Positions 1 through 64,000 of a stretch of DNA of 64,000 bases are shown here, piece by piece; positions within the stretch are counted from its first letter, which is position 1; every line of letters begins with the position of its first letter. Origin of the DNA: Medicago truncatula (taxonomy: Eukaryota; Streptophyta; Magnoliopsida; Fabales; Fabaceae); assembly GCF_003473485.1 (NCBI RefSeq), contig NC_053046.1, forward strand, positions 39,145,832 to 39,209,831, read 5' to 3'. The notes beneath the pieces were generated by a model that saw nothing but the letters and a program-made list of their open reading frames with translations, ran no database searches and had not been told where the DNA came from. The translations under genes were made by a program, and so were the position numbers.

Positions 1-250
1 TGTAGAATTGATTTTGACATGTTTGAATGTTTTAAAGTAACACTAATTTTATCCTCAAAATAATTCCTACTTAAAAATAAGATTTGATGTTTTTATTTCA
101 AATAACTTTTATATAATTGTTTCTAAACTGAAACATTTTACTTCAACTCATTCTTACTCTGAACTAATTTTATATAATCAATTTCTTTAAAATCAATTAT
201 TATCACCACATAACCAAACATACACCTCTTAACTTAATCAACGTTGTTTC
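1..250. repeat. AT-rich repeat at the window edge, possible truncated MITE
   Basis: The window opens with AT-rich DNA containing AAAATCAATT-type words in both orientations and a right side that reads like the end of a common legume terminal-inverted-repeat element. The left end is cut by the window, so neither the terminal repeat pair nor a target duplication can be confirmed. No open frame of note. Confidence 0.3.
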
Positions 251-670
251 AATATCTTAAACAAAAATAAAGATAATTTTAGTGAAATATTGAAGAATAA
301 ATCTACCTCAAAAGTCCTAAACCATACTTTAACACTTCCCCATCCCCACCCAAAAGCCACTTTAAGAAAAGAAAAACAACTTTTCCTTTGATGAATGTTC
401 TAGTTCTAGTGAGTAGTGGATTAGTCACACAAACTTTACAAAATAAAAATAATAATCAACCCTCTAAAAATGAAATAAAATAGAAAAATAATGAAATAAA
501 ATAACTTAATAAAAAAAGGCAACAAAAACAAAGAAACACCAACGAATATGGGTCCGGTGGCAACGCAGCCTTCGCTGGCTCAAACACTATAACCCATTCA
601 TTCATTCTCCAATTCGTTCATTCTCCATTCGTTTTCTCTCTCTGTACCCTTCTTTCTCTCTCTAACACCA
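251..670 (+). promoter_or_regulatory. Upstream region and 5' leader of the HMGR gene
   Basis: No gene is seen here. The last ~80 bases before the HMGR ATG are pyrimidine-rich (repeated TTCATTC and CTCTCTCT words), which is typical of a plant 5' leader. An AT-rich stretch lies around 470-520. I could not fix a TATA box or start site with confidence. Confidence 0.4.
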
Positions 671-3600
671 ATGGACCTCCATCGCCGGCCGCCGCAAACC
701 ACCACCGGCGCCGTCGCGACCAACCCTCATTCCCACCGTCTCAAATCACGTTCCCCTCTACCATCACCAAAAGCCTCCGATGCTCTCCCTCTACCTCTCT
801 ACCTCACCAACACCATCTTCTTCACGCTCTTCTTCGCCGTCGCGTATTATCTCCTCCACAGATGGCGTGACAAGATCCGTAGTTCCACTCCCCTTCATGT
901 CGTCAATTTCACCGAACTCGCCGCCATTGTTTCCCTCATCGCTTCTTTCATCTACCTTCTAGGTTTCTTCGGTATCGATTTCGTTCAATCGTTTGCTACA
1001 CGCGCTTCTCATGATGGTTGGGACCTCGATGACACCGTCATCACCACTACCACCACCACCACCACCAATCAGCCTCTCCGCAAACTCACCTCACCTGAAC
1101 CCTCATTATGTTCAGAGGAAGATAATTCAATTGTAAACTCCGTCGTAGAAGGTACGATACCTTCCTACTCACTCGAATCACAGCTCGGAGATTGTTTCCG
1201 AGCCGCGGCAATTCGTCGTGAAGCTTTACAACGAACATCAGGAAGATCTTTAGAAGGTTTACCATTAGAAGGATTTGATTACGAAGCGATTTTAGGGCAG
1301 TGTTGTGAAATGCCGGTAGGGTATATTCAAATTCCGGTGGGTGTGGCGGGACCATTGTTGTTGGATGGATTTGAATACACTGTTCCAATGGCGACTACAG
1401 AAGGGTGTTTGGTTGCTAGTACTAATAGAGGGTGTAAAGCTATATATGTTTCTGGTGGTGCTGAGAGTGTTGTTTTGAGAGATGCTATGTCCAGAGCACC
1501 TGTTGTTAGATTTTCTACTGCTAAAAGAGCTTCTCAGTTGAAGTTTTTCTTGGAGGATCCTTTGAATTCTGATACATTGGCTGTTGTTTTCAACAGGTTT
1601 GCTTCTTTATTTTGAATTTTGATTCTGATTAGTATTTTCATATAAATTATAAGTTGTTTTCATAAGTTATATCAGAGAATTTGTCATAAGTTGTTTTCAT
1701 AAGTTCTTCTAAACAGTGTTAATATCAGTTGATTAGCTCAAATAAGGTAACTCAAATTGGCCTTTATTATTGGTATATGAAAGGGATAGCTTTGTAGGGT
1801 TGGGTTGTACTGTCATGTCATGTCATTTTCTTTGAATTATGAAAATCTTGCATGTTCAATGTTTCTAATAGTGAAGTGAAATTATTGGTATTTGAAAGGT
1901 ATTGGTTAGTTTCTAAAAACACATGTACTGACAATTAGTGTTTTAAATTTTTTGCCGCGTAGCAATGTATTGTGAAGAATTGTGGTATATGCAGCCTCAG
2001 TTGTGACCACAATGTGGAGATATTTAAAGCATTTGAAAAAGTAAAAGCGTTGTTTTAACTTGTTGTCGCGACTTGGGATTTGAATTCCATAAAGATTCAT
2101 TTCGCGCGTTCTGATATATTGCAAAGAATCATTGTCAAATATGAAACCTCAGTTGCAACTACAACATGGAGACAGTAAAAACTTCGATGTCGTGGCATAA
2201 ATTTGCAGACATTTTCTTTTATGAAAATCCTATCAACAATAATAGGCGAAGATGCGGTTAATTTGATTATTAACTCTCTTAATTTATCTCATTTATTTTG
2301 TTTGTTGATTTGTGTTTTTATTTTCTTTTTTTCATTTTGCAAAGTTTGACATCAATGTGTTTTTTGGTGGTTAAATTTATTATTTGTTTTTGTAGATTTG
2401 AGTGAAGAAAATAGAGGATTAGATTTTGAAATTGAATATGGTTTATCGGGTTTTTATACAAAAAATAATAATTTATGGTGAGTTTTGGTGTTTGATTGCT
2501 GTGGTTTCAGGTCGAGTAGATTTGCCAGGCTGCTAGGTATTCAGTGTGCTATGGCTGGGAAGAATCTTTATATGAGATTTACATGTAGTACGGGTGATGC
2601 CATGGGGATGAACATGGTCTCCAAAGGGGTGCAGAACGTTCTTGATTTCCTTCGAAATGATTTCCCTGACATGGATGTTATTGGCATATCAGGTAATTTC
2701 TGTTGCCTTTTGGATGGGATTTCCTGGTTTCTTCTCTAGTTAAGCCTGCATGATGTCATGAATACCATTGTTTTGCTTGTGCTTCACACATTGTCCCTTT
2801 CATGGAAGTGGTCCAATACTCCAATTACATTATTAACACTTGTTTCTTTCATGAAAGTGGTCCAATTACATTTTCTTATCTTTTCCATTGTCATCCTTGA
2901 TTTTATCCATCTTTTATTGTTATAGGTGTTATATGATTTGAACTGGTAATTTATTCCATAAATTCAACACGTTGGTGTTATTGTAGTTTCACTTATGAAT
3001 ATGAAATTGTCAAATTGAATTCTCATACGAGCTTGATTTATTTGTTTTATCTGCTTTTTGAGAAAAGGGTTATGCGTTAGCATGGTGTGAAAATTGAACT
3101 TTGGCACTGCTCTCGAAGTCACCACTAATTTATTTATATTTCTAGTTTGATTAGATTACTAATGTGTTCTAGCATTTATGCATTGGACCAAAAATGTGAT
3201 GGTTGTTTGTACTGACTTGATTCTTTAGGAAATTATTGTTCGGATAAGAAACCTGCCGCAGTTAATTGGATTGAGGGACGCGGGAAATCAGTTGTTTGTG
3301 AAGCAATTATCAAAGAAGATGTGGTGAAGAAGGTATTGAAGACCAAGGTGGCTGCCCTAGTGGAGCTAAACATGCTCAAAAACCTTGCTGGTTCTGCTGT
3401 TGCTGGCACTCTTGGTGGATTCAATGCCCATGCTAGTAACATTGTTTCTGCCATTTTTATAGCCACTGGTCAAGATCCAGCTCAAAATGTTGAAAGTTCC
3501 CATTGCATAACAATGATGGAAGCCGTAAATGATGGGAGAGACCTTCATATTTCAGTGACAATGCCATCCATTGAGGTGATTTTGCATCCCTACAGTTTAT

Positions 3601-3911
3601 TTTAATCTTAAATTTTTCCAATTTAATAGCTCTAGGCCTAAGTTTTATATGTTTTCTTGACCTCTCAGGTGGGTACGGTAGGGGGTGGGACACAACTTGC
3701 ATCTCAATCTGCTTGCTTGAACATGCTTGGTGTGAAGGGTGCAAGCAAGGAGGAACCAGGATCAAACTCGAGACTCTTGGCAACCATTGTTGCTGGAGCT
3801 GTTTTAGCTGGCGAGCTGTCTCTGATGTCTGCCATTGCTTCAGGGCAACTAGTCAAAAGCCACATGAAATACAACAGATCATGCAAAGATGTAACTAAAA
3901 TTTCATCTTGA
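671..3911 (+). CDS. HMGR: 3-hydroxy-3-methylglutaryl-CoA reductase (HMGR)
   Basis: Makes mevalonate from HMG-CoA with two NADPH, the committed step of the cytosolic isoprenoid pathway, as an ER membrane protein. Exons 671-1596, 2511-2692, 3229-3575 and 3669-3911 join in frame to 565 codons, the classic plant four-exon layout. An Arg-rich N-terminus (HRRP, like the ER-retention Arg motif of plant HMGRs) precedes two membrane spans near residues 45-65 and 82-105, then a variable linker with a Thr run. The catalytic domain shows the substrate motif around [12 protein letters not shown], catalytic Glu244 (TTEGC), Lys376/377 (SDKKP), Asp452 (GQDPAQN), NADPH motif GTVGGGT and His550. Ser556 in HMKYNRS matches the plant SnRK1 phosphorylation site. 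All key residues are present and nothing is broken. Several HMGR paralogues exist in legumes; I cannot say which this is. Confidence 0.97.
1039..1069 (+). repeat. ACC microsatellite in HMGR exon 1
   Basis: A run of ACC/ACT codons encodes eight consecutive Thr in the linker between the second membrane span and the catalytic domain. This linker is the least conserved part of plant HMGRs, so length variation here should be tolerated. Confidence 0.8.
1630..1765. repeat. Partial copy of an intron-dwelling repeat (HMGR intron 1)
   Basis: Repeated words such as TTGTTTTCATAAGTT, followed by TTAGCTCAAATAAG, match elements in CCT7 intron 2 (about 7540-8160) and ECR intron 3 (about 21905-22165). The copy is incomplete here. 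Confidence 0.5.
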
Positions 3912-4914
3912 GGGTGAGGTCTTAGTTGCAGTCATTGTTTATGGTGTCTAAAATAAAATAGTCTTTTTCAGCGCAGAAACCGGAATTTAGGGAAGGAAAA
4001 TAGAAGACATTGGATTCAATTTGATTGTTGGTACCCATATCTGGCTCTGTGTAATATTTTGATAGTACCTGTTTGGTTGTCCTCTCCGGTCACTCCTTTC
4101 AGCCGAGCCATTGGTGGGTGTTAACATTCTCCATTTCCTTAACCAAGACATTGGAGTGTTGTATTATAATTCTTTTTCTGGTATTTATGTTTAGTATATA
4201 TGTATCAATGTACTGTTGTCTACATTTATTACCTTTATTTGATGTAATTGTGGACCAGTTAGTTAGCCGTGTGGTTCGATGAATTTCCTTTTGTCGTACT
4301 TGTCCACATAGTATCCATGAAATGAATTTGACCATGTCTTTCTTATGATTTCTCATTCAGTCAGAATGGATGTTGGTGTTATTATTCTGTTGTCTTTTTC
4401 ATTTGTTGTTTCAAACTTTGCAAGGTGACGTATTTCATTTGCACTTTGCTACTTCTGTTCAAGCATAAGAATAGTTTGTTATTTTTTTTTTAAGACAAAG
4501 CATAAGAATCATTATTTAATCACCCACATTCCTATTGCATTGTAATTAGGATGAATCCACAATGTTAAACTTGTGAATTGACGGGGTCTAAACTCAAAAG
4601 CCGGGGTTCACCAATAACTCGTGGGTTGTTTGGGGTAATAGAATTAATTTTACGTAACATTTTGCATAAGTGAACTAGCTTAGCAACCAAACCATCTATC
4701 TACTTCAACAAACTGTGATGAACACAATTTTCATCAAACATCTACACTGTAAACAGGACATCAATAGGACATTCAATTTTAACTAAATTAATAATAATAA
4801 ATCTCCATTATTGGTTCAAGATCGGGCAATTGATAACTAAGACTGATGATAAATATATGCCAATTGCCAACAACTGATGATTCATAACAAAAACAGCAAA
4901 AAACATGACAAATA
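3912..4914. other. HMGR 3' flank, no gene seen
   Basis: The HMGR 3'UTR (AAATAAAAT-type polyadenylation words near 3948-3960) is followed by AT-rich intergenic DNA. Short frames on both strands lack codon bias or recognisable motifs. Confidence 0.5.
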
Positions 4915-5810
4915 TTCTAGTGGCACGTGTAAGGGGCCAAGTGAACAAAGGATTCTTAAAGTTGACAGCAAGTCAGAGAAGCAACTTGCTTACCAACCAA
5001 ATCATTGAAGGCTAAAAGATTCAAATTTCTAAGAGAGAGTATTTTGGAGATAAATCCTTCAGGTGTTTAAGTTAAGGGGGCGTTGAAAGTGTGATTCAAA
5101 CAGGAGTGATGTACATGGAGTGTCTTAACCAACAATTTTGTGAAAGTGTATTATTCACTACAATTTTTCTATTTTTTTTTTCATATTGGAGTTTGTTTGA
5201 AAGTAGAAAATTATATTCTTGAAATGATATTTCTCATAATATAGTTATTAGGAACATTATTTTCAGATATAATTCATTGTGTTTTTTTTCTTTTTTTCTA
5301 ATATAATTCAATGAGTATTTGTAAGCATTTGACATTTTTAAGAATAAAATGTTTATAGCATCCTCCTTTGGAGTTTCAAACACTACGATTTATAACACTT
5401 TTGAATTAAATACGTTTGAGCAATGCTGATTGATCATATACAACATATGATTGATTACTAAGCAGCCATACACTCTACAAGTAATCTAGTGATGCTGATG
5501 CACAAAATTAAAGAGTAAAAATTTGAGACAATGTTTCATTTTTTAGAAGGGTCAAGTGAACAAAGGATTCTTGAAGTAGAAAGCAAGTGAGGGAAGCAAC
5601 TTGCATACCAACCAAATCATAGAAGATTCAAATTTTTTAGAGAGAACTTTTGGACTTAAAAAATCCTTCATGTGTTTAAATTAAGGGGAGCGTTGAAAGT
5701 ATATATGATTCAAATAGGAGTGTTGTATATGGAATCCTACCCAACAACTCCTCATACAAGTTGTTCATGAAAGTGTATTATTCCCTCCAATTTCTCTATT
5801 CTCTCCTATG
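4915..5810 (+). repeat. Dispersed repeat: one tail-only copy followed by one fuller copy
   Basis: About 4930-5180 and 5546-5810 are diverged direct copies of the same ~200-bp tail. Both contain AACAAAGGATTCTT, GCAACTTGC, CCAACCAAATCAT and TTAAGGGG followed by CGTTGAAAGT. The second copy also has a ~360-bp head (about 5187-5546). Head plus tail recur together at 25789-26560. The purine run before GTTGAAAGT resembles a Copia polypurine-tract/LTR junction, but no coding remnant supports that, so the class is unknown. Confidence 0.75.
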
Positions 5811-5849
5811 TTGTTTCTGTTATAATGCGATTAAATATATGATACATTA

Positions 5850-5990
5850 TTTCTGTGAGTTTAGCTCAGTTGGTAGAGATAATACATGATAATATATGTA
5901 AGGTCTAGAGTTCGAATCATGAACACCACACAAAAAATGATATATTTTGTTTTTTTGTGAACTGGGTATCTCTGTGTGTAACTGCACACT
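5850..5990 (+). mobile_element. tRNA-derived SINE
   Basis: A Pol III A-box-like word TAGCTCAGTTGG (5862-5873) lies ~35 bp before a B-box-like GAGTTCGAATC (5908-5918), followed by a non-tRNA body. This is the layout of a tRNA-derived SINE, not a tRNA gene: no acceptor stem closes. No target duplication was found, so the 3' limit is approximate. Confidence 0.65.
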
Positions 5991-6550
5991 AATTTATCAA
6001 ATAAAACTTTAATGAATGACAAAACTCTTATTCAATAGATTTATGATTTGCATGCACATGGTTAGATTCGAAACCATGATTTAAAGTTGAGTAGGAAGAC
6101 TTCTTCAAAAATAAAAATTAAGTTGGAAGATATTTCTTTCTATCACATCCAATCGATTGTGATTGAGTGTTTGCTCCGACATAAAATATATTAACGATTG
6201 TCTATTTTTGTTTTATGATACAATCTTTTAACAACAAAATAACTATCTCCCGACCAATCATCGGATTATCAAGACCAATTCCACTAGGAATAGGAGGGTT
6301 AATACAAAGAAAAAATAACAACACTTAAATGAGATGATAATAAATCTATTCCAATTTAACCCAACTTTTTGAGTTCAAATTTAACTACAAGAAATTAACT
6401 CTTGATAAAGAGTTTTGTCATTCACTACGGCATGAATCGAAAGAAGAGTCTACCACCAATACAAAACAAAAAAATAACACATTTATAAGAAATTATTAAT
6501 ATCTTATCTTTGAACAAAAAAATATCATTGTAAACACCTAGTTTTGGGTA
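5991..6550. other. AT-rich intergenic, no gene seen
   Basis: No credible frame, repeat boundary or RNA gene was recognised in this stretch. Confidence 0.4.
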
Positions 6551-6552
6551 AG

Positions 6553-6610
6553 AAAATTGCTTTTCTCACATGTATTTTTTTTCCTAAAAACACGTGTGAG
6601 AAAAGCATTT
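6553..6610. repeat. Inverted repeat upstream of CCT7
   Basis: TTGCTTTTCTCACATGT (from about 6557) is answered by ACACGTGTGAGAAAAGCA (about 6590-6607), giving a ~17-bp stem with one mismatch and a short AT loop. The right arm includes a CACGTG G-box core. Confidence 0.6.
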
Positions 6611-6622
6611 TGCTTTGGGTAA

Positions 6623-6787
6623 TGGGCTTTTGGGCCTTAGGCCCAAGAAAAATGAAAACGAAGCTTGTGTTGAAAATAGACAGAGATACCATTTTGTCCA
6701 GTGAAAACAATCACTCATTCTCACACTGCAAAAAAGAAGGAGCCAGAAACTGCTACTCGAAAAAACTCTTCAAATCTTAAACCCTAA
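6623..6787 (+). promoter_or_regulatory. Site II elements and telo-box in the CCT7 promoter
   Basis: TGGGCT (6623-6628), TGGGCC (6631-6636) and inverted GGCCCA (6640-6645) are site II motifs, bound by TCP factors. The telo-box AAACCCTAA sits at 6779-6787, 52 bp before the CCT7 ATG. This pairing is well known in promoters of growth- and translation-linked plant genes and fits a chaperonin subunit. A (CT)n tract follows at about 6790-6812 in the leader. Confidence 0.7.
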
Positions 6788-6838
6788 TAACTCTCTCTCT
6801 CTCTCTCTCTCTTCCTCTTTCAATCATCGTCTTCAACC

Positions 6839-9800
6839 ATGTCTTCTATGCTGGTAAGCTCTCTCTTTCTCTAACTCTTCTTCGTTACGCTTTTCTCTAA
6901 CTTAACCTAACTCATTTCTGAAAATGCGGTTATGGAAAACAGCAACCACAGATCATACTACTGAAAGAAGGTACAGACACATCTCAAGGGAAGCCACAAC
7001 TCGTAAGCAACATCAATGCTTGCACTGCCGTCGCCGACGTCGTTCGAACCACCCTAGGCCCTCGCGGTATGGACAAACTCATCCACGATGATAAAGGCTC
7101 AGTCACCATTTCTAACGACGGCGCAACTATCATGAAGCTTCTTGATATCGTTCATCCCGCCGCTAAGATCTTAGTTGATATTGCCAAGTCTCAGGACTCT
7201 GAGGTAAACTCAGTAACTAACTAACTAACTCCGATCTCATCATTTTGCAGAAAATGCATTTATACTGAAATTGTTTTTGATTTATTTGTTTTACTCTGTG
7301 CTTATGTTTAGATCGGTTTTCTGAAACGTGATTTGTTATATTTAGCAATTGTATTTGTCTTGTTCAGAAGATTAAGGTTTTGCAATTAACGACGTGATTT
7401 TGGAAAAACAACTTAGATAAGCTATTATAGGATAATTACTTATCTAACTAGCCTTTATGTTCAAGTTATCGGTATAAAAAAATATAGTAAACACAAACTT
7501 CAAGTTATTAGCATAAAAAATACAGTAAACACAAACTTTTTTATTTGAGGTATAAGCTATTATGACAAGCTACCCTGGAAAACTTGAGGAAATAAGCTGG
7601 AAACTACTTATGAACATTTAATATGCTGTTTCCTATGAACATTTAATATGCTGTTTCCGGAAGCTCTCGCAAACAGTCTGACAAGTGCTAGTATTTTTGT
7701 ACAATTCATTTCTATAGGCCTGTTTGGATAAATAGCTTATTTGCAGCTTATAGCTCAAGTGTACGCTTAAGTGCTTATCTATAGGCTTGCATAAAGTACC
7801 ATTCAATAGTTTTTGTATGTTGTACAAGTTGTTTTTATAAGCTATATTGGAGAACATATGAAAATAAGTTGAAAAAAGCTAATGAAAATTTTCATAAGCT
7901 GTTTTCATAAACTCTCCCGAACAGTCTCTAAATTTTTTATGCCTGTAGATAAGCTCAAATAAGCCAATCCAAACTGGTCCAAGCAAGCTTGAACTTTTTC
8001 TAATAAGCTATAAGCTGTTATTATATACCCTAAAGAACTTGTGGAAATAAGTTGAAAACTACTTAAAAACATTTCATAACCTGTTTCTGTAAGCTCTCCC
8101 AATCAGTCTCTCAAGTGCTTATGCCAATAGCTAAGCTCATTTTAGCCAATTCAATTAAGCTCTAAGTGTATGTTTGTTTGAATAAAAATAAAGTATTGTT
8201 GTTTTGAATGTGAAGGTTGGTGATGGAACCACCACTGTGGTATTGCTTGCAGCTGAGTTTTTAAGAGAAGCAAAGCCTTTCATTGAAGATGGTGTCCACT
8301 CTCAAAATTTAATACGAAGTTATAGGACTGCAGGCTCCTTGGTACGTACTTATATATCAAGTTCTTAATTGTTTTTATCATTAGTAAGTTCCATGAGTTA
8401 AGTAATGTTTCTGATTTGTTTTTCCGTGTATATTATAATTTATGTAGGCGATTGAGAAGGTTAAAGAGCTAGCTGTTAGCATTGAGGGAAAAAGTTTGGA
8501 AGAGAAGAAAAGTTTACTCGGAAAGTGTGCTGCTACAACACTTTCTTCAAAACTTATAGGTGGAGAAAAGGAGTTCTTTGCATCTATGGTTGTGGACGCT
8601 GTAATTGCCATTGGGACTGATGATAGGTTAAACATGATCGGAATAAAGAAGGTAAACTCTATTGCTTATTTTACAATGTTGTCTCCAATTGCTGCATTAT
8701 CTCTTTTCATTGGCAATGCATAATTCTTTTTCAATAGAAAAGAATTAATTAGGAAAATGAGTGCAAACGAGGAGGAAGGATCAATGTACTCTTAAATAGT
8801 AAAACATACCATAATAGCTCACCAGTATGGCAAGGCTCTCCAATCACTTTGCATAAATGTGTACGCGCACTTCAGTAAATGAAGTTAGAGTTAGAAATTG
8901 CAGTGTGTTTGAGTGTACTTCTGCAGGGTCAAATTAGAGGATTACTAGAAGAGTTGAACTAATATGTTTTATAATTGGTTGTAGATAGAATTTTGAGTGT
9001 ACTTTGGAATGAAATATGCTCGAGTGTGCTTTGGAATGAAGTATTTACCACATAGGATTTTATATCTAGCTGTTAACAGCTTCATTAGTCGATGTTGTGT
9101 TATCTAGACACTTTGTTAAAAAAACATTTGATGGCATGATAGAGATCTGGATTTTTATGTCTTCTCTTTCTGATTTCTTTTCCTGCAGTTTATTCCATTG
9201 GATGTCATTTTAACGAATGCAATTTGCATTTGAAGATTTGCAAAGCTGGTCTGTTAGTGTCAAACCATATAATCACCATTCTAATAATTTGCCACTCACT
9301 GTGCCTGACCTATACATTTCATTCCCATTTCCCGATGTTGACAACATCATGTAGAGAACTATGAAACACCTTCTCAATTAATTTCCCAAACAGTTACTAT
9401 TTTTGCAGTTCTCCAAATATGTGGTTGCAAGTTCTCGCATTTCCTAACATTGTAATCAAGTTTCAGTGAATTTTCTTCTCATTTAGAAAGATTTTTTATT
9501 TGCTGTAAGAGTGAAACAACATTGCCAGTCCTTGTTGTTGTTCCCCCCTCAATAAAGGTTACCTAGTTTTCATGTTGTATTGCAATTAGATATTTCAGGT
9601 ATCAATTTACGCACAGATTCGTAGGTAGATACATTTCAATTGATCGTAGGCACATTTCAATTGATTTGCATAATACTATTCATGCAAATATGTAAAAAAT
9701 ATTAGATTGTTCATAAAATGTGATTGGAAGGTGGATAAAAAATAGTTGACTAACTGATGCACAAGATATTTACAGGGAATGAATTAAGAATTTTGCGAAG

Positions 9801-12800
9801 ATGAATGTCCACTTTCGAGCAGTAACCGCTCCTAAGAATAAAGAAGTTTTTTATTTTTTATTTTTTTTTATCTGAATTCATATATCCATTTCAATCATTA
9901 CCCATGAATAAGTAGGGGTTGGATTTTACACACACACACACATAGTTATCTAATTAGATAACTGTAAGCTACAGTTACAACTTACAATAAGTAATTTGAA
10001 AAAGAATAACTGTTACTAAATATTATTTACTAATTCATTAAAAGTAATAATAATTAACTACTTAGACTATAGCAGAGTCACATGTATGTGCGTTGCCATT
10101 TTACTTGTTAATTCCACTGACTTGAGCCAAGACATAGTCATCCATCCACAAAGGTCTCTTGGTCATTCTATTGGGTTTATCTTTTTTTGACCCAATTGAC
10201 CCACCATATTTTTTGAACCGTATCACTAACTAGGTTGGACTCGGGACTGTTTTGTCATATATGTTTTTGTTTTATGGTTAGTGTTAAATGTCGTAAGCAA
10301 TTTAGTTTTTTTTAGGTACTTTTTTTTTTGAGGTAGAACTGTTATAAAGATTCAGGTTTTCTTCTACAGGTTCCTGGTGGTAACATGCGCGACTCATTTC
10401 TTGTCAATGGTGTTGCCTTCAAGAAGACATTTTCATATGCTGGATTTGAGCAGCAGCCCAAGAAGTTTCTCGATCCAAAAATACTATTACTTAATGTTGA
10501 GTTGGAGCTAAAATCTGAGAAAGAAAATGCCGAAATAAGGTGCCAATATTTCCAATTTGTTTGTTTTGTGGTTGATTTTGAGGTTCTATTGAAGGGTTGC
10601 TTAGTTATGTGACTTCCTTCCTTTATTTCTTGTGTTCTCTACAGATTATCAGATCCATCGCAGTATCAATCTATTGTTGATGCAGAATGGAATATTATTT
10701 ATGACAAATTGGATAAATGTGTCCAAAGTGGTGCCAAAGTTGTTCTCTCACGCCTGGCTATTGGTGATCTGGCTACACAGGTATCAATTATTTTCTTTCA
10801 TTTATTTTTCCTCATTAGATCAAGTTTTAGTTATAATATTAGAAAGTCAATATTCTGTTTAACTTATAAACTTCCACGTATATTAATAAGTAGTTTAATT
10901 TGAAACTTGCCTTTGAAACAGTATTTTGCCGATAGAGACATTTTCTGTGCTGGTCGTGTAGCAGAAGAAGATCTTAAAAGAGTTGCTGCTGCAACTGGGG
11001 GAACTGTGCAAACATCTGTCAACAACATTATTGATGAGGTTGTGTATTATTAGTGGGATTCTGCATTGTTTGCACTCTTTGTAATTTTATGTGTTGCAGC
11101 TGATTTTCTTTACTTATTTGCTTGAAGGTTCTTGGAACTTGTGAGATTTTTGAGGAAAAGCAAGTAGGAAACGAGAGATTCAACATCTTCAATGGATGTC
11201 CATCTGGCCAAACAGCCACCATAGTTCTCCGTGGTGGAGCCGATCAGGTCTGTTGCATGTGGTACAATAATGGTCATGAAGCTTGTAATTAAACATATTT
11301 AATAAGATCTCCCATTATGGGCACATATTTAAGTTTTGCTATTTTTTCACAGTTCATAGAGGAAGCAGAGCGAAGTTTGCATGATGCAATCATGATTGTT
11401 AGAAGGGCTATGAAGAATTCAACTGTAGTTGCTGGTGGAGGTGCTATAGATGTATGTCTCCACTCAGAATTTTGTTGTGCATTGCATTGGATTTTGATAG
11501 GGACTGTTAAATATTAAAATGTGGTTATGTGGTTATTGTTGTCAGATGGAAATAAGCCGGTACCTAAGGCAGCATGCACGCACAATAGCTGGAAAGTCTC
11601 AACTTTTCATCAACTCCTATGCAAAAGCTCTAGAGGTAAGTTTTTGTAAACTAGAGTCTATAGTGGTATTAATGTCCTAATATTCTATTATTTTAGTCAT
11701 ATATCTATAAAATAATGGCTGCAGCGGCTGTTTGACAAAAGCGGTCTAAAGTTCAAACTAACAGGATACTAACAATCATCATTGTCTTTTTTGCAAAATT
11801 TCCAATCATTCTAGAAAATTTTCAGGTTTCCAATAGGTTTTTTAATCTTGGTCAGAAACTCTTGATCATATGCTTTCAGTGTTGTCAAGAGCATAATTTG
11901 AACAAAACGCCATTGTCTGCTTTCCAAAATATGCCCATCAATCTTGTCAAATAGCGACTATAGGGTTATAACAAAACAAAACGTAATTTGACAAAAACAA
12001 TATTTTCCAGATCCGCAATTGAAAATTACTATATGCTTTATGAGAGAAAAGCTGCCCCTTTTGTGTATGAAATTTTCTTGTTGCTATCCAACCCAAAATT
12101 TATTGCATATAATGCCTTGTGATTGTGAACAGTCTCTCCACTTATTGGGTTGGAGGCTTTATTTTTGGTACCTTCTATCAGAGACCGTTAAGCATAGGAA
12201 TATCGAATGCGATAGTTTTCCAAGATATACTTTCTTTCACTTTTGAAATCACTATTTCAGGCATCTGGTTTCACTTTCACATGCATAGTTTGTTTGATTG
12301 TATTTTGATGCAAACAAATTTAATGTGTTATTGCAGGTTATTCCCCGGCAATTATGTGACAATGCTGGATTTGATGCAACTGATGTGCTGAACAAACTAA
12401 GACAGAAACACGCGCTTCCTTCTGGTTGGTTGACCTTCGTTTTATGTGCACAATTGCTCACTTACTACATATACCTGCATTCGGAGATGCTTTAGAAGTA
12501 GGGCTGCAATTGAGCCAAGCCTAGTTGAATATAAGATAATTGGTGCTGTTCAATTGAATACAAGTTCAAGCTGGAGGTTATAATATGTTAAAGGCCTGGC
12601 CTGTTGTAGACATGAACTGATCTCAAGCTCTCGTGAATAATAAAAAATAATTTGCATATTTACAGACACACATACATACAACAATAATTAATTATCTATG
12701 TTTACATAATTTTTTTTAATAAAGTATTCTTTTAAATGAAATAACTCACGTATAGGTGGAGTTTTTCAGTCGTAGTAAATTTAATTTAAAAACACCATTT

Positions 12801-15255
12801 TACTTAAGTAAAGCTGCTTGTGAGCTGAACATGCTTAGGAATTAGATTCTTGGATTTGGTTCAGTTAATAACATATGTTCAATGTTTTAGAGTGTTTAAA
12901 ACAATTTGCATGAATAGAAATAGCTGGACCCACTTTCAGAATGTATTAACTACATTGAAACATGCCATCAAGTATATGTTGATTGGATAGACCACTTTAT
13001 TTATTTCCTCTTAACCATTGTTTCACTCCATCATCGTAGAAAAATTTATTCAAGGGCTTATGTTTAATTACTATAACCAAACCATGTTATTACATATTTA
13101 CAAACCATTTAGTTCATTCAAACCCTTGGTCAGAAGCAAACAATATTGTTATACAATAATGTAATCAGGCTCTAGTTTGTGCTGTCATACTTGGTATTTA
13201 TCTTTTACTAATGTCCTATGCACTTTGCTGGCTTGAAGCATGTTGATGAGAAATTTGTATAATATGTCGATTCTCTGACCTTGAATTCATGTGTGCCTGT
13301 GTGTAAATGCATCTGCTATATAATTTAATAAACTTCTGAGTTCTTCTGATGGGTCAAAAGTTAAAAATCTTGCTTTTACATGCTTGTTGAAGGTGAGGGT
13401 GCTCCATTTGGGGTCGACATAGCCACTGGTGGAATTGCTGATTCATTTGCCAACTTTGTCTGGGAGCCAGCAGTTGTAAAGGTAACACACATTTATTTGC
13501 ATGGTTTGCATTCCAATTCTAATGTTCTATGTGGATGGTGTCTAAGTAAGTTAATAAATTTGCAGATCAATGCTATAAATGCTGCTACGGAGGCAGCTTG
13601 CCTGGTCTTAAGTGTGGATGAAACGGTTAAAAATCCTAAGGTAAATATGTGACCATCTCTATCATTTTATATTTACCGATGATTTCACTTTTGTTTTGGT
13701 TAATATCTCCCACTTCCTGTTTGACACATTTCTTTTTGTTAAGGATTTTTTACTTTAAGGGGGTAATTGTATATAAGTTTTACCTTTGGATATGTGCCGT
13801 GCAATATCGACTCTTTCCTGCATGATGCAGCCCAATTGTTCTCAACTTTCCTTGTTGTCTTTTAAGCATTGTTTACATATCACCTGGTTTGAGTATAGAG
13901 TCTAGTTGTCTTTGTACTTTTTCCATGTAAATTTCTTTTACTCAGTCTTGAAAACTGTCTCCTGCTCACCATCAAATACTTATTTGTTGTGGGGTAATGG
14001 TGATTAGTTCCTTAATTCACGCGGATTGAGATTCCTTTGTTAAGAGAAAAGACAGAATGGTGTTTCAGTTCTCAGCAGGATTCCCTTTCCAGAATAATAT
14101 TTTTCATTGTCTCAATTTGACCTTGTTCCTTCTATAAAATAAAAAAGTTCCCTTAGTCAAGATAGTTGAATTATTTGTGTTTCGAAGTTATTGCACCCCT
14201 CCCTGTTTCCTTGCTTAATCATTGAAGCAGCTATTTTCTTACTACATCCATGTAGTAGCTGTACCAAAAATCGTGTATCTGATACTTTCCAGTTTGCTTT
14301 GATATTAGCACCATGCAATTTATATTGATAGCTTTGATGTTTCTCACTCATATTATGTATTCAAATGCTCCTTCATTGATTTTAGGCTAAACCGCACTTT
14401 TCACCTCCTAAGTTTCAAAATATTGCGATTTTGACCCCCTATTAAAAAAAATTACAATCTTGGTCCCTTTCATCCCAAAATTGCTGAGAAGACACCACGT
14501 GTCCCTTAAAAGGGGCCATAATTGCAACTTTTTGAGAAGTTAAGGGGTCAAAAGATCATTTTTCCCTTATGTTAGGCGGTCAAAAGAGCGTATTTCCCTA
14601 AACATGGGGGATCACTTTTGCTATTTTTTTTAATAGGAGCCAAAATTGCAACATTTTGAAACTTAGGGGGTGAAAAGTGCAGTTTAACCTTGATTTTAAT
14701 GAGAAATACTGTAGATTGCATTAAAACTTTATTTGATTATATGCAATGTAAATTGTACAAATGATGCAATATTTATGTTTATGTGATTAATTGTTGCATA
14801 ATTAATGGGTTATATATACTGCCTGTTTTGGTTGGTATTCTTGCGATGATTTTAGTTAGGTCCCTCAATGTGACTTTTGAACTTTACATTGATTTACAGA
14901 ATTGTGGTCATGAATGTCTTGTATATATAACCATTTTTTATGTACATTAAATAATTTGTTTTCATTTTATTCTCTAAGCTTGTTAGTTATGGATTATTTT
15001 TTCTCATTGTACCCATGTGTCCCACATAAATGTAATTAGTTTTGAATCACATGTGCGCCTACTTCTACGATTATGTTATTTTCACTAATACATGAAGCAA
15101 GTGGGAAACAACATTTATGGAACTGATTTTGAATTGTTTTATTTATTAAATCTATGTAGTCCGAGAGTGCACAAGGAGAGGCTGCTGCAAGTGCCATGGG
15201 AGGCAGAGGTCGCGGAGGTGGTTTCCGTGGCCGTGGACGAGGAATGCGTAGATGA
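6839..15255 (+). CDS. CCT7: T-complex protein 1 subunit eta (CCT7)
   Basis: One of eight subunits of the cytosolic CCT/TRiC chaperonin ring, which folds actin, tubulin and other substrates using ATP. Fourteen exons join in frame to 561 codons: 6839-6853, 6943-7203, 8216-8341, 8448-8651, 10370-10539, 10645-10780, 10922-11038, 11128-11247, 11353-11451, 11546-11635, 12337-12424, 13393-13481, 13566-13640, 15160-15255. The first exon encodes only MSSML. Group II chaperonin signatures are present: [13 protein letters not shown] and SNDGATI, then [14 protein letters not shown] at the exon 2/3 junction. The GGGAID motif spanning exons 9-10 carries the conserved ATPase Asp. The C-terminal [13 protein letters not shown] tail is typical of plant CCT7. 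Length matches the family (~557). Introns 4 and 13 are long and intron 13 holds a MITE. Confidence 0.96.
7540..8160. repeat. Cluster of related MITE-like copies in CCT7 intron 2
   Basis: The middle unit (about 7718-7985) starts GCCTGTTTGGATAAATAGC and ends with the inverted equivalent AGCCAATCCAAACTGG. It is bordered on both sides by partial copies sharing AAGCTGTTTTCATAA, GAAATAAG and TCTCCC words. The same family occurs in HMGR intron 1 and ECR intron 3. Confidence 0.65.
14376..14698. mobile_element. Mutator-type MITE in CCT7 intron 13
   Basis: A 305-bp element (14385-14689) begins GGCTAAACCGCACTTTTCAC and ends with the inverted complement finishing GTTTAACC. The terminal inverted repeats are ~58 bp and mostly identical. 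Perfect 9-bp direct repeats TTGATTTTA flank it at 14376-14384 and 14690-14698. The 9-bp target duplication and long terminal repeats indicate a non-autonomous MULE. There is no coding capacity. Confidence 0.92.
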
Positions 15256-16130
15256 TTAGAAATGTGTTCTAATGGGTTAGTTTGTTTCGTGTGTTGAATG
15301 TCTGTAATATGTGCAATGCCACTGGATGTATGTTTCTGGTATTGTTGCTAGAAGCATACCATATTTATCTACAGATGATGATATGTTATGAAATGGTAGT
15401 AATATTGGGGATTCTAGGAGCATCATCTGATCAAACTAGGATTTGATGGTAGCGATTTTGAGGCATGGTCTTTTTTGTATTTGTTAATTTTATATGTTGG
15501 AGGGTTGAATTTATTAGATGGCTGTTGTTGGGGATTTCTATTGTGTGAAATTTTGCTTCACCTTAACACCAAGTTTTAGATATGCATGTGATTTTATCTA
15601 TTGCCTTATGTAGTACATCTATGGGAAGGTCTTTTAAGAACATTGCATACAATTGTTGAAACTGATAACCATAGCAAAAATTCAAGTGTTAATGACAAAT
15701 TAAACCACTAATATTGGGAACATCGATCTATAAATGGTTCATGATGATAGTGACAGACAGTATGGTGTTTTCGTGCCTCAAGGTGTGTGACAGATTCTTG
15801 TAGTTATTGTTAGTGATGAGTTAGTATCAAATAGGCATTGTTCTCGCAAAACTTTTATGTTTATGTTTTCAATCCATAGTTTGTTTTCCAAAAGAGAAAT
15901 GATATTTGAACAGTTATTTTTAAACATTTTTATGACAATCCTCTCTCTTACACTCATTGTACTTTTATTGTTATTGTCCAATAAGAATAGGGGGAAAATG
16001 TTGTCACGGACGTTGTTTAAAATTGGTTGTAAAAACATCACCCTCTTTCCAAAATTTTAAAATTTTCATCGTAACCTTTATGGAAATATATCGTGGATAT
16101 TAATTATGATTGAATGGTTGTATATCTTTA
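15256..16130. other. CCT7 3' flank, no further gene
   Basis: The CCT7 3'UTR runs on from the stop codon. Short frames (for example around 15778-16060 on both strands) overlap each other and show no motif. Confidence 0.45.
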
Positions 16131-16530
16131 GGAAACTTCTATGGTACACTCAGAAATTGTAGTGTACCGGTACTCTTGTTTCACAAAATTTATAAATTAA
16201 CGATCATTTTTATAAAATAAAAATTTATTTGTCAATATTTATATTTTAGAAAACGTCATATCATAAAAAAAAACATCATTTCATTGTTTATAAGGATTAT
16301 ATTAAAAAATTTACATTTTGTCATAAAAAATAATCAATATTCATTGTTATGAGTAGTAAAGATTAAATTTTATTTGGTCGAAACTTTTGGTAAATAAAAT
16401 TTAATTATTATAGTTGTCAATGATAGAAAATAATAATTTTTCTTCAAAAAAATAACTAATTTATTATTAATTTAATAAATTGGTGTACCGATACATCCAA
16501 ATTTATTGGACGTACTATAGAATTTGCCAT
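16131..16530. mobile_element. AT-rich MITE with imperfect terminal repeats
   Basis: The left end reads CTTCTATGGTAC and, further in, GTGTACCGGTAC. The right end, inverted, reads ATTCTATAGTAC and ATGTATCGGTAC. The arms are ~40 bp and imperfect, enclosing ~300 bp of very AT-rich DNA. No target duplication was resolved. Confidence 0.6.
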
Positions 16531-16913
16531 ATCTTTATTGATATTATGTTAGTGCAGTAGGTTTATTTATTTAAAAAAAAAAAGTGTAGTTAAGCTTTGA
16601 ATTTTTGCCATCGAGTTAACACCAAGTGATGTTTAAATGTAACACCTTAAATGCTACAGCTTAATTTAGATATAGAATAGTTATTATTTAAAATGTTACA
16701 CCTTAAATGCTAACACAGACGGAATATTTCATTGATTAAGATAACGAATATAAAGAGAGGGAACTAATTAATGTTTTGTTTATTTCTTAAATAATAAATA
16801 ATGGGGTCAGGTTCTCATTGGATAGTGTCCGTTTTTTACATTATCTTCAATGTTTGATCTAAAAACTTCCATGTTTGCAGAAATAGGATAATATATAACA
16901 AGGAAAAAAAAAC

Positions 16914-17015
16914 ATGGATGTTCATTACTCTAACATCTTTCGTGTAGATCAAAATGCCAAAAATGACGATTTCGGCAAAGCTTACAGCAAACTTGCTAAA
17001 AAGAAGCACCCATGA
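16914..17015 (+). pseudogene. DnaJ (J-domain) relic
   Basis: From the ATG, 33 codons read as a J-domain start: MDVHYSNIFRV, then a helix II segment FGKAYSKLAKKKHP, aligning with the YYKVL...KKAYRKLAMKWHPD pattern of type II DnaJ proteins. Two stop codons follow exactly where the HPD loop should continue, so HPD is lost. Downstream bases still spell weak J-domain-like residues in another frame. It is a dead fragment; no splice sites or promoter are evident. Confidence 0.6.
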
Positions 17016-17019
17016 TAAT

Positions 17020-17760
17020 TAAGAACCATATGAACGATGCCTAAAAAACTATAACAAGAAAAAGAAAAATTGAACAACTGAACATCATACATGAGAGCAT
17101 ATATTATTCAGGTAGGAAATATGCCAAACAACACATAAAACAAATTTAGTTAACTTAATAGCCAAGCAATAAACATCACACTATCACATTGGTACTAAAT
17201 AGGAGTGTCTATTTAGTTTGATACTAAATAGGTGAAACAATAATCCATTGGATGCTCTTAATTCTGTAATGGATAACTTCACTTCAGTATTACTTAATTA
17301 AGATAAAGCCGTTCTTCAAAACAAAGCAAAAAGATAAAGCTGTTCCTTTGCTTTCCGCATTTTAATTTAATATCACCTTAGCGTTATATGCTCAGTACAC
17401 TAATCACATTGGTTTAGACTTGTAATCAATCAACAATTAATGTGTATACATCTTCAATCCCTTATATATATGACTAATTAAATGGGCAGTGACAAGCTTA
17501 ATCGGTTATTCTTTTCTTCATACAGATGATAAGGTACTGTAAAGAAGTATGGAAGGAATGAAGAATATATAATATCTAAGATATATTTCTTTGCATGAAG
17601 CTTAATGATAGTTTTACAGCTCATAGAGTGGGATATTTTTAATTGTGTTCAATGTAATGTACATAGGATAAGATTCTGAATATTATATGTTAGAAACTTA
17701 GCATAACTAGCTAGTATATATGTTAATCATGGACAGAGACCCGACACATTAGACATATTC
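17020..17760. other. AT-rich intergenic between DnaJ relic and DUF247
   Basis: No gene found. The short phrase TACTAAATAGG appears twice (about 17194-17205 and 17222-17232). Confidence 0.4.
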
Positions 17761-19002
17761 ATGGAATTAGAAATGAATTGGATGGATAAAATCAATGAGA
17801 TCAAGAACAATGGTCCTTCAATAGCTGATGAGAAGGAACAATGGGAGAAGCCTTCAATTTACAAAGTACCATCACAAGTCACGGATTTGAACAAAAAGGC
17901 CTACAAACCACAAGTAATTTCCTTTGGTCCTTACCATAATGGGGAGGAGAATTTAAAGCTTATGGAAGAGCACAAATATCGAGCGCTTGTTCGTTTCTTA
18001 AAGAGGTGTGAAAAGTCCATTGAGTTGTTATATCAACGTTTGGATATAGTGGCTCAAAAGTTGAAAGACTCGTACAATCTACTAGATTCAATTTGGACAA
18101 ATGACACACCATAATCCACCATTATATCAATTTCCACTCAAGACCATTATTAGTACTACAATACCATTATTTTACATGCTTAAAGATATTTATAGCTATA
18201 GATAAATGTTGATTGAATGTTCTAAAGTTGTAGTCATATGAAACATTACAGGAAGATCAGCATGAGTTGTTAAACAAGAAAATGATACATTTGTTAAACC
18301 CAAATAGATTTAATTGGAAGCTTGGGGAAATGCATGCATGTATTGGACGTGTATAGAAAAAGAGTGATACAAGAAGAACCAAGCCACCCAACACCCCAAC
18401 CCAAACAAACAAACAGAGATTGGTCATGTTTCGAGGCACAAGACGAAGAGTATTTCATTCGATCTGCAATAGCACTCCAAGAAGTTGGAATCAGCTTCAA
18501 GAAAAGCAAAACAAAGAGTCTCAAAGATTTTTCCTTCGATCGAGGTGTTCTTAGGTTACCGACTTTATTATTAGACAACAACATAGAATACATATTCCTT
18601 AACCTCATTGCCTTCGAGCGTCTCCACATTGGAATTGGCAACGAGATCACATCGTTTATATTTTTAATAGGCACCATCATCGACGGTGCTATGGATGTTT
18701 CAATTCTGAGCCAAAATGGGATCCTAATCAATATTCTTGGGAACGACCAAGTTGTTGCCAACTTGTTCAACTCGATGTCCAAAGACATATGTGTGGAAAT
18801 CACCAAGGAACTTGACGAGATGATGGAGAGTATGAGTCACTACTATAAGAAACCTTGGAAAAGATGGCGTGCTAGTCTCATTCGTACTTATTTTAGGAGC
18901 CCTTGGGCTATGGTGTCTCTTGTTGTTGCTACCTTCATTTTTAGTTTTACTATCATTCAGACTATATACACGGTTCGTCAATTTTATCAAAAGGAGTGCT
19001 AA
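17761..19002 (+). pseudogene. DUF247 (UPF0481) protein, disrupted
   Basis: DUF247 proteins are plant-specific with a C-terminal membrane helix and no agreed biochemical role; some act at grass self-incompatibility loci. The first part (17761-18114) encodes the N-terminal block with PQVISFGPYHNG and the following E-K-R-rich helix, then stops. The second part (about 18322-19002) resumes at GKCMHVLDVYRK and runs through the C-terminal block to a membrane span (WAMVSLVVATFIFSFTII) and a short tail. Between them, a third frame around 18252-18320 still reads HELLNKKMIHLLNPNRF before slipping frame at the LGK join. The central block normally present is missing. Most family members have a single coding exon, so splicing is an unlikely rescue. 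Confidence 0.8.
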
Positions 19003-19430
19003 CAACACACTATTTAACTCACATTTCATTGATTAGTTAAAGCTCATACAAGTTTCAAAATTTATACCTAGCTCCTTATAATTTCCTCTTTACCAGTTTG
19101 ATCTATATTTCTAATATGTTTTCATTTTGATTAGTTCATGTATTTTTGACGTTTGGTTTGATTTGTTATTGTGACTTTATATTGAATCGTTGTTCCTACT
19201 AATATATTGGAATATTTATATTGAACTTCTTTATTTACGACTTAAATAATAAATTAGGACTGATTAGAGTCATATCATCGTCTTCGATCCGGTGCTAGAT
19301 TTGTATCCATTATTTTAACAACTAAAATGAAGCTATCTCTTCTCGTGGTTTATAGTTTTGCTCCTTTTATTTGGAATAATGGTTACTGGTGATTGATGTT
19401 TTCGTTAGAATATTAGAAATAGAAAATAAT
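19003..19430. other. Flank of DUF247, no gene seen
   Basis: AT-rich DNA with no frame or repeat that I can support. Confidence 0.4.
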
Positions 19431-19439
19431 AATTAAGAA

Positions 19440-19780
19440 AAGGAAGGGTAGATTTTCACATGAGGGAAATGTAATTTAAACTAGGAGGGGAGTGTAATTT
19501 TTTTCTAATACGTTTTGTTTAAGAGAAAAGAGAAGTGTATATTTTAATATAAGAGCGGAGAATAATGTAATTTAAGTATCATTTAGAGAGGTGAGATGTA
19601 ATTTACTCTACATATTTAACTCATAAAGAAGAGGGGTGTAATTTAAACATCTCTTAGGGGATGGACATATAATTTAGTCGAGATTTTTATTTTTAAATAA
19701 AGGGAACGTACATTTCAACATAAGAGGAGGAGAATGTAATTCAAACTTTTCTTAGAAGAGAAGTGTATAGTATAATGATA
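19440..19780 (+). repeat. Degenerate periodic repeat built on a GTGTAATTT word
   Basis: The phrase (G/A)TGTAATTTAA recurs seven or more times, usually after a purine-rich GAGGGG-like run. The copies sit near 19469, 19491, 19565, 19606, 19636, 19668 and 19733. Spacing is loose (about 20-75 bp), as in a decayed tandem array. Confidence 0.55.
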
Positions 19781-20029
19781 ATAATTTTGGTCATATAAAT
19801 TTATACAAGTTATTTGTTATAAGCTCGAAAATTAGTTTGCCAAACATAGTTTTAATGACTTTAAGGACTCTCAGATTTGGCCTCAAATAGTTAATTCAAG
19901 ATACATATAAACCTATGTCAAGATTTCGGACGAACGCGGTGAAAATATTTAGGCTTAATTGTTATTTTCGTCCCTTAACTATTTAATTAGTATTACTTTG
20001 GTCCCATAATTAAAATTTGTTCCGTTTTG

Positions 20030-20890
20030 GTATTTTAAATTTATCTCGGTTACATATTTTGGTCATTTTCGTTAGTTTTATTAAAAAAAAAAAAAAACGT
20101 TAGGGTTTACATCATCTTCATCTTCATTCCCCCTTATTCATCATCTTCATGCTACCTTCATAAAAAAACTCATGAGAAAAATCCAAAATTGATTCACATC
20201 AAGTTATTCAAGCATCTTCACAATTGTTTTTCAACATGTTCATAATTACAATCAATTGTTATCATTTCTTTTATCAATTCCTTCTCAATTTCTCAATTAA
20301 TTCATTCAACCCAAATCACTACACCCTCTTTTGAACTCATCAACAACCATGGATGCTTGTGATGGTGAATTATGTGAAAATGTTTGAGTGCCAAGTTGTC
20401 ACTACAATTTAAAAACATCAGACTGATTCATTTTCAAATTCAACAACTCGTCATCAACATTCAACAGGCACCGTCCAAGTTGACAAGAAATTTACTAGAT
20501 CTGAAAAAATTAGAAAATGCAAAGGAGAGGAGAGGCCATGGGAGATGAGAGAAGACGAGAAAGAGCTTCATAATTCATAAACGAAAGCGCAATCAAGCAA
20601 CAACATCACAACAATTAAAAGAATTCGGGAGTAAAATAAAGTTAGGGTTTGATAGAAATTTGGGGATTATGTGCAATGAAAGGGAAGAGAGGAAGTGCAG
20701 CTCACCAAATCTTCTATGGAATTCTTCCTGTTATGGGACAATTTGGTGAATCAATTCTGGGTTTTTCATAAGTTTTTTATGAAGGTAGCATGAAGATAAT
20801 GAAGAAGGGGGAATGAAGATGAAGATGATGTAAACCCTAATGTTTTTTTTTTTAATAAAATTAACGGAAACGACCAAACATTTATCTAAA
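20030..20890. mobile_element. Long inverted-repeat element (non-autonomous, MULE-like)
   Basis: The left arm (about 20050-20175) carries GTTAGGGTTTACATCATCTT, TTCATTCCCCC and CATGCTACCTTCATAAAAAA. The right arm (about 20755-20885) is its inverted complement with few mismatches, giving ~120-bp arms around ~580 bp. An outer TAGGCTTAATTG-like start at 19952 resembles other legume Mutator MITEs, but the matching right end is not visible. The core has a short ATG frame without recognisable product. Confidence 0.7.
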
Positions 20891-21526
20891 ACCAAAGTTT
20901 GCATCTTGTAGATAAGGAGAAGGGGTACCAGGGATCCTGCCTTGGACTATTTTAGGATGTTTGGTGAACAACTTAATCGAATGCTTAATTAAAGATGAAA
21001 CTTCTATTAGCTGATGACTAAGCTTATTAAAGATGAAAACAATTTATATATGATAAGTAACTTCAAATTAGTATTGCTACAAAAAAAAAAAAAAAAAGAA
21101 AAGAAAAAAACAGTACAAAAGTAACTTCAAATACAAATTCGGGGAAAATAAATTAGAAGACCAGTAGTTTTGAAGTTCTAGTGTGCTACAAATTGAACTC
21201 TCATTATTGAAAATGAAACATTGCAGACACTAAAGGAGGGAAGACAACCAAAATATGATAGAAACATCAAATACAATCAACACAAGATAAAGATTCTTAA
21301 GAAACAATGATCCACATTACGATAATCGATAAACGATTACAAATATCCAACAAAAACAACTTCAATAACTTGGAAACCAACTGCATAGAGAAAACATTGA
21401 AAGACAAATTCATATCTAATAAAATAAGAATAATTAACTAAAAATTCATTATGCTATAGTTCTAAATCTCAGAATCCTGTGAGCAGAGTGGTGACTTCAT
21501 AACCATCACTTCAATGGCTTGGGCTC
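20891..21526. other. ECR 3' flank
   Basis: AT-rich DNA with a long A-rich run near 21081-21110. Contains the likely ECR 3'UTR. No gene seen. Confidence 0.4.
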
Positions 21527-24397
21527 CTAAAGGAATGGAGGCAATATTACCCACCGACGAGGGTACCTCGGCCTCCCTTCCTTTCCATCAAACAACTGCA
21601 GGTACACCAAATATAAGAAGCAAGATTAACAATTAAAAGATGCAAAGAATGCAAACGAATAACAATATTGGTTCATTTTACAGTGCTTTTCATTTCACAA
21701 GATGATGTAATTTATCCAAGCATTACAAGAACCAAATTTAGTTCACCTAGCATAGCCAAGCAATAAACATCACACTTATATGTTCATTGTTGCAGTAGAA
21801 AGAAGTAGTATCATGAGAGTCAAACAATCAAGTTACCGACAAAACGTTCAAAATCCTCAAAATTTAAAATCAAACAGTTTAGCCATATCATATGAACACT
21901 TGGGCGTCATGTTTGGACAAATAACTGATTAAGTATTTATAGCATAAGTTCTAATCATATGAGGGCTTAGGTATAAGCTATTTCTATAACAAAAGATAAA
22001 ATGAGGTCAAAGTGTTTTCATAGAAGCTAAAAACTATCATGGAGATCTTATAAAAATAAGCTAAAAACAGCTTATGGACATGTTAAATCTATTTTCATAA
22101 GATCTCTCAAACAGTTTCACAAGTACTTATGTCAGTAGATAAGCTCAAACAAGTCATCCAGATAGGTCTTTATATACTTTAAAAGAAAGCTATCTTGTTA
22201 TATTTTTACAACATAGACGCCATAAACTGAATTAGTGAACTACAAAAGAAAAAGGTAAGGAGACAGACCTTCTTCAAGCGCCTGTGTTTTGCAAGAGCCC
22301 AGTTCGTCATGATAAAAGCAGCGACGGCGAGAAATATATAACCGGCAATGGTTTGCGTTGCAATGTTGAAGCCCAACCACTGGTAAATCTCTGTTGTATA
22401 GTTTGCACAAGTAACAATATTGAAGAGAAAGCCACGTGGGATTTGATATCCACCTTCTCCAGCAGGTCCACGAAGATTCCTCAGTATAATATGGCAATAG
22501 AAGTTTGAAACTTGACAAAGTATCCCAAATCCGAAGCCTATCTTCATTTGAAGGTCACTTACAGGGGTGTATAGGGGATGGTTCACATAATAAGCAATAT
22601 AACAGCCAAATGTCCAGTAATAAGCACAGTTGCGGAAAACATTGGAAAGGGGTGAAGTTGCATGGCTGAAGCGATGCACAAAAAATGTTTCCAGAATTCG
22701 TTTGGCGTAATGGAAACACCAATAGTACATGGCATATGTCTGCACAGGGTGGATGACATGTTCGCCTTTGTAGCCGAAATACTGGTAGACAACGGGGAAG
22801 TAGTAGAAGACTGGATAGAGAAGCAACGGCCCCAAATACTCAAAGAAAAAAAGCGTACGGTAAGAAACTTGTGGACCTAAGTCCTTGAACGTTACAGTTA
22901 AGGTTTTTGAATTTCCACTTGTATAGTCATTGAGACTCTTTTTGTAATTAAGAACAACAGGCTTTTCCTTTGATCCCGGTTGGACAGGAAGTGTCAAGCG
23001 CTGCCTTGATGGATGCTTCTTGGCTGTTGAAAGTGAAACATACAAATCACGTTAATGAGTTATGGAATCCAATGCAACCTAGAGACAGACATACACATAC
23101 AAACAAGCATATTTTTTCTTTTGAGAGAGGCATTAAGATAGAATAAGAAAGCCATAAAATAATAGGAATTGGATGAAATGAATTGAACTGGTATTGTCAG
23201 CATTAATTAATTTAAATTCTGCAATCCAATAAAAATTGGGTTAACTGTACATGTGAGTTTTAAGTGGTGTTTGCCACTTCGTCTACAGACCAAAATACAA
23301 AAAAGTGGGTTAACTGTTATAAGCCGGGAAGAAACTTTCATTCTAATATTCAATACCCAAACTTCAAGATCATTTTATATTGTGAAGGGTGTTTGGAAAT
23401 CCTTTTGAGGGATCTCAAAGCTACGCTTGAGCTCACAGAGTGTTGTTTGAGAAAATGCAAATCAATTTAAAGCTCAAGTTTGCAGCTTTGTGAAAATCAC
23501 GGTGACTGACATTTAAATGTGAGGTGGAGGTAGGCTGTCACGCTACCAAACACATGCTTAGTGGGGATTGGCTCAAACGGATTTCCAAACACGATCAGTT
23601 TATTTGCCCAAGGTTGAAAACAATTTCAATGGAGATATTTAAATGAGCAATTTATGTTTCATCCAACATTAGAATATAAACCACGTGAAAGTAAAAAGTG
23701 GAAAAATTACTTTTTTTCTTTTGGCTAAGTATTTCAAATACATTACAAACTAATTTCACCAAGAATCCAAGTACTTTTACAATATTGGTATCGGATACAT
23801 ATCCAACACTAGTAGAACAGGCTGCTAGAATCATTAAACAGAACAACATAATAGATATTTATAACATACTAAATAGTAAGGATGTCAAACAACAATGAAT
23901 CTACTATGAGGCTGCTATCAATTATCATCACCCGGCATAACATAAAGCTCGAAATACATCACAGACATAACTAAAACAATACTATATAGAAACATCTCAG
24001 ATGCACCAAAGACATAAGCCTTTGATCAACTTAATTTCGGTCATTTTTCTTCTCAATATTACTAAAAAGTTAATCAATTTATCATACATAAAAATTTTAG
24101 TCACTTACTTTGCTTGTGAATTGCCTCCTGCAAATCTGCTACAGTAGCCTGTGGCAAAAAAAAAAAATTATATAAATCATGGATCAATACTTTAGAAAAC
24201 AAATCAAATTCCAAAATATAATTTATGTCCTATAAAGCAACCTAAGAAATCAAAACTACCCTTTTATGACAAAAACAAACACAACACAATACAAAAGACA
24301 GAAAGTATGAAGTTTAAAAAAGACTTACAGAATCATTGAGCTCAATGCCACCTTTAACAATCTCTCTTCCACTCCTAGAAACCACAGTGACCTTCAT
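21527..24397 (-). CDS. ECR: Very-long-chain trans-2-enoyl-CoA reductase (ECR/CER10)
   Basis: Last step of the ER fatty-acid elongase: reduces trans-2-enoyl-CoA with NADPH, supplying very-long-chain acyl-CoAs for wax, sphingolipid and seed oil. Exons on the minus strand are 24397-24329, 24148-24109, 23023-22269 and 21595-21527; they join in frame to 310 codons, exactly the length I recall for the Arabidopsis protein. The N-terminal [13 protein letters not shown] leads a ubiquitin-like region. The C-terminal steroid-reductase fold shows [58 protein letters not shown] and [15 protein letters not shown], with several membrane spans. The end [11 protein letters not shown] matches plant ECRs. Intron 2 holds a MITE and intron 3 a repeat copy. 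All conserved blocks are intact. Confidence 0.96.
21905..22165. repeat. MITE-like repeat in ECR intron 3
   Basis: Begins near GTTTGGACAAATAACTGATT and ends near AGATAAGCTCAAACAAGTCA. It contains the words AAGCTAAAAACAGCTTATG, CATAAGATCTCTCAAACAG and CAAGTACTTATG, as in the CCT7 intron 2 cluster. Confidence 0.55.
23389..23592. mobile_element. Short MITE in ECR intron 2
   Basis: GTGTTTGGAAATCCTTTTGA at the left end is matched, inverted, by TCAAACGGATTTCCAAACAC at the right end, 204 bp apart overall, with one mismatch in ~20 bp. No clear target duplication. The size and ends suggest an hAT-like MITE. Confidence 0.7.
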
Positions 24398-25788
24398 CTT
24401 CAAAACCAAAACACACCCACTTCACCAAACAGTGTAACCAACACACTTCACAAATCACTAACAGATCATACACTAGATCCAATAGAACTAGCACCTATAA
24501 AACTCCAAAAAAAATACACAAAAACAGATTCAATTAGACCCATCATACACATCAGTAGCAAAAGCAAATTCAAACAGTGTGATTTTCATATAAAGCTATC
24601 AAATTTACAATAGCCATATAATACCCACATGGCAAGTTCCAATCTTTTGTATAAAAGTGATAGCGGGGTACAGTAAAATAGTAAAAGATTCAAACTTTAT
24701 TGAAGAAAATTGGATTTCGATGAAAACAATGAATGTGGGTCATCGTTAAATTAGGTATTTCAACCATAAACAGAAAATTTTGGTACCAAAAAATCAGAAA
24801 TCATATTGAAGAACCTAACTGGAAAAGTATAAGAATGAAGGGAATTAGAAGTACCTGAATTGGGGGAAGAGTGTAATATTTCTTCTAAGAAAGAAAGGAA
24901 AATGTGGGTTTGAAAATTTGGATAGAAAAATGGAGAATTTATGATGGGGAAGGATGGATTAATGTGAGGTATGGTTAGTACAAGATGAGGCCAAGTCAAT
25001 GTATGCATTAATGGAATATGGTTAGGGTAGGACAACTAACCATATAAGCAGGTTATCAATTATATCATCCATATAAAATACCAATAATTCTCATTCCAAA
25101 TTTCATCTCATAATTTAAATTAATAAAACATTTTTTCTTAGTTAAGCAAAATTTATAAAATGATAGAAGATCATATTTATAAGGTTTACTCGTTAGATTA
25201 TGTACTTTTATTTGAATTTGAATAAGAACTTCACAGTTGTATGTGTGGATTTAAGTGATGTTTGTCACTTCGTCTGCATATCATATGTATAATAATTATT
25301 TTTATGAATATTGTTTAAAAATAATTATAAGAAAGAAAACATCATGTCCATTTGCTGTAGATTCTTTAAAAAAAATGTTTTTGATGTTTTAGTTATGTTT
25401 GTATGCAAGCTATTTTAAAAAATGTCTTTCTTACAAAATTATTTTTATGCTAAAAATGAAAAACTATTCGGATTAATTTTTGAAGAAAAATGTTTTTTTT
25501 GTTAACCCTTTAGTTTCTAAAGGAAATGAGTTCTGATAGTCTGGATTTCGGTTGCAAAGTAGGTATAATATGATCAAAAATTGTTTTATCGAGGAATCAA
25601 ACTCTCTCTAAAATAATTTGTCATTTGTTGAAGTTTATTAACCATTTGAGCTGAATTGTTTAGTAAAAAAAAGTATTTTTAATAGAAGGGAAAAATACAA
25701 AATCTCTTTATATAACTTAAACTAACACGAAATACCTTAACTTTTGTTAAAAATCTCTAAAAACAATACTCTCAAAATTATTTATATT
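24398..25788. other. ECR upstream region and intergenic DNA
   Basis: On the minus strand CAG/GTACTTC near 24850-24857 could be a 5'UTR splice donor for ECR, but I cannot fix the acceptor. Beyond it no gene is seen. A ~45-bp phrase near 25240-25288 resembles one at 23249-23298 (both include TTTAAGTG, then CACTTCGTCT). Confidence 0.4.
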
Positions 25789-26560
25789 AGATGAGGTTGT
25801 TTGAAGGTAGAAAATTATATTCTTGAAATGATAATATAATTTTTAGGAACATTATTCTCAGATATAATTCATTGAGTATTGTATTTTTTTGTGCTAACAT
25901 AATTCATCGAGTATTTGGTAAGCATTTGACATTTTTAAGAATATTATTTCCAAAAATTAGTACTCTTTTTATAGCATCCTCCTTTGGAGCTTGGCAAGCA
26001 CTACGATTTGTAACACTTTTGAATTAAATATGTTTCAGCAAGAACGGAGCTCCCGCAAGTGGGCAGTGAGATTGATCCCCTCGAATTAATCGACCCTTAG
26101 ATCGAATACCGAGTTTTCAAAAAAAAAAAACGTTTGAGCAATGGTGAGTGATCATATACAACCGATGATTGACAACTAAGCAGTCATACACTTTGCAAGT
26201 AATCTAGTCTAGTGATGATATTGATGCTGATGCATGGAATTAAGGAGTAAATATTTGAGACAATATTTCATTTCTTAAAATAGTCAAGTGAACAAAGGAT
26301 TCTTAAAATTAAAAAGCAAGTTAGAGAAGCAACTTGTTTGCCAACCAAATCATCATATCATATCATTAGAAGGCTAGAAGGTTCAAATTTCTAAGAGAGG
26401 ATTTTGGAGTTAAAAAATCCTTCACGTGTTTAAATTAAGGGGAGCACTGAAAGTGTGATTCAAATAGGAGTGTTGCACATGGAAAAATTGCCATCCCTAG
26501 CCAACAACTCTATATACATGCATGTTTTTCATGTTAGTGTATTCTTCTCTCGAGTTACCA
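25789..26560 (+). repeat. Second full copy of the 5-kb dispersed repeat
   Basis: Head (AGAAAATTATATTCTTGAAA, AAGCATTTGACATTTTTAAG, AGCATCCTCCTTTGGAG) and tail (AACAAAGGATTCTTAAAA, CCAACCAAATCATCA, TTAAATTAAGGGGAGC) run in the same order as at 5187-5810. Here the element is interrupted at 26042-26130 by an A-tailed insert. Confidence 0.8.
26031..26141 (+). mobile_element. A-tailed retroposon fragment inserted in the dispersed repeat
   Basis: The insert (about 26042-26130) ends in a 12-A run and is absent from the orthologous spot in the 5.4-kb copy. It is flanked by TGTTTCAGCAA (26031-26041) and CGTTTGAGCAA (26131-26141), an 11-bp direct repeat with two mismatches. It is probably a 5'-truncated SINE; no A/B box remains. 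Confidence 0.75.
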
Positions 26561-29090
26561 TATATTAACATCACTTTTATGACAATTTTTGCAACAACCT
26601 AAAATTATATACCCCTTATGATATAGTGGCATGGTGTTTTGGAACTATTCTTTAGAAAATAGAAAGTGTTTTGGAACTTTTTTTCTTTTGCTTTTATGAA
26701 AATACTTCTACATATGATTGATAAAATAGTCGTTGTAAAATATGTGTTTAAATATCATTTCTTTATTCCTCCAATCTCTCTATTTTTATACTTCCTTATG
26801 TCTTTATTATAAGCAAAAATTTACTTTTTATAACGAATGATCAAATTGTCCTTTAATAAAATTTAACAGAGCTTCATTGATAGAGTTTGATTCAAACTCA
26901 TGATCTCAAGTTAAGTCTGAAGAAAAATATGTATCTATTATATGGTTGAATGAATTTTTTTTTAAGGGACCGTTGAATGATTTTTTAGGGTCCTTTAGAA
27001 TGAATACTGTACTTTTTTTTTTGGTACAAGAATGAATATTGTATTTTTTTTTTTAAGGAAAATATTGTATATCTATTATCTCGTTGTTTTCGCTTTACTT
27101 TTTTAAGATATGCTGATCACATTGTGTATGAGTAAAATATTATGAATCTTTTATTTATCAATTATATTAAATATATTAATTTTGATATATATATTTTAAG
27201 CAATCCAAAAGTCCAAATCCTAGATGAAATTAATATAATAATTATGATTATTATTTAGTTTTATATGTTGGAACACTTTATGAAATATTTTATTCTAAAA
27301 GATACTACTTTGTCTTAGTGTAGTATTCTTTCTTTCTTTCAATTGTACCCTTCATATTTAAACTATTGTATTTATCGGAGTTGATAATCATAACATGTCT
27401 TACTATTTTGACGAAGCACAAGGACCGGATGGAATTCAACTTTCTATAAGAGGCTTTGGATCTTCTCTCCTCACACATCTATTATTTATTGAGACCGTTT
27501 TTTGCTTTACATGACAAAAATTGAAAGAGATTCTTGAGGTATGAGGAGGTGTCGGGACAAGCTATTCATTTATAAAAATCAAAGATTTTTTAGCAAAAAT
27601 ACTCAAGCATAAAAAATAAAAATAAAAAGGAAGATATCAAGAATGTTTTTCAAGTCTCAGAAGCCACGAGTTTTGTAAAATACATGGCTCTTCAATCAAC
27701 GGTGAGAAGGAAAAAAGAAGGTAAGATATTGCATGAGCACATTTCTTCTACCATCAACATTATGATAGTATATTCAAAGGATGCTAAACTCTTTCTAGTG
27801 AGGCAAGATAAAAGACGAGGGAAATAAGTTGTTTACACCTAAAAATAATTATTATATTAGTCGAATTTTGCAAAGCAAATAATCTATTAGGGAAGAAAAT
27901 CCCTCATCTGAGTGAAGGATAAATGATGCTAGAGAAGCCGAGTGCGATAGAGATTAATATTTATCAACTTCACTAACTTAAAGTGTGGGTCGTAAAAGAC
28001 TCCAAACTAAGTCAAACATAATGAGATTAGAAAATGACTCGACAAATCCACAATCTATTCTCATTACCACTAAACGCTCCAAGGAATGAGGGAGAAGACA
28101 AAATCTCCGGTGGAGTTGCGCACCAAGGATACTGTCAATGATCATGTCGTGAAGACATAATTGAAGCTTAACATGGAGTGCCAGAATCCCACTAACAAGG
28201 GAGTTATTATGCAACACCCGTGAAATTAGCTGAATGGAGGTTTAAGCATATAGGCAATATTGTTTGGCTACTAGACAATAATTACACTATAAATATTTTG
28301 TTCAGACATTCTAATTAACATATTCAATCAATCAACAAGCTTATTTCGCAAAAAAAAAAAAAAAAAATTATCGCTTACATTTATGTTTTATTTATGCATT
28401 TCTTAGTGTAGTTTAAACCCAAAAACCACCGTACTTAACACTCTATTGTAGAAGTTAAGCAACTCATAGTTGAGGGACAATGTTTCTCCTTCACTGTCAA
28501 TCGCTTGAAACAAAGAGAGTCACAATTGAAAAAACTTAACCGATTTCAGCTAAGGCTTTTAACCAACCAAGATATGATTTTTGCACATATTTTCAAAGCT
28601 AGATATTTTTACATAGTCTCCATGCATCACAGGTGGAAATATAAAATTTGGGGTGAACCTTAGTTGAGATGTATGGAAAACTCTCATATTACTATCCCAA
28701 TACCACAAGAGAGTGAGAATTTCCAATTATCCGATTTGCTTGATTAAGATACGCAAAGTTAGACATGGAATGTTATAAATTGCTTGCTAAATGAAAGGGA
28801 TGACGAGGAATTTGGCAATGTTAAACAAACTAGCTATGAGAACGATTGATACTTGTTCTTGGGATATGCTAAGGCGAGACAAGTATGAGAGATGACGGGA
28901 TTGTGGATGGTTTACAATATTTGATCCAAAATTTCACAAATTTATATTTTAATGTTGTTACTAACTTGCAGCTCCAAAAGACTATTGATTTTGCTATGAT
29001 GTTGTGACTTGTGGTGTTATGGGAGGACATGGAGAAACCATGCAGCGTATCAGTTCATCTGGCATGATGGCTACCACAGTCAATGAGGAG
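26561..29090. other. Decayed repeat-rich intergenic DNA
   Basis: No intact gene. Near 27410-27480 a reading with one frame slip gives QGPDGIQLS then FYKRLW, which recalls the GPDG...FYK..W block of LINE reverse transcriptases. It is too short to call more than a possible relic. An 18-A run at about 28350-28367 may be an old poly(A) tail. Confidence 0.35.
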
Positions 29091-29095
29091 AATTA

Positions 29096-29430
29096 GAATG
29101 CAATGTGGATACAACGTTGTTTCAAGAACAACATTCTTTTGGAATAGGTATGTGTATCCGAGATAGAATAGGATATTTTATCCAAGCGAAGGCGACATGG
29201 CACAGCGGATTAACTACATCTATGGAAGTGATGTGTGTCAATTAAACTAGATCGAAAGCTAGTGGTTGATAGCATAGTTAATAGCTCTCATATCTAAATC
29301 GAATTTGGCTAGCTACTATCCAAACTTTAATCATTTCAAACAAAAATAATTATCCAAACTTTGATATAAGTTTTGCTGGCAGACAAGTGAATTTTGTTGC
29401 ACATACTTTAATTGAAATAGTAAAAATAAT
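29096..29430 (+). pseudogene. LINE-type RNase H (RVT_3) relic
   Basis: Frame-broken segments read in order ECNVDTTLF, FGIGMCIRDRIGYFIQAKAT, then LDRKLVVDSIVNSSHI, then FAGRQVNFVAHTL. These match the plant RVT_3 RNase H pattern (CNVDA...GMCIRD..G.F..A, then D...VVD, then R.AN.VAH). Stops and gaps separate the blocks. The reverse-transcriptase part is not visible next to it. Confidence 0.75.
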
Positions 29431-29659
29431 AGATAAAAGTGGGTAGTTATTGATATTTGTATTTGGAATAAAAAGTTCCGAACCTCTAAAGATGGTAGTT
29501 AATAAAGTTGAGAAGTTATGTATAAATTTTATTTATGAGAATAAATATATAAGAGTTTTGTTAACGAGTGTCCACAAATACTCTTTAAACATTCTAAAAG
29601 AAGAAATTATTTCATAAAAAAATCAAATATTTCAATTTCCATTCAAAATAAGTTATCAT

Positions 29660-29870
29660 TTAAATAAGACAGGTCTTGAATCCGAGAGAACCTGGGTTCG
29701 AGCCCCGCTAGTGCATTTGAAGGGAGGTAAATTAATGTAAATACCTTTGTAAGTGCTATTTGAGCCCGAAGGTTTTTCCTGCCTTGAACTGGGGCACCAT
29801 CCCCTCACCCTAAAATTTTGTGGATTTCCCAATATATAAATGTCTGAGTTTTTTTTTTTAGAAAAAAAAA
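29660..29870 (+). mobile_element. SINE-like element
   Basis: A B-box GGTTCGAGCCC (29695-29705) sits near the 5' side, followed by a body with CGAAGGTTTTTCCTGCC and a T-rich then A-rich end. No target duplication found; boundaries approximate. Confidence 0.45.
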
Positions 29871-31327
29871 ATGTACGAAATTCATGAGAATGCTATATTT
29901 CTATTCTCACTTTTTCAAAAATGTTAAGGGTACACTTTAAGAAAAACACACCCAAAAGAAAATACCTACTTTTGGTATACCATTTTTCATTTCAATTATA
30001 CATTTTATTTGAACTATTGTATTTACAATTTTATCATTTTTATAATACGATTTAAATTTTTGTCCAAAAAATGTTGTTTAAATCTTAATGTAAAAAAATC
30101 AGTTAAATTTCATTATAATCTGAGCAATCTTGTTACAATAGAAACAATATTAAAATTATAAACGAAACTTATTTTCATCTTATTTGCAAAAAAAACAATT
30201 AAAATCAAATGCGATAAAATAGATATACAATTAAGTGCAATAGAAAATTCAACAAACGAGCATGTCATATTTCACTATTAAAGCAAAAATAGAGTGATTG
30301 AGTATAAACAAAAATAGATATTCATTAAGACAAAATAGTGATTATGGATTTTCACAAATAATTTAAAGCAAGAAAAATTTAAATTATTCATTAATCTTGT
30401 GTCGTAGCAAAATGAATGATGCCTATCCGATTACATCACCAGCTTAATTTGCATTGAAGTATTGGTTGATGGGAATAGTAATGCATTTACTAACTAACTA
30501 ACGACTACCTACTTTATGCATACCTCACCATGGTGGTGTCTGAATTGATAACTGCAAAAAATATTGTGTGCATTTTTATTACCTCCAACTGCAAACATGC
30601 TATTCCCATCTGCCTAATTAGTTAGAGAAATGAAAAAAATTCTTAGGAGAGGAAGGTCGGGTATGAAATGGAAATGAAACTTTTGTGACAAAATTATACA
30701 TAAGTTTCTCATATAAAATTGTATATGTATCTTCCTTTTTTTAAAAAACTATATAATAACTGTAATAAGAAGAGCTATTCTCTATGAAGGACAAATCCTT
30801 AATGTGTCTTTGTCCAAACACATATTAGTAGTTTAGGAGACAACTTTATACTTAACTTAAAATTGATATTTTTTTTTACAACAAAAGAATTGACCTTTTT
30901 GTTTTTTTTTTTTTTTTTATCTTTTTGTGTTTAGTGAAAAACATAATCATCTTTTTTTTTTTTAAGGAAAAACATAATCATCTATTGAATTATTTATTTT
31001 AACTTTATTATTCATTGACATATTTTTAAATATGAATATATAGTTTTTGAGAAAATAATAAAGAGAATATGTTTTTGATAATTTATGAGATTGAAAAATT
31101 AATTAAAATTAATACATGGTGGAGATAGCTGATTGCGTTCTAAGACAAACAAGTTCCACTAAAACATGTGCCCTTTATAACTCTTTTAATTGAAATTGCT
31201 AATTTAATTGCCAGACTCTATGATTCTAACGTATATAATTTATTGCAATAAAAAAGTTTTTACATTTACTATGACACAAATCATAATTACCTATAGATTT
31301 CATAGGTTTTATAGAAATTATCCACAA
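29871..31327. other. AT-rich intergenic, no gene
   Basis: Contains long T runs (30900-30920, 30950-30963) and a nearby duplicated AACATAATCATC word (30940-30982). Nothing coding recognised. Confidence 0.4.
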
Positions 31328-31853
31328 ATAAATACAGGGTTAAATATGTTATTGGTCCCTATAAATATACCAATTTTTCGTTTTAGTCCCTTTAAAAATT
31401 TTCTTCAACTTTTAGTCCCTAAAAAATTTTCCATCTTCACTTTTGGTCCCTCTTTTAAAGTAAACTCATATGTAGAATTCATATTTTTGAATCAAATTTT
31501 CCAGAAAAATTCATAATATTATAAGAATCTCTCCCGAAAAAAAAAATAGAATTTTTTAACAAAACATGAATTTAATATGAATTTTTATATTATTTATGGT
31601 TAAAAATTAATATATAATTTATGTTTACTTAAAAAATTCTAATTTTTTTTTTGGAAATATTTTTACAATATTCTACACATTTCTGTACAATTTCATTAAA
31701 AAAAAAAATACTAAAATTTACTTTAAAATAGGGACCAAAAGTAGTGACTCAAAATTTTATAGGGACTAAAAATTGAAGAAAATTTTTAGAGGGATTAAAA
31801 CGAAAAGTTGGTATATTTATTGGGACCAAAAACATATTTAACCCATAAATATA
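31328..31853. mobile_element. 508-bp Mutator-type MITE
   Basis: The element (31337-31844) starts GGGTTAAATATG and ends CATATTTAACCC. Both arms carry TTGGTCCCT/GGGACTAAAA words and pair over more than 100 bp. Flanking 9-bp sequences ATAAATACA (31328-31336) and ATAAATATA (31845-31853) differ at one base. It appears to cut off the 3' side of the RRP6-like fragment. No coding capacity. Confidence 0.9.
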
Positions 31854-31859
31854 AGATAC

Positions 31860-32640
31860 TAGATAAATTAGCTCATGTATATCTGAAGGAGTTAAGTCTA
31901 ATTCGCCCAGATCTTTCTTTTTGACATTTGGCTTTGCACTAGCAATGGTTCTTTCATTATTACACAACTTTTGGCTGAGCTTCTCTGATCTCTCCCAAAT
32001 TTCGTACAATAAATAACCCTTTTGCTCTGGCCTCAAGGACTAGTAGTTGTGCTATATGTAATAAATAGTGTGTGTCCTTAGCTCCATACAGTATCATATC
32101 CGTTCAATAAATAACCCTTTTGCTCTGGCCTCAAGGACTAGTAGTTGTGCTATATGTAATAAATAGTGTGTGTCCTTAGCTCCATACAGTATCATATCAT
32201 GCGTTAATGGTCTTTCCCTCCAATCGTGTAACTAAAAATGAGAATTATTAGCATTTTGCTTACTATGTACTTGGAATAAAAATAAAGTTAGAAAGCAAAT
32301 CTGCATGACTTTGTTTTTCGTTTCTTTGCAGTACTCATTTAGAATATAGTTGAGGGATTTTTCTTCCTTTTTAAGAGCCAAACATACTTGATAAGTATCC
32401 AAGACATTAGCAAGATATGTATTGTAATCCTTTTGGAGCCAAAGCACGTCATTGCTCCCGTCATGAATGACTTTGCATATCTGAACATCTTCGAAGATTG
32501 GCTTCATTTTTGGAATCATGTCATGAAATTTCAGAGGGTCTACAATATAATCCTCCTCATTGAAAGATATTTGTAGAAGACATATCAAGCCAAGAAATGA
32601 TCTTCTGAGCTATGCTCCAGATCAAAAGCAAATATGGAAA
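31860..32640 (-). pseudogene. RRP6-like 3'-5' exonuclease fragment (exosome family)
   Basis: RRP6/EXOSC10 proteins are DEDD-type exonucleases of the nuclear exosome. On the minus strand I see Exo I as FDLEH (32609-32629), a frameshift, then FLGLICLLQIS and EEDYIVDPLKFHDMI. Exo II follows as VIHDGSNDVLWLQKD, then LNYILNEYCKETKNK, a possible splice donor, and Exo III as YGAKDTHYLLHIAQLL. The Exo III segment lies in a 98-bp tandem duplication and so is encoded twice. Downstream residues (EIWERSEKLSQKLCNNER) fit the family before the neighbouring MITE. No HRDC domain is found and the 5' end is missing. A non-functional fragment of an RRP6-like gene. Confidence 0.75.
32003..32198. repeat. 98-bp tandem duplication, two copies
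   Basis: 32003-32100 and 32101-32198 are head-to-tail copies; I see one mismatch. The unit spans the Exo III portion of the RRP6-like fragment on the minus strand. Near identity implies a recent event. Confidence 0.92.
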
Positions 32641-33017
32641 ATTCTGAAAACATCATCAATTAAACTGAAACCTATAAGAAACCTTTTTCTGGGCCGTGTT
32701 CAAATATGGAAAAAGAATTGTGGCATCCTAGAATCCTTTTAAAGTTGTGCTATGGTTTCTCGATCATTTTGGAGTAACATTGTTCATCTTCTAGATTTTG
32801 TTCTCCATTCATTGTGGGAAGAAGAACGGCGGCGAAATTAGCAGTAGAACGCAATAATGATTCAGAAGATGAGACTTGCGTAGGAAGAAATTAACAAGGG
32901 TTTTCTATTTTTGTTATTGTTGAAAATGAATGAATCGGGCTTTAAAGTATTTGAATTTGAAAATTGTTTTTCTAACATTGATAAGTTCACATTGACACAA
33001 GTAAAATACCTAAATAC

Positions 33018-33100
33018 CCCCAGCGGCAGTTAACGACCGTTAGGCCATGCGCCGACAGTTAACTGCCGCTGGCTTCCAGCGGTTATTAACTACCGCTACG
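33018..33100. repeat. Palindromic GC-rich repeat near the PMD gene
   Basis: CAGCGGCAGTTAAC (33021-33034) and its exact inverted complement GTTAACTGCCGCTG (33058-33071) flank a 23-bp loop. Next to it AGCGGTTATTAACTACCGCT (about 33078-33097) is a second near-palindrome built from the same words. Confidence 0.85.
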
Positions 33101-33395
33101 TGTCTGGATCATTTTCCAGAAACTCATTTTCCAGTGTCTTTTCTAACCAAATCCTTTGGTACCTAAACAAATTCATCTAAGATTTTCATTCAATAACCAA
33201 TTGAAAATTCATCTAAAATTTTAATCTAATAACCAATTGATACCTAAACATATTCATGCAATATTTAACAGGAAAATGGTAAAATTAAAACGCAAGAAAT
33301 AATATAAAACGTACGTACGTAAATGTCATAGAAATATGAAAATGTCATAATAATACATCATTATCATCATAGTCAAAAAATACATAAAAAAAAGC

Positions 33396-35037
33396 CTAAT
33401 AATAATCAGCCCTGCTGTCTACCCTGCCTCTGACCCCTACGCCGCCTGGCAATCTGATAAGTAAGGGCAGGGCGACTAGTACTGCTATCAGCATCACCTC
33501 GTGGACAATCTCCTCTTTAGTCATCTCGGCTTGCCTGGCCACAATATCGTCAGCAATATGCACCACATCCCGGATGATCGTCAGTGTGTCAGACATCTCC
33601 CTGGCATGCTCCTCCTCTATGATCTGCTCCACGTTCGCCGGCATGGGAGGAGATCCTTCATCAGGTGGGAGAATACGAGGGTGAGAGACTTTGGCAGACC
33701 AAGCCATGTAGACGGGAGCATGATGCCATGGTCTCTCACACGCATCTCCCCAAGCAGTGAAGAACCACGCCTGAGCTTTTTGCAGCACGGTGGTGGGATC
33801 ATGTGTAGGCACCTGAGAGACAGATGACGGATGTCTAGGAACATCATGTACATAGAAAAGCTTCCTCTTTACTCGCTCAGGTAAATGACGGTACACCCTC
33901 TCCTTCCCGCACATCAGCCATCCCGAGTAAGTGACAATAAGCTGGAATGGGTGCACGTCTCTGTGATCACCATAAGTAGAAAACCTGACGTCATCCACCT
34001 CAAAGCGATCCAGACGTAAGCGGTAATGATGCACATCTTTATGTCCTTTGCTTGTAAGCCATCTCCCAGCACATGGTCTCTCCGGCGTCCACTCCCTGTT
34101 TTTCTTCCTTGGGTACGGACCTGACAAATGCTCCAAAATTCATCCCTGCAACAAATAAATAAAATACATTATAAAAGCTTCACAGAAAAATTTAAATTAA
34201 ATCCTAAATAAATGCAGTCTTACTTAGGAAAAAAATAATCTAACATGATAATAAAATTTATAAAATAAATTCATAAAGAAATGAAGATAAATATTAAATT
34301 ATTACCATAAAAAGAGTCATACTCCCAGCCATCGTTTTGTTATTCAAAATAACAGAGTCATCCAGATAGTCGTACATGTAAGCTAAGGTCATCCCTCCCC
34401 ATGACCACTTCCCAATCGCCTGCAAGTCAGCCATACAATCAAGATATATCAAGTCGATGTGTCTGTTCGTTTTGTTAGTGAACAACGCACAACCAACGAG
34501 ATATAGAAGGAAACTCCTGACACACCACACCCTCCTCATGCCTCTCTCCCGTAGATCCTCCCTCGTCCGTGGCTCCTCCAGCCGTCTAGCCTCTATCAGG
34601 TGGTGTTCATATACCCGCTTGAGTGTGGGATAACTGATATGACCAACAGACTCACTCCTAATCTCAGCCCGGGCATCAGCATCTGACATGCTAAACAACC
34701 TGGTCATCAAATCAATCGCACGCTCCTGACCCATTGCCTCATCGTGGTTCAGCATGCGCCCGTGAATAGGAATGTGTAGGAGATTATGCACATCGTCCAA
34801 AGTAACCGTCATCTCCCCCACAGGTAGATGAAAACTACTGGTCTCCGTGTGCCACCTCTCGCACATAGCACGTATCATGGCATGGGTCACGGTAGAATAC
34901 CCCGTGTATATCAAATCATGCAGGTCAGACCCCTCCATAGGCTCCCAAAACCACCTCACACTCGCCTCCAGCTTACCAAGCTCTTTCATATTTTTCCCCG
35001 CATTTATACACTTGTAACCTGTCTGATCATGCCACAT
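33396..35037 (-). pseudogene. Plant mobile domain (MAIN-like) protein, one nonsense codon
   Basis: Plant mobile domain proteins occur in transposons and as host copies such as MAIN. Exon A (35037-34306) has the family's core: LHDLIYTGYSTVTHAMIRAM, HLPVGEMTVTLDDVHNLLHI, VRSFLLYLVGCALFTNKTN, then AYMYDYLDD. Exon B (34145-33396) continues ILEHLSGPYPRKKNREWTPE, with a P-T-W-rich tail. Donor and acceptor are good, but the second codon after the join is TGA (34140-34142) where the family has Trp (GW.. becomes G*), so a single G-to-A change explains it. The first exon starts right after a TTTCAG acceptor-like site, so an upstream exon may exist. A copy in decay or a transposon gene; the flanking palindromes favour the latter. 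Confidence 0.75.
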
Positions 35038-35077
35038 CTGAAATTCAAATTAATTATTACATTGTCAGTAATTTATA

Positions 35078-35263
35078 TAATTAAAACACTTACGCTACAT
35101 AATATTATATAATTAAAAAACTAACGCTACATTCTTTTAAATAATTAAAACACTTACGCTACATAATATTAAATAATTAAAACCCGAACGCTACATTCTT
35201 TTAAATAATTAAAACACTTACGCTACATAATATTAAATAATTAAAACACTAACGCTACATTCT
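35078..35263. repeat. AT-rich minisatellite
   Basis: About three copies of a ~66-bp unit made of two half-units: CACTTACGCTACATAATATT and CTAACGCTACATTCTTTTA, each followed by AAATAATTAAAA. It lies just upstream (minus strand) of the plant-mobile-domain gene. Confidence 0.85.
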
Positions 35264-35529
35264 AAAGGACATACAAGCAACTTCCAAATATATTGATCAT
35301 CTCCACAACATTCAAGTATATTGATCATCTTTACAACAATTGCATTATCAAGTATTTACGTCCACACAACATTCAAGTCATAATTTAAATAAGAGTCATC
35401 ATCACATTATCACCATAATCATCAATAATCATCAACATCATTCAACATCAACTACATCATATAGTTTCACCACTCCAATTATTTCTCATATTCCAAGTAA
35501 GAGAACATACAACATCTTATGATAAATAT

Positions 35530-37419
35530 CATATCCTACATATAACAATTCATTCACACCTCTTCCTTTAGTCATATAAGGCTAGTCACGAAAGGTCATA
35601 AGATAATTGGCATAAAAGAATCATTTTCGATAAAATCCGTGTCAAGTGGCAAACGGACAATATTGACAAATCTCAAAACAAGGTAACAATATGAAGTTTG
35701 AAAACTCGCAAATCTATCTTAATCAATCATGTAGTCATGAGCTTAAGCCACTTACAAACTATTAGACATTAGTTCAAAGTATAGCTTAAGTTCGTATAAG
35801 AAAACTCAAGTTCACATTTTTCACATTCCCATCCGAAATATCAAGTTTAACATGATTAAGATGTTTGACCAACATTACGAGTCCTACCTAAGTCTATATG
35901 AACTATAGGTTAAACTTGTAATCTCATTTAGTTCACAAAAGTTCATTTCGACAAAATCCGATCATTCCCAAAATTTAAAGTTTCAACCCAAAATGGAAAA
36001 TCCCAAATTTGAATGAGTAAAACATGTTCCAGTAGGTTTAGAAGTTCAAACAAAGGTTAAACAAGTTGAAAGAAGCATTTTACAAAGCTCAGATTGGCCC
36101 CCTAAGACCCAGAACAAAAATCAAAAGTTGCTGAAACTGGACAGGTTCGCTTAAGCGAACAAGTTCCAGCAGCTACTAGTAATGTACGCTTACTGGTCGC
36201 TTACCGGTTTGCTTAAGAGGCCGGGTTCCAGAACTTTCTATGCTGGTTCGCTTACGCGTTCGCTTAAGCGAACAGTCATAGTTCTGCAAGAAAAAAAAAA
36301 TTACGGGTTTCAACCATTTTTCACCAAAAATTCCCAATTTTGATCTCCCAATGCCCAAATGTGTCCTCCAGAGTTTGTTTACAGGTCAATACAACTAAAA
36401 GGTTCACAAGAACACAACAAACATGAAAACAAATGACATTTGAACATAATTCACCAATTCAACCCATTTTACAAAACCAACAACAACTCATTTTTCATCA
36501 TCAAATCCTGATTTATGAACACCCAAGCTATGAATCATCAACAACAATATCACTTAACAACAACAACATCAATTAAACATGATTCTCATTACAATTCAAC
36601 AATAACATAGCACAATTCAACATTTAGAGCATAATTCACAATATATCACTTTCACATACTTTGAATATGCAATTTCACCAACAACAATTCAATTATCACC
36701 AATTTCATGCATTCAAATATATCACCATAGATAGAGCACAAATTTTAACAACTATGAACAATTAATCACTTACTCAATTAAGCACTTAATCATACAACAA
36801 ATGAAAAATTACACTAAATGATTATGATTGAATTCTAACCCCCTTACCTTAGTTAGCACAAATTTCTAGCCCAAGCTTCACTTTAGCTCCTAGGATCTCT
36901 ACCACTTCTTGAATCTTCAAGCTTCTTCTCCTCTTACCCTTTTTCCTCTTCTCTTGCACTTTCTCTCTATACCTCTCTCAAAATATCTTATGTAATGAAA
37001 AATGAATGATATTTTCTCTTAAGATAAGGCTTATATAGGTTATTCCTCTAATGGGCTTAACCCTAATGCCTTAGTGGACTTAACCCACTCAAACACAACT
37101 CTAAAATGTTTCTACACTCTTAACGGTAAGATACTAACAACGGTCACTTAACGGTAAAATACTAACAACTAATTACTACACTAGTAACTTAGTAAAATAA
37201 TGGTTCTCGCTAAAACACTAAAAATAATCCTCACAAAAATTACTAATTTACTCTTACACCCAAAATGACCAAAATACCCCTGAGTCCAAAATGACTAAAT
37301 TACCCTTCTAACACGAAAACCCATAAAAATGCACCCAATGATAAATAATCACACATAAGCACATATAAACACATATTTAAACAATTAAAAATAAATCTAG
37401 CGAAAATCGGGCTGTTACA
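35530..37419 (-). mobile_element. Long LTR-like block (Ty3-type), minus strand
   Basis: Read on the minus strand, the block begins TGTAACAGCCCGATTTTCGC at 37419, a start typical of legume Ty3/gypsy LTRs. A TATA box (CTATATAAG, within 37029-37040) is followed by a purine-rich leader and a likely splice donor AAG/GTAAGG near 36845. Two perfect palindromes lie further in. The inner end is not clear and no gag-pol is present, so this is a solo or truncated LTR. Confidence 0.6.
36145..36273. repeat. Paired 16-bp palindromes in the LTR
   Basis: GTTCGCTTAAGCGAAC occurs perfectly at 36145-36160 and 36258-36273, with partial forms between (GTTCGCTTACGC, TTTGCTTAAG). Confidence 0.9.
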
Positions 37420-38867
37420 TGAAACATGCCAACCTAGACGATCGTGCATACTAGGTCTGTCATAAGGTTCTTCGTATCTTAACTTACCAGTCTTGTCATA
37501 TACTCTACATGCCACGGCGTTCAAGGGAACCTAAGACCGCTACGTCAAAATACGATAAACACATCAAGAACTAATCATAAATCATTCGTGACATGATCCT
37601 GAACTGGACGATCGGGGAGGTACTAAGATCGTCGACAGTTTATCTTCTTAGTCTTGTTCTATTGCATAAGCTTGTACATACTTTGTGTTCTAACATAAAC
37701 GTGTTGTAGCATGATTCATGATTATTCATTATGTTAGAAAGTTAGCGTGTAACAAACAACATTATCTGAGTTGATTTGACAGAGTGTATCGGGTGCAGTA
37801 ACCCCGAGTACAATCCTTTACTTGACCGATGAATTCCTAGCTAAGGTACATCGGACTCCTCTTAATGCCGTGCGGGCCTACCTTGCGGAGCGTATCCCGT
37901 CCCCCTCGACGTGGACCTCTTGAAATCCCCCTTGGCGTGGATCGCAAGAGACACGAAACTTTATGTTACATAGCTTATTGGTCTTGTACATACATAAGGA
38001 TTTATCCTATTACTTGCATGCTTGTTTACCACGGGTTCGTAACCTACCCGATTATTGGTAATTGCGTACATACTTGTTCTTGTTCATACAACTTAACATA
38101 CTTAGGTCACATAAATACATAGTTGTTCTCGACTACCTAAGTTGAGGCTCTACCATTCCCCATTACTTAGAGATTAGCTACTACCCGGCATAAATCATGT
38201 CATGTACTCTCGTGTACCATTCGTTGTCGAACCATGTTAATGTTTCACTATGCATTTCCCTTTTAAAACTTAACTTGGATTGTATATTAGACACTTAGAA
38301 TTGAGGGGTTCAAGGTTTAATAAAAAAACTGCAGGAAACGGGCCTCAGATGGCTCTTACTGGCCACAAGCTGAGTAGAGAACACATGATGTGCAGTCAAA
38401 CTTGCCATGGCTAGCAGTTTACTCGCCATGGCGAGCTCGTGGCGAGCTGTTCCAGAGAGTTCTGATTCCCAACTCGCCATGGCGAGTTCTAGCTCGCCCG
38501 ACGAGTTGTGACAGTCCAGAATTCTGCAGAAAACGTATTTTTGCATAAAAAAAACCTCAATTTCAAGCATCATAAGGTACCTGATACTTCCAGAACACAT
38601 AAAAACAGTAGGAATTGAAATGCATGGCAACAATAACATGTTCTTGATGATTTATGGTACAAAGGGGTATCTCTAAACCTAATTCATGACATAAACATAC
38701 TTAAGATTTCTCACCTAAGATTCACACAACCCGAAGGTAAGGAAAGCTATCTAAAAACTCACATAAGATTTTTGGTACAACTTATAGCTTCAAGTTCAAC
38801 TCCATTAGAACCCTAGCTCCAACATGCAACTCTATTAAGTCTCAAATCTAGTCTTGAATGGAAGTGT
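37420..38867. other. Second LTR-like or transposon-derived block
   Basis: Richer in GC than its surroundings. It holds several 40-80-codon frames without motifs and the CTCGCCATGGCGAG palindromes (38422-38488). The right border is TGTAACCCCC (38868), which looks like an LTR terminus. I cannot assign a family. Confidence 0.4.
38422..38488. repeat. Paired palindromes CTCGCCA/TGGCGAG
   Basis: CTCGCCATGGCGAG (38422-38435) and AACTCGCCATGGCGAGTT (38471-38488) are perfect palindromes. Variants (TTGCCATGGCTAG, AGCTCGCCCGACGAGTT) flank them. Confidence 0.9.
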
Positions 38868-38944
38868 AACCCCCTATTTCTATTAAAGCGATAACACACG
38901 TGAATAATACAAATATTCAAGAAATAGACGCTGCGTCTTCAATA

Positions 38945-39410
38945 GATTTTAAACAACATGCATATATAAATTTTCTCAACAGTCGCATCAGATATAAATC
39001 ATACATCTCCAAAATATACATGTCATAAGATCAACATACATCGACATATAAAATCTCCAAATCCCGACATATGGGAAAAATCTCAAGAACATAACAATCT
39101 AAAAACGTAAAAGATGAATCTGCAAACAAACTCACATCATTCAAGTTAATAGCATACAACGACAAAATGTCTACAAATAATGTGATAAATTCTAAGTCAC
39201 TAAAATACCTATAATTCTGGACCTGTAACTTCGACACTCAAATCATTGATTGAATCTGTAAATGACAAAAGTTGATCTTTCAATAAGAATCAAACGAACG
39301 CCGCAACAAGATGCGAAATCAAACGCCGCACAAGACGATGAACAACACAACGCCGCACTCAAATGAACAGTTTCAAAATTAGGGTTGGAGATGAAGAAGA
39401 AAAAACAATA
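38945..39410 (-). repeat. Diverged inverted copy of the 60.5-kb retroposon
   Basis: On the minus strand TGTTCATCGTCTTGTGCGGC, GTTTGATTTCG, TATTGAAAGATC and TTTTACGTTTTTAG follow in the same order and spacing as at 60480-60735 on the plus strand. The two copies continue differently beyond about 38990. Confidence 0.75.
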
Positions 39411-39811
39411 CGTTAATTTAATTTCTTCCCTATGCAATTTTTCGTTTTTGGTTCTGGTCCCTCCTTTCTAGCCACTCATCATCTCTCTTGACATATAAGC
39501 CTGTTTTTGTCAACTCACCCTTCGCCATGTGTGTCTCTGTCTGCCACCACAACGTTTTTGTAGCGGGAGTTAAGTGGAGGGACTGATTGCAAACAGTTAA
39601 CAACTTACAATGATGGTTTAGAAAACAAAAAAAAAATATACAGGGACGAATTTCAAAAAACACACGAGCTTACATGGAGGTTTTGCATATTAAGCCTATT
39701 TGATACGCTCAAATAACTCATTTAATTGCAATCTTAGTTTTTTAATACCCATTTCTTTGATTATAAATAGATAGATGTTTTTTTATAGAGAGATAAATGT
39801 ATTCTTTTGTC
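39411..39811. other. Transposon-like repeat remnant
   Basis: The phrases GGTCCCTCC (39458) and CAGGGACGAATTT (39642), and the end AATAGGCTTAATATG on the minus strand near 39690-39704, recall Mutator-type MITE ends. No convincing opposite end, so not called as an element. Confidence 0.35.
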
Positions 39812-39910
39812 TCTGTGAGTTTAGCTAAGAGATGGTAAATACATTATATAATATATGGAGGGGTCGATATTCGAACCTCAGACACCTCACTTATTCTTCT
39901 TAAAAATAGA
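39812..39910 (+). mobile_element. tRNA-derived SINE, diverged
   Basis: CTGTGAGTTTAGCTAAGAG is close to the start of the 5.85-kb SINE, and ATATTCGAACC (39868-39878) is a B-box-like word at similar spacing. Confidence 0.5.
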
Positions 39911-39974
39911 ATATTTAGCCACTTAGGTACTTGGAAAAAAAAAATGTATTCTCTGTTTTTTTTTCTTCTTCTTT

Positions 39975-40105
39975 CTTTCAAGTAGCCTAGTGGCTAGAAT
40001 TCACCTTTTTCAAGGTGAATAAGTGGGATGTCCGGGGTTCAAACTCCGACCTCTGCATATAATAATGCATATCTCTACTAACTGAGCTAAATTTACAAAT
40101 GTATT
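39975..40105. mobile_element. Composite SINE-like element with tRNA words in both orientations
   Basis: The left side reads GTAGCCTAGTGGCTAGAATT with the B-box-like GGGGTTCAAACTCC (40034-40047). The right side ends ATCTCTACTAACTGAGCTAA, which is the inverse of an A-box start (TTAGCTCAGTTAGTAGAGAT). Two tRNA-type heads point toward each other. Confidence 0.6.
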
Positions 40106-40589
40106 CTCTTTTTTTGAGAGGAAAAAAAATGTATTCTTAATTAAAACATGTTTGTAGTTTTGTAAAGTGATATCAGATTCGGTCATTATTGTTTTTCCAT
40201 TAGATTGCTTAATAATATAATCATCGTTATTATTATAACACTAACAAATTGATGTTTTTTAACAACTAACTCTTACTCATGCATTCACACAATAATAAAT
40301 TAGGCAATTACTTTTTTTTACAGAAAAATTAGGTAATCACTTAAATATTGTTGGTATTATTATACATTATTATTAGTTAGGTAATGACTTAATAATGTAT
40401 TTATAGACATTATTTTCTATAACTTTTTTGCTCCGATTTTAGTAAAAATCTAAAAGTGTCCATATTTTATTTTGTCATTATTTTTTTTTTCTTTCCAAAC
40501 AATTTTATTTTTATATTTCAATTACGGTGTATCTGTTGTAAAATACTAAAAAAATAATGTATTTATCTGCATTGATCTAAGTCCTAAAA

Positions 40590-41160
40590 ACTCGGGAAAT
40601 TTTTTATTTTTGCGCCCTACTTTTTGCTAAAAAACACAAAAATATTCCACTTTTTCGAAAAATTGCAGAAATGCCCTACTTTTTCAGGAGTCTCTAGTAC
40701 CACTCCACTTGGAGTTGCGGGGTACCCTAAAAAGTGGTGAAAATTTTGTCCTCATTATACCCCTACCCCTCCACTTGGAGTTGCGGGGTATTTTCCCTTT
40801 TTTTTTTCAATTTTTTTAAATACCCTTGACTTGCGGGATATTTTGTGATTTTTTTTTTTAATTTTTAAATACCCCTCTACTTGGAGTAGAGTGGTATAAT
40901 AAAGACAAAAAAAAAATTGAAGCATCATTTACGTTAATTGCATGCATAAATAATAATAATAATAATAATCAACTACAATTATTATAAATGCCATGTTGTC
41001 CCACACTCTCGTCTTCGACGATGTCTTCCGCGATTTACTTGAGGGTGTCTTCGTCATTGTTATATGTAGTTGATTGTATTTGACTACCATAATCTAACGA
41101 AAACGACACATCAACGTAATTTCTGGATATGGGATGGCCAGCAAGGGACGCAATTTATCT
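40590..41160. repeat. Insert-like block between duplicated flanks, with GGAGTTGCGGGGTA repeats
   Basis: TTTATCTGCAT...AGTCCTAAAAACTCGG occurs at about 40561-40598 and again at 41156-41184. Between them CCACTTGGAGTTGCGGGGTA is repeated at about 40708-40727 and 40771-40790 with two weaker echoes after. An (AAT)n microsatellite lies at 40949-40970. Confidence 0.5.
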
Positions 41161-41439
41161 GCATAGTCCTAAAAACTCGGTTTATCTAAACTTTTTTATT
41201 AGTATAATTTTCTTTTTGTCACTAAAAGACAGAACCGACTTCCGACAAGTTTATTACATACCTAGAATGTGGACGTGGACTAAAGTAACACACATGTTTT
41301 TGTCCCACACTTAAACTAAACATTCCCCCTAAGAACAAAAATGCTACTTTATCTTTCTCACGCTTTACTATATTCCACACTTCTTATCAAAATCCAAAGC
41401 AATAGAAAATTCATGAGCTAAAGAATTTAAGTTTCTACA

Positions 41440-43009
41440 ATGGCAGAAACTGCAGAGAAGAAACCACACATAGTGATGACACCATTCATGGCACATGGTC
41501 ATCTCATTCCATTCCTAGCCCTAGCAAGAAAAATTCAAGAAACAACTACTACCTTCAAAATCACAATAGCCACCACTCCCCTCAACATTCAACACCTTAA
41601 ATCTGCAATATCCAACACATTTTCTTCCTCTAACAATGATATCTCAATCAATCTTGCTGAGTTACCTTTCAATCATAGCCAATATGGTTTACCACCAAAC
41701 GTAGAGAATACAGAAAAGCTTCCTCTAACTGATATAATCAAACTCTTTCATGCATCAACTAGCCTTGAAGCTCCTCTAAGCTCTTTAATATCAAAGATCA
41801 CACAACAAGAGGGTCAACCTCCAATTTGTATTATATCAGATGTGTTTCTTGGTTGGGCTACCAATGTTGCAAAGAGTTTAGGAACTAGGAATATATCATT
41901 CACTACTTGTGGTGCTTATGGAACTTTGGCTTATATCTCTATTTGGTGTAATCTACCTCATAGGAAAACAGATTCTGATGAGTTTTGGGTTCCAGGTACT
42001 CCTAAAATATCTCATTTATATTATTTTTGTTCACTACAAAAACAAAATCTAACTAACTTTATATATGATACTAGGGTTTCCTCAAAACTACAGATTCCAC
42101 ATCTCTCAGATGCATAGATATCTAAGAGCAGCTGATGGAACTGATGATTGGTCAAAATTCTTCCCTCCACAGATAGCACTTTCTATGAAATCTGATGGAT
42201 GGATTTGTAACACTGTTGAGGAGATTGAGAATTTAGGGCTGCAACTATTGAAGAACTATCTTCAACTTCCTGTTTGGTGTATTGGTCCTCTTCTTCCATC
42301 AACTACATTAAAGGGTTCGAATTCAAAGTATCGTGCCGGAAAAGAATCCGGTATAGCTCTTGAAGAATGCATGGAGTGGCTTGATTTGAAAGATGAGAAT
42401 TCTGTTCTTTACATATCTTTTGGATCACAGAACACAGTAAGTGCTTCACAAATGATGGCATTGGCTGAAGGGTTAGAAGAAAGTGAGAAACTTTTCATTT
42501 GGGTTATTAGACCACCTTGTGGTTTTGACATTAATGCAGAGTTCAAAGCAGAATGGTTGCCAGAAGGATTTGAAGAGAGAATGAAGCATAGTAAAAGGGG
42601 TTTGTTGGTGCATAAATGGGGACCTCAGTTAGAGATTCTATCACACAAATCAACAGGAGCATTTCTAAGTCATTGTGGGTGGAATTCTGTATTGGAGAGT
42701 CTTAGCCAAGGGGTGCCAATTATTGGTTGGCCACTTGCAGCAGAACAAGCATACAATGCAAAGATGTTGGTAGAAGAAATGGGGGTGAGTGTGGAACTGA
42801 CAAGAACTGTGGAAAGTGTGATTTCTAAGGAAGATGTGAAGTGGGTCATAGAAATAGTTATGGATCAAGAAGGAAAGGGAAAAGAGATGAAGGAGAAAGC
42901 AAATGAGATTGCAGTACACATGAGAGAGGCAACAGTAGAGAAAGGTAAAGAAAAGGGGTCTTCATTGAGAGCAATGGATGATTTTGTTAGAACCATTTTG
43001 CAAGTATAA
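41440..43009 (+). CDS. UDP-glycosyltransferase, UGT92-like
   Basis: Transfers a sugar from UDP-sugar to a small acceptor in the cytosol. Exons 41440-41995 and 42075-43009 join in frame (WVP-G-FPQNYRF across a 79-bp intron) to 496 codons. The N-terminal acceptor domain has TPFMAHGHLIPFLALA with catalytic His21 and ISDVFLGW with Asp134 in the position of the partner Asp. The PSPG box spans residues 367-410 from WGPQ to AAEQ with HCGWNS in the middle; the last residue is Gln, which in many plant UGTs goes with UDP-glucose. LEADGTDDW-type and EEIENLGL segments resemble Arabidopsis UGT92A1. The acceptor cannot be predicted. No defect seen. Immediately downstream is a LINE tail. Confidence 0.93.
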
Positions 43010-43204
43010 TAAGGTTCTATGAATTGTTGCATTTGAATTTGAGAATTAAAGTTCCTTATGTCTACATATACTGGCTGATCTACAATCTTTTAATAGGGAT
43101 AATGTTATTACTATGAAGGCAAAGTATAATTGACCATTTAATACCTTTATCAGTTTCTAATGCAAATGAGTCAAATTTTATTTATCTATATATTTTATTG
43201 TATT

Positions 43205-44280
43205 TTTTGAATCAGCAAAATTTATTGATACCAAACTCTAGCAAGATGCTTAGAGATGGTGATAAAAGAACAAGGATGCCGCATATAGATGTAACATCCG
43301 AAAACAACTGCCACGACACAACGGTAAACAAAAATATGGCGTAACCACCTTCTGCAACCAAAAAGAATGCGCATAACAGCAGCCGCTGCAACCTACAGAA
43401 GACAGCAGCAGGATACGCAGAACAGCATACTTGTAACAGCAGAAGCATGCCCCACACCCCAATTGAAAAACCAGAGAGCTCCTTGCTAATCACCTACATT
43501 ACCACTCTATCCACATATTGGCAGAAGTGCAACCACCTAATTACGGACCCTCCACAACAGCTGCTTAGACCACCAACCCATTTGCAATCCGAGGAGAAAC
43601 AGCAAAACAGCACAGCCTAACAAAATAGTGTTCAGTTATCTCCAATCGAGTTTCTTATCTCAAAATACACTATTTCAGGTTCCAACACCAGTCATAGTAT
43701 AGGCACGTAGTGATACTGAGCCTACTCAAACTCCAACGCCAAGCCAACACCTTTATTTCTTCAACTAACTCTTCAACCTCGGTCAAAACATTTCTAAAAA
43801 TTCTATGATTTCTCTTAATCCAGATGACCCAAAGTACGGCATGCCAAATGAGTCAAAAACCCTTTCTCAACCTCTTCCTCCTCGCTTCCCTACTCCAGCA
43901 CTCCCAATGAATGTACAAATTTGGCGGCATAATGAACGTTATACCCAACTATCTCATAAGATTGGACCAAATACCCATCACATCACCACCCTACAATGTA
44001 GGAAAAGGTGGTCAACCGATTCCTCCGCTGCCTCACAATAAACATACGCAAGCGATCAGTCCAGACAAATTATATTCCTCCTCTGAAGGTTGTCTCTTGT
44101 TGGGATACGATCCAAAAAGACTCTCCAGCTCAACGCCGCCGCCTTTAGCAAAGCCGGACTCTTCCAAATGGCCCCTTGAACACGACTTACCGACACATTT
44201 CTTCCCCCCTCTAACACTAAAATCCATTCCAGCGTGAATCTACCCCTCCAACTTTCAACGCCACTCGTCTTCTTCCAAGG
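43205..44280 (-). pseudogene. 3' end of a LINE (zf-RVT region)
   Basis: Read on the minus strand with frame changes, the segment gives SWRVFLDRIPTR, then SVDHLFLHC, then FWHAVLWVIWINRNHRIF, then VEELVEEIKVLAWRWSLSRL and YDWCWNP. This is the zf-RVT and C-terminal signature of plant LINE ORF2. Only the end of the element is present. A short A-run follows at the 43200 side. It lies 50 bp from the MULE at 44332. Confidence 0.8.
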
Positions 44281-44322
44281 TCATATATATGTTGATGCTT
44301 TTTTTGTGCTTATAATGTGTTA

Positions 44323-45858
44323 TTTCAATTAGGCTTAAATATGAAATTCATCCCTGCAATTAGGGGTCGTTTAAAAATTGGTCCCTGTATTCGTTAATCC
44401 TTGCAAACTAGCCTTGCAATCATTAATCATTTCAAATTTCGTCCTTGAAGTGATAATCTCGCTGAGGTGGCAGTGATTAGCTGACGTGTCCGATGTTAAT
44501 TGGGATAAATGGCTACTGACTCATACTTTTGCCTTGAATGGACAAAAATGCCCTTAGTTCCCCTTTGACTTCTTTCTTCTTCCTCCTTCTCACCTCTCGT
44601 CATCTTCTCTTCTCCCCTACAACCACCGCGCCGCTGCCAACAACACCAACTTCCTTCTCTCCGTCGAACCGAACACCAACACAATCTATACATGTCAACG
44701 CCAGCCAAAGCTTCAAAAAAAATTCCATTGTACTGCTTCATTCCCTCCGGCCAGATCGACGATGGGAGAACATCGTACATGGCTGCAACATTCTCAATCC
44801 AGTCTTTTCTGTTGGCTGCAACGTCACTGAGTACGTGGTTGTAGAGGGCTTATGACGGAGACGCAACCAGAGGAAAATATGCAGCAAGCACCAGTGGTTT
44901 CTTCCAGCGACGGCGCTGATAATCTACAAAACGATGCGACTGTGGCTGATGTTTCAATTCACATGTAATTTTGCGATGTCACTGAGCTAGTTTTTCTGTT
45001 TGAGAATTCTTTTGAATTGAATTTTGTAATTGTGTTTTGTTTTCAAGAGCCACGGTAGAGAAAGAAGAAGTAAAAAGCGATGTTTTGAGGGATGAAGTTA
45101 TTTGGATTTTACAAGCTATTACATCCACAGGGAGGTTTTGGTGAGTGAGAGTTACTTAACTTTGTGTGCGTGTGTTGGTTGGTTATTAGATTATTAATTA
45201 TCATGGTCCAATTGAGTTAGAGAAGAATGTTTCTTTACAACAACATGTAGAAGACGTAAAAAATGGAACTTTAGCATTTCCAGTTAGTTTCACCATGGGT
45301 TTTGCTATGAAAAGGAAAAGTATGAAATGGTTGAGGAAAAGTGTGGAAGATAAGGAATTTTGTTCTTACTGATGAACAAACACGTTGGATAAATTTGAGA
45401 TTGTTGAAGATGAATATTGTTGGAAGACAAACAGGGGTTTGTTGTAATGAAAATGGATGAGAGAAAGTATGCTGGTTTCAGTTTTGATTCTAATTTTGTA
45501 AGTGAGGAAGGTGATGAATAATCATGTGTAGATGATGAAGGAGGAAGAGGAAGGATGTTATGGAGAGGTTGGTGGTGGTGTGCGATGCAGAGAAGAGGAG
45601 TGAAGGTTTTGAGAAGATGACATCAGGTTTTTTTTTTGTCCTTTCGTGTTTGTCTAAGGGGTATTTTTGTCTTTTCCCAACGGTCTGAGAAGAGAAGGGG
45701 TAAATTGCTGATGTGGCAGTGATTAACAAGGATGAGGGACGAAATTTTAAACGATTAATGATTGCAAGGCTAGTTTGCAAAGATTAGCAAATAGAGAGAT
45801 CGATTTTTAAACGACCCCTAATTGCATGGATGAAATACATATTTAAGTCTTTCAATTA
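44323..45858 (+). mobile_element. Pack-MULE-like element with captured gene exons
   Basis: A 1518-bp element (44332-45849) starts GGCTTAAATATG and ends CATATTTAAGTC. The terminal inverted repeats are ~140 bp with shared words such as GCAATTAGGGGTCGTTTAAA and TTGCAAACTAGCCTTGCAAT. Perfect 9-bp direct repeats TTTCAATTA flank it (44323-44331 and 45850-45858). The interior has no transposase. It is less AT-rich near the left end and holds a spliceable gene fragment. These are the defining traits of a Pack-MULE. Confidence 0.88.
44850..45140 (+). pseudogene. Captured two-exon fragment, PP4R2-like
   Basis: Exon 1 (44850 to about 44964) opens MTETQPEENMQQ; its GTAATT donor joins a TTTCAAG acceptor (about 45047), and the frame continues ATVEKEEVKSDVL, then ILQAITSTGRFW, ending at a GTGAGT donor (about 45140). 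The EEV...ILQ.I.STG.FW pattern matches my recollection of the start of plant protein phosphatase 4 regulatory subunit 2, where FW is followed by HDWDKLK. The next exon is absent. Identity is an inference from a short match. If transcribed, it would give only a truncated protein. Confidence 0.55.
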
Positions 45859-46416
45859 TAAGTTACCTTCCACGCTTTTCAGGACAAGATAATCACTGAG
45901 CACAACGAAATAAATATGCTGTTTACATTTATTTAGCATAGGTTTATTATTAATGTAATGTAACAATCTAATAGTCACATATTACTTATGCTCATTTTTT
46001 GTGAATAATTAATTAGCACTCATACCTTCTTCAAAAAAAATTAAAACTAGCAATTCATACGGTAGTTATGTCACCAAACTTCTTGGATATAGTGACTCTT
46101 AAAAAGACACTGAACAACAATTATACTTTCTTTCCTCTCCCTGGACATGTTCTTAAACCCATTTCTACTCATTGTAATTGATTGTTTGGAGCTGCAGGGT
46201 AGAGGATTTTCCAATCCTTCCTATCAAACAAGTCTTCTGCCTACGATATGATACATGTACAAATATGCAAGAGAACAAATTTTTGTAGAGAAAGAGGCTT
46301 GCACAAAAAAAAGACACTACAATTTCTAATTCATTTGTGTATCAAATGACCACCACACAGCCATCAAAAATACATACTCACATAACCACCCGGCTATTAA
46401 ATGAAACTCAGACGCT
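45859..46416. other. Intergenic and FRS 3' flank
   Basis: Probably contains the 3'UTR of the FAR1-related gene. No other gene seen. Confidence 0.45.
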
Positions 46417-49400
46417 TCAGTTTCGACGCTTTTTCGACATAGGTTCTGAGTTCGCGTCGCCCTGCAAAAATTTTGCATGCAAACAAATATTAATATACAC
46501 AGTGAAAGCAGTTTATCTAAATATTTTTTTTAGATTAAACTAAGTTAAATTGTAGTAACAATATAAAGATACTAGTTGACATATCATTATCAAATTATGT
46601 AAATTTTAACATAGAACTCTAGCCTTTTCTTCAAAAAAAAACATAGAACTCTAGCCTAGATTTTAACGCTGGGTGGGTTGGGTAGCTCAACTAATTTGAG
46701 CTGAGGGTTAGTTGGAGGTCCAGGGTTCAAACCAACCCTGGCAATGAAAAAAAAACTAACATAACAATTAACATACTAACATTTGTCGTTAAAAAAAAAA
46801 AGAGTAGATTTTAACATGATTATTACGCCTCCAGAGATGGAAAACTAGTTGGCTTTCTTGTAACATAGTTGGATTTGGATGGTTAATACATTACTTTTAA
46901 AGATAAACTGATTTGTATGCGATGATGGATGACACACATATTTAGGTAACAGGAAAACTTACAGCACAAGAAAGTTGCTCGCGGATATAAGCCATTGATC
47001 GTAGCACAGCACCCAATGCATCCCTGGATACTTGAAACTTAACTTCAGACTCACCAGAAACCCGGGCATTATCAAGCTGAGACAATTGAAACAATTTCAA
47101 CAAACTTAAAGTTATTCAAAGTAAAGAAAGCCTTTTAAGAAAGTGTCATTCCTGCACAATAACTAAAACAAGAACCACTATTTCTCCCATAATAATAATA
47201 ACATAATACCATTATTTTCTTTACATTTCCTTTTATTCTTTACTACTTCTATTTGGAGGCTGGAAGAAAATGAGAAGTTTTGTCTGTTGTGTATATGGAT
47301 AGACAGAGAGAAAGAATTGTATAATTTTCTCCTTTGCTCATTTGGTCGGACGGAAAAGTGGGGAAAAGATGAATAATCAATGTAATGACCTTTTTACCTT
47401 GATAAAATAACCAAATAAACCCCCACATTAAATGATAGATAAATAGATCTGTAAAATTAAAAAAGGGTAAATTGTCTACTTGAAATTGTGTTTTCTCAAC
47501 TTGAGATAAAATTGAATGTGGCCCCCACATCAACTTAGTTCCTTCTACGCTATATTCTCTCCATAACCAAACAAGAGAAAATGGGAGGCACGGATCAGTT
47601 AGATAGAAAAAAAATGCATACTTTTATACAGACCTAGCAACTATTAGGTCTTATATAATATGCACAAAGATTTCACCCGCAACCAAAGCATCTGAGACAT
47701 CGATATTTAACACAACTATCACTCCACAAATATTCTATTTGCAACAAAATATGGCTTCCAAATTAAAATGTTAATTCTTTCAGTCTTGAGATGCAAAGGA
47801 ATGAAGCTCAATATTCTATCCTTTATGTGTTGCTTATATTGTAAGTTGAGTTTGGTGAAAACCAATTGCAGGATATTGAAGTCAAAAACCAAGTTTAATG
47901 CCTTTCCCTGATATTAGAAGTCCACATTCTTGACAGCATCTTAAACACATTATTAATAACCGGTATAAATATATTCATTTTAGCAATATTCCTATGCCAC
48001 CAGCCACAAAGACCATATACTAGTTCTGTTCTGTTCTTTGTTGTCATTCTATTTTAAAGTTAAAATTCTCTACCTCGACAGCCAGATTCTTTCTTTTAAA
48101 TATAAATCAGCTTATATGTACCTCCCTTTTTGCTTTACATCCCCTTAGTACGAAAACAATTGCATTGATCTCTACTTTCATTCCAGTACTAGAATAACAG
48201 AGCAACAAAATGAACCGGGCATCTTAGAGAATAATGAGTCTAAAGAACAAAATAACATACCTTGAGATTTATTACAGCAACCTTATTAGCTGTTGTTGAA
48301 AGTTGCTCCCCGACTTCAGCCATAGACTTCAAAACAGGTCCCACAGTAACCCGAGAGAGATGGAACTTAACCTCATATTCTGTTGATGGACTCTTGTTAT
48401 AATCTTGCAACTGCAATTGAAATATGTTTAATGACTGGCAATCCTCACTATTACTTTGTTAAAATACTGCGACACGATAAAAGCAAAGTACACTAACACT
48501 AAAAAAGGACCATGGTCAACCGAATGGCAGGAGTTTCTCAAGTGAAACACAGGTATCCAAAACTGATTTTAAATTATATCAGGAATACTACTACCAGTTT
48601 TTTGATGTTGCGATTGATGTGCACATACCTTGAGATTGACAACAGCTATTCTGTTCTCTGGATTTGAGGTTTTGTTCTCCATTACCCACGTCATTGACTT
48701 CAAAGATGGAAGAGCCACCTACATGCCAGAATAAAAGGACTGGCTTAATGTTATGTGCTAAAATTTGGGGCCTAACTCATCCTTACAAAACCGGCTTGTA
48801 AGGTGAGGAATGCCTCCTCTTTATAAACTCTTCTCAAGAGTGCTATCTATCCGATGTGGGACTAAATCCACCCCCTCAAAGCCAACACAATGAAGGTGTT
48901 GGAAGCTGGAATGAAGGCAAACCAAAGGCCGCAATTTAGGCGACTAGGGGCAGACCGCAATAAAGGCGGAATTTCCAACATTATGCATTCTATTCCAATC
49001 CCAAGAACATGTATAAAAAAGCAACAAAAACAGAGATGTTCTTGCCATACCGTGTTTTCAGGTGGACCATCATCTTGCTGAAGAGGCGCTGGGGGAGGAC
49101 CATCATCTCGCTGACGAGGCATTGGGGATGGACCATCAACTCGCCTACGAGGCACTGGTCGTGGACCATCAACTCGCTGACGAGGCACTGAGGATGGACT
49201 ATCAACTCGCTGACGAGGCACTGGGGATGGAACATCAACTTGCTTACGTGGCACTGGGGTCGTTTGTGGTAAATTCAGATCAGCCATTGGTTGAACAGGA
49301 GCATCGACGTCATTAAGATTAAACGTCGATGTTTCATCGTTAAGTGGCCATAAAAGAGGGGCTGTACTTGTATCTGATGTTGAAGTAGGGGTTTTCTTGT

Positions 49401-51459
49401 CGGGATCGGAGCAATCATTCCCGCTGAGTCGATGATTAGTTGATGACACTTTGGCAATATTTCTCTTCATGACATCAACTTTCTTTCCACCTTCTCTAAG
49501 ACCACTCATTGCAGCATCATAAGTTTCCATAGCTACAGCACCTTCCTCAGCATATCTGATGGCTTCCCGGCACAGATTGGCATACCGTGATGTCAAAGAC
49601 TCATATGCAAGTGATTCACCACCACATTCATCCAATACATTACTGTTTTTTGCTTCCATTGTCCACCGTTTTAAGATGTAGTGGGATGGTATAGTGAATA
49701 CATTAGACACGGTAAAAACAGTTAAAATGTGCCTACAAAGAATGCCTGAAAATTCAAACATTTGGCATGTACAGTTAGCTCTCAATTCAGACTGGTTTAA
49801 TGTGACAGTGTACGACTTTTCGACATCATCAAACTTTGCAACTCCAAATATGCTATTCACCCCATCCTCTTCGATTCTGTTGGCGGTATAAGCAAAAGTT
49901 TCAACTAGCTCTTCTTGAAACTTCAAAAATATTCTCTGTGTATAAAGCTTAGCAACCTGATTCTCCATTGGCGAAGGTGTCTTTAGAACTGGATTAGTGC
50001 TAATTGTCTCAAAATCTGATTCTATTTCCTTTTCAAACCATTTCTCCAAAGCTAGTTCATACTGCCTAAAGAACATTGGTAATGTTGTATGCCGGTTGAC
50101 AACACCGTCCAAAAAAGAGGCTTCAAATCCTTGATTAGGAGATATTACAGCGAAAAATGAATCACGGAAATATGCTGGAACCCATTGATCACGAGCACTA
50201 TACAAGGACTGAAGCCAATCATGCCCTCTGAGTTCATATTTGTCTATGATAGAATTCCAAGAAAAATCAAACTCCTCAATTGTTTCTGTCAGGTTAATGC
50301 AATTATAGAGTTCATAGTGAAAATAAGGATGCATGCGACATACATGGCCCAATTTTTCATGGCCTTCTCGCAAGACATAACGTTTGTTTATGCAGTGACG
50401 TGCTTGGGGAAAAACTTGTGATACTGCTGTTTGTATGCATCTGTCCTGATCGGTAGTTATAGAGAGAGGGTGACGGTCATTCATAGCTGCTAGAAATGTC
50501 TTGAAGAGCCAACAAAAAGAAGCCTCAGAATCATCAAAAATGAGTGCACAACCAAACAAAATCATTTGACCATGATGGTTTATCCCAGTGAATGGAGCAT
50601 ATGGCACATTATATTGATTTGCTCTATGTGTTGTGTCCAGGGTAACTGCATCACCAAAATGACTGTAAGCTGTCCTTGATCTTGCATCTGCCCAAAACAC
50701 ATTAGACATACGATTATCTTCATCAAGTTGTATTGCATAGAAGAAACCAGGGTTTTCAGCCTGCACTTTCATAAAATACTCCAGCAGGTCCCGAGCATCC
50801 CTCCCTAATGTCTTCTTTTTAATGGGTTGCCTCGCATTATAAGGCATCGAAGTGGAATTTTTAACTGGATGACTCGTTTTCGCAGCAGCTGCAGGAGAAT
50901 TCCTAATCTTCTGACTATTGTCAGAGGAAACGTGATGAGCATCAATAGATATATACATGACACCAGTTGGAACAAGCCCCAGTCCTTTGTAAGTTTCAGG
51001 CATGGTTCTTCCAACACTAGAAAAGTGCTTCACCAGTTGAAGTTTTTCCACCTTATCAGGTACCGCCAGAGAATGGCTATGTTCCTTCACAAATTTTGTA
51101 ACAACCCACTTATTTTGACCCGTTTGCTCTATCCTAATCATCGCCTCGCAACTTTCAGTCATCCTTCTTTTCAAACCTTCCCTACTACACACAAACTCCC
51201 GGAACATATTTGTCCCATCAGCATTAAACTGACCATGCAAACCAGCTTTTGAGCTGAAACCCGACCGTCTAGCATAGTCACTATAAAAACTTTTAGCAGA
51301 ATCTTCAGAATCAAATACCATGCCCAAATACGGCTCCGAAACCATACCCTCAGCATGAGATCCCGAGTTTCCAGCATCATTAACTTGACCAAATTCAGCA
51401 TCCACATTATGTTCCATCGATCCACTTCCTTCTCCGATAGTTATCACATGAACATCCAT
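46417..51459 (-). CDS. FRS: FAR1-related sequence (FRS) protein
   Basis: Nuclear transcription regulator domesticated from a Mutator transposase. Coding exons on the minus strand are 51459-49051, 48718-48629, 48410-48261, 47076-46963 and 46461-46417; all join in phase 0 to 935 codons. I chose the ATG reading [11 protein letters not shown]. The FAR1 zinc region (residues ~49-131) has Cys91, Cys104, His127 and His129. The MULE transposase-like domain covers ~265-365 ([16 protein letters not shown]). The SWIM zinc finger is CTCQ...CRH (563-577). ADLNLP (726-731) is EAR-like. Residues ~736-800 are six ~11-residue [11 protein letters not shown] repeats. Exons 2-4 each encode a variant of one module (EVKF..SR...VL.SMA....QLS, VAV.NLK). 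The C-terminus SKKRRN looks like a nuclear localisation signal. Reading past the 49050 donor only extends the frame into the intron. Confidence 0.92.
46610..46658. repeat. Direct repeat around a minimal A-tailed insert
   Basis: ACATAGAACTCTAGCCT occurs twice (about 46611-46627 and 46642-46658), separated only by TTTCTTCAAAAAAA. This is what a target duplication around a nearly complete 5' truncation of a retroposon would look like. Confidence 0.7.
46657..46815 (+). mobile_element. Complete SINE in FRS intron 4
   Basis: Perfect 11-bp target duplication TAGATTTTAAC at 46657-46667 and 46805-46815. The element has an A-box region GGGTAGCTCAACTAATTTG, a B-box GGGTTCAAACC (about 46723-46733) and an A-rich tail. 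It is ~137 bp long and in the opposite orientation to the host gene. Confidence 0.88.
48755..48870 (-). promoter_or_regulatory. Dispersed repeat with an snRNA-type promoter (USE + TATA)
   Basis: On the minus strand AGTCCCACATCGG (48863-48851) matches the plant snRNA upstream sequence element RTCCCACATCG. TTTATAAA (48827-48820) follows after a 23-bp gap, the spacing of Pol III-transcribed plant snRNA genes (Pol II ones use ~33). Downstream, CTCACCTTACAA and TTTGTAAGGATGAG form a 12-bp hairpin (about 48776-48806). It lies in intron 1 of the FRS gene, in the same direction. Confidence 0.55.
49055..49260 (-). repeat. 33-bp coding minisatellite in FRS
   Basis: About six diverged 33-bp units encode P-x-P-R-x-R-V-D-x-P-S. 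The repeat keeps the reading frame through to the splice donor at 49050. Confidence 0.85.
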
Positions 51460-51482
51460 TACAAACAATGAAACAACTTATA

Positions 51483-51912
51483 CTGCTAAATCATTGACTT
51501 TCACACTTAAACGCCAATCAAATAGAAAATTGCATGCATAATCAATGTTTCCTACGTGCCACCATGTAAATCCAAAATCAAACAACCCAGCTGGTGAAAA
51601 TTATCACACTACACAAAACTACAACAAAAATCCACTCTTTTCTACTCTCCACACGTGTTGAATCAATTTCACCTTGAAAATTCCTAATAATGAAATGCAG
51701 AAAAACAAATTAATAAACCACAAAAAGTGATTTTCATAACAATTCAAAAAAAAAAAATCAAAACTTTAATCTTATAAGAGTAACATAATATAATTTGATC
51801 AAAACCCATTTCACAAAAGGACAAAATAATAACAATAATTCAATAAAAAACAGTAAATGGCTACAGAATTGAGTGTAGAAATTGAAATGGGAAAATGGAA
51901 ACCCTGACTTAC
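51483..51912 (-). other. Likely 5'UTR intron of the FRS gene
   Basis: On the minus strand a donor CT/GTAAGTC (51912) and an acceptor TTTAGCAG (51483) bracket AT-rich DNA. The acceptor lies 24 bases before the chosen ATG. The leader exon would then start somewhere near 52100. Confidence 0.55.
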
Positions 51913-52129
51913 AGCAATGAAAATTGATTTCATAATCTTCTGATTGTAGGTGTGTGAACAATGCAGGGACAAAACGACGGTGTTTTGGGAGGAGTTAGGG
52001 TTTTGGATTGTGAAGCTCCACCGTTGCAGAGTCGGAGAAGACCGAGAAAAAGAGAGAGAGTGTTGCATAGCATAGCGTAGGTTTTCGATATGAAACGTGT
52101 GAAGTATACCCACGTCTTGTTCACCGTTG

Positions 52130-52863
52130 GATTTGCATCGGACGGTTGATATTTGTTTATACAGAAAAACGTCTAAATTTGGATCTTGATTTAATTTTTG
52201 TCCTTAGAGGTTGGATCTATCAAGTGTAGAGTGTACCCCACCTTTCATTTATTTTTGAACTTTGTAAACTAAATGTTTAATAATTGTGATAAATTATCCT
52301 CTAAAAAACAATTCTGATAAATTAATAATTTAGGATATTACTTTTTATTTTCTTTATCTAGACTTTATATGGTGTAATGTGTTTGTATGTTTGTAATGCT
52401 ATTATTTATCTAAGAATTTATGATGAGTAGATTGAATTGTTGGTTGATTTTGAATATGTGTGATGGAATTTTTGGATAGATGGTTGAAGGAATTTAGAGA
52501 TTTAGAAATAATGGTGTGCTTTTCAATGTTAATACAACTACTCATTCAGTTATGTCTAAAGTTTATCAACATTGAAGTATAGCTTGCCAATAATTTATAG
52601 CGTGAAGCAGATATTGAAAATGGAGAAAACTTGATAGAATTTTAAATGGAGAGAATTCAAATTTATTTTTGGAGGCCTATTTATCAATAGAGACAAAAAA
52701 GAGATGAACAAGAGCTTAATTATCATATGCTTAGACTCTATTAGAGCGAACACAAATAGAGGTAGAAGAAGAATTACTTAAATAGTCACACAATGACACA
52801 AATTGATACAATTTTTCTACTTAATCTCATATTTCATAGCTAATATTTTCACCTATAGCATCC
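52130..52863. other. Intergenic DNA, no gene seen
   Basis: AT-rich. No frame or repeat that I can support. Confidence 0.4.
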
Positions 52864-53314
52864 TGTAACATCCCAATATTTTATACATGTTCTTTTGAAT
52901 AATTTTCTCAATTTGTCATTTGGTTGTTCGAAAATTTATTTCATGTGTGGAAAATTTAAGAAAAAACTTGACATTTTCTCCCGTGGTTAATTATTTAGAA
53001 TTTGAGTTCATCTATTATTCAAACCATTTCATTTTTATAAATCAATTTGGTGTGAAGAAAAAAAAGGGGATAATTACTTCTTACATAATTTATTTTTATC
53101 CCACTCCTTCATTGTGGTATTTTTATTTGTGATTTATTTTAAAATTAATTTTGTATTATATTAATTAGTTTTCTTTTTACTTGGACATGGTCATATATAG
53201 TAGTAAAAACTACACTTTTTTTTTGGTACCCAATTGCTCAGTCAAATACGTTACAGATTACTCCTAATAACTTGGCTTAGTGGCTTTACTTGTGTGAGAA
53301 ATAGGAGAAAACCC

Positions 53315-53445
53315 ATTTGCACAAAAATAGGAGAAAACCGTGTTCATTCAATACAGGGGGAAGAAAGGAGAACAAAAATATTAGTTGCACAATGTAGCAA
53401 ATTGCTTTGCATAAAAATAAGAGAAAACCGTGTTCATTCAATAAC
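53315..53445 (+). repeat. 90-bp spaced direct repeat
   Basis: ATAGGAGAAAACCGTGTTCA and its near copy ATAAGAGAAAACCGTGTTCA, each followed by TTCAATA, begin about 90 bp apart (53326 and 53416). Confidence 0.75.
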
Positions 53446-54424
53446 AGACCATGATATATTTTCTGTCTTCTCTTGCTCATACAATTTTCTTCCACAATTT
53501 CCCTTCTCTCAATTAAGACACATTTTCTTCAATCTACCAAATTTTCCTTCTCTCTCACCATGCCTCAAGAGTCAAGACAATCATTGATTAACTAAATCTC
53601 ATTCAATTACCATGCTCCTCGCCATTCACTCCATCATTCCATGATATTTGTATTGGTTGCCTTTGTGTTCCACACAATTATAAAGAACAGTAACCACTTC
53701 CCCTCTACACACAGATAAATACCACGCAACATCCCTCTTCTTCATACTGTAATCTTGTTTCACCTCAAAGTTTATAGACACTTTCTACCACCAATTCTTA
53801 GGGCTTGTCATCGCATTTGTGTAAGTGCTTGACCAAATACTATTCCAATTCCACGATTTTCTTTACTCTATTTTTGTAATACTAATCCTAAAATAATGAT
53901 GTTGAAGCTTTTGACCTCATCCCTTGAGATATCAATCCTCGTGGCCTTAGTGTGTGATAGGAACGGAAAAGCTGGCAAGGTAAGGGTTTTTTCCCCATAC
54001 GTCCATACTAAGTGCTAGAGCTGTGTTATTAAATAATGGTAGCAATTCTTGTCTTTTAAAAAGACAGATAATTAAAATATAGTTTCAGGGTAAAGTCTAA
54101 TCTTTTCTGAAAGTAGTTATTTAATCATGTTCTAGATGATATTTATGAATGAGAGTGTGATGTGAAATGATATATTTTATGCTATTATGCTTTATATGTT
54201 TTTGTGATGTTGGAAAAGAGATGTTAGATTTTTTGATAAATTAGAGAAAGAAAAAAAGGGGAAACGTGAGTTTTGTGAGAATGATGGAAATTTTAGAAAT
54301 AATGAAATTATGTTTATGATAAAGTACTTAAAATCTTTCTTAAATAAATTAATAGAAGTCTAAATTGTAGTATATGTGTGACTAATCATTGTTTTGTCAT
54401 GTGCATGATAATGTGTTATTATTT

Positions 54425-54670
54425 TCTTTGTGGTTGCCTTAGTGGCGGGTTAATATTATATATCCGTGTGGTGCTTTAGTGGCGAGTTATAATTATATTC
54501 TGTGTGGTGTCTTAGTGGCGGGTTTTAATCTGCATTTTCATGATCGCATGACATATGCATCTGTGTGGTGTCTAGTGGCGGGAATTGCAATTATATCTTG
54601 TGTGGATGCATTAGTGGCGGGAATTGCAATTATATTCTGTGTGGATGCCTTGGTGGTGGGAATTATATCC
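54425..54670 (+). repeat. Tandem array of a TGTGTGG...TTAGTGGCGGG unit
   Basis: Six or so units of ~40-47 bp combine (T)GTGTGGTG(T/C)(C)TTAGTGGCGGG with an AT-rich TATATTC spacer. The best-kept pair is near 54570-54650 (GTGGCGGGAATTGCAATTAT twice). Confidence 0.85.
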
Positions 54671-55129
54671 GGATCATATAGTTATAAGAGCATGCATCTT
54701 ACGCATAATTGCATTGAGTCGGTTGTTTATTTGTGATTTTATAATTGATTAAACTAGTATAATGCAAATGAAATATGTGTGAACTTTACTTTAAGAATAT
54801 GACTTGAATGTATTTTTTAAAATCTTTTTGATTGAGAAGTTTTGATACTATCTATTTTATGACATTGTTTTGGTGTTTTGTGTATGAACCAATTTGGATA
54901 AGGAAATTGGCTCTTACACTAATATTTTAGGTATCAAAGAAGAGATGGTCTATGCTTTGAAGTTTTTGCTTGAAGTGCGTACGAGGGACAAATTGGGTTT
55001 TTTGATCGAATTGTAAATTTTAAAGGATATTTATTTTAAGAATTTTTATTAAATTATGTTAAGAATTTTGTATAGATTTTGCTAAGAATTTATTATTGAT
55101 GATGAAAAGAAAATAATAGTAATTTTTGA

Positions 55130-56300
55130 AATCCGAGGCGTTAAATTAATAGTGGATGTTGCCTCCACTATTCTTTATGGTGAAGATGAATACACTATTT
55201 TCTCTAGAAGGTTGCGAGTGGAATGGGAACAAGTTAAATTAACTTCTCCTTGGGAGTATATGCACAAAAATTGCTAGTATTTAACCATCCATCACATTGT
55301 TTTAAGGACCATTTTTCTAGGGTCATGACTAGTGATGATAATTTCTCTTTTAAATCAGGTTATCAATATCTCACTCGAGATTTGTCCTCTCATATTGACT
55401 ATTTTTCATCTTGGATATTGAATCTGCCTAAGTCATTGACCGATTCAGGCATATCATTGAAAACTTTGTCATGGTCGGCTCTTTACTAATATTGAGCGCA
55501 GAATCCGTCACATGACTGATGATGTTACTTGAGTTTGATGTGGTGCTTAGGAGGAAACAATTATGCATTTACTTAGAGATTGTGACTACGTTTGAGAACT
55601 TTTGGATCATCTTATTAAAGGGATTTGAGTAAATTCTCTAGGCCAGGTCTTAATGATTGGTTACATTTGAATCTCTCCTCAAATGGCGTTGGTGTTTCTA
55701 CCTCTAACTAGATTTTTATGGTTTGGCATATATATAAGGACAAAAATAATCTTATTTTTTTAGCTAAAACTATTTTTGATAGAGGTCGTTTTGAATCCTC
55801 CAATAATATGGTTCATCTTACTTACTATACAAGACACATCCCATAGTATTCCATTATATTCCACCAACATCAAAATTTAAATTCATATTGATTGGCACCC
55901 TCCCCCCTCCTTCAAACTATAAATTAAATGTTGATGACTCTCGTAATATCATCATTCGCTTAGCTCCTCGTTCTGCAGTGACTTCATCTGAGATTCATTT
56001 GACAGCTTCATCAAAGGATTCCATTGTAATATATTGGAACCTTCATTGCTATTTTTACTGAGCTTTTGGGGTCTTTAATTAATTCGGTATTAAGCTTGCA
56101 TGTGATCAATGTATTACTTCTCTTATCGTGGATTATGATTCTCATGTTATTATTTAGATTGTTTGTGGCGCTTCAACCAACACTATGACTCTTGAGCCTT
56201 TCTTACTCGACATTTCTTGGTTTATACATTTTACTGATTGTTTGGACAATTCTTCTTTCTCCCTATTTCTCTTTAGCTCTTAAGCTTCAATTTGATATAA
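55130..56300 (+). pseudogene. LINE relic: zf-RVT plus RNase H
   Basis: With frame changes the plus strand reads NIERRIRHMTDDVT, EETIMHLLRDC, HLIKG, then later IDWHPPPSF, KLNVDDSRN and ELLGSLISVL. These match the zf-RVT and RVT_3 sections of plant LINE ORF2 in order. It is heavily decayed and unrelated in frame to the LTR block to its left. Confidence 0.7.
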
Positions 56301-58272
56301 TGGGGTATGGTATCCTTATATTACCTCCTTAGTCTTTTGTAGTATACTTTTCTCATGAAAAATAGAAAATCTTCAACAATGCAAAATTTCATCAACTAAG
56401 AGCTTCTTCACCCCTCCTTGTCATTTGGTTCAGTAAGATCATTCGCACACATAGACTCCATACTTGGAGCAATTGGGTTAGTAACAAAAGAATTATCTTG
56501 CTCCCCTAACCATGCATCTTGCAACACATTTATTTTCCTCTCATCCCTCATTCGCTATCTTAAACCTCCCTTGACCACGACCTCGTGTGAAGTGTGAATG
56601 CTACCCAAATAAAGCTCGGATCATGACCAAGATTGACCAAAAAAAATTCACTCCTCGGATCTTTGGAAGATCCTTTCAACTACAATATATTGGTTGTTTG
56701 GTAATTGGTAGCTAACTTCATTCTTCCATATTCCTTCCTCATGGTTAATTGATCATAAATTAACCAATGTATGCCTTTTTCATTGCTTTTATTAGATCTT
56801 CACAAATAAGAATTTAACATGTGTTGAATCTCGTTTTCTAAAGTTGAGAGGGAAGGAGAAAAGAACTCATCCAATATGTCGTTATAGTTTGAGCAACTGA
56901 TTTGATTAATTAATAACTCTCTTCCCGTCTTAGACAAATACTTGCCCAACTGAGTAATTTGTCAGTATGGGGCCAGGAGGTATTTATCAGTGGGACAATT
57001 CCCGTCTTTGAAGTATAAATTAGGGTTATTTTATATGTGTGGGACAATTCCCCCCATTAAGACCATTACCATACACGCACTTGAAAGAGTTGACAAAAGA
57101 AGATTTTTCATGTTCAAACAAAAAGATATACTTGAAAGTAATGGGGCACCACCATTAGTTTGACTATATAATCTACACCCGTGCTCCGCTCGGGTTTATT
57201 GTAAAGAGATTTACATATGAAAAATAAAATGCAATATATAATAGGTAACGTGAAAAAATAACACGTGGTAATTCATAGTAGACAAAATAAAACACTTCAT
57301 AAAATGTATCAAATCTGGAAATATTATAAAAAATAAAAAAAAATTGTTAATCATATCACTAATTCGGATATATATAACCAAGTTTACATGGAAATTAGTG
57401 TAGCTGAGTTTGCATGGAAAGTAGGGCATTCTAATTGTAAACGTATTAAATAAGTGTAGAAAATATTGTCAAAAAAAAAAAAGGCAACATGATAAGAATG
57501 AAATAAAGGCATAAAATTGGGTGTACACAATATTTTAAAAAAAAAAGCATGAAATACAAAATATTTTCAAAAATAAAATTAAAAAAATAAGTATAAAATA
57601 TAAGGCATTGAATGTGATCGTTGATATGATATGCTCGTAGTTTTTAGAACAAAAAAGTATAAAATAGAAGACAGCAAACGTGATCATTTATATATGCTCA
57701 TAGTTTTTAGAACAAACGTGCAGCATCAAATAAGTGTAGAAAATATTTTCTTCAAAAAAAAAAAAGCAAGAGGATATGAATGAAATTGATGCGATGCATT
57801 TTTTAGATGAAATTTATTAGATTAAATAATTACAAACCTATTAAAGCAAATGAACGAAAAAAATTAAGTTAAATTGCAAACCTTAACAAAATTAATAAAT
57901 AAGGATATGTATATACTTAAATAGTTGTGGGACCATTAACTATGAGAGGAACACAAGAAATCTTACGGAATGATGATAACGTCTGATAAGAACAAAAGTA
58001 AATTTAACATCCATAACTATTCTCAATTACAATATCTGCTGAATTTTTTTGTTGGAACCAAAAGTGAAATTTCACCACAATGAAACTTTGAAAACCAATT
58101 ATATTGACTCCCACTAAAATAAAATTCAATTGTCAATTAACTTGAATTAGAATCATCGATCCCCAAAAATACTCAATCCATCATGCCTCAAAATTAAAAA
58201 ACACATGGCAATGAAATGATAGAAAAAAAAAAACAAAGAAAAGAATAAAAAAAAGCAAAACACCATAAAGTA
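56301..58272. repeat. AT-rich intergenic with local duplications
   Basis: ATAAGTGTAGAAAATATT followed by an A-run occurs at about 57450 and 57729. GTGATC(G/A)TT...GCTC(G/A)TAGTTTTTAGAACA occurs at about 57616 and 57681. GTGGGACAATTCCC occurs at about 56990 and 57040. CCCGTGCTCCGCTCGGGTTT (57179) is a common legume repeat-end phrase. No gene seen. Confidence 0.5.
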
Positions 58273-59331
58273 CTAAAGAGTGATAACATCAGTCTTAGGT
58301 GGTTCAGTTGGATCAAAATCATCAACATCAACATTTTTAGAAAGCCTCAACAAGCTCCTCATAGGTAAAATAGCTTTAGGGTTAACATCATGCATTGCCC
58401 TAGCAAACAAACACCTACATGCTTCACTTGCATTCTCAAACAACATTGTATCCCTGTTATTTGGACCCAACAAACAATGTCCCAATATTCTCAAAACTGG
58501 TTGCAACAATTCCCATGGCATTGGAACCCTACCGCTCTTAACAAACTCTTCACCACCTTCACCTACTTTCTGTATTTCAACTTCATTATTTTCTTCTTCT
58601 TCTTCTTCTTCTTCATCTTCGTCTTCATCTTCAAAATTCTTATACATGTCACCATCTTCACCAGCCCAAATCTTACAAAACTTACAAAAATCAATTTTTG
58701 GTGCAACTGGCATTTGCGAGATTTTGTTGTAAAACAACTCAAATGCAATGCCGACGATTCGAGCTCTTCGTGTTGATCGAACAGTGCCGTGTGGCTCAAG
58801 CGAAGGTGATAAAACAACGATGTTTAGATCAGTCGCACCGTTTTTATTTACTACTGCTTTGAATTCATGATACACGCTAGGGTGTGACATATCAGGGATA
58901 GTAACTGTAACAGCTTCACCGGCGCGTGAGTTTGTTTCATGCGCGTATAGTGCTAAAAGAACGGCTTCAAACCCGGCTTGCGGTTTTCTATCCGCGACTC
59001 GTGAGAGATAAACTCCGGCGATTATAGGTAGGAAACGGAGGACGGTGAGCTGGAGATCACCGACATTGGATTGGAAAGTGTCATAGAGCCAACGACAAAG
59101 ATTGTTGTCGCCAGCACCGGAGCTGGGTTGGCGGAGGAGGGTGGCGATTTGGTTGTAGATTTTGAGTTCGTTGAGGATAGAGAGAGGGGTGGTTGATGAT
59201 GTAATGGAGAGTGTTGGGTTGACGATGGTGCAAAGGGATTGGAGTGCAAATTGGATTTTATCTGAGGAGTTTGGGGTGAAGGTGACGGCTGAGGTGGTGG
59301 GTGTGGTGGCGGTGGCTTCGTCGTCGGACAT
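58273..59331 (-). CDS. HYC: Hyccin (FAM126) family protein
   Basis: Plant Hyccin proteins are subunits of the plasma-membrane PI4K-alpha1 complex with TTC7-like and EFR3-like partners, which makes PI4P. A single 352-codon exon, the length expected for plant members. The N-terminal half is the hyccin helical domain (IQFALQSLCTIV, LCRWLYDTFQS, LQLTVLRFLPIIAGVYLSR, GFEAVLLALYAHE). The middle carries RRARIVGIAFELFYNKISQMP. An acidic run (about residues 234-251) interrupts the domain. The final part has MPWELLQPVLRILGHCLLGP and ACRCLFARAMHDVNPKAILP. The start is the first ATG in frame with good context. A nearby opposite-strand frame (58280-58732) is the antisense of the acidic repeat and not a gene. 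Confidence 0.9.
   Translation of the reverse strand: MSDDEATATTPTTSAVTFTPNSSDKIQFALQSLCTIVNPTLSITSSTTPLSILNELKIYNQIATLLRQPSSGAGDNNLCRWLYDTFQSNVGDLQLTVLRFLPIIAGVYLSRVADRKPQAGFEAVLLALYAHETNSRAGEAVTVTIPDMSHPSVYHEFKAVVNKNGATDLNIVVLSPSLEPHGTVRSTRRARIVGIAFELFYNKISQMPVAPKIDFCKFCKIWAGEDGDMYKNFEDEDEDEEEEEEEENNEVEIQKVGEGGEEFVKSGRVPMPWELLQPVLRILGHCLLGPNNRDTMLFENASEACRCLFARAMHDVNPKAILPMRSLLRLSKNVDVDDFDPTEPPKTDVITL
58591..58632. repeat. TTC/GAA microsatellite in Hyccin CDS
   Basis: A run of TTC and TTCATC on the plus strand encodes the Glu/Asp tract of Hyccin on the minus strand. Confidence 0.85.
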
Positions 59332-59534
59332 TGTGTGGAAGAGAGGGTGGTGTGTTTGTGAAATGAGAGAGACAACGTTGTAACGAATGAGTTTGTGTTG
59401 TTTTGTGTAATGGTGGTAATGAATAATGAGAGAGAAGGCGTAGGTTATGGAGGAAAATTAGGATCTTAGTTGTGTTTTGATTCCATTAATCGTCTCTAAA
59501 AGAATAAGAAAAAGGTATCATGTGTAGTCATGGC

Positions 59535-60075
59535 AACAAAACCTATACCTGTTGTTACCCGCCCTAACCAAATCCGATTTGACGGGTTTTCTCCATTTTG
59601 ACTGGGTTTGGGTTTTCCCCAATTTCAAAATACGGGTATGGGACGCGTAACAGATATATAGGTACCCACCCCGAACCCATACCCAAATCCGTCCCGAATG
59701 TTGAAAATTAATTTATGTTAATATGTCATGTTATTTTGTTTGATAATAGTCGTATTATAAAAACCACCATTGATATTTAAAGGAGCAACTAAATCAATTG
59801 GTCTAACAATTGTTAAAACGAGCATATTGTTGGATAATGCATTGCAACATTTCTCTGGGGTTGCAGAAAAACTTCTATTTTTTATTTTTAAAAAAATTAT
59901 TCAATGCGGGGACGGGGATGGGGCGGGGATACCCAAACCCATCGGGGACGGGTATGGGGTTCAATTTCTCATCCCCGTTGGGTATGGGTAGGGTAACGGA
60001 TAAGTATATAAGAATCGGGTATGGGAACGGGGAATGTAAAACCCGTCCCCACCCCACCCCATTGCCATGTCTAAT
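59535..60075. mobile_element. GC-contrast non-autonomous transposon (GGGTATGGG-rich)
   Basis: Left end near CATGGCAACAAAACC and right end near CCCCATTGCCATG are inverted equivalents. Both subterminal zones are full of ACCCGTCCC/GGGTATGGG words. The middle (about 59760-59880) is ordinary AT-rich DNA. The pattern fits a non-autonomous hAT-like element, but I did not find a convincing 8-bp target duplication. Confidence 0.55.
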
Positions 60076-60218
60076 CCTGTGCATTTGAATTTTTCTTTTC
60101 CATCAAAATTTTATTTTATTTCATTCTAATTTTGATGTAACTTTGGTGTGAATAGTTTTCACGCCAACTTCTCTCTACTTTTTCTCTCTACAATAATACT
60201 CTTATTTTTGTTGAGGTT

Positions 60219-60811
60219 AAAACAACTTTAATATAAAATTTTATGGACCCGGTCCAATGATGGACCATTCTATTCTAGTGAGAGAAACTCAATCTTCTCT
60301 CTAAACTTTCTTTCTCCTTCGTTCATCGAGGAGGGGTGGTTTTAGGTCATTTTTTGACCTCGAATCACCCCTCTACATCTTTTTCCCTTTTCTTTCAATT
60401 TAAATAAGTGGTTTTCACACATATCAAGTTTTTTGTTTTTTTGTTTTTTTGTGATTTCGTCGTCTAAGTACGACATTGTGCTGTTCATCGTCTTGTGCGG
60501 CGTTTGATTTCGTGTTTTGTCGCGGTGTTTGTTTATTTCCTATTGAAAGATCGGCATCAGTCAATTACAAATTTAACCAATGATTTGGACGTCAACGTTG
60601 AAGATCCGGAAGCATGTGAATTTCGGTGAATTAGGTTTTATCATATTATTTGTAGGCATTTTGCCTTTTATGCTATTAACTTGGGTGCTGTGAGTTTGTT
60701 CACATATTCACCTTTTACGTTTTTAGCGATGTTTGTATCTGATGTAATCTATCGATTTGAATGAATGAATATCGTTTTGTTTTTGTCAAAAAAAAAAACA
60801 ACTTTAATATA
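60219..60811 (+). mobile_element. Retroposon with 17-bp target duplication
   Basis: AAAACAACTTTAATATA flanks the element perfectly (60219-60235 and 60795-60811). The element ends in TTTTTGTC plus an A-run. Its 3' zone (GATTTGAATGAATGAATAT before the tail) looks like a plant LINE end, but no ORF is present: a ~560-bp deleted LINE or a LINE-mobilised SINE. Confidence 0.85.
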
Positions 60812-60846
60812 TGATTTTAACCACAACAAACCTTGTTAAGTAAATG

Positions 60847-60970
60847 TTACTCTCTCCGTTTCTAAATATAATCAAAATTGATTTTTTAGGTTCATTCATT
60901 TAACATACATCATTAAATGAATGAACCTAAAAATTAAATTTTGCTTATATTTAGAAACGGATGGAGTAAT
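60847..60970. mobile_element. Stowaway-type MITE
   Basis: TACTCTCTCCGTTTCTAAAT at the left and ATTTAGAAACGGATGGAGTA at the right are terminal inverted repeats with TA target sites, about 120 bp apart. Internally the element is also nearly palindromic (TTTAGGTTCATTCATTTAA / TTAAATGAATGAACCTAAA). This is the Stowaway/Tc1-mariner signature. Confidence 0.92.
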
Positions 60971-61097
60971 TTGTAATAATGATCTACCATAGTTGAATTA
61001 ATGATTTCATTGAAAGAATAAAAATCACAAAAATAGACAACACATCTGACAATGAAGCGAATCTACAATATAAACAATTCAAACCTTTTCTATAAAC

Positions 61098-61690
61098 GAA
61101 AATGCTAAAGTGCACGACATATTTGTCGTGCAAATCCCAAGAAAGAGTTGAACTATTTTATTTGTCAAAAAACTCTCTGTTTCTTCATTGAAAATAACAA
61201 GTTACATGAAATTGTGACTGATATTAACTTTGACGGTGGTAAAAGTTTCCTTGTCGGTGCCTTCCCAATTTTCTCCACCTCACATGCCACAAACACAGTG
61301 CTTGCAGCACTAACGGTGATTATGCAGAGGTGGTTGTCAACAACCAATTCTCACTCCAGCGGCGTTGTGATCGTAGTCGTGGCGGCAACCGTGACGAAAA
61401 CAACGATGGAGACAAAGTGAAATTGTAAGGCAACAACGACATTGCTTGTTGTTTGTATAGATGATGAGAAGGCTATGCCTTCTACCCAGTATGCCACATA
61501 AACAATTACATAGTTGTTTCCATTTTGTTTATCTTTTGAGTTTTTTTTTATTGACAAGTTTATCTTTGATTTTTAAAAAGAAATATACCAGTAAAAATAA
61601 TAAAAAATACACCTTGCTAGTTGCAACAAAAGGAAATGTGTGTGTGGTCGTGCAAATTCGTGTGTATGTTTGTCGCACCATCTAGCAACA
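61098..61690. mobile_element. Possible MITE with GTGCACGAC ends
   Basis: The left end TGCTAAAGTGCACGACATAT is loosely mirrored by the right end TTTGTCGCACCATCTAGCA. Near the left end GCACGACATATTTGTCGTGC is a palindrome. The interior frame at 61148-61420 shows no known domain. Confidence 0.45.
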
Positions 61691-63735
61691 CTCTTCTATA
61701 AAATAAAATAGTACACGTCGCATGTTTTAGGCCTAATTATAATTTAATGTTTTTTCAATTCAAGGAGAGAGGTTACATATCAAGGATTTGGGCAATGGTT
61801 TATTTGACAACTTTTAATATCACATTAAATCGGACAATTATGTATTTTTTAATTTCATTAAATCACCTGCAAACAAAAGAAAATGAATTGTGTATAAAAA
61901 CAAGTCAAAGAAAAAATCAAATCAAATAATATTAAACCAACAATGAAGCTATTTCAAAACATAACCTCCTATATATTCCTCATTTCATTGCAATTCATTT
62001 TCATAGAATTCTCTTTCCGTAATTTTTTTGATATATCACCGTCATAGTCCCAAACCCATAACTCTCAAGCCAATTTTGTTTTGTTTTTCTAAAAACAAAT
62101 GAAATGTCGCATGGTGTAATAAACCAATCTTTCATTTCAGGGATGCTATCCTCTGTCACTAGAAGAAGAAAGTGCAAATGCATAAGTGCGAGGAGAAGAA
62201 ATAATTAAGATAATCAACCACAACATAATTCTGCTCCACTTTGTGTCATTGTTTATAAAGAATTTGCTACACTAGCAATTGTAGGGAAGAAAATTCATAT
62301 ATTGATTGTTTTGGGTTTGTTGGGTAAAATTTGTAATTTTTTAGGGGTTTCTGCTTTATGTCCTATTAAGTGATTGTAACGTTAAAATTCACTGTATAAG
62401 AATTATATAGGAGAATTAAAACAGTTTTCAGTTTATCCATCTTGGTACTCAATTTCTTTGAGTTGTGTTGCTAGGGTTTTTTTTGTCCTGATGGGATCAT
62501 GTTGTATTATGTAGAGCTTTTATGCACCATTTTTTCCACGGAAACATATTTTAGTTTGTATTTTTTAGGAAATATTTTGTTAGAAAGTGATCTTACTCAC
62601 TTCTACATACTTTGTTGTTGTTTCATTTTTCAAGAAAGTCTACGTATTCATGAAAACTGTACAAGAAGTCCACATATATTAGGTGAGAATGACCACTTTT
62701 CATTCCTTTTTTAAAATGATTATATGTGTTGATGAACTTAATTCATTTGATAGGGACATTGCATATATGTAAAGAAAATTTCTAATCGCTAAACTACTTG
62801 AAAAAAAAATTAATAGCCAATAAAACAAGTTTCAGTTTTTGGAGGATAAGTCAAATTTCAAGTGCAAATAATATATTAAATAATAATCTCTATTATAAAT
62901 ATTTGCCTTAATTTTTTTGAAAAGTACATTTGGCACATAATATTGCTTTCCATCATTAATTATTTTCAATTGTTTTTTTAATTGCTACCATTTGTTCATG
63001 TCTCTATTACTTTAGTGATATATATTTTTTTCGGTAATAATATGTTTTTAATAGTGTATTTTTAGTTGAAATTAGTAGCTTAATGAATTTGATTTTGAAC
63101 CCATCATTTTTCTGGCATTTCCTAATTATTGGTGTAAGTTGGTCCAAAAGAAGTTGTATTTACCGGATAATGTTAAGTTGTGTCCGGTTTATAATCCTAC
63201 ATGATAATCTCTTTATGTATATATTTGACTTCTTCAATATTTTTTTTTGCAAATAAATGATCTTTTGCAATTTAAAATTCGCCTCAAAAGACAACAAGTA
63301 AGATGTTGAAAGAGTTTCTTTCTCATATGATTAACCAATTCTCATCTGATTAAATTTAATTTCACAAATATAAGTTCACTAGTTTTTTTCATGTGTTAGC
63401 GAAGGTAGTGTGTAGTGATAGGTAAAGGTTATAGATGGGCAACCAAAAGTAATATATAAAATTAAAATTATAGAAAAAGAGTAGTATTTTCTAACAATTA
63501 AACCAAAGTTTTTAGCGATTTTGCTCGGTATTTCTCCTAACCATTTTCTATAATTTAAATATTAATAATTATTTTATTATTTTTTGTTTAGGTTTGAGGA
63601 GAGCGAGAGGTTTGGAGTGAGATGCTAATATTAAAAAAAATTAAGTCCAAAATGTTTTATACATACACACATCGAGACACTAGATATATCGACTCCAATG
63701 GTGTTTGGTGTACTCACTATGACTAGAGGCATATG
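61691..63735. other. AT-rich intergenic, no gene seen
   Basis: Frames are short, AT-rich and without motifs. No RNA gene or bounded repeat recognised. Confidence 0.4.
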
Positions 63736-63930
63736 TGAGTGTCGGATAGCACTTGTGTACCATTATGTTATATAACATTAGCCAATTAAGGTGTGCCATG
63801 TGGCACACACTTTAAAAAACATATATCAAATAAAGTATTTATAAAGTAACATTGGTATGTGGCACACTCTTATTGGCCAATGTTATATAACATTGGTACC
63901 TTAATGGTACACAAGTGGTGTCCGTGAGTG
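63736..63930. mobile_element. MITE with ~65-bp arms
   Basis: The left arm (CACTTGTGTACCATTATG, GTTATATAACATTAGCCAAT, GGTGTGCCATGTGGCACAC) is mirrored by the right arm (TGTGGCACACTCTTATTGGC, CAATGTTATATAACATTGG, TAATGGTACACAAGTG). TGAGTG flanks both sides (63736-63741 and 63925-63930). Confidence 0.8.
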
Positions 63931-64000
63931 CTCATGTATTACACTATGTGCTTCATTTATCAAGTGATAATAATTATATAAAGCGGTGTGTGTGTTTTTA

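Follow-up and report, generated by a model that had tools for sequence, protein, structure and literature searches.

The locus and the anatomy of the element

The window analysed here is a stretch of 64,000 nucleotides of the Medicago truncatula genome (C5:39145832-39209831), and the assembly searched comprises 430 Mb in 42 contigs. Positions given without a contig are those of the window. A UDP-glycosyltransferase gene (UDPGT) occupies 41431-43009 on the plus strand. A short GT-AG intron at about 41996-42074 (placed by eye), not a frameshift, accounts for the overlap of two frames in this gene. A FAR1-related gene at 48862-51477 on the minus strand exhibits FAR1, MULE transposase and SWIM domains, and its C-terminus has a repeated PRQRVD-like, proline-rich motif. 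The FAR1-related family is derived from the transposases of Mutator-like elements (MULEs).

Between these two genes, about 1.3 kb after the end of the first and about 3 kb from the second, the segment 44332-45849 (1518 bp, C5:39190163-39191680) is a non-autonomous MULE. Its features are as follows.

44323-44331, target-site duplication, left, 9 bp, TTTCAATTA
44332-44444, plus, left terminal inverted repeat, 113 bp, 88.5% identity to the right repeat
44445-44590, plus, left subterminal sequence, native to the MULE family (an element on C2, L013, matches query 5-268 at 85%)
44737-44826, plus, captured fragment of a LEA_2-domain gene, 76/90 to C8:46187208-46187297 minus, E 8.8e-20
44837-45166, plus, captured fragment of a PP4R2 gene, 291/330 ungapped to C4:37690830-37691159, E 5.2e-116
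44852-44964, plus, PP4R2 exon 1, starting at ATG
44965-45047, plus, PP4R2 intron 1, GT...AG
45048-45140, plus, PP4R2 exon 2, followed by the donor GTGAGT
45214-45335, plus, captured fragment of a PORR-domain gene, 93% over 122 bp to C8:41218570-41218691, E 3.6e-45
45339-45388, plus, short block common to two repeat-like places, 83% over 54 columns, E 1.1e-6
45496-45736, plus, right subterminal sequence, native to the MULE family (matches to elements on C4, L011, and C7, L014)
45737-45849, minus, right terminal inverted repeat, 113 bp
45850-45858, target-site duplication, right, 9 bp, TTTCAATTA

The terminal inverted repeats (TIRs) start with GGCTTAAATATG on the left and GACTTAAATATG on the right, and they align over 111-114 bp with 88.5-89.2% identity (88.5% over 113 bp). 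An earlier note on this DNA had rightly recognised inverted repeats at the two ends, but its length of about 140 bp is too long; the perfect 9-bp target duplication that it described is present on both sides. MULEs are characterised by TIRs of about 100 bp or more and target-site duplications of 9-11 bp. The repeats found here are in this range, and the duplications are perfect 9-bp sequences both in the window and around a second copy on C3. In the right subterminal region, 45646-45656 is without a match, and short matches at query 342-393 occur in four places, one of which is the element on C4.

Pack-MULEs are non-autonomous, with no internal transposase. Thirty-four stop-to-stop frames with a length of 30 aa or more overlap the element, and the 10 longest (at least 58 aa) were scanned against Pfam. 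In line with the earlier note, no transposase family was found in these ten frames. The scan gave one PORR match below the cut-off. An Ig_2 match in one frame (13.5 bits, cut-off 27) is at chance level. The 117-aa frame on the minus strand (44496-44849) is without a Pfam match, and an Rfam search of 43000-47500 returned no match.

Captured gene fragments and their parents

The largest captured fragment is colinear with the C4 locus without gaps, intron included. When this fragment was searched alone, three genome matches were reported, namely the two copies of the element and the C4 locus, which is thus the sole non-element match reported. The fragment starts 15 bp ahead of the ATG, continues through exon 1 (113 bp), intron 1 (83 bp) and exon 2 (93 bp), and takes in 26 bp of intron 2 that agree with the parent at 26/26 positions. 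We assembled the parent gene as seven coding exons with GT-AG introns, encoding a 271-aa protein that matches Pfam PPP4R2 with 47.6 bits (cut-off 27.4). The captured peptide alone exhibits no Pfam match. A search with the PPP4R2 family gave 0 matches in the whole genome and also 0 in 14 control genomes, and is hence uninformative on absence.

These results bear out the proposal that a genomic piece of a PP4R2 gene was picked up with its intron: a parental locus for 44850-45140, on which the earlier note had staked that proposal, exists on C4. The two-exon frame that it reported is indeed open across a canonical GT-AG intron, reading MTETQPEENMQQAPVVSSSDGADNLQNDATVADVSIHIATVEKEEVKSDVLRDEVIWILQAITSTGRF, and stays open in both copies over 206 bp. 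At the intron 1 acceptor the element has CAAG|AG against TCAG|AG in the parent. The captured segment was said to end exactly at the splice donor after exon 2, but the match to the parent continues for 26 bp of the next intron, up to 45166. The retention of intron 1 and part of intron 2 speaks against capture via a spliced RNA intermediate.

The two other captured fragments derive from C8, where their parents lie about 5 Mb apart. The frame at the LEA_2 parent locus matches PF03168 with 33.7 bits (cut-off 25.4); it also matches UstYa and H_PPase, both below their cut-offs. Read in the parental frame, the LEA_2 piece is FIPSGQIDDGRTSYMAATFSIQSFLLAATS, and this peptide alone has no Pfam match. 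The PORR parent is a 389-aa frame with 388 bits for PF11955, the plant organelle RNA recognition domain. On its own, the peptide captured from it matches Pfam below the cut-off only. None of the captured peptides thus has a Pfam match above the cut-off, and the identification of the captures rests on the parents. The earlier note had suspected further captured pieces in 44540-44850 and 45190-45480. This holds for the LEA_2 and PORR fragments, but for the rest of the two intervals no source gene was found. The reading SVGCNVTEYVVVEGL, offered there as a meaningful one, lies partly on the LEA_2 piece but in another frame; the captured frame at this place is FIPSGQIDDGRTSYMAATFSIQSF....

All three captures read in the sense direction on the plus strand of the element. 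Pack-MULEs carry fragments of cellular genes whose parents lie elsewhere, outside TIR elements. Here there are three such parents, and stretches of 9901, 4501 and 7501 bp at their loci exhibit no TIR match at E 0.01. The pieces of PP4R2 (C4), LEA_2 and PORR (C8) would have been acquired at the DNA level by a non-autonomous MULE, probably by gap repair or template switching, the capture models named in the excerpted text of PMC8277862. No long shared sequence was found at the capture junctions, an observation that does not decide the mechanism.

About 370 bp of the interior match no source gene or family (44595-44736, 44827-44836, 45167-45213, 45336-45495 and 45646-45656). Fifty of these, the block 45339-45388, match other repeats only: the two places are C7:30967824 and C3:20223264 (L052 1501-1554 and L053 1501-1554), which resemble another repeat family. 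This similarity suggests that transposon families exchanged sequence or that they captured it from one source, and the block is excluded from our count of gene captures.

A second copy and the repeat family

A whole second copy of the element is located at C3:3924942-3926465, with identity at 1468/1513 aligned bases. It is flanked directly by its own perfect 9-bp duplication, AAGAAAAAA, and all three captures are present in both the C5 and the C3 copies. Two copies that carry the same three captures between separate duplications (TTTCAATTA and AAGAAAAAA) indicate that the chimera moved after the capture. Mobilisation as a unit after capture is a supporting, not a required, feature of Pack-MULEs, many of which are single-copy.

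The two copies differ at 46/1515 aligned sites, 34/1401 outside the right TIR and 12/114 inside it. Ten of the 12 differences in the right TIR (45737-45849, window copy against C3 copy) fall within 36 bp. This excess may stem from gene conversion at one end or from mutations that arose in a cluster. As a donor for conversion, none stood out among 38 other TIRs of the family (best 92%).

The ends of the element recur elsewhere in the genome. We compared 22 family copies, consisting of the window copy, the C3 copy and 20 pairs selected from the genome matches for having both ends; at least two further pairs of this kind (C6:41092684 and C8:43024510) fall outside this count. The ends were placed by a 12-base terminal motif and the 9-bp flanks were then compared. 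The copies are 364-1525 bp long, and 18 of the 22 exhibit 9-bp duplications with at most one mismatch, against 6/462 for mispaired flanks. The four failures have two mismatches (L023, L027) or three (L032, L036), and, judged by eye, L032 may have a 10-bp duplication. The earlier note would have been refuted by terminal repeats that prove coincidental on alignment; they are, however, common to other copies with 9-bp duplications.

These observations bear directly on whether any transposon capture took place at all. A segmental or retroposed gene fragment lying beside chance inverted repeats would have to account for the retained introns, for TIRs and 9-bp duplications in two separate copies, and for three pieces coming from three loci on two other contigs. 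No evidence was found in favour of this reading. We give it a negligible probability, and in our view the second copy, which has a duplication of its own, already refutes it.

The terminal repeats, the duplications, the parental loci, the retained introns and the second copy are direct observations. Beside them, we place a probability of roughly 0.93 on the reading that a non-autonomous MULE took at least three gene pieces by DNA-level copying, transposed at least once, and is most likely a non-coding passenger. A MULE transposase encoded elsewhere would move the element in trans. Once assembled, the chimeric element would have transposed at least once, giving the copies on C5 and C3, which have separate 9-bp duplications.

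Fate of the fragments and relation to known elements

The truncated fragments would most likely have the fate of a non-coding passenger, with incidental transcription at most and probably without function. A different outcome is conceivable, in which the element acts as a small, expressed chimeric gene, possibly kept by selection. Such a gene would use the PP4R2 start and intron 1, and its next splice, from the donor GTGAGT, would use an acceptor within the PORR piece or close to it. The PP4R2 ATG, the GT-AG intron and the second donor are intact and in frame, the three captures lie on one strand, and five of the 13 AGs listed in 45200-45345 have a phase that continues the PORR frame. Those five AGs are, however, preceded by weak pyrimidine tracts (0.25-0.6). 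The acceptor of intron 1 is itself altered (TCAG to CAAG), and unless another splice follows, a stop at 45142-45144 ends the frame, just past the codon spanning the donor.

Substitutions were counted over the PP4R2 exons and the PORR piece, pairwise and without an outgroup. Between the window copy and the parent, the PP4R2 exons exhibit 11 synonymous changes over 44.7 sites (about 0.25) and 14 nonsynonymous changes over 159.3 sites (about 0.09), so that the nonsynonymous rate is about one third of the synonymous one. It is also lower than the rate in intron 1 of the window copy (12/83 or 0.145; 15/83 when changes in either copy are counted). This pattern favours a chimeric gene and counts against the passenger reading, as do the exons open in both copies, though over a short length. 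The pattern may be ascribed to constraint on the branch of the parent joined to a neutral branch of the element, a combination expected to reduce the nonsynonymous rate moderately, in agreement with the counts; constraint on the element itself may also contribute. The PORR piece points the other way, with 2 synonymous changes over 22 sites and 6 nonsynonymous changes over 98 sites against its parent, 6/8 thus changing the amino acid. Between the C5 and C3 copies the PP4R2 exons exhibit 2 synonymous and 2 nonsynonymous changes. The substitutions fit unconstrained fragments under drift, without proving it.

Expression of the element as such a chimeric gene appears unlikely to us. In the same way we consider it improbable that the array of LEA_2, PP4R2 and PORR pieces on one strand, in which the PP4R2 start codon, intron 1 and second donor would still function, is a nascent chimeric gene giving a spliced fusion transcript, or that the two copies give small RNAs targeting the parents. 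Action in trans alone, by antisense or small RNAs lowering the PP4R2, PORR or LEA_2 parents, is in our estimate very unlikely. The piece of intron 2, identical to the parent throughout, and the 93% identity of the PORR piece over 122 bp would suit such an effect, and the excerpted text of PMC3310237 mentions a potential regulation of parental genes by Pack-MULEs at the level of expression. Overall identity to the parents is nevertheless 88% for PP4R2 and 84% for LEA_2, mostly in short perfect stretches.

The element is one more multi-gene Pack-MULE, a member of an established kind, with nothing different in kind. Like known Pack-MULEs it has TIRs of more than 100 bp and 9-bp duplications, no transposase was found in it, and it carries pieces of non-transposon genes whose parents are identified, with more than one copy and more than one parent. 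It differs by its set of parents and by its TIR (GGCTTAAATATG...), which has no counterpart in the excerpted texts of PMC3310237, PMC8277862 and PMC4858842. According to the excerpted text of PMC4858842, two or more parents contributed to 5-10% of the putative genes that derive from MULEs in Oryza species. The general view is left unchanged by this well-made but ordinary example. Its value is that of a clean worked case of multi-gene capture, in which three parents are identified, the junctions are placed, and the second copy fixes the order as capture first and transposition after. The locus could serve to test the capture mechanism and the effects of small RNAs on the parents.

Two described families allow a closer comparison. 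The PM-ZIBP Pack-MULE family of tomato is likewise amplified, with lengths of 944-1372 bp and 9-10-bp duplications in the listed rows of the PMC3310237 excerpt. It carries a fragment of one gene, and 13 copies have tandem TIRs and one has single TIRs, whereas the window element combines three genes with single TIRs in two copies. The MuTAnT family of Medicago truncatula also consists of MULEs with 9-nt duplications but, in the excerpted text of PMC4486113, is defined by the TIR mask GGGGTTTGCTAGAACA and by TA-microsatellite targets. In contrast, the TIR of the window element starts with GGCTTAAATATG, the duplications vary, and neither the window copy nor the C3 copy is flanked by TA repeats.

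Closer relatives lie in the same genome. Five elements of 1.2-1.5 kb on C1, C2, C4 and C7 (L011, L013, L014, L016 and L017), outside the count of 22 copies, have ends and subterminal parts in common with the window element and lack its captured interior. Their exact ends are only partly placed, and no target duplication was found for L011. From their structure they may be further Pack-MULEs. Their interiors are unlike that of the window element.
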